Of a stretch of 40,346 nucleotides of DNA, positions 1-40,346 are shown piece after piece. The translations under genes were made by a program, and so were the position numbers. Position 1 is the stretch's first letter. Every line of letters starts with the position of its first letter. The DNA is from an uncultured Brachyspira sp. (GTDB lineage: Bacteria > Spirochaetota > Brachyspiria > Brachyspirales > Brachyspiraceae): contig CALXXQ010000037.1 in the NCBI GenBank assembly GCA_944392715.1, forward strand, positions 1-40,346, given 5' to 3'. The notes beneath the pieces were generated by a model. The model did not search any database. It was not told the origin of the DNA and saw only the letters and a program-made list of their open reading frames with translations.

Positions 1-802
1 ACTCCTTACATAAATTATTTTCGGCATTAGCCTCGCATACTTTAGATTTTCTATTATCAATTATAATACAAAATTCTCCTTTAGTTAGTATACTACCATC
101 TATAAAAAAATCAAGGATATTTTTAGCTTCTGCCCTTATAATTTGCTCAAATTGCTTAGTTAATTCTCTTCCGATAACAATATCCGTTTTTTCTCCAAAT
201 ATGTTAACAATATCTTCTATGCATTCTTTTACTCTATAAACTGACTCATATATTACTATTATCGTTTTTTGAGTATTATATAATTCCTTTAATTGATTTC
301 TTCTTCTTCCAGACTTATTAGAAAGAAATCCAACAAATAAAGTATTTCCTGAAATTCCTGAAACGGAAAGCAGAGAAGTAAAAGCAGATATTCCTCCTAC
401 AGGAACTATTTTTATATTGTTTTCTATAGCTATTTTTATTATGCTTACACCAGGGTCGCTTATACAAGGAGTTCCTGCATCGCTTATAATAGCTGCAGAT
501 TTACCTTTGGCTATTTCCTGGATATATTCATTTATTTTATATTCTGATGAATGACTATGATATGAAAAAAGCTTATTTTTTATATTATAAAAATTAAGGA
601 GTTTTACAGCAACTCTTGTATCTTCTGCCAATATAAAATCAACATTTCTAAGTATTTTAAGAGCCCTTATAGTAATGTCTTCCATATTACCTATAGGAGT
701 TGCAACTACATATATGACATTTTTTTCTATAGCATTTTTATTATTTTCATTATCAATAATTTCTTGTATAAACTCTTCATCTTTTTTTATGATATCATTC
801 AT
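1..802 (-). CDS. rsmI: 16S rRNA (cytidine-2'-O)-methyltransferase RsmI, C-terminus cut by window edge
   Basis: Reading leftward from an ATG at 802-800, this frame stays open to the window edge, so the end of the gene lies outside. RsmI methylates the 2'-OH of C1402 in 16S rRNA with S-adenosylmethionine. The translation shows the family blocks in order: VVATPIGNMEDIT near residue 28, LAEDTR, SYHSHS, the SDAGTPCISDPG loop, GGISAFTSLLSVSGISG, GFLSNKSGRRR, IYESVYR and GRELTKQFEQ. In the usual SDAGTPGISDPG loop, Gly is replaced by Cys. About 17 residues precede the conserved core, which is slightly longer than usual. An AAAGGA ribosome site lies upstream of the start. A second ATG four bases in is out of frame. 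The identification is firm; only completeness is unknown. Confidence 0.95.
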   Translation of the reverse strand, partial: MNDIIKKDEEFIQEIIDNENNKNAIEKNVIYVVATPIGNMEDITIRALKILRNVDFILAEDTRVAVKLLNFYNIKNKLFSYHSHSSEYKINEYIQEIAKGKSAAIISDAGTPCISDPGVSIIKIAIENNIKIVPVGGISAFTSLLSVSGISGNTLFVGFLSNKSGRRRNQLKELYNTQKTIIVIYESVYRVKECIEDIVNIFGEKTDIVIGRELTKQFEQIIRAEAKNILDFFIDGSILTKGEFCIIIDNRKSKVCEANAENNLCKE

Positions 803-878
803 AACAATCCTTTTGTATTTATTTTTTATTATATATTAAACTTTTCATTAATACAATAATATTAATAAATAATAAAAA

Positions 879-894
879 TGTTTCACATGAAACA
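879..894. other. parS-like ParB binding site 1
   Basis: The 16-mer TGTTTCACATGAAACA differs at one position from the widely conserved bacterial parS consensus TGTTTCACGTGAAACA. Its reverse complement is identical to the site at 1377. The match is by eye. The family knowledge is that ParB binds such sites and loads SMC there. Confidence 0.75.
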
Positions 895-1184
895 TTTTTA
901 TCTGTAAAACTATATTGTTTTAGTAAATATTTATTTTGCAGTTAAATATAATTATTATAGTAAAATATTTAATAAAAAATAATATTAGACTTGTTTCAAA
1001 AATAATATATTCATAATTAGTGTTTATTAAAACAATTATAAATTTTGATTCTTTTTTCCGCCGAAAAATGTACTATTATAACAATAAATCATAATTAGCT
1101 AATTTTTTAATAACACATATTATTTATGGTATATCTTCCTTATAAATTAATTTTTTAATATGACTATATTATTATAGAATAAAA

Positions 1185-1200
1185 AGTTTCATGTGAAACA
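1185..1200. other. parS-like ParB binding site 2
   Basis: AGTTTCATGTGAAACA is the same palindrome as the flanking sites except for the first base. It lies about 300 bp from site 1 and 190 bp from site 3. Clustering of three such 16-mers in about 0.5 kb of AT-rich intergenic DNA is unlikely by chance. Confidence 0.72.
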
Positions 1201-1206
1201 TTTTCT

Positions 1207-1290
1207 CGCACGGTTAGAAGATTAATAATATATTTAATATGTTTTTTATAATTTTGCCTTAAATCTAAATTAAGTAAATCGTGCGTTAAA
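1207..1290. repeat. CGCACGG inverted-arm element (copy C1)
   Basis: The left arm CGCACGGTTA at 1207 and the right arm TCGTGCGTTAA at about 1279 are inverted copies separated by about 60 AT-rich bases. Similar arm pairs occur at 19083-19172, 32261-32344 and 37311-37400, so this is a dispersed small repeat rather than a single terminator. Confidence 0.6.
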
Positions 1291-1293
1291 TTT

Positions 1294-1309
1294 GGGGCGG
1301 GAGGGCGGG
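1294..1309 (+). other. G-quadruplex-type motif
   Basis: GGGGCGGGAGGGCGGG has four runs of at least three G separated by single bases, the tightest G4 pattern possible. It stands alone in strongly AT-rich DNA between parS-like sites 2 and 3. It may derive from the G-rich block of the nested palindromic repeat family seen elsewhere in the window. Confidence 0.6.
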
Positions 1310-1376
1310 CTTAATAAAATTTATTTACTAATAAAATTGCTGTTTTTTATGATATATATAAATATTGATTTACCAA

Positions 1377-1392
1377 TGTTTCATGTGAAACA
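1377..1392. other. parS-like ParB binding site 3
   Basis: TGTTTCATGTGAAACA is the exact reverse complement of site 1, so the asymmetric central base pair is inverted relative to it. It lies about 85 bp before the start of the TonB-like gene. Confidence 0.75.
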
Positions 1393-1477
1393 TTTTTTAT
1401 CTTATTACAATTATATTTGTTTTAAATTTATTAATAATAAAACTTGTAAAATATACCGATTAATATAAAATTATTTT

Positions 1478-2398
1478 ATGAAAGAAAAAATTGAAAGAAT
1501 AAAAATAAAATTAATTAAAAGAAAAGATATAATATTTTCTGTTATAGTTTCTTTTATACTTCATATATTTTTATTCAGCTTTATAAATACATCTATAATG
1601 CAAGACGTATTTGCATATGAGAAGGCTAAACAGGAAGCAGAGGAGAAATCCAAAGAAAATGAATATATGTTCTTGGTGGAAACTCCTGAAGTAGAAGAGG
1701 AAGAAAGTAAAGAAAATACGCCATTTGCATCTGATAAAACTTTAAGATCTAAAGGACAAACAGATGTAAAACCTTCTAAAACTTTTTCCGATACATCAGT
1801 TTTTTCTTTCTTGGGAGATGGAGCAAATAGCCCTATAGTTGAAAGAAGACCTACTGAATATATAAAGCCTAATAATAATCAGCTTCAGCAAAGAGAAAAA
1901 AAAGATCTTGGTAATGAAATATCAAGGGATAATGTAGAAACTTATAAGCCTAAAAATCCTGGTATGAAAGGAGACACTAAAATACCTGCATCATTTGAAG
2001 AAGGTGCAGACAGGGCAGTTGTCTTTTCAAGCGAAACAGGAAGCATACAATTAGGTACAAAAGCTCAGGAATATTTTTGGTATTTTTATGCTTTGGTTGG
2101 TTCTATAAGAGATTCTTGGTATTTAACAATTCCTAATCAGGCTCATTATTTGGGGCTTATAAGAACTGATGAAGTTGAGGTGCTTATTTCTATAGATGAA
2201 GAAGGAAATATAGAATTTGAAAAGTTTTTGAAAACTTCTGCTAATGGTCAAACTAGTCTTGATAATTCATGTTCAAAGGCTATTGAATATGCCAAAAAAC
2301 TAAAGCCCCCTCCACAAGGTTTATGGAATGATTATGCTGAAAATGGCAAGATTTATATACCTTTCAAATTTATATATCAGAATTTTAGTAGAGATTAA
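1478..2398 (+). CDS. TonB/TolA-like envelope-spanning protein
   Basis: The 306-residue protein has a basic N-terminus and one membrane segment at about residues 18-37. A long charged Glu/Lys/Pro-containing periplasmic stretch follows, and then a C-terminal domain from about residue 195. That domain resembles the TonB/TolA C-terminal fold: a VEVLISIDEEGNIEF strand pair, a helix with AIEYAKKLKPPPQG, and a closing IYIPFKFIY strand. Known family members transmit inner-membrane proton-motive force to the outer membrane or link the envelope layers. No ExbB/ExbD genes are adjacent. The start codon has no clear ribosome site, and the parS-like cluster lies immediately upstream. The role is inferred from architecture, and the substrate is unknown. 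Confidence 0.72.
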   Translation: MKEKIERIKIKLIKRKDIIFSVIVSFILHIFLFSFINTSIMQDVFAYEKAKQEAEEKSKENEYMFLVETPEVEEEESKENTPFASDKTLRSKGQTDVKPSKTFSDTSVFSFLGDGANSPIVERRPTEYIKPNNNQLQQREKKDLGNEISRDNVETYKPKNPGMKGDTKIPASFEEGADRAVVFSSETGSIQLGTKAQEYFWYFYALVGSIRDSWYLTIPNQAHYLGLIRTDEVEVLISIDEEGNIEFEKFLKTSANGQTSLDNSCSKAIEYAKKLKPPPQGLWNDYAENGKIYIPFKFIYQNFSRD

Positions 2399-2459
2399 CT
2401 CTATAATATAGTATAATTATTTTATTATTTTTATTTATATTTTTGAAAGTGGGTGTTAT

Positions 2460-3428
2460 ATGAAAGAGTATAATATATGTCTTTGCGCTGATAATAATGT
2501 TATAGAATATATGCTTGCCTTAATAGTATCAATATTAAAAAATTCTTCAGAAGATGAAGAATTCTACTTTCATATAATAACATCATCAATGTCAGAAGAA
2601 AATAAAAATCATATTGATAATTTAAAACAAATTAAGAATTTTAAATTGCAATATTATAGCCCAATAAATAAAGAAAAATTTATAAAATGGCATAGAGAAA
2701 AAACTTCAGGACAATGGGGAGTAGAAGCTTTTTCTAAATTGGATATACCTTTTTTATTAAATCATTTAGATAAAGTTTTATATTTAGACTGCGACATGAT
2801 AGTACTTAATAACTTAAAAGAATTATTTGAATTGGATATTAATGATAATTTAGCAGCTGTAGTAAAAGATAAAGATATTAAATATTTCAAAGTATTAGAA
2901 ATGAAATTTAATTTCTTTTATAATTATTTTAATTCAGGTTTAATGTTAATCAATATAAAAATGTTTAATGAATTGTTTAAAGAAAATGATTTTTTTGATA
3001 TCATAGAAAAATATCTAAATACTATTAAATGTCTTAAATATATAGATCAAGATATTTTTAATTATATATTTCAAAATAAAGTTCAATATTTAGATTCTAA
3101 ATATAATTTTACATGTGCTTTACTAAGAAAAGATAAAGAAGTTCAAAAGGCTGTTATAGCTCATTATACTTTATTAAAACCATTATATAGAAATGCCTAT
3201 CCTCAGAAAAATAAACTTTATTATGCTTTTTGGAAATATTTTATAGAAACTTCTATATTCAAAAATAATATATCAAAATATATAGATATCATTATAGAAC
3301 AGGGTAATAATGATATTATAAAACATAATAAATTAGTTGATAGTATATCTTGGTGGATACCTTTTAGAAAAATGAGAAACAACTTTAAAACAAAATATAA
3401 AATAGATATAAAAGAAAAATTTGAATAA
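2460..3428 (+). CDS. Family 8 glycosyltransferase (LPS-type)
   Basis: The 322-residue protein has the GT8 layout. It opens with YNICLCADNN, a nucleotide-sugar binding strand, and has YLDCDMIVLNNL around residues 108-119, with Asp110 and Asp112 as the metal-binding DxD. FNSGLMLINI follows at 157-166, DQDIFN at 196-201, and a late His-x5-Pro pattern (AHYTLLKP, 234-241) typical of this retaining family. The C-terminal 70 residues are basic and may contact membrane. Related enzymes add galactose or glucose to the lipooligosaccharide core; donor and acceptor cannot be read here. It starts 61 bases after the TonB-like gene and is probably cotranscribed with it. Confidence 0.9.
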   Translation: MKEYNICLCADNNVIEYMLALIVSILKNSSEDEEFYFHIITSSMSEENKNHIDNLKQIKNFKLQYYSPINKEKFIKWHREKTSGQWGVEAFSKLDIPFLLNHLDKVLYLDCDMIVLNNLKELFELDINDNLAAVVKDKDIKYFKVLEMKFNFFYNYFNSGLMLINIKMFNELFKENDFFDIIEKYLNTIKCLKYIDQDIFNYIFQNKVQYLDSKYNFTCALLRKDKEVQKAVIAHYTLLKPLYRNAYPQKNKLYYAFWKYFIETSIFKNNISKYIDIIIEQGNNDIIKHNKLVDSISWWIPFRKMRNNFKTKYKIDIKEKFE

Positions 3429-3594
3429 TATAAATAATAAAAAATTTGTTTTTCATATTAATTAGTAAATATTAAATTTATATTTTTTTGATACCGATTA
3501 CATTAAATTTTATCATATTTTCATAAAAATAGTTATTTTTTTCTATTTTATTAGACTTTTTATCATAAAAAATGAAGAATTTATAATAATATAA

Positions 3595-3622
3595 TTGACA
3601 TTCTTTTTATAAATATTATAAT
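3595..3622 (+). promoter_or_regulatory. Sigma-70-type promoter of the alcohol dehydrogenase gene
   Basis: TTGACA at 3595-3600 and TATAAT at 3617-3622 are both perfect consensus hexamers with a 16-base spacer. They lie about 35 bases before the gene's start codon. Confidence 0.75.
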
Positions 3623-3657
3623 ATAGTACATAAAGCAATTATTTTTGGAGATTAAAT

Positions 3658-4827
3658 ATGTCAAGATTCACTATTCCTAGAGATTTATACTACGGCGACA
3701 ATGCTATGGAAGAATTAAAAAATCTAAAAGGATATAAAAAAGCTATAATCGTTACAGGCGGATCTTCTATGAAAAGAGGAGGATTCCTTGATAAATGTGA
3801 AAAAATATTAAAAGATACTGGTTTGGAAGTTAAGATTTTTGATGGTGTTGAACCAGACCCTTCTATAGAAACAGTTTATAAAGGTGCTGAAGCTATGAGA
3901 GAATTTAACCCTGATGTAATAGTTGCATTAGGCGGAGGTTCTGCTTTAGATGCTGCTAAGGCTATGTGGGTGTTCTATGAATATCCTGAGAAAAAATTCG
4001 ATGATATTAAAACTCCTTTCACTATGCCTAAACTTAGAAAGAAAGCAATATTTGCAGCAATACCTTCTACAAGCGGTACAGCTTCAGAGGTTACTGCTTT
4101 CTCAGTTATAACTGATTATTCTACAAACATTAAATATCCATTAGCAGATTTTGAAATTACACCAGACATTGCTATATTAGATTATTCTATTCCTATGACA
4201 ATGCCTGAGACAGTTTCTGCTGATACTGGTATGGATGCACTTACTCACTCTATAGAGGCTTATGTTGCTGGACTTAGAACTGATATTACTGATGCTTTGG
4301 CTATGAAAGCAATAGATATGATTGTTCATAATATAGAAAAAGCAGTTAAGGGAGATAAAGAGGGAAGGGCAAAACTTCATGTTGCTCAATGTTTAGCTGG
4401 TATGTCTTTTTCTAATGCTTTACTTGGTATAGTACATAGTTTGGCTCATAAAACAGGAGCTGAATTCCATATTACTCATGGAAGATGCAATGCTATACTT
4501 CTTCCTTATGTTATACAATTTAATTCAAAGGTTTGTGCTAATAGATTTGCTGATATAGCTAGAATGCTTAAGCTTTCTGGAAATACTGATGAAGAGCTTA
4601 CAGCTTCTTTGGTAAATAAAGTAAAAGAATTAAACAGTAAATTAGGAATAAAACAAACTTATAAAGAAAATGGTGTTACTGAAGATCATTTCAAACAAAA
4701 ATGCGATGATATATCTAAAAATGCCGTTGCTGACCCTTGTACAGGTTCTAATCCAAGAGAAACCGATGTTTCTAATATGAAAAAAGTATTAGAAGCAGCT
4801 TATTATGGAAACGATGTCAGCTTTTAA
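3658..4827 (+). CDS. Iron-containing alcohol dehydrogenase (butanol dehydrogenase-like)
   Basis: This is a cytosolic NAD(P)H-dependent oxidoreductase of the group III (iron) alcohol dehydrogenases, 389 residues, the normal length. The dinucleotide-binding loop GGGSALDAAK lies at 92-101. The metal ligands fit the FucO pattern: Asp193 and His197 in MDALTHSIEAY, His260 in GIVHSLAH, and His274 in HITHGRCN. The STSGTASEVT cofactor-contact motif is at 137-146. It has its own consensus promoter, a GGAG ribosome site about 8 bases before the ATG, and a strong terminator, so it is a single-gene unit likely to be highly expressed. In a fermenting anaerobe it would reoxidise NAD(P)H by making alcohols. 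The exact substrate cannot be told from sequence. Confidence 0.93.
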   Translation: MSRFTIPRDLYYGDNAMEELKNLKGYKKAIIVTGGSSMKRGGFLDKCEKILKDTGLEVKIFDGVEPDPSIETVYKGAEAMREFNPDVIVALGGGSALDAAKAMWVFYEYPEKKFDDIKTPFTMPKLRKKAIFAAIPSTSGTASEVTAFSVITDYSTNIKYPLADFEITPDIAILDYSIPMTMPETVSADTGMDALTHSIEAYVAGLRTDITDALAMKAIDMIVHNIEKAVKGDKEGRAKLHVAQCLAGMSFSNALLGIVHSLAHKTGAEFHITHGRCNAILLPYVIQFNSKVCANRFADIARMLKLSGNTDEELTASLVNKVKELNSKLGIKQTYKENGVTEDHFKQKCDDISKNAVADPCTGSNPRETDVSNMKKVLEAAYYGNDVSF

Positions 4828-4852
4828 TTAATATATTCTAATCATAGTTTTT

Positions 4853-4889
4853 CCCCAAGTGTTATTTTTATAATGCTTGGGGTTTTTTT
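4853..4889 (+). terminator. Rho-independent terminator of the alcohol dehydrogenase gene
   Basis: CCCCAAG and CTTGGGG form a perfect G/C-rich stem around a loop of about 16 bases, followed by seven T residues. It lies 25 bases after the stop codon. Confidence 0.9.
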
Positions 4890-5117
4890 ATGTTTCATAA
4901 TCATATTTATTTAAATTACATTATTTTAATCATATTATTAATATTTATTTAATAAATTAAATTTTATATATTTTAATATTTATCTATAAAAATATTAAAA
5001 TTTTAATATTTTTATTGATTTTTTTTATTAATTATATATAATTTAGATATATAAAAAATTTAATATAAAATTTTTAATAAAATTTTTAATATAATTTAAA
5101 ATATTTAATAGAATTTT

Positions 5118-6098
5118 ATGAGGTATATTTCATTAATATTATTATTTAGTAGTCTATTATTTTCTAAAGAGCCTTTATGGATTTTTAATCCATATGATAT
5201 GTATAGCAAAAAAATATATGAAGTTGGTGTTGGTAATGGTAAAACAGAAAAGGAGGCAGAAAATAGCGCATATAGTGCTTTAGCAAATATTTTTGGAATG
5301 AAAATATCTGTTGATACTAGAGCAAATGAAAAATATATAGAAACATCATCTGGTGTTGAGGAAATTAGAATATTAGATAATAATACGAGAATCGAAGCAG
5401 AGCATAATTTAATTAATGTAAAAATAGATAAAAAATACTATGATGAAAAAAGAAATATATATTATGCTATTGCTGTTTTAAATAAAAAAGAAACTTCCAT
5501 ACTTTTAGAGAAAAAAATAAAAGAAAATTTAAATGTCATTAAATCATATATTAGTAAATCTGATATTGAAAAAGATTTATTAAATAAATATTCTGCTATG
5601 TATATAGCATATATATTTTCTGAAAAAAATAATAATTTTCTATCTCAATTATCAATAATAGATAATTCAAAAAATATTATGATAGATGATGAATTCAAGA
5701 TGGATAATATAAAGATTAAGTTAGAAAATATAAAGCGAAGAATAACATTTTCAATTGAATCTGAAGATATAACACCTAATGTAGAATCAGCCATAGAACA
5801 TTCTATAAGCGAATTAGGATTTAAAATTAGTTCTAATCCTTCATATATTATAAAGGATAAATTTACTTTTGATGGGAATGATATAGGATATGGAATGTAT
5901 ATTTTAAATTATACTCTTATTTTAGAATTGCTTGATTATAATGGTGATAGAATAGCATCTTTTAAATTTAGAGGAAAAGATGGTGGTACTTCAGAAAAAG
6001 ATGCCAAGCGTGTTGTTATGAATAAAATTGTAAGGGAAATAAATGCAAAATTATCAGATCAAATTTCTGATTTTTTAGATGAAAAATTAAAAAGTTAA
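5118..6098 (+). CDS. LPP20-like secreted envelope protein
   Basis: The 326-residue protein has an N-terminal signal segment (residues 1-16, hydrophobic, ending LLFS before KEP) without a lipobox cysteine. An LPP20-type domain follows: PLWIFNPYDMYSKKIYEVGVGNGKTEKEAENSAYSALANIF, residues 19-59, with the family's W-NP, GVG-G-T and EAE-A pattern. A less conserved second half contains another strand-rich region ending with RIASFKFRGKDGG and a terminal helix. It begins a three-gene rightward cluster with a second LPP20-like gene 15 bases on and a CsgG-like gene after that. LPP20 and CsgG-like proteins co-occur in outer-membrane assemblies such as the Vibrio FlgO/P/T set. The role here is inferred. 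Confidence 0.75.
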   Translation: MRYISLILLFSSLLFSKEPLWIFNPYDMYSKKIYEVGVGNGKTEKEAENSAYSALANIFGMKISVDTRANEKYIETSSGVEEIRILDNNTRIEAEHNLINVKIDKKYYDEKRNIYYAIAVLNKKETSILLEKKIKENLNVIKSYISKSDIEKDLLNKYSAMYIAYIFSEKNNNFLSQLSIIDNSKNIMIDDEFKMDNIKIKLENIKRRITFSIESEDITPNVESAIEHSISELGFKISSNPSYIIKDKFTFDGNDIGYGMYILNYTLILELLDYNGDRIASFKFRGKDGGTSEKDAKRVVMNKIVREINAKLSDQISDFLDEKLKS

Positions 6099-6113
6099 AT
6101 AAGGAGTTTTATA

Positions 6114-6749
6114 ATGAAAAATTTAAAAACAAAATCCATTTTTATTTTTGCATTCATTTTTGCATTGAATGTAATATTTATATCTGAAAATATATATGCT
6201 CAAAGAAAAAGGATTAAATATGATATAATCGATCAAAGAGGAGGAAAAAGAGCAAAACAGCCTAAATGGTTATTTAAAGGAACTAGTCAATTAGAAAATG
6301 ATTATGCTGGAAAAATGCCTTTTGTAATTAGCGGAAGAGGAAAAAGTTTAAACTTTGTAGAAAGCTGGGCAAAGAGAGTAAATTCTTCTGCCGAAGTAGC
6401 AAGATATTTATCACAGTCAATAGCTGATTATACAGCTGCTTCTGAATATGGAAATGATGAGAATTTCCAAAGAACTATGGAAACATTAACTACATCTGTA
6501 TCAAAATCAAAAATTGCAGGATTAAGAAAAGAAGATGATTGGTGGATATTGAAAGAGTATAAAGAAGGCACTAAGAAAGGGCAGCAAGAATATGAGTATT
6601 ATGTATTATATTTAATAGATAAAAATGTAATTGATAGAATATTACAAAATGAAGTAGAAAAAGCGATATCAGGTGAGAATGAAGAAACAAAATCCAGAGT
6701 AAAAGAAGCTATGGATAATATGGTATATGAATATATCGAAGAAGAATAA
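6114..6749 (+). CDS. Second LPP20-like secreted protein
   Basis: The 211-residue protein has a signal peptide of about 30 residues ending NIYAQ. A mature part starts with basic residues and then QPKWLFKGTSQLE near 49-61 and FVISGRGKSLNFVESWAKRV near 70-89. Together these give the W-x-F and GxGxS/N-x-x-x-A spacing of LPP20-like domains. The region after that is predicted helical (SAEVARYLSQSIADYTAAS). It has a good AAGGAG ribosome site and begins 15 bases after the previous stop, so the pair is an operon. A terminator follows. The relation to LPP20 is weaker than for the upstream gene, and no enzymatic motif is visible. Confidence 0.65.
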   Translation: MKNLKTKSIFIFAFIFALNVIFISENIYAQRKRIKYDIIDQRGGKRAKQPKWLFKGTSQLENDYAGKMPFVISGRGKSLNFVESWAKRVNSSAEVARYLSQSIADYTAASEYGNDENFQRTMETLTTSVSKSKIAGLRKEDDWWILKEYKEGTKKGQQEYEYYVLYLIDKNVIDRILQNEVEKAISGENEETKSRVKEAMDNMVYEYIEEE

Positions 6750-6771
6750 TAAATTATAATCAATCATTTGT

Positions 6772-6807
6772 AGGGGATAATATATTTTTATTATCCCTTA
6801 TTTTTTG
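6772..6807 (+). terminator. Rho-independent terminator after the LPP20 pair
   Basis: GGGATAATA pairs with TATTATCCC around a six-base AT loop (extended by a G-U and an A-U pair) and is followed by TATTTTTTG. It separates the LPP20 pair from the CsgG-ankyrin gene, at least partially. Confidence 0.8.
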
Positions 6808-6929
6808 TTAAATTTTTGAAGTTTATGAATAAAAACGGTAGATTACTCCAATAATCCAATAGCAAGAAGTATGGAGGAGTTGATGTTTGGTGATTTAGAA
6901 ATTTATTAATTTTTTATTAGGATATTTTT

Positions 6930-8330
6930 ATGAAAAGATATATATTTTTAATTTTATTATTATTTTCAAGTTTACTATTCTCACAGGAAAAAATTAAAGT
7001 AGCAGTTCTTCCTTTCTCTAGTGTTAATGAAGAAGAAGGAGATACAGTATCTTCAATATTTGCCAATGAATTAAGCAAAAGAAAAGTATATACAGTGCTC
7101 ACTAGAAATAGTCAAATGGAAAAAGCTATGAAAGAATTACACTTCCAAAGAAATGGTATGACAGATGAAAATACTATAGCAGAAATAGGGAAGGCTTTAA
7201 ATGCTCAGTATGTTATGGCAGGCAGTATCAGCAAGCTTGGAAGAAATAATACATTAGTAGTAAGTATGATTAATGTAGAAACATTAGAAAATCTTACAGG
7301 CAGCAGCAGGTCTTTTAGAAATATAGAAGATGTTATTCAATATGTACCTCAAATAGTTAATGAGATTACAGGAACTAAAGGCGATTTAAAATACAGCGAA
7401 GTAGTAACAGACAGTAAAAAGTCCAGAAGAGTTATACCAGGCTCAGGTTCACAGGAAGCTATAGACAGAATACTGATGAAAAGGGAAGGACAAACAGGAA
7501 TAAGAGAAATTAAATCTCTTATTACAAGAGGTCTTAATACAGGAATGAGAGAAGAAAAATGGTATAATGGAGGTTATGTACGAGCAAATTCAACAGCATT
7601 GATGTTAGCTGCATATTTTAATTATAATGATTTACTTGAAGCCTTAATTGCTGCAGGTGCTGATATAAACATTAAAAATAAAGATTCTTATACAGCATTA
7701 ACTCATGCTATTTTTGCTAATAATATAGAAGGTGCTGCTATATTGATAGATTCAGGAATAGATTTAACTGCAAGGACAAGCCATAGTTATAATAATGATT
7801 ATTTAAACCTTGCAGCAAAAGAAAATAGATTTGAAATATTAAAATTATTAATAGATGCTGGAATGGATGTGAATATTACTAATGAAGGAGGATATACTCC
7901 ATTGATACACTCTATGGGAAATTATGAAATATTTAAATATTTATTAGAACATAAAGCAGATCCTAATTTAATAACTAAAAATCCTTCTCCAAAATATAAT
8001 ATATCTCCAATAACATATTTAGGAAGTTCTTGCTATTCTAGAGGAATAGATGCTGATAAGTTTAAAATATTAAAACTTTTATTAGAATATGGAGCAGATC
8101 CTGGTATGAGAGGAGGAGATAAAGGTAATACTATATTAATATATATAGTATCATCTTCGGTAAATGAATATACTGTGGAAGCTGTAAAATTATTATTACA
8201 AGCAGGTGCCGATCCTAATGTTGAAAATAATAAAAGAGAAACAGCTTTGAATATTTTGGAATCTAAAGATTACTCCACTAATTATATAGATGAAATAATA
8301 AAAATACTTTTAGAGGCAGGGGCAAGATAA
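6930..8330 (+). CDS. CsgG-like domain fused to ankyrin repeats
   Basis: The 466-residue protein opens with a signal peptide (MKRYIFLILLLFSSLLFS). A CsgG/LpoB/FlgO-like domain covers about residues 21-148: IKVAVLPFSSVNEEEG, then FANELSKRKVYTVLTR, IAEIGKALNAQYVMAGSISKLG and VVSMINVETLENLTG, the classic order for this family. A linker follows. From about residue 218 to the end there are six or so ankyrin repeats, recognisable by TALMLAA, LLEALIAAGADINIKN, LKLLIDAGMDVNITN, LLEYGADPG and LLLQAGADPNVEN. The CsgG part would act in the periplasm or at the outer membrane; the ankyrin part is a protein-binding scaffold. It follows two LPP20-like genes. Fragments of paralogues lie directly downstream, the first starting on the shared TAATG. 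Confidence 0.85.
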   Translation: MKRYIFLILLLFSSLLFSQEKIKVAVLPFSSVNEEEGDTVSSIFANELSKRKVYTVLTRNSQMEKAMKELHFQRNGMTDENTIAEIGKALNAQYVMAGSISKLGRNNTLVVSMINVETLENLTGSSRSFRNIEDVIQYVPQIVNEITGTKGDLKYSEVVTDSKKSRRVIPGSGSQEAIDRILMKREGQTGIREIKSLITRGLNTGMREEKWYNGGYVRANSTALMLAAYFNYNDLLEALIAAGADINIKNKDSYTALTHAIFANNIEGAAILIDSGIDLTARTSHSYNNDYLNLAAKENRFEILKLLIDAGMDVNITNEGGYTPLIHSMGNYEIFKYLLEHKADPNLITKNPSPKYNISPITYLGSSCYSRGIDADKFKILKLLLEYGADPGMRGGDKGNTILIYIVSSSVNEYTVEAVKLLLQAGADPNVENNKRETALNILESKDYSTNYIDEIIKILLEAGAR

Positions 8331-8490
8331 TGAATAAACAATTTATATTTATAATGCTATTACTATTCTAGCAGGAAAAAATTAAAGTAGCAGTTCTTAA
8401 TTTTCTAGTGTAGTTAGTATAATTATGTAGAGACTTTAGAAAATATAATAGCGGATACTAAAATCTTTAATAGAATATGGAGCTACATAA
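8330..8490 (+). pseudogene. Relic of a second CsgG-ankyrin gene
   Basis: The ATG overlaps the previous stop (TAATG). The frame reads MNKQFIFIMLLLF, then a stop where the intact paralogue has Ser, then QEKIKVAVL, followed by a one-base deletion in the codons for PFSSV. Around 8427 the sequence again matches the intact gene's codons for NVETLENL. It ends in frame with SLIEYGAT and a stop, an ankyrin-type C-terminus. So the start, a piece of the CsgG domain and the tail survive, and the middle is gone. It cannot make a functional protein. Confidence 0.8.
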
Positions 8491-8525
8491 TGAACAAAAA
8501 ATATTTATTTATGATATTATTATAA
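8490..8525 (+). pseudogene. Start of a third copy (leader-peptide remnant)
   Basis: A second TAATG junction at 8488-8492 opens MNKKYLFMILL and stops at once. It resembles the signal-peptide start of the CsgG-ankyrin gene and of its first relic. It looks like what remains of a further tandem copy after deletion. Confidence 0.5.
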
Positions 8526-8553
8526 TATAAAAAAATTATATAAGGAGTAATTT

Positions 8554-9417
8554 ATGAATATTGAAAATGCTATAGCTTTAAGCGATTGTTCTTTTGGGTT
8601 TAAAGTACGATATTTTATAGGTTTCTTGATAAAAACATCTGTATTATTTTCTATATCAATGTTTATTTTTCTTTTAAAAAAATTATTTTCAGATGGATCC
8701 GTAAGTGGAATTATAATCGTAGGAACAATTGTATTGATTTGGTGCATTGTATATACTGGATTTTATATTATTACGGAAGGTATATTGGCACAGGTAATAG
8801 CAGGATTTATAGTATCTATTATAGGAAGTATATTAACATTTATATTTCCGCCATTAGGTATAGTTATTGCCATAATAGGTTTTTTTATGATTATAAAGCA
8901 GATTATGGATATAGTAAAATTAATACCTCTTCTTATATTAGGTTTTTTCTTATTCTTAATGATATTTGACAGTGAAGTTATACATTTTATTTTTAATGAG
9001 ATTATAATATTGCCTGGAAAATATATAGATATAAGCATAATGACAAATACTATTAATAGTTTATTAATTGAAAAAGAAATTAATTTACATCTTCCAAATA
9101 AAATATTTATAAGTTATCCTAATATAGTATATATGTTCTTATCATTAATTATAGCACTTAATTTAGGATTTAAATATAGATTAAAAGACGCTATATTCAG
9201 ACAATGCGTAATATTTATGGCTATACCTATAGCTATAATAATATGTCTATTAATAGCACTTATAGTAGAAAGTGTTGCAAATTCTTTAAGTAATTCATTA
9301 TTCCAACCTTCTAATATACAAGCTTCAAGTATGCATGAAGGTAAAATTTGGATTAATTCTTATACAAGGGGAGATGGAACTTTTGTGTCTGGACACTGGA
9401 GAGGATTACCTAAATAA
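8554..9417 (+). CDS. Polytopic membrane protein with C-terminal TRGDGTFVSGHWRG motif
   Basis: The 287-residue protein has about seven hydrophobic segments (roughly residues 20-42, 50-77, 83-120, 122-142, 180-200, 215-240), no charged catalytic cluster, and a short soluble tail. The tail ends WINSYTRGDGTFVSGHWRGLPK, which recalls a short YxRSDGTYV-x-x-H-R motif common at the ends of bacterial envelope proteins. An AAGGAG ribosome site precedes the ATG. I do not recognise the transmembrane family. It lies downstream of the CsgG-ankyrin relics and converges with the symporter gene. Function unknown. Confidence 0.7.
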   Translation: MNIENAIALSDCSFGFKVRYFIGFLIKTSVLFSISMFIFLLKKLFSDGSVSGIIIVGTIVLIWCIVYTGFYIITEGILAQVIAGFIVSIIGSILTFIFPPLGIVIAIIGFFMIIKQIMDIVKLIPLLILGFFLFLMIFDSEVIHFIFNEIIILPGKYIDISIMTNTINSLLIEKEINLHLPNKIFISYPNIVYMFLSLIIALNLGFKYRLKDAIFRQCVIFMAIPIAIIICLLIALIVESVANSLSNSLFQPSNIQASSMHEGKIWINSYTRGDGTFVSGHWRGLPK

Positions 9418-9422
9418 ATATT

Positions 9423-9449
9423 ATTGCATGGAGTATTAATCCCTGCAAT
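9423..9449. terminator. Hairpin between convergent genes
   Basis: ATTGCATGG pairs with CCCTGCAAT with a single mismatch around a nine-base loop, and AT-rich runs lie on both sides. The position between two convergent stop codons suggests a bidirectional terminator, though no long T tract is present. Confidence 0.55.
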
Positions 9450-9467
9450 ATAAATTTATATTATAAT

Positions 9468-10874
9468 TTATTTATCATCCCATTGAGTTACAGCATCATC
9501 TGTTTTTAATTCTTCTATTAAGTTTTTATTGAATGTAGGTTCTTTATGTTCTTTTAACTGACTTACATAATGTTTAGTAAGTAAGTATACAGGTTTATTA
9601 AGTATTATCATTACTATGATATTTAATAAAGCCATAAAGCCCATAAACATATCTCCTGCTCCCCATATAGTTTTGAATTCAGCCAATGAACCTGCAAATA
9701 CCATTGCTATAGTCATAAGCCCTACTATTAAATAAGATACGAAATTATCTTTTACAGCAGCAGCACCAGTTTTTATATAGAAGAAATTTCCTAATATAGA
9801 ACTGTATGAGAAGAATAATATACATACTGTAATAAATATAGAACCAAAACTACCCAAATGTGATTCCATAGCATATTGGAATAAATTAATACCTTCCATA
9901 TTTTTTACTTCTTTCATAGCTTCAGGAGATAATAGAAGTATGAATCCAGAAATAGAACATATTAATATAGTATCAGTAAATACTGAAAACATCTGTATTA
10001 AACCTTGTTTGCAAGGATGAGAAGTATGAGCGGCAGCAGCAGCATGAGGAGCTCCTCCCATACCAGCCTCATTTGAGAATAAGCCTCTTTTTAATCCGTT
10101 TGAAATTGTAATTCCTATAGCACCTCCGAAAATAGCACTAGGTTTGAAAGCCTGTACAAATATATTTTGAAATGCTAAAGGTACTGAAGGTAAATTACTG
10201 AAAAATATGAAAAGCCCTATCAATATATAAGGTATTGCCATAACAGGAACTATGAATACACATGCATGAGTTATAGTCTCTCTCTTTTTACTGAATAATA
10301 TTATTCCTGTGATTATTGTTAATACAACAGCAGTTACAATAAATGACACATTATATTTTGATAAAGCATTTGATATTGTATTAGCCTGTACGCCGTTAAA
10401 AGTTGTATATGTGAATATCATACATAAAGCAAATAATATTGCTAGTACAGGTTTTTTTAATCTGCTTTTTATATAGAAAGAAGCTCCTCCTATAAATTTT
10501 CCTTGAGAATCTTTTTCTTTATAAAGCTGAGCTAATGTACTTTCTGAAAAAGCCAAGCTTCCTCCTAAAAGCGCCATTATCCACATCCAAAATAAAGCAC
10601 CAGGTCCGCCTGCTGAAACTGCAGTCATAACTCCTGTAATATTTCCTGTACCAACTCTTGAAGCTGTACTTATACAAAAACTTACAAAACCTGAAACCCC
10701 ATCTCCCTTTTCATGTCTAGAAAATAGAAGTTTTAAAGCATGTATTGAATGCGAAATTTGTATTCCTTTTAATCTTATAGTAAAGAAAACAGAAATAACA
10801 AAAAATACTGCCAATAATAAATAACCATACATTACATTATTGGTATTTGTTATTATACTATTAATAATTTCCAT
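9468..10874 (-). CDS. Alanine/glycine:cation symporter (AGCS family)
   Basis: This 468-residue inner-membrane transporter couples uptake of alanine or glycine to sodium (or protons). The family signature appears at about residues 75-98, GTGNITGVMTAVSAGGPGALFWMW. Further typical pieces are NGLKRGLFSNEAGMGGAPHAAAAAHTSHPCKQGL and the late RLKGIQ-type N-terminal helix end. About ten hydrophobic helices are visible across the full family length. An AAAGGA ribosome site lies 7 bases before the ATG. It stands alone on the minus strand after the TPR gene; the 68-base gap between them shows no terminator. The family is certain; the preferred substrate is inferred. Confidence 0.93.
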   Translation of the reverse strand: MEIINSIITNTNNVMYGYLLLAVFFVISVFFTIRLKGIQISHSIHALKLLFSRHEKGDGVSGFVSFCISTASRVGTGNITGVMTAVSAGGPGALFWMWIMALLGGSLAFSESTLAQLYKEKDSQGKFIGGASFYIKSRLKKPVLAILFALCMIFTYTTFNGVQANTISNALSKYNVSFIVTAVVLTIITGIILFSKKRETITHACVFIVPVMAIPYILIGLFIFFSNLPSVPLAFQNIFVQAFKPSAIFGGAIGITISNGLKRGLFSNEAGMGGAPHAAAAAHTSHPCKQGLIQMFSVFTDTILICSISGFILLLSPEAMKEVKNMEGINLFQYAMESHLGSFGSIFITVCILFFSYSSILGNFFYIKTGAAAVKDNFVSYLIVGLMTIAMVFAGSLAEFKTIWGAGDMFMGFMALLNIIVMIILNKPVYLLTKHYVSQLKEHKEPTFNKNLIEELKTDDAVTQWDDK

Positions 10875-10942
10875 TTTTTATTCCTTTATATAGTATTTTT
10901 TGATTATACTATAAATATAGATTTTTGTATATATATTTATAA

Positions 10943-12142
10943 TTATATGTTTAAGTTTTCTAATCTTTTTACAACTTCACTTCTTTTCTTCATATATCTG
11001 TCATATAGTACAGGATTAGGTTTTTCATTATTAATAATATATAGATTATAATTAATAGCTTCTAGAAGTTTAGTATAATAAATTTGAGAATTATATTTAT
11101 CTCCCAAATTATAATATATTAAAGCCAATTCTTCAATTGCTTCATCATCATTTTTATTTATATTAATTATTTTTTTTAAATATTCTATCACAAGATTTCC
11201 ATTTTCATTCATATTTGATTTCAATATATATACAGCATCTTTTATCAAATCTATATCTTTATCATAAATTTCTATTGATTTATTATAATATTTAATAGCA
11301 TTATTATAATCATTTTTTAATATATAAGCCTTAGCCAATTTTTCATAATATATATAATTATATTTTCTTATTTCTATAGCTTTAAGATAATTTTCTATAC
11401 TTTTTTCTATATCATCAGGATTTACATTAACTTTGTATTTGCTGTAATAAAAATCTCCGAAAGCAGCCATAGAATAATGATTATTTTTATCCAAAAGTTT
11501 TATCGTATTATCAGCTATTATTCCAATATCATTTATAGTGGTATTATCACCTTTATCTACTAAATATTCTAAATAATCAATATTAAAATAAATATTATCT
11601 TTATAAAAATTAAAAAAAAGCTTATAAGTATCTGCATTATTTATATTATTAGTGATATCATTTACTTTTTTTGTATAATATCCTATAAGAGAAATATATT
11701 CATCTTCATTTATAAGCTTATAATTTTTATATGAAGAATATGAATATATATGTTCTAGAACTTCATTTACAGCTTCAAAGAATTTATCTTCTTTATAAAA
11801 GATATTTTTTTCAAACCATTCATTAGGTTTTTCTTTATTATATATGATATAATTAAATATAAATCCTTTTTTATATTCATAGATATTATATGCAATTGAT
11901 ATATCTGCATTATTATTAATTGTAAGTTCTTTTATTTTTGATTTTATTTTTTGATAGCTATTATATTCATTAAATGGTACTAAATAAAAATCAGAATATA
12001 AAAATAAATTTTTTCTTATGATATCTTGTGCGGCATATAACGTGTAATTATCAGAAAAATCAGTTTTAAAAATGATAATTCTTTTTTGAGCAAAAGATAT
12101 GCTGCTTATAATAAAAAATATAAATAGTAATTTCTTTATCAT
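10943..12142 (-). CDS. Secreted TPR-repeat protein
   Basis: The 399-residue protein has a signal peptide (MIKKLLFIFFIISSISFA). A periplasmic domain of about 120 residues with a strand-rich start (KRIIIFKTDFSDNYTLYAAQDII) follows. That start could be a divergent nucleotide- or peptide-binding, CsgG-like alpha/beta fold, but I cannot place it. From about residue 225 there are tetratricopeptide repeats: SIENYLKAIEIRKYNYIYYEKLAKAYILKNDYNNAIKYYNKSIEIYD and ALIYYNLGDKYNSQIYYTKLLE. TPRs mediate protein contacts. No ribosome site is obvious. It ends 68 bases before the symporter gene and may be transcribed with it. Specific function unknown. Confidence 0.75.
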   Translation of the reverse strand: MIKKLLFIFFIISSISFAQKRIIIFKTDFSDNYTLYAAQDIIRKNLFLYSDFYLVPFNEYNSYQKIKSKIKELTINNNADISIAYNIYEYKKGFIFNYIIYNKEKPNEWFEKNIFYKEDKFFEAVNEVLEHIYSYSSYKNYKLINEDEYISLIGYYTKKVNDITNNINNADTYKLFFNFYKDNIYFNIDYLEYLVDKGDNTTINDIGIIADNTIKLLDKNNHYSMAAFGDFYYSKYKVNVNPDDIEKSIENYLKAIEIRKYNYIYYEKLAKAYILKNDYNNAIKYYNKSIEIYDKDIDLIKDAVYILKSNMNENGNLVIEYLKKIININKNDDEAIEELALIYYNLGDKYNSQIYYTKLLEAINYNLYIINNEKPNPVLYDRYMKKRSEVVKRLENLNI

Positions 12143-12240
12143 ATTTAAACAATATACAATATAAATATTAAAAAATCTATACTTGTATTTTATTTTGCAA
12201 CATTATATTATAATAAAAAAAAATTCTATTAGGAGATTAT

Positions 12241-13086
12241 ATGGCTACTATTTTAGACGGAAGAGAATTATCAAAGAAAATAAAAGAAAGAATAAAAAAA
12301 GAAGTAGAGCTTTTTGATAAAAAACCTAGAATAGATTTTTTATATTTTGAAGATGATAAGTCTACAGAGGTTTATTTTACAAGAGCTAAGAAGCAGGCTG
12401 AAAATGTAGGAATTATAGGTTCTCTTCATAATCTTCCTATAAATACATCAGAAAAAGATTTTTTAACTTTAATAGAATATCTAAATAAAGAGAAAGAAAC
12501 AAGTGCAATAATGGTTCAAATGCCTTTACCAAAGCATATAAGCAAAAAAAATGTTTATGAAACTATTTCAATAGAAAAAGATGTTGATGCTATATCTCAT
12601 GTTAATTTGGGAAGAATATTTATAGGGGATAGTAACTTGGTTCCTTGTACTGCTAAAAGTGCTTTTGCTTTAATAGAAGAATCAGGAATAAAAGTGGAAG
12701 GTGCTAATGCTGTTGTGATTGGAAGAAGCGAAATAGTTGGAAAGCCTTTAGCTCATTTGCTTTTACAAAAATCTGCCACTGTAACAATAGCTCATTCAAA
12801 AACACAAAATTTAAAAGAGATATGTAAAAAAGCTGATATATTATGCGTATCTATTGGTAAGTCAGAGTTTATTACAGGAGATTATATAAAAGAAGGGGCT
12901 GTTGTTATAGATATAGGTATAAATGTACAGGATGATGGTTCTTTGAAAGGAGATGTTAATTTTGAAGAGGCATCAAAAATTGCTTCATATATTACTCCTG
13001 TTCCTAATGGGGTAGGAAGCGTAACTGTTGCTATGCTTTTGGATAATTTAGTATATCTTCATAAAAACATCATTAATAAAAATTAA
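12241..13086 (+). CDS. folD: Divergent methylenetetrahydrofolate dehydrogenase/cyclohydrolase
   Basis: The 281-residue FolD homologue aligns without gaps to the E. coli enzyme through most of its length. Matching blocks are VQMPLPKHI (92-100), KDVDA (113-117), VPCT (134-137), VVIGRSEIVGKPLAHLLL (158-175), GAVVIDIGIN and SYITPVPNGVGSVTVAML. FolD interconverts methylene-, methenyl- and formyl-tetrahydrofolate in the cytosol. Tyr45 of the YxxxK catalytic pair is present, but the lysine position (49) is Ala. Lysines are found at 50 and 51. DVDG reads DVDA, PCTPxG reads PCTAKS and GGVGPMT reads NGVGSVT. A strong AGGAG ribosome site is present. Whether both activities remain is open; it may be the only FolD or a specialised one. 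Confidence 0.9.
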   Translation: MATILDGRELSKKIKERIKKEVELFDKKPRIDFLYFEDDKSTEVYFTRAKKQAENVGIIGSLHNLPINTSEKDFLTLIEYLNKEKETSAIMVQMPLPKHISKKNVYETISIEKDVDAISHVNLGRIFIGDSNLVPCTAKSAFALIEESGIKVEGANAVVIGRSEIVGKPLAHLLLQKSATVTIAHSKTQNLKEICKKADILCVSIGKSEFITGDYIKEGAVVIDIGINVQDDGSLKGDVNFEEASKIASYITPVPNGVGSVTVAMLLDNLVYLHKNIINKN

Positions 13087-13123
13087 TTAAACACACTATA
13101 TTAAAAAAAATAGGGCTTTCTCT

Positions 13124-13561
13124 ATGGAAATAATTTTTGCATTATTATCATCTATATTTGCATCTCTTACAGCGATACTTATAAAAATAGGTTTGGTAGG
13201 AATTAATTCAAATTTGGCAACGGCAATAAGAACTATTATAATATTGCTAATGTCTTGGATTATAGTTTTTTATACTAATTCTGTAAATTCAATAAGTACT
13301 ATAGAGACTATAAAGAATCTAAGTACAAAAAATATTATTTTTATAGTATTATCAGGTATTGCTACAGGTTTATCTTGGCTTTTTTATTTTAAGGCTTTAC
13401 AGATTGGAAATGTTAATAAGGTTATAGTTATAGATAAGCTTTCAATAGTTTTTACTATAATACTGGCTGCAATATTTTTAAAGGAATCTATAAATATAAA
13501 AGTTATTGCTGGTGTACTTCTTATAATTGCTGGTACATTGATAATTACTTTCCAATCATGA
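13124..13561 (+). CDS. Half-size EamA (DMT superfamily) transporter
   Basis: The 145-residue protein consists of about five membrane helices and a single EamA unit. It starts IIFALLSSIFASLTAILIKIGL and ends in the typical FTIILAAIFLKESINIKVIAGVLLIIAGTLII. Full EamA exporters carry two such units, so this one must dimerise or pair with another half. The ALQIGNVNKVIVIDKLSIVF segment before the last two helices is characteristic. It starts 37 bases after folD with only a weak AGGG ribosome site and is probably cotranscribed with folD. The substrate is unknown. The nested palindromic repeat follows about 20 bases downstream. Confidence 0.85.
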   Translation: MEIIFALLSSIFASLTAILIKIGLVGINSNLATAIRTIIILLMSWIIVFYTNSVNSISTIETIKNLSTKNIIFIVLSGIATGLSWLFYFKALQIGNVNKVIVIDKLSIVFTIILAAIFLKESINIKVIAGVLLIIAGTLIITFQS

Positions 13562-13582
13562 GAAAATTCATAATATAAATCA

Positions 13583-13796
13583 AGCTAGGGCGGGTGTTAA
13601 CATTTATATAAAGATATAAAAAATTAAGAAGCAGAAATTTCAAAAATAAGTTATTAAGAATAAAGGGCGGGGAATTAGAATAGATTTTTAATTTATTTCT
13701 AATCCCCACCCTCTAGTCTTATAATATAAATCTGTAATTTTAACTTTTAATTCTTTTTTATTTAAATAGAAATATTAACTCCCACCCTAAGCTTTT
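13583..13796. repeat. Nested palindromic repeat, copy R1 (complete)
   Basis: This copy shows the family plan of four G/C blocks in A-B-B'-A' order. A is GCTAGGGCGGGTGTTAACAT at 13584, B is AAGGGCGGGGAATTAGA at 13663, B' is TCTAATCCCCACCCTC at 13698, and A' is TTAACTCCCACCCTAAGC at 13775. A pairs with A' and B with B', with AT-rich spacers of about 60 bases. It fills the gap between the EamA gene and the NfeD gene and contains no ORF. Confidence 0.85.
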
Positions 13797-13914
13797 ATTA
13801 TATTTTCTATGCTATTTAAATACTTAAAATATTATAGCCTTAAATTCTTGCTTGAAAAAAATATAACTTATACTAAAATAATATTATATCTTATTATAAA
13901 AGAGAGCTGGGTTC

Positions 13915-15249
13915 ATGAAAAAAATTAATAATATATTTATAATGCTTTTTTTGAGCATTTTTATTTTTTCTAATTATCTTTATTCAAAAGACAGCAAAGT
14001 TTATGTAATAAAGAAGCAGGAATTTCAAGAAATAAATAGATGGTATGCAGGATATATAAAGAAGGCAATAGATAAAGCCTATGATGATAAAGCTGATTTA
14101 ATTATATTAGAGCTTGATACTCCTGGCGGATTAGTTTCTTCAGCATTATCTATTAAAAGTTATATTATGGATAGTCAAGTTCCAGTAATAGTTTATATTA
14201 ATAAGAATGCTTTATCTGCTGGTGCTTTAATATCATTAAGTGCTAAAGAGATTTATATGTCAGACGGCAGTGTAATAGGAGCAGCTACACCTGTTTATTT
14301 AAATGGAAATGAACCTAAAAAGGCAGGTGAAAAAGAGGTTAGTGCTATGCGTGCTGCTATGAGATCATCTGCTGAATCTTCAAAAAAGAATATAAGAGCT
14401 GCTGAGGCTATGGTTGATGAAACTATAGTTTTAAATAAAAAAGAAGACGGCATTGATTTAGATGATAAAACTTTATTAACATTAAGTGCTGATGAAGCAG
14501 TTAAAATAAATATTGCAGATAAGAAGGCTAATTCTATAAATGAAATATTAGAATTAAAAAATATTGAAAATGCTGAGATAATAAACATAGAAGAAGAAAG
14601 CTATGATTCAGTATTGAAATTTCTGCTTAATCCTTTTGTTTTAAGTATTATAATGTCTATAGGAATAGCTGGAATATATCTTGAGATAAAAACTCCTGGT
14701 TTTGGTGTTGGCGGTGTAACAGCAATAATAGCTTTTGCTGTATTTTTCTTTGCTCAGTTTTTTTCAGGAAGCAGCAGTTTTTTAGCTCCTGCAATATTTA
14801 TACTTGGTATTGTACTTCTTGGAGTTGAAATATTTCTCATACCTGGTTTTGGTGTTACTGGGGTGCTTGGTATAATAGGAATTGTAGCTGGTATATTTAT
14901 GTCATTTGGAATACATAATATAGCTGTTGCTGTTTTTGTATTATTTATATCTTTAATTATAGATATTATTCTTATAATCTTAATTGCAAGATTTATGACA
15001 AAATCTAAAGAGTTCAAAAATAAAATAACATTAGACAGTGACACTTCAGGATATCATTCAAGTATTTCTTATGATGATCTTCTTGGCAAAGAGGGTATAG
15101 CTGAAACTTTTTTTAGACCTTCAGGATATATAGTAATAGAAGGCAAAAAATATGATGCCGTTAGTGAAGGCGAGTTCATAGATAAAGGCAGCAATTTAAA
15201 GGTTGTACTTGTGGAAGGAAACAGAATAGTAGTAAAAAAATACAATTAA
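13915..15249 (+). CDS. NfeD-family membrane-bound serine protease (ClpP-class)
   Basis: The 444-residue long-form NfeD (stomatin operon partner) has a signal segment (1-24). A ClpP-like protease domain covers about 28-225, with LDTPGGLV (68-74), the nucleophile Ser101 in NALSAGALIS and a candidate base Lys140 in EKEVSAMRAAMRSSAE. A block of four to five membrane helices lies around 237-365, and a small C-terminal NfeD beta-barrel (LLGKEGIAETFFRPSGYIVIEGKKYDAV) ends the protein. The family cleaves hydrophobic membrane peptides such as stomatin tails. No stomatin/SPFH gene is adjacent here. The gene has only a weak GAGAG ribosome site. A strong terminator follows. Confidence 0.92.
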   Translation: MKKINNIFIMLFLSIFIFSNYLYSKDSKVYVIKKQEFQEINRWYAGYIKKAIDKAYDDKADLIILELDTPGGLVSSALSIKSYIMDSQVPVIVYINKNALSAGALISLSAKEIYMSDGSVIGAATPVYLNGNEPKKAGEKEVSAMRAAMRSSAESSKKNIRAAEAMVDETIVLNKKEDGIDLDDKTLLTLSADEAVKINIADKKANSINEILELKNIENAEIINIEEESYDSVLKFLLNPFVLSIIMSIGIAGIYLEIKTPGFGVGGVTAIIAFAVFFFAQFFSGSSSFLAPAIFILGIVLLGVEIFLIPGFGVTGVLGIIGIVAGIFMSFGIHNIAVAVFVLFISLIIDIILIILIARFMTKSKEFKNKITLDSDTSGYHSSISYDDLLGKEGIAETFFRPSGYIVIEGKKYDAVSEGEFIDKGSNLKVVLVEGNRIVVKKYN

Positions 15250-15255
15250 GTTTAT

Positions 15256-15295
15256 GCTGGAAATTATTAAATATTAATTTCCAGCTTTATTTATT
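15256..15295 (+). terminator. Rho-independent terminator after the NfeD gene
   Basis: GCTGGAAATTA and TAATTTCCAGC form a perfect 11-bp stem around an eight-base loop, followed by TTTATTTATTA. It lies six bases after the stop codon. Confidence 0.88.
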
Positions 15296-15373
15296 ACTAT
15301 TATTCAGCATATAATTATCCTTTAAATAAATCAGGTGTTTACATAATATATTAATTAAGGTAAAAAATATATT

Positions 15374-15622
15374 TTAAGCTAAAGAACTAAAAGCTCTTAC
15401 AGAAGAGATATCTATTCTTAGCTGAAGAACATATCTTTTTCCATCACGTCCTATAGCATATGTATATCTGCTTGAAAGAGGAGACATGCCGCTTCCTTGC
15501 TGACTTATTTTTTGTATATTAGTAGGGTTTGGCTGAACCTGAGTATTTTCTTTCGGAGCAGGTGTTGTTTGTACTTGCATAGTCTGCTGTATATTATTAT
15601 TGTTTATTCTATTGATAGTCAT
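15374..15622 (-). CDS. Small Gln/Asn-rich protein with SprA-like motif
   Basis: The 82-residue protein is preceded by an excellent AAAGGAG ribosome site, which supports its being real. The first 45 residues are low-complexity (Asn, Gln, Thr, Pro) and probably disordered. The end reads YTYAIGRDGKRYVLQLRIDISS. This recalls the YAVGPDGKRYAVGGEVSID signature of the much larger SprA-related family of putative metalloproteases, but the HExxH region is absent. It could be a truncated member or a small protein sharing the motif. It has no signal peptide. It is transcribed alone, convergent with the NfeD gene. Function unknown. Confidence 0.6.
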   Translation of the reverse strand: MTINRINNNNIQQTMQVQTTPAPKENTQVQPNPTNIQKISQQGSGMSPLSSRYTYAIGRDGKRYVLQLRIDISSVRAFSSLA

Positions 15623-15879
15623 ACTAATAACTCCTTTTTTTAGTAATTAACTGTTAATATTAACGGTAATATAAAAAAAAGCTTAACTATTATTTTATAT
15701 TATTGATTTTATATTATGATTATTTAAATATACTGCGACATTTTTTGTCATGTATTTAAGATATAATATTTAACTTTTATTTTATAATTAATATTTTTTA
15801 AATATTTTATATAATTTCTTGATTTTTTGATTAAAATGTTATAGCCTATTAGTATGTAATAAAATATAGGGGCAATTCT

Positions 15880-16422
15880 ATGAGTAAAAAACTTCCTCTA
15901 ATAGTTCTAAGCACAGCAATAATCACAGTATCAGCAGCATTGGTAGTATTAAGAAGAAAAAGCAATGATGGTGAATTTCATATAAAAAGTTATGACGGTA
16001 AATTTGATATAATGTTTGATAAAGAATGGAAATTGTCTAAAACGAAAAATGAATTAAATGAAAATTCTAATTTAGAGGCAATTAATAATAAAAATGGCGT
16101 ATGTTTTATAATGTTTTCTAAAAATAAAGATGAGTTAAATAATATTAATTTAGATGAATATAATGATAGTATTTTAAGCAGTATTAAAGGAGAAAATATT
16201 ATTGCTTCTAATAAAATAAAAATTAATAATAAAGAATTCCATATGACAGAATTTGATTCTTATTATGAGAATATGTTAGTTCATTATATTTTATATACTT
16301 TAGAAACAGAAAATTATTATCATCAGGTTATGACAGCTTTAATAAGCAATAATATAAAAAATGATTATAAAAAGCAATGCAGACAAATAAATAATATTTT
16401 ATCTACAATAAGAGAATTATAA
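15880..16422 (+). CDS. Membrane-anchored hypothetical protein
   Basis: The 180-residue protein has an N-terminal hydrophobic anchor (residues 4-24, LPLIVLSTAIITVSAALVVL) followed by Arg-Arg-Lys, so the rest is exported and tethered. The soluble part (YDGKFDIMFDKEWKLSK ... NNKNGVCFIMFSKNKDEL ... NKIKINNKEFHMTEFDSYYENMLVHYILYTLETENYYHQVMTAL) has the strand order of small PsbP/DcrB-like domains that bind outer-envelope partners. That comparison is by pattern only. An AGGGG ribosome site is present. The next gene starts eight bases after the stop, so the two form an operon. Confidence 0.65.
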   Translation: MSKKLPLIVLSTAIITVSAALVVLRRKSNDGEFHIKSYDGKFDIMFDKEWKLSKTKNELNENSNLEAINNKNGVCFIMFSKNKDELNNINLDEYNDSILSSIKGENIIASNKIKINNKEFHMTEFDSYYENMLVHYILYTLETENYYHQVMTALISNNIKNDYKKQCRQINNILSTIREL

Positions 16423-16429
16423 TATATAA

Positions 16430-16861
16430 ATGATAAGAAATGTAATAATATTTTTTTTAATTATTTATACATATGTTTCAGCTGAACAGAAAATATTTGT
16501 ATCAACTAGACTTAAAGGAAATAATCTTCGTAAAGAAATTCTTAAATGGGTAAAGAATGAGGCGGGGAATAATAAATTCAGCAGCTATGATAATGGATCA
16601 GTTTATTTATTTTTTGTTTCTACTAATGTAATTGAGAATAATTCCTTATGTTTTGATATAAACTTTCATTTGGAATACGATAAGTTTATAGTAGATTTTT
16701 CTAATATAAAATTATTAGATAATGATACAGGAGATACTAAAGATTTAAAATTCAGTACTTGGGAGACTCTCACAAATAGCGGATGGTTCAAAGAGTATAA
16801 TGAAATAATATCTAGAATAATAGAAGAGCTTGAAGAGCTTGTTAGCAAGAAAGATACATAA
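16430..16861 (+). CDS. Small secreted hypothetical protein
   Basis: The 143-residue protein has a signal peptide (MIRNVIIFFLIIYTYVSA) and a mature domain of about 125 residues. The mature domain contains alternating strands (SVYLFFVSTNVI, CFDINFHLEYDKFIVDFSNIKLL) and a C-terminal helix rich in Glu. The layout resembles TBP-like-fold domains such as DUF4468, but the similarity is only suggestive. It is cotranscribed with the preceding membrane-anchored protein and its end lies five bases from the convergent ferritin-like gene. Function unknown. Confidence 0.6.
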   Translation: MIRNVIIFFLIIYTYVSAEQKIFVSTRLKGNNLRKEILKWVKNEAGNNKFSSYDNGSVYLFFVSTNVIENNSLCFDINFHLEYDKFIVDFSNIKLLDNDTGDTKDLKFSTWETLTNSGWFKEYNEIISRIIEELEELVSKKDT

Positions 16862-16865
16862 TATT

Positions 16866-17747
16866 TTATATATCTATACCTAAAAAATGCTTTACCAAAA
16901 GTCCTACTAAAAAACTCACACCTGCAACAGTTAAACTAATACCAGCCATTTCAAAAAATCTTTTCTTAAAAGGAAGGCTTTTTGCTACGGATATATAATA
17001 AGTAAAGAAAAATATTATAAATACAACCACACAAAGCATAGTTATTAAAGCATATAAATAATGATTGCTTGGAAAAATAAGATAAGGCAATATTAAAAGT
17101 GTAACAGTAATTAAATACATTATTCCTGTATATGAACATGATTTTAAAGCATTTTTATCGCCATCGGCTTTAGCAGATAAATATTCAGAAGAAGCCATAG
17201 AAAGAGTTGCTGATATTCCTGTTATAATTCCAGATAATGCAATAAGTTTATTATTCTGCAATGCAAAGCTAAGTCCTGCCAATGTTCCGCTTATTTCAAC
17301 TAAGGCATCGCTTAAACCTAGTACCATAGAACCTACATATTTTAATCTTTCTTCATCTAAAATAGATATAAGTTTATTTTCATGTTCATCTTCATCGAAT
17401 GCTATTTTTTTAGCATCAGGAACTTCAGATACTATTTTTGAATATATATACTCTGCATTTTTTTCTCCGCCTTCCATTATCTTTATAACAAAAGTATATC
17501 CGAATATAAAGCTTAATATAAAAAATTTAAGTACTTTTAATTTTTGAGGCTTTAATTTTTTATTGGTATATTTTTCTAATATTTTTGAATGTGCATATTC
17601 CTCTTTAGCTATATTCATAAGTACTTTTTTATCATCTTCTTTTTTAACAAATTTAACTAAATTTAAATAAACAGCATGTTCAGTTACCTCATTTTGCTGC
17701 ATTTCTAATAAAAGTTTTAATGTACTTTCAGAAATATTATTACTCAT
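16866..17747 (-). CDS. Ferritin-like domain fused to VIT1/CCC1 metal transporter (MbfA-like)
   Basis: The 293-residue protein combines two known parts. Residues 6-130 form a ferritin/rubrerythrin-like helical bundle with candidate di-iron ligands Glu20, Glu23, Glu50 and His53 (EEYAHSKIL), then Glu95, Glu119/Glu121 and His122 (DEDEHENKL). Residues 138-293 form a VIT1/CCC1 transporter with GLSDALVEISGTLAGLS, SMASSEYLSAKADGD and four to five helices. Such fusions (MbfA/Nramp-independent exporters) export iron or manganese across the inner membrane, with the ferritin part sensing or oxidising metal. It is monocistronic by position, overlapping no gene, and followed by a short gap to the DMT gene upstream. 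Confidence 0.88.
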   Translation of the reverse strand: MSNNISESTLKLLLEMQQNEVTEHAVYLNLVKFVKKEDDKKVLMNIAKEEYAHSKILEKYTNKKLKPQKLKVLKFFILSFIFGYTFVIKIMEGGEKNAEYIYSKIVSEVPDAKKIAFDEDEHENKLISILDEERLKYVGSMVLGLSDALVEISGTLAGLSFALQNNKLIALSGIITGISATLSMASSEYLSAKADGDKNALKSCSYTGIMYLITVTLLILPYLIFPSNHYLYALITMLCVVVFIIFFFTYYISVAKSLPFKKRFFEMAGISLTVAGVSFLVGLLVKHFLGIDI

Positions 17748-17817
17748 CTTTCATTTCCAATAAAATATATTATAAATATTATATACTAATATAAAATAAA
17801 TAAAATATAATTATAAA

Positions 17818-18693
17818 TTAATTTTTAATATAAACTTTATTTTTATAATAATAAACTAATAATGCCGCAAATATTGTAAGAATCATACCAATTATAGAGT
17901 ATATATCAACTATTTCTTTAAACATAAATACGCTAAAAATATAGGAAAAAATTACACCTGTATAATTATATATGCTTACAGCTGATACAGGAGCTTTTTT
18001 GTATGCCACTGTAAGAAAGAATTGTCCGAATCCTGCGAATATTCCTATAAGTAAAAGAAGAAGCATTTCAAATAGGCTAGGTAGTACAAAACTTTTTATA
18101 AAAAACAAAGAAAATAAACATGAAAATAATGAAAAATAAAATATGATTAAAGCATTACTTTCTTTTCCTTTCAAAGAACCTATTATAGCATATGAAATAC
18201 CTGCAAACATAGCGGCAGATAATGCTATTAATGCTGGAAAGATATTTGAGTTCATAGAAGGTTTTATTATAAATACAGATCCTATTGCGGCAATGATCAT
18301 ACCAAGCCATTGAATTTTTAATACTTTTTCTTTAATTAAGATAAATGCAAATAAGCTTGACCAAAAAGGAGAAGTTTTTTGAAGAACTGATGCATCAGCA
18401 AGCACCATATTATTTGTAGCATAAAAATAGCATATAATTCCTAAATATCCAGAAAGAGAGCGGCATATAATAGATAAAACATTTTTTTTATCTGGAAAAG
18501 GTTTTTCTTTATTTTTAATCATAACAAATGCACTTATAAATAATGTTACAAAATTCCTAGCGAAAACCTGTTCCATTACGGGTATATTGGAACCTGAAAT
18601 TTTTACTGCTATTTCCATAATGCTGAATGAAAGAGCAGAAAATATTATAAATAAAGAACCTAATTTTATATTATTATTTGAATCATTAATCAT
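17818..18693 (-). CDS. EamA/DMT-family permease
   Basis: The 291-residue protein has ten membrane helices and two EamA units. The first unit ends SSLFAFILIKEKVLKIQWLGMIIAAIGSVFII and the second SAVSIYNYTGVIFSYIFSVFMFKEIVDIYSIIGMILTIFAALLVYYY. The N-terminal part (SALSFSIMEIAVKISG, ARNFVTLFISAFVM) resembles the S-adenosylmethionine/riboflavin-type exporter subgroup, but the substrate cannot be assigned. There is no clear ribosome site. It is followed after 70 bases by the ferritin-VIT1 gene on the same strand, and the pair may be cotranscribed. Confidence 0.88.
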   Translation of the reverse strand: MINDSNNNIKLGSLFIIFSALSFSIMEIAVKISGSNIPVMEQVFARNFVTLFISAFVMIKNKEKPFPDKKNVLSIICRSLSGYLGIICYFYATNNMVLADASVLQKTSPFWSSLFAFILIKEKVLKIQWLGMIIAAIGSVFIIKPSMNSNIFPALIALSAAMFAGISYAIIGSLKGKESNALIIFYFSLFSCLFSLFFIKSFVLPSLFEMLLLLLIGIFAGFGQFFLTVAYKKAPVSAVSIYNYTGVIFSYIFSVFMFKEIVDIYSIIGMILTIFAALLVYYYKNKVYIKN

Positions 18694-18840
18694 ATTATCA
18701 ATTTCATTTTTATTTTTATTTCAAAAATTTTATATTAAAATAAAACAAAAATCAATATTCATTTTACGCATGTTAAACCAAATTTTAAATATTATAAAAT
18801 TTAAATTTCAAATGATTTAATTCTTCATTCGTTGATATAC

Positions 18841-18869
18841 GCAATAAATTTAAATACAACTAGGGTGGG
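18841..18869. repeat. 29-bp direct repeat, copy 1
   Basis: The 29 bases starting GCAATAAATTTAAATACAAC and ending AGGGTGGG recur exactly at 19173-19201. The copies lie 332 bp apart and each leads into the A block of a nested palindromic repeat. Confidence 0.85.
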
Positions 18870-19065
18870 GTGTTAAAATTTCTAATTAGATAAAAAATAA
18901 ATGAGAAATTAAAATTTCAGACTGCATTAAAAGTATAGAGGGTGGGGAATTAGAAAAAATTTATTTAAATACCCCGCCCTTTAAAATCTGCTGCTTTGTT
19001 TTTTAATTATAATTTAAATTTCTTTATTACCTAATTAGAAATAGCACACCCTCCCAAGCTTTATT
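18858..19065. repeat. Nested palindromic repeat, copy R2 (complete)
   Basis: Blocks are A (AACTAGGGTGGGGTGTTAAA, 18858), B (GAGGGTGGGGAATTAGA, 18938), B' (AAATACCCCGCCCTTTA, 18967) and A' (AGCACACCCTCCCAAGC, 19043). It lies between the DMT gene start and the lipoprotein gene end, in a 650-bp stretch that carries only repeats. Confidence 0.85.
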
Positions 19066-19082
19066 TAAATTTATAATTTCTT

Positions 19083-19172
19083 TAACGCACGGTTAATAAA
19101 ATTTTAATTTATAAATTAATTAGAATTAAGAATTTATTTATATTGCGAATTTATTCTGCGTGCGGTGTGTAA
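19083..19172. repeat. CGCACGG inverted-arm element (copy C2)
   Basis: The left arm TAACGCACGGTTAAT and the right arm TCTGCGTGCGGTG bracket about 60 AT-rich bases. It sits between nested repeat copies R2 and R2b. This right arm is more diverged than in the other copies. Confidence 0.6.
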
Positions 19173-19281
19173 GCAATAAATTTAAATACAACTAGGGTGG
19201 GTGCTAAAAAATCTAATTAAAATAATGAGGAAATATAAATCTAAAATTATAAAATAAATTTTTAAAGACTAAAGGGTGGGA
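19173..19281. repeat. 29-bp direct repeat copy 2 and half nested repeat R2b
   Basis: The exact 29-base repeat (19173-19201) leads into an A block (ACTAGGGTGGGTGCTAAA). After about 60 bases a B block (AAAGGGTGGGATTTAAA, 19271) follows. The B' and A' halves are missing, so this is a truncated copy. A slipped duplication of the R2 start would explain it. Confidence 0.7.
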
Positions 19282-19302
19282 TTTAAAATAATGCAAAATA
19301 AA

Positions 19303-19329
19303 AGGCCTGACTAATAATTAATCAAGCCT
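19303..19329 (-). terminator. Terminator of the lipoprotein gene
   Basis: AGGC-TGA-TAA pairs with TTA-TCA-GCCT with two internal mismatches. Read on the minus strand it is followed by TTTTATTTTGC. It begins 16 bases after the lipoprotein stop codon. Confidence 0.7.
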
Positions 19330-19344
19330 ATATATTATTATAAT

Positions 19345-19725
19345 TTATTGCTTTTTAATAAGATTATATGTTGTTGTTTGAGTATTTTGTGTAATTATTA
19401 TTGAACATGAAGAATTACTAGTAAATGTTATTTTTATTAACACATCAGGTGCATCTGGACCGCTGTAAGTAACAGTATATGAGCTTCCGCTTCCTTCAAT
19501 TCCTTTAATAGCAGCACCTTGAGCTTCTATATCTTGAAATGAAATATTGCCATTAGCATCTACTTTCATTACTAGTTCTGGAAGCACATCATCAGTATAC
19601 CAATCACCTGCATATATGGCATCTACTTTTACATTGCTTGATGAATCTGAACCCGTTTTATTTGCATTTGAACAGCTTATAGATAAAATACCTACTAAAA
19701 AAATAAAAAATAGTTTTTTGTTCAT
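19345..19725 (-). CDS. Small lipoprotein
   Basis: The start was set at the ATG at 19725-19723, because a GGAG ribosome site lies about nine bases before it. An upstream in-frame ATG at 19740 overlaps that site. The resulting 126-residue protein has a lipoprotein signal (MNKKLFFIFLVGILSISC) with Cys18 as the lipid attachment residue. It then has a Ser/Asn linker and a beta-rich domain (YAGDWYTDDVLPELVMKVDANGNISFQDIEAQGAAIKG ... YTVTYSGPDAPDVLIKITFTSNSSCSIIITQNTQTTTYNLIKK). The pattern suggests a small lipocalin-like barrel. Monocistronic, with its own terminator. Function unknown. Confidence 0.75.
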   Translation of the reverse strand: MNKKLFFIFLVGILSISCSNANKTGSDSSSNVKVDAIYAGDWYTDDVLPELVMKVDANGNISFQDIEAQGAAIKGIEGSGSSYTVTYSGPDAPDVLIKITFTSNSSCSIIITQNTQTTTYNLIKKQ

Positions 19726-19740
19726 GATTTTGAACTCCAT

Positions 19741-20106
19741 AAAAATATGAATTTAATCAATGCTCAATTTATAATAAACTTTGACTTATTATATTATAAA
19801 ATATTTAATTATTTTATCAATTAGAATAAGCTTATTATTTCTTATTATTAAAGGCTTAGCTTAATAAATTAAGTTAAGGGCTTCGGCTCGCTTTTATATT
19901 TCAATTCTAATATTTGAAAATTATTATTATATTTAAAAATGCTAATTTTATTCATATTTAATATTTAAGGATGATTATACCGAAAATTATTTATGAAAAC
20001 GATATTAGAATAGATTTATAGTGTTTTTATATATTATAAATAATAATTGATTATTTTTTAATAGAATTGTATAATTAATAAATATATATTTAATACAGGA
20101 AAAGAA
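19741..20106. other. Intergenic region upstream of smc
   Basis: These 366 bases separate divergent genes. They hold a near-perfect hairpin at 19855-19878 (CTTAGCTTAAT against ATTAAGTTAAG, one mismatch) followed by a small G/C-rich patch, GGGCTTCGGCTCGC. I see no gene and no consensus promoter for smc. Confidence 0.5.
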
Positions 20107-22965
20107 ATGTACATAAAGAATCTTAATTTGCATGGATTCAAATCATTTGCCATAGAAACAAATATAGAGTTTAATGAAGGCGTTACTGTTGTACTTGGCC
20201 CTAATGGAATTGGAAAAAGTAATATAGTAGAGGCTTTTCTATGGGTTATGGGTGAGCAGTCTGCAAGCAGATTAAGAATAGATAGTGCTAAAGGCCTTGA
20301 AAGCGTTATATTCCATGGTACTGATACTAGAAAACCTTCCTCACTTGCACAAGTTGCACTCACTTTGGATAATAAATCAAGATGGATTAAAAAATATGAT
20401 ACTGATGAAGTGATAGTTACTCGTAAGTATTATAGAAAAGGATTATCAGAATATTATATCAATGATGAGCAGGTAAGATTAAAAGATATAGTTGATATGT
20501 TTTTAGATACTGGGCTTGGTAAGAATGCTTATTCTGTTATAAAGCAGGGTACAGTTTCAGAAATAGCAAAGCAGAAGCCAGAGGAAAGAAGAAGTATTAT
20601 TGAAAATGCTGCTGGAATAAGTAAATATCTTGAAAGAAGAAGAGAGGCTGCTAAAAAACTTGAAGAGTCAGAAAGAAATCTTGATAATGTTAAAATAGAA
20701 ATAAAGAATGCTGAGAAACATTATAAATCTTTAAAAGAGCAGGCGGCAAGAACTGAAAAATATTATAATCTTAAAGATGAACATAAAAAAATAAATATAA
20801 GCTTAAATGTTAATCAGGTAAAAAAATTAAAAATCACTTTAGAAGAACAGAATAAAAGTCTTGAAGAGCATATTAATAAAAGAGCAGAATTAGAGAAAGA
20901 GCTTCAGGATTTAGATAATCAAAAACAGCAGGAACTTTTAAAATTTGAAGAGACAAGAACATTATCTATAGAACTTGATAAGCAGGTTTCTCTTATAATG
21001 ACAGAACTTACTCATATAGAGAAAATGTCTAATCAATTGAAAAATCAGCTTGATAATACCAGCAAGGAAAAAGAAGAAACCATTAACAGAAAAAATTCAC
21101 TATTAAAAAGAATAGAAGAAGATAAAACTCAAATAGCAGAACTTGAAGAAGAAGTAAAAACTATAGCTGAAAATATAGAAAAGTCTCTAAAAGAACAAGA
21201 AATAGAAGAAACTAATATAGCAAATGAGCAGAATAAAATAGCAAGCTTGAATGATAAAATATCAACTCTCACTCAGGAAAATCAAAATGCTACTTTAAAA
21301 ATAGCTGATGCTAGAGAGAGGCAATTAGAAGTTATAAATAAAATAATCACAGAGATAGATGAAAAGAAAAAAGATGTAATGGGTAATAGCTTCTATCAGA
21401 ATATAGGAAAGCATGAAAGCGATATTGATATAGGATTTAATAATTTACTTAATTCTATAAATATAAAGATGAATACTATAAAAGAATTTGAAGAAGATGG
21501 AGTATTATCAAATTTAAATGAGCTTAGTTATAATTCATTATCAAGCTTTGTTAAGAATTTAGGAGAGAGTTTAGAGACAGAAAAAAAAGATGCATTATTT
21601 TTGCAGGGTATATTTAAAGAGTATACTAAAATAAAAGATCCTTTTGTTGATTTACTTTTTGACAAAGAGGGTACTTATATGCAAAAAGAAGCTATAGATA
21701 AAGAAATAGCAGATTTAGAAAGTTTTATAAAATCTAATATTGAGGCTATTGAAGAAATTAATAATGAAATAAGAATAGCTACAGATAATATTAATAGAGG
21801 CAATTCCAATCTTACTACTTTAACAATAGAGAGAGCAAAATACGAAACTAATAAAAAGGCTTCTGAAGATAGAAAAGAGATGATAATAAAAAGTATGAAG
21901 ATGATAGAAGATGAATTTGCAGCTCTTAATGATAAAATAAATAGATTAGAAGAAGAATATAAAAAGCTTAATGAAGAATATAAAGATAATTCACTTAATT
22001 ATAAAGAATTAGAAAAGAAAAAATCAAAAACAGAAAGCGAATCAAGACATAAGGCTAATGAAATAAAAAAGGCTGAATCTGCATTATCGAATTTTGAAAC
22101 TAGTTTAGCTAAGAGAGTAAAAAAGCTCAATGAGTTAAATGAGAATATTACTAGGGTAGGTGAGAGAATAAATCAAAGTAATGATAAGATAAAAGATATT
22201 TATTCTCATTTCTATGAAAATTATGCTCTTAATTTAAAAGAGTTTGAAGAGAATACTCAAAATCTAATAGATGAAGAATCATATAAAAATAAGCTTAATA
22301 CTATTAATGATAGAATAAAAAATCTTGGTCATATAAATGAAATGGCATTAGATGAATATCAGGAAGCTAAAAATAGATTTGAATTTTTAACAAAGCAAAG
22401 AGAAGATTTAGAAAAATCCAAAGATGAAATATTAAAAATAATAGCCGATGCCAATAAGAAAGCTGGAGAAGATTTCTTAAAAACATTCAATGAAATAAAT
22501 AAGAAATTCTCAGAAACATTTAAAATATTATTCGGCGGAGGAAATGCGGGACTTAAAATACAAAATGAAGAGGATTTATTGAATAGTCCTATTGATATTT
22601 TCGCACAGCCTCCTGGAAAGAAAATGGAAAATATTGTATCTTACTCAGGCGGTGAGCTTACTATGACAGGTCTTGCTTTAGTATTTGCTATATTCTTATA
22701 TAGACCTAGTCCTTTCTGTATACTTGATGAGGTAGATGCGGCACTTGACGGAGCTAATATAATAAGATACAAAAATATGGTTAAAAACTTATCTGACAAA
22801 ACTCAGTTTTTGATTATCACTCATGATGAAGTATCTGCTACTATAGCTGATGCTTATTATGGAATAACTGCTGAAGAGAAAGGAATATCTAAAATATTTA
22901 CTGTAAAAGTAGATAAAGATGGAAAAGTTAATGGCAGTGAAGAAAAGTTAGTAAGTCAGGATTAA
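20107..22965 (+). CDS. smc: SMC chromosome-segregation ATPase, short form
   Basis: The 952-residue condensin-type SMC has an N-terminal ABC half with FKSFA (11-15) and Walker A GPNGIGKSN (31-39). Long coiled coils follow (about 165-400 and 520-790). The C-terminal half has the signature SGGELTMTGLALVFA (from 847), Walker B FCILDEVDAALD (870-881, Asp874/Glu875) and the H-loop ITHDE (His906). SMC dimers compact and segregate DNA after ParB loads them at parS. Bacterial SMCs are usually 1150-1200 residues with a central hinge of about 150 residues. Here the centre (about 410-520) lacks the usual hinge pattern and both arms are short. The signature LTMT differs from the common KALT. An AGGAAAAG ribosome site precedes the ATG. 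Confidence 0.93.
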   Translation: MYIKNLNLHGFKSFAIETNIEFNEGVTVVLGPNGIGKSNIVEAFLWVMGEQSASRLRIDSAKGLESVIFHGTDTRKPSSLAQVALTLDNKSRWIKKYDTDEVIVTRKYYRKGLSEYYINDEQVRLKDIVDMFLDTGLGKNAYSVIKQGTVSEIAKQKPEERRSIIENAAGISKYLERRREAAKKLEESERNLDNVKIEIKNAEKHYKSLKEQAARTEKYYNLKDEHKKINISLNVNQVKKLKITLEEQNKSLEEHINKRAELEKELQDLDNQKQQELLKFEETRTLSIELDKQVSLIMTELTHIEKMSNQLKNQLDNTSKEKEETINRKNSLLKRIEEDKTQIAELEEEVKTIAENIEKSLKEQEIEETNIANEQNKIASLNDKISTLTQENQNATLKIADARERQLEVINKIITEIDEKKKDVMGNSFYQNIGKHESDIDIGFNNLLNSINIKMNTIKEFEEDGVLSNLNELSYNSLSSFVKNLGESLETEKKDALFLQGIFKEYTKIKDPFVDLLFDKEGTYMQKEAIDKEIADLESFIKSNIEAIEEINNEIRIATDNINRGNSNLTTLTIERAKYETNKKASEDRKEMIIKSMKMIEDEFAALNDKINRLEEEYKKLNEEYKDNSLNYKELEKKKSKTESESRHKANEIKKAESALSNFETSLAKRVKKLNELNENITRVGERINQSNDKIKDIYSHFYENYALNLKEFEENTQNLIDEESYKNKLNTINDRIKNLGHINEMALDEYQEAKNRFEFLTKQREDLEKSKDEILKIIADANKKAGEDFLKTFNEINKKFSETFKILFGGGNAGLKIQNEEDLLNSPIDIFAQPPGKKMENIVSYSGGELTMTGLALVFAIFLYRPSPFCILDEVDAALDGANIIRYKNMVKNLSDKTQFLIITHDEVSATIADAYYGITAEEKGISKIFTVKVDKDGKVNGSEEKLVSQD

Positions 22966-22991
22966 TTTAAAAAAATTTCAAATCTAATAAA

Positions 22992-23192
22992 AACTAGGGC
23001 GGGTGCTCTAATTTCTATATAAAATTGTATGATTAAATAAAACTATATATTCAAAAAGAATTTTAAAATATAAAGGGCGGGGAATTAGATTTTAATTCCC
23101 ACCCTTTTTCTTTACTGTTTTTATATTAAAATTAACTTTAATTTTTCTTAATAATCTAATTATAATTTATTAGCTGCCCGCCCAAGTTTTTT
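22992..23192. repeat. Nested palindromic repeat, copy R3 (complete)
   Basis: Blocks are A (AACTAGGGCGGGTGCTCTAAT, 22992), B (AAAGGGCGGGGAATTAGAT, 23072), B' (TTTAATTCCCACCCTTT, 23091) and A' (TAGCTGCCCGCCCAAGTTTT, 23171). B and B' are almost contiguous here, forming one tight hairpin. It starts 27 bases after the smc stop and could also serve as its terminator. Confidence 0.87.
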
Positions 23193-23240
23193 GATTTTCA
23201 TTTTGGATAAAATTAAAAGTATAATTAAATATATGAATAA

Positions 23241-23273
23241 TAATACATAAATTAATTAACTATTTATGTATTA
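23241..23273. repeat. 12-bp inverted repeat
   Basis: TAATACATAAAT and ATTTATGTATTA are perfect inverted copies separated by nine bases. It lies upstream of the promoter of the two-gene unit at 23416 and could be a protein-binding operator. Confidence 0.5.
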
Positions 23274-23300
23274 TATGTATAATAATCATGTATTTACAAT

Positions 23301-23342
23301 ATAAAATTAGTCTATTATATTATAAAATTAGACTAATTTTAT
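23301..23342. promoter_or_regulatory. 14-bp inverted repeat, candidate operator
   Basis: ATAAAATTAGTCTA and TAGACTAATTTTAT form a perfect 14-bp inverted repeat with a 14-base AT spacer. It ends ten bases before the predicted -35 box. The downstream unit encodes a putative DNA-binding protein, so autoregulation is a reasonable guess. Confidence 0.55.
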
Positions 23343-23351
23343 AATATAATA

Positions 23352-23380
23352 TTGATTGTTATGTCAAATTATATTATAAT
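23352..23380 (+). promoter_or_regulatory. Promoter of the 23416-24833 unit
   Basis: TTGATT and a perfect TATAAT are separated by 17 bases, about 35 bases before the first start codon. Confidence 0.6.
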
Positions 23381-23415
23381 ATATAATATAATTAAAAAAT
23401 AATAAGGAGTTTTTT

Positions 23416-23688
23416 ATGCATGATGCTTGGATTTGGCGTGATACCATAATAGAAGAATTAAAAAAACATTTTGATGATAAATATGAATATAAAGTAACAT
23501 TTAGAAACAATAAAGCTTCTATTTATTTAAATAATGATAATATAGTAACTGTTATAATGAAAGAAACAGATGAACAATATAAATCTGATTTTGAAATAAA
23601 AGTTGATAACAAAAATTATTCTGATCTTACAGAAAACATATTAAATGAATTAGTAGATATAGCAAAAACTGCTTTGGAAAATAGTTAA
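23416..23688 (+). CDS. Small hypothetical protein (90 residues)
   Basis: The gene has a strong AAGGAG ribosome site and its own predicted promoter. The protein is acidic and soluble: MHDAWIWRDTIIEELKKHFDDKYEYKV, then strands IYLNNDNIVTVIMKE and SDFEIKVDNKNYSD, and a closing helix. The order helix-strand-strand-strand-helix suggests a compact alpha/beta domain. I do not recognise a family. It is the first gene of a pair with the putative regulator 26 bases downstream, so they probably act together. Confidence 0.65.
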   Translation: MHDAWIWRDTIIEELKKHFDDKYEYKVTFRNNKASIYLNNDNIVTVIMKETDEQYKSDFEIKVDNKNYSDLTENILNELVDIAKTALENS

Positions 23689-23714
23689 TTAAAATAGGAA
23701 GAATATGGAAGAAT

Positions 23715-24833
23715 ATGATAGATATAAGAAATATAAATAAAGAAAATTATTATACAGTAAGTGAAATAGCTAGAATGCTTGACTATAAAACTAATCAAAG
23801 TGTTTATAATCTAATCAATGATGGAAAATTGAAAGCCAATAAAGAAGGAAAGAATATCATTATCTCAGGACAAGATTTATTTGACTATTTAGCTAATGAA
23901 AGAATGCTTGATATAAATGATATTATGAGTGATATGCCTAATAGATTTAGTTTTAATTTAGCAGATAAATCTATGCAAAAACTGTCAAATCATTCAATGG
24001 AATATGGAAGAAGGCTTGATATATTAGAAGCTAATTATCAAGCTGGAATGTATGAGAAAGATTATTATGAATATGCTAAAAAGCAGCTTATAGAAATAAG
24101 ATATAATCCTCCTCGCTGTCCTTATTGTGATGAAATATTAGGAAGAAATGATAGAGTATTTAATAGGGAATTAAACGATACACATCATATATGCAAAAAA
24201 TGTGAAAGTATTTTAATGAGATTTTTAAATAGACCAAGAACATTTAATAGTTTTGATATAGATAATGAAAAAAGAAAAATCAATGATAAACTTTATTTTA
24301 CCATAAAAGGATTTGCTTATACATTTAGAGTGTCTATGATAGATTTAAATAAACAAGTTTTACCTTATAGAATAGAAATGATAAATAAAGCTATTGAAAA
24401 TAAAAAAATACAAACTGTAGAAATTAATGATGAAATATTAATTCCTGCAAATGAAGTATATAGAATACTAGATATTTGCAAAGATAAAAACTATAATTTT
24501 GATGATTTATTCTGTTGTAATTATAATTTAGATAAATATTTATTTTATAAAGAGTTTTATCCAAAATATAATATGCATCAAGAAGCACATAAAGCAGGAA
24601 GCTATTTGAGAACAAAATTAAATATAGATAATAATAAATTATCTATATTATTTGATTTAATTGCTAATGAAAAAATTAATGAGTTTCTAACAGAAGTTAA
24701 AAAACTTTATACTTCTGCTGATATTTCTATACCAGATATATTTGATAAATTAAAATCTATAAATAGTAAAGAAGAGCAGCAAAATATTATGGGTGCTTTT
24801 ATTATGGGATTAATTAGCAATATAAAAGAATAA
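23715..24833 (+). CDS. Putative DNA-binding protein with two HTH-like segments and a zinc ribbon
   Basis: The 372-residue protein has an N-terminal MerR/excisionase-type winged helix (about 12-60: YYTVSEIARMLDY, QSVYNLINDGKLKANKEGKNIII, DLFDYLANERML). A zinc ribbon with CPYC (135-138) and CKKC (160-163) follows. A second helix-turn-helix-like segment lies at about 192-252 (KLYFTIKGFAYTFRVSMIDLNKQ ... KIQTVEINDEILIPANEVYRIL). The rest is helical with no known motif. No recombinase or phage gene is nearby, so a prophage excisionase is unlikely. Two inverted repeats upstream of the pair are candidate targets. The start was chosen at 23715 because GGAAG lies seven bases before it. The domain assignment is by eye. 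Confidence 0.65.
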   Translation: MIDIRNINKENYYTVSEIARMLDYKTNQSVYNLINDGKLKANKEGKNIIISGQDLFDYLANERMLDINDIMSDMPNRFSFNLADKSMQKLSNHSMEYGRRLDILEANYQAGMYEKDYYEYAKKQLIEIRYNPPRCPYCDEILGRNDRVFNRELNDTHHICKKCESILMRFLNRPRTFNSFDIDNEKRKINDKLYFTIKGFAYTFRVSMIDLNKQVLPYRIEMINKAIENKKIQTVEINDEILIPANEVYRILDICKDKNYNFDDLFCCNYNLDKYLFYKEFYPKYNMHQEAHKAGSYLRTKLNIDNNKLSILFDLIANEKINEFLTEVKKLYTSADISIPDIFDKLKSINSKEEQQNIMGAFIMGLISNIKE

Positions 24834-24853
24834 TATTCAATTTTTAATTAAAA

Positions 24854-26443
24854 TTATTCTTCAGACCACATTCTCTCTACTTTGGATATGCCTATTATAT
24901 CAAAACATATTCCAAGTATTTTTTTTACCGCTTTAATAAGAGTAAGTCTTTCCTGTCTTATTTCCGCATTTTCTTCTAATACTATATTATCATAATAGAA
25001 TCTATGTAATGCTCCAGTTATTTCATAAGTATAATTAATTAGAGTATAAACTTCTAAAGATTTAGCAGCCTCATATATTTCATCAGGGAATCTTAATATC
25101 ATTTTAGCTAGTTTTAAAGAACTTTCATTAGCAATTTTTGAAATATCAAAAGCCTTATTATCATCATAAGACATATTTTTTTCTTCTAGTTTAAAGAATA
25201 TATTACAGATTCTAGCATAAGCATACTGTACATAATAAACAGGATTATCATTATCTTTCTTCTTAGCAAGCTCTAAATCAAAGTCTAATGAACTAGAATA
25301 AGAACGCATAAGTAGGAAATACCTAGTAGGATCAACTCCTATCTCATCAATAACATCTTCAAGACTAATCATATCCCCAGTTCTTTTACTCATTCTTACA
25401 AGTTCATTTCCTCTGTAAAGACGAACTAACTGACCAAGTATAACTTTTAAAGAAGCAGTATCCTTACTAACAGCCCTAACAGCAGCAGTAATTCTAGGTA
25501 CATAACCATGATGGTCAGCACCTAATATATCTATTAAATAATGATATCCTCTGTCAATTTTATTTTTATGATATGTTATATCTGGAGCAAAGTATGTATA
25601 TGTACCATTACTTTTTTTAACAACTCTGTCTTTGTCATCTCCGTATTTAGTGCTTCTAAACCAAACGGCATTATCCTCTTCAAATAAAAGCCCCTCTTTA
25701 TCAAGAAAGTCCATAGTCTTTTCTAATTCTCCGCCTTCTCTTATTTTTAATTCAGAGGCATAATTATCCATATAAGTACCGAATCTCTCTAATAGTTTTT
25801 TCTGGCTTTCTAATATTATATCTTTTGGCACTCCATTTTGCTTAGCAACATCTTTTATATACTCTCCATGATAACCATCTTCAGGAATCTCTCTTCCTTC
25901 TTGAACTGCTTTAACACTTTCATTTAATTTGGTTATCTGTTCACCAGCATCATTAACATAAAACTCCTGATAAACTTCATGTCCAACATATTTGAGTATG
26001 TTTGATAATGCACTTCCGATAGCAGCCCATCTTCCATGTCCTATATGAAGCGGTCCTGTAGGATTAGCACTTACATATTCTACTAATATTTTCTTTTTAT
26101 CTTCAACTGAGTTTTTTCCATAATCATCATTATTGATAAGTTCATTTATGCATTCATTTATATAATTATATGATAATGTTAAATTAATAAATCCAGGCTT
26201 TGCAACTTCCGCTTTTTCAAAATATTTCTTATCTATTTTTTCTATTATTGAGTTTGCTATTTCAAGCGGATTTTTTTTAAGTGCTTTAGCAAGTCTCATA
26301 GCAACAGGACAAGCATAGTCTCCAAATTTATCATCTACTGCATATCCGATTTCTATATAAGATTCTATATCTTTAACATCAGTATCTTTTAAATATTCTT
26401 TTAAAGCTTCTTTTAGGATATTTGAGATGATTTTCTTAAGCAT
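24854..26443 (-). CDS. argS: Arginyl-tRNA synthetase
   Basis: The 529-residue class I synthetase charges tRNA-Arg in the cytosol. The N-terminal additional domain ([20 protein letters not shown]) is followed by [18 protein letters not shown], with HIGH at 133-136. Further blocks are YVNDAGEQI, the [10 protein letters not shown] block and the KMSKS-equivalent RMSKRTG. The anticodon-binding domain at the C-terminus contains [12 protein letters not shown] and ends in the typical [12 protein letters not shown] tail. The length is at the short end for the family. A GGAG ribosome site lies six bases before the ATG and a promoter is predicted upstream. It converges with the putative regulator gene, 20 bases away. 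Confidence 0.97.
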
Positions 26444-26483
26444 ATGCTCTCCATAAAAATTAAAATTATTTTTTAGTATATAG

Positions 26484-26511
26484 AGTATATCAAAGATTAG
26501 AAGTTCTGCAA
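26484..26511 (-). promoter_or_regulatory. Predicted promoter of argS
   Basis: On the minus strand, TTGCAG and TATACT are separated by 16 bases and lie about 40 bases before the start codon. Each hexamer departs from consensus by one or two bases. Confidence 0.5.
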
Positions 26512-26684
26512 GTAGAATTTTGAAGTGATTTTAAAATTATTAAAAAATGAAATTATAATAAATTAATTTTTTATAATTCTTTTTTTTATTATTATATTTT
26601 CCGACATTATATTGTTTTATATGCCAAGTATAATATGTATAATTGTATTTAATTGGAGTATAATTTATTTTTTATTAATTGAAG

Positions 26685-26712
26685 TTGACATATTATAAAA
26701 AAAATGTAATAT
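26685..26712 (+). promoter_or_regulatory. Predicted promoter of the 26733-28415 operon
   Basis: TTGACA (26685-26690) is a perfect -35 hexamer. The best -10 candidate, TAATAT, lies after a 16-base spacer. The start codon follows 20 bases later. Confidence 0.5.
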
Positions 26713-26732
26713 TAAAATAAGGATTTATTTTT

Positions 26733-27119
26733 ATGTCTAAATTTATTTTACCTGAAGAAGAGCTTTCAAGGGCATCTAATTGGATAAGTAATTTTTTGAT
26801 GCGTGAAGGCTATCATGCTGATTATACTATAGAAAGCTTATTTGAAATAGATAAATTTTTTAAAGAAAAATTATATTTAGTTTTAGAAAGCGATAATAAC
26901 AGGAATTTTATATTTTCAATAAGTGCTTATATAGGCGAAGTCATATTAAGAAAATTCAAAGGCCATTGGGAAATATCTAGAAATATAGACTTAGATGATG
27001 AAACTATAGGTATTAGTTTTAAAAATCATAAAACTGTATATCCTCTTAATATTACCTTGGAACTTATACAAAAGAAATATACTATGAAAGAATATTTAAA
27101 AGAAAATTTTGGTATTTAA
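26733..27119 (+). CDS. Small cytosolic hypothetical protein
   Basis: The 128-residue protein is probably soluble. It starts with helices (LPEEELSRASNWISNFLMREG, IESLFEIDKFFKEKL) and continues with FSISAYIGEVILRKFKGHWEISRN. Its YIGEVI...GxW pattern recurs in small proteins of unknown function, some of them immunity-like. An AAGG ribosome site is present. It is the first gene of a tight rightward operon with a PTS IIA-like protein (about 20 bases on) and kdsB. The role is unknown. Confidence 0.65.
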   Translation: MSKFILPEEELSRASNWISNFLMREGYHADYTIESLFEIDKFFKEKLYLVLESDNNRNFIFSISAYIGEVILRKFKGHWEISRNIDLDDETIGISFKNHKTVYPLNITLELIQKKYTMKEYLKENFGI

Positions 27120-27140
27120 TAAAAACTAAGGAAAATGTTT

Positions 27141-27626
27141 ATGATTTCATTTAATGAAGTTGAAAAGTATATAAATAATTCTTATGTTATTTTAGATTTA
27201 AAAGCTGAAAATAAAGATGAGGCTATCAGCGAGATGCTTATATATTCTGAAGCTAATGGACTTAGAATAAACATATCACAGATTATAGAATCTATGTATA
27301 AAAAAGAAGATATTATAAGCAGCGGTTTAGGTTATGGAGTTGCCTTTCCTCATGTGAGAACTAGCCAAGTTGAAGATAATGATATAATATTTGCCGTATC
27401 AAAAAAAGGGTTAAATTATTCAGCACTTGATAAGAAGCCTGTTCACTTACTTGCTATGTTTCTAACTAATAAAAACAGTAATGAAAAATATTTGGGACTT
27501 CTTTCTTTATTTACAAAGATTTCAAGAATGAGTATGTATCCTGTTATATTATTAGAATCAAAAACAGTAGAAGAGTTTAAATCTAAACTAATAAATATAT
27601 CAAAAGAAATGCTTGGAGTAAAATAA
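27141..27626 (+). CDS. PTS EIIA type-2 domain protein (PtsN/fructose-like)
   Basis: I set the start at the second ATG (27141), because AAGGA lies eight bases before it; the ATG at 27135 is only two bases from that site. The 161-residue protein is a single EIIA domain of the mannitol/fructose/nitrogen type. The phosphoacceptor His71 lies in SGLGYGVAFPHVR, with preceding helix DEAISEMLIYSEANG and a late LGLLSLFTKISRM helix. EIIA domains accept phosphate from HPr and pass it to EIIB or act as regulators. No EIIB/EIIC gene is adjacent, and the next gene is kdsB, so a regulatory role is more likely than sugar transport. Confidence 0.88.
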   Translation: MISFNEVEKYINNSYVILDLKAENKDEAISEMLIYSEANGLRINISQIIESMYKKEDIISSGLGYGVAFPHVRTSQVEDNDIIFAVSKKGLNYSALDKKPVHLLAMFLTNKNSNEKYLGLLSLFTKISRMSMYPVILLESKTVEEFKSKLINISKEMLGVK

Positions 27627-27644
27627 AAAATAGGAGAATAAAAA

Positions 27645-28415
27645 ATGCCTAAAGTTACAGCTATAATACCTGCCAGATATGAATCTACTAGATTTCCAAA
27701 AAAATTAACTTATGAATTATTAGGAAAACCTATAATAATAGCTGTATATGATAATGTTAAGGCTGCTAAAAAAATAGATGATTGTATTATAGCAACTGAC
27801 TCCAAAGAGATAATGGAATTATGCGAAAAAAATAATGCAAAAGCAGTAATGACTTCTTCTCATCATACTTCAGGAACTTCAAGAATAATAGAAGTTGCTA
27901 AAAAGATTGACAGTGATATTATTATTAATGTTCAGGGAGATGAGCCTTTAATAGATGAATCAGTGCTTAATCCTGTAATAGATGCTTTTGATGATAATAA
28001 TGTAGATATAGCTACTTTAAAAACTAAAATAAATGATGACAGTTCTTTAATAAAAGATGAAAATGCTGTTAAGGTTGTTACGGATATAAATGATTATGCT
28101 ATGTATTTTTCAAGGGCTGCTATACCTTATAAGAGATTTGATCAGGATATAACACCTAAATATTATAAGCATATTGGGATTTATGCTTTTAGAAAAGATG
28201 TTTTATTAAAGACAGAAAAATTAGAAGAATGTCATTATGAGAGTGTGGAGAAGCTTGAGCAGTTAAGATGGCTTTATAATGGAATGAAAATCAAGGTATT
28301 AGAAACTAAGAAATTTATTCATGGTATAGATACAAAAGAAGATTTAGAATTAGTGCAGAATTATTTAAGGAACTTTGCAAAGAGCGAATTAAATAATGAG
28401 AATTTATATCAGTAA
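27645..28415 (+). CDS. kdsB: 3-deoxy-manno-octulosonate cytidylyltransferase
   Basis: The 256-residue enzyme activates Kdo with CTP to give CMP-Kdo, the donor for the inner core of lipopolysaccharide or lipooligosaccharide. The motifs are complete: IIPARYESTRFPKKL (7-21) for nucleotide binding, CIIATDS, MTSSHHTSGTSRI, INVQGDEPLID, YFSRAAIPY, KHIGIYAFRK, ESVEKLEQLRWLYNG and a closing HGIDTKEDLE. The length is normal. An AGGAG ribosome site is present, 18 bases after the EIIA-like gene. This supports a Kdo-containing outer membrane. Confidence 0.96.
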   Translation: MPKVTAIIPARYESTRFPKKLTYELLGKPIIIAVYDNVKAAKKIDDCIIATDSKEIMELCEKNNAKAVMTSSHHTSGTSRIIEVAKKIDSDIIINVQGDEPLIDESVLNPVIDAFDDNNVDIATLKTKINDDSSLIKDENAVKVVTDINDYAMYFSRAAIPYKRFDQDITPKYYKHIGIYAFRKDVLLKTEKLEECHYESVEKLEQLRWLYNGMKIKVLETKKFIHGIDTKEDLELVQNYLRNFAKSELNNENLYQ

Positions 28416-28490
28416 TTATTAATTGCGTCAGAAAATGTCATTATAATAATGTATTGTCTTTAAATACTAATTTGTTTTAAAGGATTTAAT

Positions 28491-28721
28491 ATGCTTAAGA
28501 TTATTTTTATAATATTAGCTATAAGTTTATTTTTATTTACAGATTTTGAAGATATTTTATTTATTATATTAGATACTGTATTTGAATTTATTAAGGGATT
28601 GTTTATTATTATATTTTTGATTAAGAAATTTTTAGTAAAAAATGTCAGCCGATTTTTTTATGATATTTTTATTGAGCCTATAATTTATATTTTTGGCATA
28701 TTGAGCAGAAAAAATAATTAG
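28491..28721 (+). CDS. Small membrane protein
   Basis: The 76-residue protein has two or three hydrophobic stretches (3-18, 21-46, 62-72) interrupted by KKFLVKNVSR. A good AAAGGA ribosome site lies eight bases before the ATG, and a strong terminator follows, both of which support it being real. No family is recognised. It may be read through from kdsB, 75 bases upstream. Confidence 0.6.
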   Translation: MLKIIFIILAISLFLFTDFEDILFIILDTVFEFIKGLFIIIFLIKKFLVKNVSRFFYDIFIEPIIYIFGILSRKNN

Positions 28722-28731
28722 ATAAAGAATT

Positions 28732-28773
28732 AAAAAAGGAAGTCTCTTAATATTAAGAAGAACTTCCTTTTTT
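28732..28773. terminator. Bidirectional terminator between convergent genes
   Basis: AAAAAAGGAAGT and ACTTCCTTTTTT form a perfect 12-bp stem. The loop itself contains the palindrome CTTAATATTAAG. A/T runs on both flanks let it work for the small membrane protein gene and for gpmA. Confidence 0.9.
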
Positions 28774-28805
28774 ATTATAATTAAAATAAATTATATAGAA
28801 ATTAT

Positions 28806-29552
28806 TTACTTTTTCTTACCTTGATTAGCTACAGCTTCCATAGCTTTTTTAACAGCTTCAGGGTCTCCTAAATATTGTTTATTAACAGCTTTGAAATTAT
28901 CATCAAGTTCATAAACTAAAGGCATTCCTGTAGGTATATTAAGTTCAGTAATATCAGCATCAGAAATATTATCTAAGTATTTAACTAATGCTCTTAAGCT
29001 ATTACCATGTGCAGCAATTATAATTTTTTTACCTGCTTTAATATCTGGAAGTATAACATTTTCCCAGAAAGGAACTACTCTTTCAACTGTATCTTTTAAG
29101 CATTCAGTTAAAGGAAGTTCTTTTTCAGATAAGTTTTTATAACGAGGATCATGACCAGGATATCTTTCATCAGATTTTTCTAATGCTGGAGGCGGAGTAT
29201 CATAACTTCTTCTCCATATTTTAACCTGATCTTCTCCGTATTTTTCAGCAGTTTGTGATTTATTTAAGCCTTGTAAAGCTCCGTAATGTCTTTCATTTAA
29301 TTGCCAGCATTTATCTACTGGTATCCATAAAAGTCCCATTTCTTCTAATACTAAATTTAAAGTTTTTATAGCTCTTGTTAAAGTAGAAGTGTATGCTTTA
29401 TCAAAAGTGAATCCTGCTTTTTTAAGTTCTGCTCCGCCTGCTTTAGCTTCTTCTATTCCTTTTTCAGATAATGTAACATCTGCCCATCCTGTAAATAGAT
29501 TCTCTTTATTCCAAACACTCTCACCATGACGAATTAAAACAACTTTAGTCAT
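28806..29552 (-). CDS. gpmA: 2,3-bisphosphoglycerate-dependent phosphoglycerate mutase
   Basis: This 248-residue glycolytic enzyme interconverts 3- and 2-phosphoglycerate in the cytosol. The phosphohistidine motif [10 protein letters not shown] has His9 as the phosphorylated residue. [37 protein letters not shown], the substrate loop RRSYDTPPP and the second active-site histidine in [10 protein letters not shown] follow in order. Length and order match the E. coli enzyme. A strong AAGGAG ribosome site is present, and the gene is a single transcription unit ending at a bidirectional terminator. Confidence 0.97.
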
Positions 29553-29671
29553 TTTTAAAACTCCTTATAATGATATTAAGTTCTATTATATACTAAAATA
29601 ATAAAAAATCTATTGTTTTATTATCATAAATATATTATATTCTTTTAATATGGAAATTAAGGATTTTTTAT

Positions 29672-31231
29672 ATGAATAATGAAGAATTAGATTTAAAATT
29701 GCAGCAATTATATGATGAAGGAAAACATAAGGATATTATTAAATTAATACTTTCATTACCAGAAGAACAATTAAATGATGATATAAAAGCTCAGCTTGCT
29801 GTGGCATATAATAATACTGCTGAATATGATTTAGCTATAGAAACATTAAATTCACTTTCAGAAGAAGCTAAAAATCATCATACTTGGTTTTACAAGATTG
29901 CTTATGCATATTTAGGAAAGTCAAATATAAATGATGCTGATAATAATATAAATATAGCTTTAGACATACTAAATGCAAATAGATCTATTATAAGTGATGA
30001 GGAATATGATTACTTTAATTATTTATATAATAATTTAAAAGAAGAGATAAAAGAAGGAAGCATGCATTATGAGGCTAATGCTGTTGATATTAATGAACAG
30101 GATTCTATTATAAAGGATATATCTTCTATTTTATCTAATGATATTGATAATGAAATAATAGAGGGGAGCATTGTAATAAAAAAGTGGAATATATTTATAA
30201 ATGCGGATATTGATGATATTACAGATAAAAGTGATGTTATAAATTATTATGTATCTAGTCCTGATTGGGATAGGGATATATTTGAATGCTGTGCAAGTGC
30301 TGGAAAAGATACTAGTACTTCTATAGGTCTTTCTAATGGAAGTTTTGCTTTTGGTATAATGACTGGAATAAAGGCTATGTATGAAAATAAAATACTAGAT
30401 GAGGCAGAAACGGAATTTGTTGGTAAAAAACATAAATGGAGAGTATATACAAGTAATTTAGTTAATATGGGTTCTGATAATGGAAAGCCTAAAAATGTTA
30501 ATGTTTATTGGGATATGTTTAAAGATGATATATTAAAACGAATAGGAAATCAAAAAATTTGCTGGATTAAGATATATGGTGCTAGGGCGGCAAATGGATA
30601 TTCTATAGGAGAGCTTAGAATAAATGATATTAATATACCCGAACTTTCTGATAAAATGAATGAGTATGTTAAAACTTGGAATGATGCCGACTTTTCATCT
30701 GATAAGCAATTTTTCTTTTTAGTTCAAGATGACGAAACTTATACTCCTTATAAATTCACTAATGAAGAGATTTATAATTTTATAAAAGCATATTCAAATA
30801 TAGTTCTTAATTTAGAAGAATCAGAAAAATCTTATAATAAACTTCAGGATTTTGCTGAAGAGTTAGTTAAAGATTATACTCTTGCTTCTGATTTATTTTT
30901 ACCTGAGATATGTGCTGATAATGAGTTTTTTGATGAGCTTCATTCAAGTGAAAAAATTAATTTTAATTTCGATTCAAAAGATAAAAATTGTATTTTATAT
31001 AAAACTCAGCTTCATACTTATCATTTAATTAATAATTATTTATTTGAGCTTTTTAGAGAGAATGCTTTTAATGGTAAAGAAAATGAATTATATGCAAAGT
31101 TTATAAATATGAGTGCATTATATAATATATATATGCAAGTTAAAGAAGATTATGAGAAGAAAAATAAAAAACTAGAAAGCTTAGAAGTATCTTTATCATT
31201 TAATTTAGATGATGATTATGAGATTAGATAA
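29672..31231 (+). CDS. Large hypothetical protein with TPR-like N-terminus
   Basis: The 519-residue soluble protein has a helical-repeat N-terminus (residues 1-130: LQQLYDEGKHKDIIKLILSLP, LAVAYNNTAEYDLAIETLNSLSEE, WFYKIAYAYLGKSNINDADNNINIAL) typical of TPRs. A larger alpha/beta domain follows with YYVSSPDWDRDIFECCASAGKDTSTSIGLSNGSFAFGIMTGIKAM and WIKIYGARAANGYSIGELRINDINI. That part resembles the DUF6348-type proteins by pattern, but I cannot verify it. A weak TTGTTT-17-TATATT promoter lies about 30 bases before the start. A nested palindromic repeat follows within 25 bases of the stop. Function unknown. Confidence 0.7.
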   Translation: MNNEELDLKLQQLYDEGKHKDIIKLILSLPEEQLNDDIKAQLAVAYNNTAEYDLAIETLNSLSEEAKNHHTWFYKIAYAYLGKSNINDADNNINIALDILNANRSIISDEEYDYFNYLYNNLKEEIKEGSMHYEANAVDINEQDSIIKDISSILSNDIDNEIIEGSIVIKKWNIFINADIDDITDKSDVINYYVSSPDWDRDIFECCASAGKDTSTSIGLSNGSFAFGIMTGIKAMYENKILDEAETEFVGKKHKWRVYTSNLVNMGSDNGKPKNVNVYWDMFKDDILKRIGNQKICWIKIYGARAANGYSIGELRINDINIPELSDKMNEYVKTWNDADFSSDKQFFFLVQDDETYTPYKFTNEEIYNFIKAYSNIVLNLEESEKSYNKLQDFAEELVKDYTLASDLFLPEICADNEFFDELHSSEKINFNFDSKDKNCILYKTQLHTYHLINNYLFELFRENAFNGKENELYAKFINMSALYNIYMQVKEDYEKKNKKLESLEVSLSFNLDDDYEIR

Positions 31232-31250
31232 TGCATTATAAATTTAAAAA

Positions 31251-31461
31251 ACACTAGGGCGGGCAGCTAATGAATTATAATTTTACAATTAGGAAAATTT
31301 AAAGTTTTTATTAAAATTATCGCTTTAAATATATAGGGCGGGGAATTAGAAAAGATTTATTCTAAAACTCCGCCCTTTAAATTTTTTTTATCTTTATAAA
31401 AATTCTAATTTCATTAATATTTATTGCATCAAATAAAAAATCATACCAACCTAAGTTTTTT
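31251..31461. repeat. Nested palindromic repeat, copy R4 (complete, A' decayed)
   Basis: Blocks are A (CACTAGGGCGGGCAGCTAAT, 31252), B (TAGGGCGGGGAATTAGA, 31334) and B' (TCTAAAACTCCGCCCTTTA, 31361). The A' block has decayed to ACCAACCTAAGTTTTTTAA at about 31444. It starts 20 bases after the stop of the preceding gene. Confidence 0.8.
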
Positions 31462-31540
31462 AATTTTGTTAATTTTGTAAGCAATTAAAATTATTATTTT
31501 AGAATAAAGTAGAAAAGTTTAGAGGTATGTCTATATAAAT

Positions 31541-31690
31541 AAAATTTTGAACTTATTTTTTATCAACATTTCCCAGACTTCGTAAAAGTTGCAAAAGCAC
31601 ATAAAATTTATTTAAGAATAATTACAAATATAATCAATCTTTGCCGCTATTTAATATCCCAGCCTTTATCTTAACAGAATTTTTTTGCTA
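31541..31690. repeat. Duplicated 3' flank of TPR genes, copy 1
   Basis: This stretch, containing CAGACTTCGTAAAAGTTGCA and AATCAATCTTTGCCGCTATT, is nearly identical to about 37518-37670. Each copy lies downstream of a related TPR-type gene on the minus strand, so the coding ends and their 3' flanks were duplicated together. Inside it CAACATTT and AAAAGTTG can form a short hairpin. Confidence 0.8.
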
Positions 31691-31910
31691 TATCATTTCC
31701 TTCTTTAGCCATACCAATAATTGAATTTTTTATCATTTCTTTAGACCGTTCATTACCTGAATTGTAGTATTTATCCAAATCATTATATGCTTCTTCAACA
31801 TATTTTTTAAATTCTTTTGAATCTTTGCTAAATATTTTGGGTAATATAAAATATCTAGTAAAAATGTATATCACTAATAAAAATGCAAACCAAAATGTTA
31901 ATACTGACAT
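31671..31910 (-). CDS. Short remnant of a TPR membrane-protein paralogue
   Basis: The start was set at the ATG 31910-31908, preceded by AGGAG; an in-frame TTG six bases earlier overlaps that site. The 79-residue product reads MSVLTFWFAFLLVIYIFTRYFIL, then a tail NDLDKYYNSGNERSKEMIKNSIIGMAKEGNDIAKKFC. The gene at 37679-39172 has the same 5' leader, the same LTFWFAF membrane segment internally, and the same last 35 residues. This copy therefore looks like that gene with its N-terminus and all TPRs deleted in frame. A conserved DKGWDIK continues in frame after its stop. It could still be expressed as a one-helix membrane protein. Confidence 0.6.
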   Translation of the reverse strand: MSVLTFWFAFLLVIYIFTRYFILPKIFSKDSKEFKKYVEEAYNDLDKYYNSGNERSKEMIKNSIIGMAKEGNDIAKKFC

Positions 31911-32097
31911 ATACAACTCCTATATAAATATTATAAACAATATTTTAATTTTTATCTATTAATTTATATAAAAGTATACAAATTTTAAAATTAATATGTA
32001 TTTTGTTTTGTATATTATAATTCATAAATAAATCATCATTGTTATTAATATTTTCAAAAAATATAAAATAAAAGTAACAGAATAAAGCAATAAAATA

Positions 32098-32242
32098 TAA
32101 AGAGCGGGAAATTAGAAAAGATTAAAAAAACAAATTTTATTCTAACTCCCCACCCTCTAAATTTATAATCTTAACTGATATTTTTATATATTTTATTTTA
32201 TTATTTTTCTCTGTTATTTTAATGCCCACCCTAGCTTTTATT
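32098..32242. repeat. Nested palindromic repeat, copy R5 (A block missing)
   Basis: B (AAAGAGCGGGAAATTAGAAA, 32099), B' (TCTAACTCCCCACCCTCTA, 32141) and A' (TAATGCCCACCCTAGCTTTT, 32220) are present. The expected A block upstream is not recognisable. Confidence 0.75.
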
Positions 32243-32260
32243 ATATTATGAATTTTTATT

Positions 32261-32344
32261 AACGCACGGTAAATGTATTTTTTAATATAGTTTAAATTAT
32301 AATTGAAATAAGTTTATATTTTAAATTTTATTCACCGTGCGTGA
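32261..32344. repeat. CGCACGG inverted-arm element (copy C3)
   Basis: AACGCACGGTAAAT and TTCACCGTGCGTGA are inverted arms around about 56 AT-rich bases. It starts 18 bases after nested repeat R5 and ends just before the GH1 stop codon, so it could also act in 3'-end formation of the minus-strand bgl operon. Confidence 0.7.
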
Positions 32345-32353
32345 TGGTATAAA

Positions 32354-35771
<3,418 letters not shown>

Positions 35772-35811
35772 AAGCTTATCCTCCAATATAATAATTTTTT
35801 ATAATAATGAA

Positions 35812-35838
35812 GGTTTGGCCAACTTAATGTCACCATCC
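35812..35838 (-). promoter_or_regulatory. RAT-like antiterminator site 2, upstream of the permease gene
   Basis: On the minus strand the 27 bases run GGATGGTGACA ... TTGGCCAAACC. LicT/BglG RAT sites have the form GGATTGTTACTG ... CAGGCAAAACC, so both conserved ends are present at the right spacing. It lies in the 100-base gap between the antiterminator gene and the permease. I do not see a strong overlapping terminator, so it could act by another means or be weak. Confidence 0.6.
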
Positions 35839-35873
35839 AAAAATATATATTAAATCCTATAAATATTTTATAC

Positions 35874-36413
35874 TTATTCTCTCCTACTAGCTTTTTCTAT
35901 ATGTATAGTTAAATATAATTTCTCCTCATCGCTTATATCATAAGAATAAGAAAGTAAAATATATTCTGCTATTTTTAAAGTGCATTCATAAGCTTCTTTA
36001 TATTTCATCTTCACCACAGAAAGCAAATCTTCATCTTCTTTATCATTATAAATATTTTTTTGAAATAACCTCAAAGCAAAAAATTTTAAATGAGTTATAA
36101 ATCTATTATAATATAAAGATTCTTCATTGAACTTTATATTAAAATGCCTTTCTACTATCATAACTATTTTTTGTATAAGTTTTGTAATCTTTCCAATTTC
36201 TTTTATGCATCCATAATCATTATTAGTTTGGGCATTAACTATATGAAGTGCTATGAATCCTGCCTCATCATCTGAAAGTCTTATATTAAAATCTTCTTCT
36301 ATTATGTCCAAAGCCTTTAAGCCTATATTATATTCATCTTTATAAAATTTCTTTATATCCCAAAGCATCATATTTTTTATATTAACTCCGTCTTTAGTTC
36401 TAACTATTGCCAT
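35874..36413 (-). CDS. licT: LicT/BglG-type antiterminator, C-terminal part (frameshifted)
   Basis: The 179-residue frame encodes most of both PTS regulation domains of a LicT-type protein. It starts MAIVRTKDGVNIKNMMLWDIKKFY, which follows directly on from the other half at an LMDHIY junction. The PRD phosphorylation histidines are present: His57 in ALHIVNAQ, His108 in RFITHLKFFALR and His171 in LTIHIEKA. It lacks the RNA-binding domain. Inserting one AT unit in the ATATATAT run at the junction restores one continuous protein of about 280 residues, the normal LicT length. It may start on the ATG within that run, but no good ribosome site is present. It is probably inactive on its own. Confidence 0.8.
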   Translation of the reverse strand: MAIVRTKDGVNIKNMMLWDIKKFYKDEYNIGLKALDIIEEDFNIRLSDDEAGFIALHIVNAQTNNDYGCIKEIGKITKLIQKIVMIVERHFNIKFNEESLYYNRFITHLKFFALRLFQKNIYNDKEDEDLLSVVKMKYKEAYECTLKIAEYILLSYSYDISDEEKLYLTIHIEKASRRE

Positions 36414-36717
36414 ATATATGATCCATTAAAGTGATATATAAAAAATCATTTAAACTTCTTTCTGCTTTAGTTTTGGCATATTCAATAATTTTTTCTATGG
36501 TATTTAAATACTCTGATGGTATATCTTTTAATAATTGCTGAAGTTTGCTGTTATTGTCTGAGTTTTCTAATAAGAACGTTTTATCAATTTTTTCTTCATC
36601 TATAGTATCACCAACTTTTTTTCCAAATGCTATACCTCTTCCCATAACAATTTTTTCTGTTTTGCCTTCTTCAAAAACAACAACGACATTATTATTAAGT
36701 ATCTTTCCTACTTTCAT
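36400..36717 (-). CDS. licT: LicT/BglG-type antiterminator, N-terminal part (frameshifted)
   Basis: The 105-residue frame contains the full CAT RNA-binding domain, MKVGKILNNNVVVVFEEGKTEKIVMGRGIAFGKKVGDTIDEEKIDKTFLL (1-50), matching LicT. It then has the start of PRD1 with the first regulatory His100 in LMDHI. It then shifts out of frame at an AT repeat and ends YGNS. Isolated CAT domains of this family are known to antiterminate constitutively, so the truncated form could leave the operon on and uncoupled from sugar control. An AGGAGA ribosome site lies seven bases before the ATG, immediately after the leader terminator. Confidence 0.85.
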   Translation of the reverse strand: MKVGKILNNNVVVVFEEGKTEKIVMGRGIAFGKKVGDTIDEEKIDKTFLLENSDNNSKLQQLLKDIPSEYLNTIEKIIEYAKTKAERSLNDFLYITLMDHIYGNS

Positions 36718-36732
36718 AATAAATTCTCCTAA

Positions 36733-36804
36733 AATAAAAAAACCTATTTATATAAAAACAAAATATATAATACTTCCGCATTTCGTCTTTATATAAATAG
36801 GTTT
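36733..36804 (-). terminator. Leader terminator of the bgl operon
   Basis: On the minus strand AAACCTATTTATATAAA and its exact complement TTTATATAAATAGGTTT form a perfect 17-bp stem around about 31 bases, followed by a TTTT-A-TTTT run. It lies between promoter and antiterminator start codon. Its 5' arm shares the AAACC end with the RAT-like site, so the two structures exclude each other. Confidence 0.88.
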
Positions 36805-36840
36805 AGCTTGTCTTAAAAGATTTAAAAACAATCACTATCC
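36800..36840 (-). promoter_or_regulatory. RAT-like antiterminator site 1 in the bgl leader
   Basis: On the minus strand it runs from GGATAGTGATTG to GACAAGCTAAACC. It contains an imperfect stem TTGTTTTTAAA against TTTTAAGACAA. The ends match the RAT consensus GGATTGTTACTG ... GGCAAAACC; the loop is longer than usual (41 bases in all). It overlaps the terminator's 5' arm by a few bases, as in LicT-controlled leaders. Confidence 0.65.
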
Positions 36841-36854
36841 AATATGGTATAAAT

Positions 36855-36883
36855 ATCATAAACGATATAACATTAATTGTCAA
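36855..36883 (-). promoter_or_regulatory. Sigma-70 promoter of the bgl operon
   Basis: On the minus strand TTGACA (36883-36878) and TATGAT (36860-36855) have an exact 17-base spacer. Transcription would start near 36848, just ahead of the RAT-like site. Confidence 0.85.
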
Positions 36884-37080
36884 GGATTTTTTTATATTAA
36901 CTTGTTAAAGCTATATAAAACTTTTATTTTTTTTAAAATTTAAATTGAAATTTTGCCAACACAGTTTATTTAAATTTGTTGTGCTTATAAATAAAATTAA
37001 CAATATAACAAAATTATAATCTAATCATATAATTAAATTTCATTAACCGTGCGTTAAATAGATTTTAAATCTAAAAATAA

Positions 37081-37294
37081 TTTGGGCGGGCATTAACATT
37101 TCTTTTTAAATAATAAAAAAGATCAAATTAAAAATAATAAATAAAAACAATAAATATAGAGGGCGGGCAAATGGAATTAATTTTTTAAGCTTTATTTTAA
37201 ATCCCACCCTATTTCTTTTAAATTTTTTCAGTTACTTTTACTATATTTTCTTTTTAATTTTAAACTGTAATTTTAGCACCCACCCCAATTTTAT
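37081..37294. repeat. Nested palindromic repeat, copy R6 (complete)
   Basis: Blocks are A (TTTGGGCGGGCATTAACATT, 37081), B (AGAGGGCGGGCAAATGGAA, 37158), B' (TTAAATCCCACCCTATTT, 37197) and A' (TTTTAGCACCCACCCCAATT, 37271). Confidence 0.82.
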
Positions 37295-37310
37295 TTAAAT
37301 TTGATACTAT

Positions 37311-37400
37311 TATACCGCACGCTAAATAAAATTAGCAATATAATCAAATTTAAAATTATAATCTAATCATATAACTAAATTTAATTAACCGTGCGTTAAA
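37311..37400. repeat. CGCACGG inverted-arm element (copy C4)
   Basis: ATACCGCACGCTAAAT and ATTAACCGTGCGTTAAAT bracket about 60 AT-rich bases. A related right arm occurs at 37043-37060, and its decayed left arm (TTGTGCTTATAAAT) is at about 36979. Copies therefore alternate with the nested repeats. Confidence 0.65.
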
Positions 37401-37423
37401 TAGATTTTAAATTAAAAAATCAC

Positions 37424-37512
37424 TTGGGCGGGCGTTAACATTTCTTTTTAAACAATAAAAAAGATCAAATTAAAAACTGAAAATAAAAACAATAAAGATA
37501 GAGGGCGGGGAA
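37424..37512. repeat. Nested palindromic repeat, copy R7 (A and B blocks only)
   Basis: A (CTTGGGCGGGCGTTAACATT) and B (AGAGGGCGGGGAATGTTAAT) are present. The B' and A' blocks are absent because the sequence passes directly into the duplicated TPR-gene 3' flank. Confidence 0.75.
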
Positions 37513-37517
37513 TGTTA

Positions 37518-37670
37518 ATAAATTTTAAACTTATTTTTTATCAACTTTTCTCGGACTTCGTCAAAGTTGCAAAAGCACATAAAATTTATTTAAGAATAGT
37601 TACAAATATAATCAATCTTTGCCGCTATTTTATATCCTAGCCTTTATCTTTACAGAATTTTTTTGCTACT
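37518..37670. repeat. Duplicated 3' flank of TPR genes, copy 2
   Basis: This is nearly identical to 31541-31690, containing GGACTTCGTCAAAGTTGCAA and CAATCTTTGCCGCTATTTTA. CAACTTT and AAAGTTG inside it form a short hairpin. An inverted version of its core lies at 39309-39345 on the other side of the TPR gene. Confidence 0.8.
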
Positions 37671-37678
37671 TTATCTCT

Positions 37679-39172
37679 TTATCTAGCCATACCAATAATT
37701 TGATTTTTTATTATTTCTTTTAATTGTTTATCAGCTGAATTGTAAGCGGTATCTAAATCATTATATGTATCTTCAAAATATTTTTTGTATTCTTCTGAAG
37801 TTTTATCTTCTATATTTGTCAATAATATTTCTTTGTTAAAGTACCTATTAAAATAAATTTTAGGATCTTTATAATTTAATAGTATAACTTTATTATAATC
37901 TTCTATTGCTCCACTATAATCTTTAATAATTTCTTTTATTCTAGCTCTATTTACATAAGATTCAAAATCTTTTGGTTTTAATTTAATAGCTTTGTTATAG
38001 TCATCTATAATATCATAAATTGAAATTGAATCTTCACCCAATTCTCGCAACTCTTCTTTTACAAGTCCTCTATTAGTATAAGCATAATCATTATTTTCAT
38101 CTAAATCTATTGCTTTATTATAATCTTTTAAAGCCTCATTATATTTCCCTAATTGATAATAAGCCATACCTCTATAAACATAAGCATTAGAAAAATTTGG
38201 ATTTAATTTTATAGATTTATTAAGATATTCAATAGCTTCATCTTGATCACCCAAATCTGATTTGGATTTTCCTATATTATAATAAGCAATAGCATAATTA
38301 TTGATATGATTTCTATCTTTTATATTATCAATATCTCCATATAATTTTATTATTTCTAAATTATATTTAATAATTGAATTATATTTTGTAGTAAAATCAT
38401 AATCTTTATTATTGTACATTTCCCTACTTAAATTAAATAAATTTGCTATTTGTATATATTTATTATTCTCATCAATTAATTTTTGTGTTTCAACTTTTAT
38501 ATTTTTTATTGATAGTTCTGCTTCTTTTTCAACAAATTTTAATTGAGTTTTTGATTGCTCCAAAATATTATTATTTATAAAATATCCAGCAAAACTAAAT
38601 ACAACCATTATAATTGATAAAAAGGCAAACCAGAATGTTAATACATCATTTGAATCTTTCATTGTTTCTGAAAGAGAAGCCTTTAATAGATCCAAACCTA
38701 TTTCAAAAGATTTTTTTAATAAATCAAAACTGTCACCTTCACTGCTTATCACATTCATAATATTATTATTGTTTATTGATATTCTATCCATTGTACTTAC
38801 AGATATTGAAGAAGTTTCATTACTAGATACTATGCTTTCATTGGTTTGATTATTTGTTGATACGGATAAATTATAAAATATATTAGACATGCTTTTTTCA
38901 TATGATTGAATGGCATTATCAAATCTTTTCTCTATTTTGTATGAGTGTATAAAATAAATAGCCACAAATGATAATAAAGATATAAGAAATAAAAGTATAA
39001 AAAATAAATTATAATATTTATGCAACAATTTTGATAATTTTGAAACTTTGTTATTTTTTTGTTTCGTATAAATCACCATTTGAATATTTTTTTTATAAAA
39101 CCAAAATAACAAAAAAAATCCTATGGCAATAATTATATACGGTAATACATTATTAAATATAATTTCAATCAT
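37679..39172 (-). CDS. Membrane-anchored TPR-repeat protein
   Basis: The start was set at ATG 39172-39170, with a GGGA site seven bases upstream; an in-frame TTG lies 30 bases earlier. The protein has about 497 residues. It has two N-terminal membrane helices (about 5-27 and 55-80), a Ser/Asn-rich section, a third helix (VLTFWFAFLSIIMVVFSFAGYFI, near 190), and a short coiled coil. About five tetratricopeptide repeats follow (DEAIEYLNKSIKLNPNFSNAYVYRGMAYYQLGKYNEALKDYNKAIDLDENNDYAYTNRGL). The stop falls after GMAR; in the next codons of the same frame AKKFCKDKG is still readable, matching the short paralogue. The family's usual C-terminus thus seems to have been cut by a nonsense change. Confidence 0.8.
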   Translation of the reverse strand: MIEIIFNNVLPYIIIAIGFFLLFWFYKKNIQMVIYTKQKNNKVSKLSKLLHKYYNLFFILLFLISLLSFVAIYFIHSYKIEKRFDNAIQSYEKSMSNIFYNLSVSTNNQTNESIVSSNETSSISVSTMDRISINNNNIMNVISSEGDSFDLLKKSFEIGLDLLKASLSETMKDSNDVLTFWFAFLSIIMVVFSFAGYFINNNILEQSKTQLKFVEKEAELSIKNIKVETQKLIDENNKYIQIANLFNLSREMYNNKDYDFTTKYNSIIKYNLEIIKLYGDIDNIKDRNHINNYAIAYYNIGKSKSDLGDQDEAIEYLNKSIKLNPNFSNAYVYRGMAYYQLGKYNEALKDYNKAIDLDENNDYAYTNRGLVKEELRELGEDSISIYDIIDDYNKAIKLKPKDFESYVNRARIKEIIKDYSGAIEDYNKVILLNYKDPKIYFNRYFNKEILLTNIEDKTSEEYKKYFEDTYNDLDTAYNSADKQLKEIIKNQIIGMAR

Positions 39173-39308
39173 ATACAAATCCCATAGAAATATTATAAAC
39201 AATATTTTTATTTTTATCTATGAAATTATATACAAATATTTACATTAAAAACAGTAAAAACCATATATAGTTCCTTTTTAATAATTAAATGCATCGTAAT
39301 GTCTTTTT

Positions 39309-39345
39309 TGCAAATTTGACGAAGTCATGAAGTTGGTTATAAAAA
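39309..39345. repeat. Inverted copy of the TPR 3'-flank core
   Basis: Read on the minus strand, GACTTCGTCAAATTTGCA matches GACTTCGTCAAAGTTGCA at 37554-37571 except for one base. The preceding TTTTTAT and CAACTT blocks are also shared. It lies just upstream of the TPR gene, so the gene is bracketed by inverted copies. Confidence 0.65.
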
Positions 39346-39384
39346 TTATTTGTAGTAAAAATATAGAATATTAGAATTTAAAAA

Positions 39385-39951
39385 TTAATTTTTATTATAA
39401 TGAGATTCTTTTACCTTCTTCCATATAGTGTTTAATTTCTTTTGCATAATAATATCAGGAATGAGCATCATAGCAGTAATTAGTATAACAATAACTATAA
39501 ATGCTAATATAGTACCTGCAAATATTAATAATACTTCAGGATTCAAAGTAAAACTATTATACGCTCCTCCGTAAAGTACTGCCATACCGCTTAGCAATAC
39601 TCCCATAACAAAAGCAAATATTAATCCACCAATAATTGGCATACCTACAAATAATACAATAATAAATGAAACCATACTTATTTGAGTAACATCATTTCTG
39701 TCATTCTCATCAATTTTTAAAGCTATTTCTTTATGAATAATATTTCCGTATTTATTATACCAAAATATGCTGTAAAGATTGCAGGTAATAATACTGAGTA
39801 AAACTTCTAATTCAGGAGATATATCTTTTCGCTTAGTAAATTTTTTCACTTCTAAACTAATATAATAAATCCAATAGTAATGGTATATTCCTAAAGTAAA
39901 GAAGTTTAGAATAAACATTGTAGGAATTGATCTTACAGCACCTATATTCAT
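39385..39951 (-). CDS. DUF4234-like membrane protein
   Basis: The start is set at ATG 39951-39949 with GGA about nine bases before it. A GTG 33 bases upstream in frame lies inside a GC-rich hairpin island and lacks a ribosome site. The 188-residue protein opens IGAVRSIPTMFILNFFTLGIYHYYWIYYISLEVKKF, the DUF4234 hallmark of a short helix ending TLGIY-x-x-YW. It continues with SIITCNLYSIFWYNKYGN and then two long hydrophobic stretches (about 85-125 and 140-165). It is probably an inner-membrane protein. Function of the family is unknown. Confidence 0.75.
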   Translation of the reverse strand: MNIGAVRSIPTMFILNFFTLGIYHYYWIYYISLEVKKFTKRKDISPELEVLLSIITCNLYSIFWYNKYGNIIHKEIALKIDENDRNDVTQISMVSFIIVLFVGMPIIGGLIFAFVMGVLLSGMAVLYGGAYNSFTLNPEVLLIFAGTILAFIVIVILITAMMLIPDIIMQKKLNTIWKKVKESHYNKN

Positions 39952-39978
39952 AAAATTATTTCCATTGTTGTTATGTTC

Positions 39979-40078
39979 GCCCACCGAAGGTGCCTACTTG
40001 GTCGCCTTAAATAATCTAGTGAGTTTACTCACTAGCTGGCTTACCAAAGGTACCTTGCCTACGGCAGTCGGCTCACTT
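39979..40078. repeat. GC-rich multi-hairpin island
   Basis: About 100 bases at roughly 50% G+C stand out in AT-rich surroundings. Four self-complementary parts are visible: CACC/GGTG around 39982-39993, CTAGTGAGT-TT-ACTCACTAG at 40016-40035 (9-bp perfect stem), AAGGTACCTT at 40047-40056, and GCC/GGC arms at 40057-40072. GAAGGTGCCTAC and AAGGTACCTTGCCTAC are variants of one motif. It lies in the leader of the DUF4234-like gene. It is not a tRNA: no T-loop or anticodon arm fits. Confidence 0.65.
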
Positions 40079-40132
40079 TTTTGTTATATATAGTTTTCAA
40101 AGGCTAATAATTTTTTATTATTGCTATGCTCT

Positions 40133-40346
40133 TTAATAGCCTCTGTTTTCAAGTTTTATCTGTGAACCATGCACAAAGCCATGAATTGCATCTTTTCCGT
40201 CTTCAGCCTCTGGAGGAAGATAAAATACTTCAAGCCACTTTGTTTCGATATCTTGATAATTCTCATAATCAATACCTTCTCCATTGATAGATAATAAAAC
40301 TCCCCCATTATAAATCATATCTCTTTTCAAAATCTTTCCTATTATT
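40133..40346 (-). CDS. C-terminal end of an SH3-like domain protein (partial)
   Basis: The frame is open to the right window edge (it reads IIGKILKRDMIYNGG at the visible start), so only the last 71 residues are seen. The ending DIETKWLEVFYLPPEAEDGKDAIHGFVHGSQIKLENRGY has the pattern of a bacterial SH3 domain: a W-x-x-V/Y strand, a variable loop, then G-F/W-V-x-x-x-x-I/L. Such domains usually bind peptidoglycan or sit in envelope proteins. The upstream domains are outside the window. Confidence 0.65.
   Translation of the reverse strand, partial: IIGKILKRDMIYNGGVLLSINGEGIDYENYQDIETKWLEVFYLPPEAEDGKDAIHGFVHGSQIKLENRGY

Follow-up and report, generated by a model that had tools for sequence, protein, structure and literature searches.

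The stretch of DNA considered here (the window; 40,346 bp, contig C37 of the source genome) comes from an uncultured Brachyspira species and raises the question whether a small group of parS-like sites near its beginning is the centromere of the chromosome and lies in the region of the replication origin. The sites are located in a 675-bp spacer (803 to 1477) flanked by two divergent genes. One of them is rsmI (2 to 802, minus strand), which encodes the 16S rRNA (cytidine(1402)-2'-O)-methyltransferase (TIGR00096, 222.5 bits, cut-off 167.9) and runs off the window. The far-side neighbour (1478 to 2398, plus strand) encodes a protein with a marginal TonB_2 domain (PF13103, 22.6 bits, cut-off 22). 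Site 1 (879 to 894) is an exact copy of TGTTTCATGTGAAACA on the minus strand, and its perfect half TGTTTCAC faces rsmI. Site 2 (1185 to 1200, plus strand) reads AGTTTCATGTGAAACA, which differs from TGTTTCATGTGAAACA by one terminal change, and site 3 (1377 to 1392, plus strand) is again exactly TGTTTCATGTGAAACA; the right half of both is the perfect GTGAAACA.

The initial annotation had described three near-identical 16-mers within 514 bp, two of them exact inverse copies and the third with one terminal change, and this description holds. The same is true for the claimed agreement with the parS consensus at 15 or 14 of 16 positions, since recomputation against the canonical parS TGTTTCACGTGAAACA, which a table in PMC7022226 gives for example for Bacillus subtilis, Caulobacter crescentus and Hyphomonas neptunium, returned 15, 14 and 15 for sites 1, 2 and 3. 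The off-consensus CATG centre is found in all three sites as well. That the sites are palindromes is only partly right: they have the form of inverted repeats, but an imperfect one, as seven of the eight pairs match, and each 16-mer therefore has a direction. An intact GTTTCAC half and a perfect half are present in all three sites; each has one perfect half, with the change confined to the other. Allowing up to three mismatches to parS, the window contains six matches (the three sites on both strands), compared to a mean of 0.65 in shuffled windows, and none of 100 shuffled windows reached six. The gene for the chromosome segregation protein SMC (952 aa; 20107 to 22965, plus strand; TIGR02168, 709 bits, cut-off 567) starts 18.7 kb from the sites, in line with the distance of about 19 kb given before. 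Between them, positions 6930 to 8330 code for a 466-aa protein with a CsgG/LpoB-like N-terminal part followed by ankyrin repeats. Overall, we consider it very likely that the sites at 879 to 1392 are the parS centromere of the Brachyspira chromosome and the predicted targets of a single ParB encoded on another contig. Such a candidate centromere is ordinary in kind, while the form of its sites is odd.

A motif search across the source genome (2.85 Mb in 214 contigs, 86% complete), as proposed by the initial annotation, showed that the sites with up to one mismatch form one cluster and are not scattered, since no such site was found outside the cluster in the window. At two mismatches, three further places appear, all on other contigs, and a control with the reversed pattern gave no match in this genome. 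The spacer also contains CGCACG...CGTGCG as an inverted pair, with a G-run behind it (GGGGCGGGAGGGCGGG, 1195 to 1345). A search of the source genome with this stretch returned 50 matches at E-values up to 10, one of which is the query; the two best other copies have E-values of 2.5e-6 and 5.6e-5 and most of the rest are short and weak. Related stretches occur in the same spacer in several relatives, for instance G009, G022 and G024. A role in the centromere or as an origin element was considered and rejected because partial copies lie on many contigs, and the stretch is likely a dispersed intergenic repeat.

The position of the sites is conserved within the genus. Our sample comprised 26 Brachyspira genomes; rsmI was found in 25 of them, and G003 (990 contigs), where it was not found, was dropped from the comparison. 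All 25 genomes with rsmI have parS-like sites directly upstream of this gene. Sites with at most one mismatch to TGTTTCATGTGAAACA occur in 22 of the 26 genomes, in G019 only away from rsmI. A motif-blind count of 10-mers in the 25 spacers put AATGTTTCAC on top (24 of 25), whereas 20 shuffles reached 13 at most; close behind the parS 10-mers follows a near-perfect AT-rich 10-mer, TAATATATAA, in 23 spacers. The genes at the Brachyspira origin are stated in PMC3532143 to vary extensively between species. In contrast, the linkage of rsmI and parS is invariant across the 25 genomes. The outer TG-type sites are directed apart in 15 of the 25 genomes (hand count), a pattern that is explained by descent. 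A parS-like relative, TGTTTCATTTGAAACA, lies away from rsmI in four genomes (G004:C1:1825321, G005:C11:533493, G016:C8:2622781 and G019:C23:19493), and this recurrence is possibly shared by descent.

Regarding the proposed location in the origin-proximal part of the chromosome, the assembly of the source genome is too fragmented for an answer of its own, and the support comes from relatives by skew. In five chromosomes assembled as single contigs, coordinate subtraction places the sites 1.28 (G004), 1.18 (G007), 1.31 (G009), 1.59 (G010) and 0.67 Mb (G011) from dnaA and 0.83, 0.81, 0.90, 0.91 and 1.15 Mb, respectively, from parB. Skew was estimated from sampled pieces of four of them (35 in G011; 21 in G009, 3,304,788 bp; 20 in G004; 21 and then 41 in G010, 3,241,804 bp). 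Because gene strand dominates GC skew in these genomes, as is also stated in PMC3163572, the change point of T-A at four-fold sites was used beside it.

In G011, the GC-skew minimum (1.875 Mb) is 8 kb from parS (1.883 Mb) and the four-fold optimum lies at 1.89-1.90 Mb; placing the change at parS costs 2.2 lnL compared to 44 at dnaA. For G009 the two measures differ: 20 kb separate the GC-skew minimum from parS, whereas the four-fold optimum (80-140 kb) is 65-125 kb away, with losses of 13 lnL at parS and 24 at dnaA. Losses at dnaA are given for these two chromosomes, since this position yielded no fit in G004 and G010. For G004, the GC minimum is 271 kb and the four-fold optimum 56 kb off parS (interval 1.62-2.09 Mb). 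In G010, the first 21 pieces gave a GC minimum at 545 kb, closer to dnaA than to parS, from which it was separated by 1.05 Mb. All 41 pieces together place this minimum at 2.08 Mb (487 kb off parS), and their four-fold optimum is 1.74-1.86 Mb, compared to parS at 1.593 Mb (loss 7.2). The dnaA gene of G010 (at 207 bp) is near the skew maximum, the predicted replication terminus. Thus, by the final skew estimates, the origin is nearer to the parS-like sites than to dnaA in all four sampled relatives. As far as base composition can tell, the sites appear to mark the origin region well in G011, well by one measure in G009 and loosely in G004 and G010.

The published placements of the origin differ. 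The sequence of B. intermedia was rotated to an origin that had been set by skew and was reported to be unlinked to dnaA (PMC3163572); the cluster is some 15 kb away from the first base of G009, and hence from this published origin if the deposited numbering was retained in G009. An origin unlinked from dnaA is also described in PMC3532143. However, the origin was put at dnaA for B. hyodysenteriae in PMC2650404, where an agreeing GC skew is claimed but not shown, and for Brachyspira in PMC2897892. A cluster of DnaA boxes, a criterion for oriC, was sought at the sites in the spacers and in the window and not found: the 1.4 kb preceding rsmI lack TTWTNCACA in each of the 25 genomes, and matches in the window to TTATCCACA within one mismatch are at chance level (13 compared to 12.0).

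It could be argued that the sites are a true parS, but were moved by rearrangement and mark no origin in the source species. Such a case would be compatible with the fragmented source assembly and with G004 and G010, where parS is 56-487 kb from the skew-derived origin, but the close agreement in G011, and in G009 by GC skew, as well as the unbroken neighbourhood of rsmI and parS, speak against it, and we regard such a displacement as improbable. By skew, the claim of an origin-proximal location receives support in the relatives, closely in G011 and G009 (8-20 kb for the GC minimum) and loosely in G004 and G010 (56-487 kb, both measures taken together).

Since the sites lie in a divergent promoter region and some promoter-like hexamers overlap them, they might also be operators of a transcription factor that controls rsmI and the TonB_2-like gene. 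However, promoter-like matches are not above those of shuffles (9 compared to a mean of 13.1), and a TonB_2-type far-side gene is found near rsmI in 19 of the 25 genomes but not in the fetched stretch of the other six, where the sites persist. Moreover, the motif is that of parS itself and the genome has a ParB. Control of the two promoters is for these reasons a very unlikely role of the sites.

A parB gene, whose absence would count against a centromere, is present in the source genome, and each of the 26 genus genomes encodes one ParB above the family cut-off (three of them with weaker second matches). The ParB of the source genome (313 aa, contig C70) starts with MSRKGGLGGQGMNAL and contains the motif GERRFRA. 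Its gene is directly downstream of that of a 254-aa ParA-type ATPase, the best NCBIfam match of which is ParA_partition, below the cut-off. According to PMC7383237, R173 and G201 (Caulobacter numbering), residues tied to parS contact, are conserved in ParB orthologues. We located the parS-contact residues by alignment to the Caulobacter chain: R173, G201, G170, K171, S172, N178 and R204 are kept in all 26 genus ParBs and Q162 in 25, the protein of G025 having H. By this alignment, the source-genome ParB has the DNA-contact residues of the parS class.

One could suspect that the sites are instead targets of a Noc-like nucleoid-occlusion protein and not a centromere, since the best NCBIfam model for this ParB is nucleoid_noc (233.5 compared to a cut-off of 315, and therefore below it) and its PDB matches include Noc chains (E-values from 1.7e-42), although ParB/Spo0J chains match best (3.1e-47). 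We read the top score of the Noc model as a reflection of family overlap. The residues Q173 and R201 of Noc are absent from all 26 genus ParBs, which have R and G instead; besides, the letters of the sites are those of parS and not of NBS, and a parA gene adjoins parB. A role in nucleoid occlusion is accordingly even harder to credit than one as operators. Least of all do we expect transcription terminators or RNA hairpins, since, although T-runs come after the sites and sites 1 and 3 fold better as RNA than shuffles (z -5.7 and -3.6), site 2 folds about as shuffles do (z -0.8), the divergent spacer holds no gene end, terminator-like matches are zero and the window has no Rfam family.

With a ParB centromere as the preferred reading, the unusual form of the sites needs consideration. 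We counted 62 sites upstream of rsmI in the 25 genomes, where sites with three mismatches were admitted only with an intact half (five such) and orthologous sites are not independent. In 57 of the 62, one half is perfect over its 8 bp, and in none are both; 61 keep the GTTTCAC-type heptamer intact in at least one half; both inner heptamers are intact in a single site (G015). The weaker half is TGTTTCAT in 35 sites and GTTTTCAC in 15, and takes rarer forms in the remaining ones. Among the 57 sites with at most two mismatches (hand count), 56 have one perfect 8-bp half and none has two. A perfect half is unavoidable in the 39 sites that carry only one change. Among the 18 sites that carry two, both changes fall within one half in 17, but 11 of these 17 are one recurrent form.

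AT-biased drift at tolerated positions is sufficient to explain the lopsided form, and this is the explanation that we prefer. A bolder reading is that symmetry is actively avoided. In such a symmetry-broken centromere, selection would keep one half perfect and hold the other defective by different changes (C to T at the centre, TG to GT in the outer letters, or G to T), ParB would load weakly or from a fixed side, and origin, dnaA and parAB would come apart on the chromosome. We consider this unlikely.

The initial annotation had also suggested a lineage-specific parS. Indeed, the canonical 16-mer TGTTTCACGTGAAACA was found in none of the 26 genus genomes and none of the 29 of the family, compared to 185 of 392 sampled genomes of the phylum, and the exact TG-centre form is present in 21 of the 26 genus genomes. 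However, it occurs in 47 of the 392 phylum genomes, 26 of them outside the genus, and 40 of the 47 are without the canonical form. Among the matches listed from other phyla are Lachnospiraceae, Levilactobacillus, Streptococcus, Psychrobacter and Campylobacterales, some of which may be due to chance. One Lachnospiraceae genome (L283, MAG RGIG6836) carries five TG-centre sites within about 700 bp in one orientation. The TG-centre form is thus a recurrent variant and not private to Brachyspira. Within the genus, all sites near rsmI in G002, G019, G020 and G021 have a CG centre and an altered end. A ParB residue explaining the TG centre was sought in the aligned block and discarded: none separates these four genomes from the rest, so that no protein change in this block explains the TG centre.

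By analogy with ParABS systems elsewhere, a ParB dimer would read the two half-sites, take up CTP, close into a clamp and slide into the flanking DNA. Loaded ParB would then recruit SMC, in keeping with the loading zone suggested by the initial annotation, and ParA would act on this ParB to move it, with freshly replicated origins being the first to separate. As each site in the window has one perfect half, binding of ParB would rest mostly on this half.

Brachyspira includes animal gut pathogens. In the literature searched, which includes few subscription papers and not the main parS survey (Livny 2007), so that an earlier mention is possible, we found no Brachyspira parS, and within the same coverage neither the 16-mer nor its complement or the 14-bp cores occur. 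A Brachyspira origin without linkage to dnaA is already in print, while parS at this origin apparently is not, as judged from these sources. The genus hereby gains a centromere candidate and, with rsmI-parS, a conserved landmark for an origin that has been placed differently in print. Moreover, with a standard ParB but no symmetric site among those found, Brachyspira would be a natural test of the portion of parS that a ParB dimer needs and of any influence that the orientation of a lopsided site may have.

In comparison with known systems, the candidate resembles the chromosomal parS of ParABS in length, half-site letters, clustering, the presence of ParA and a parS-class ParB, and, by the skew estimates, origin proximity in relatives. 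It differs from canonical parS, since the perfect 16-mer is missing throughout the sampled genus and one half is altered per site. In the window sites the two-fold symmetry is imperfect, but known parS consensuses vary, too. According to PMC7022226, most species encode their par systems near oriC, whereas parB and dnaA of Brachyspira are 0.67-1.6 Mb from the sites in the five chromosomes. Another spirochaete, Borrelia burgdorferi, is described in PMC9712426 to have parS near oriC with ParA and ParB, which it shares with the Brachyspira candidate, and ParB and SMC were enriched at this parS by ChIP-seq. In contrast to Brachyspira, its parA and parB adjoin parS, and a large share of partition is carried out by a further protein, ParZ (PMC9712426). 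For half-parS binding in Pseudomonas aeruginosa and others, PMC7022226 gives a heptamer such as GTTTCAC as the recognised unit. These half-sites are single heptamers present in hundreds, whereas the Brachyspira sites consist of an intact and a nearly intact half and are clustered. The same TG-centre 16-mer is also clustered in a genus of another spirochaete family (g54), where 16 genomes hold this form, three of them together with the canonical one and 13 without it. There, however, a cluster can contain as many as five copies, most of them oriented alike (e.g. G231, G286 and G368).
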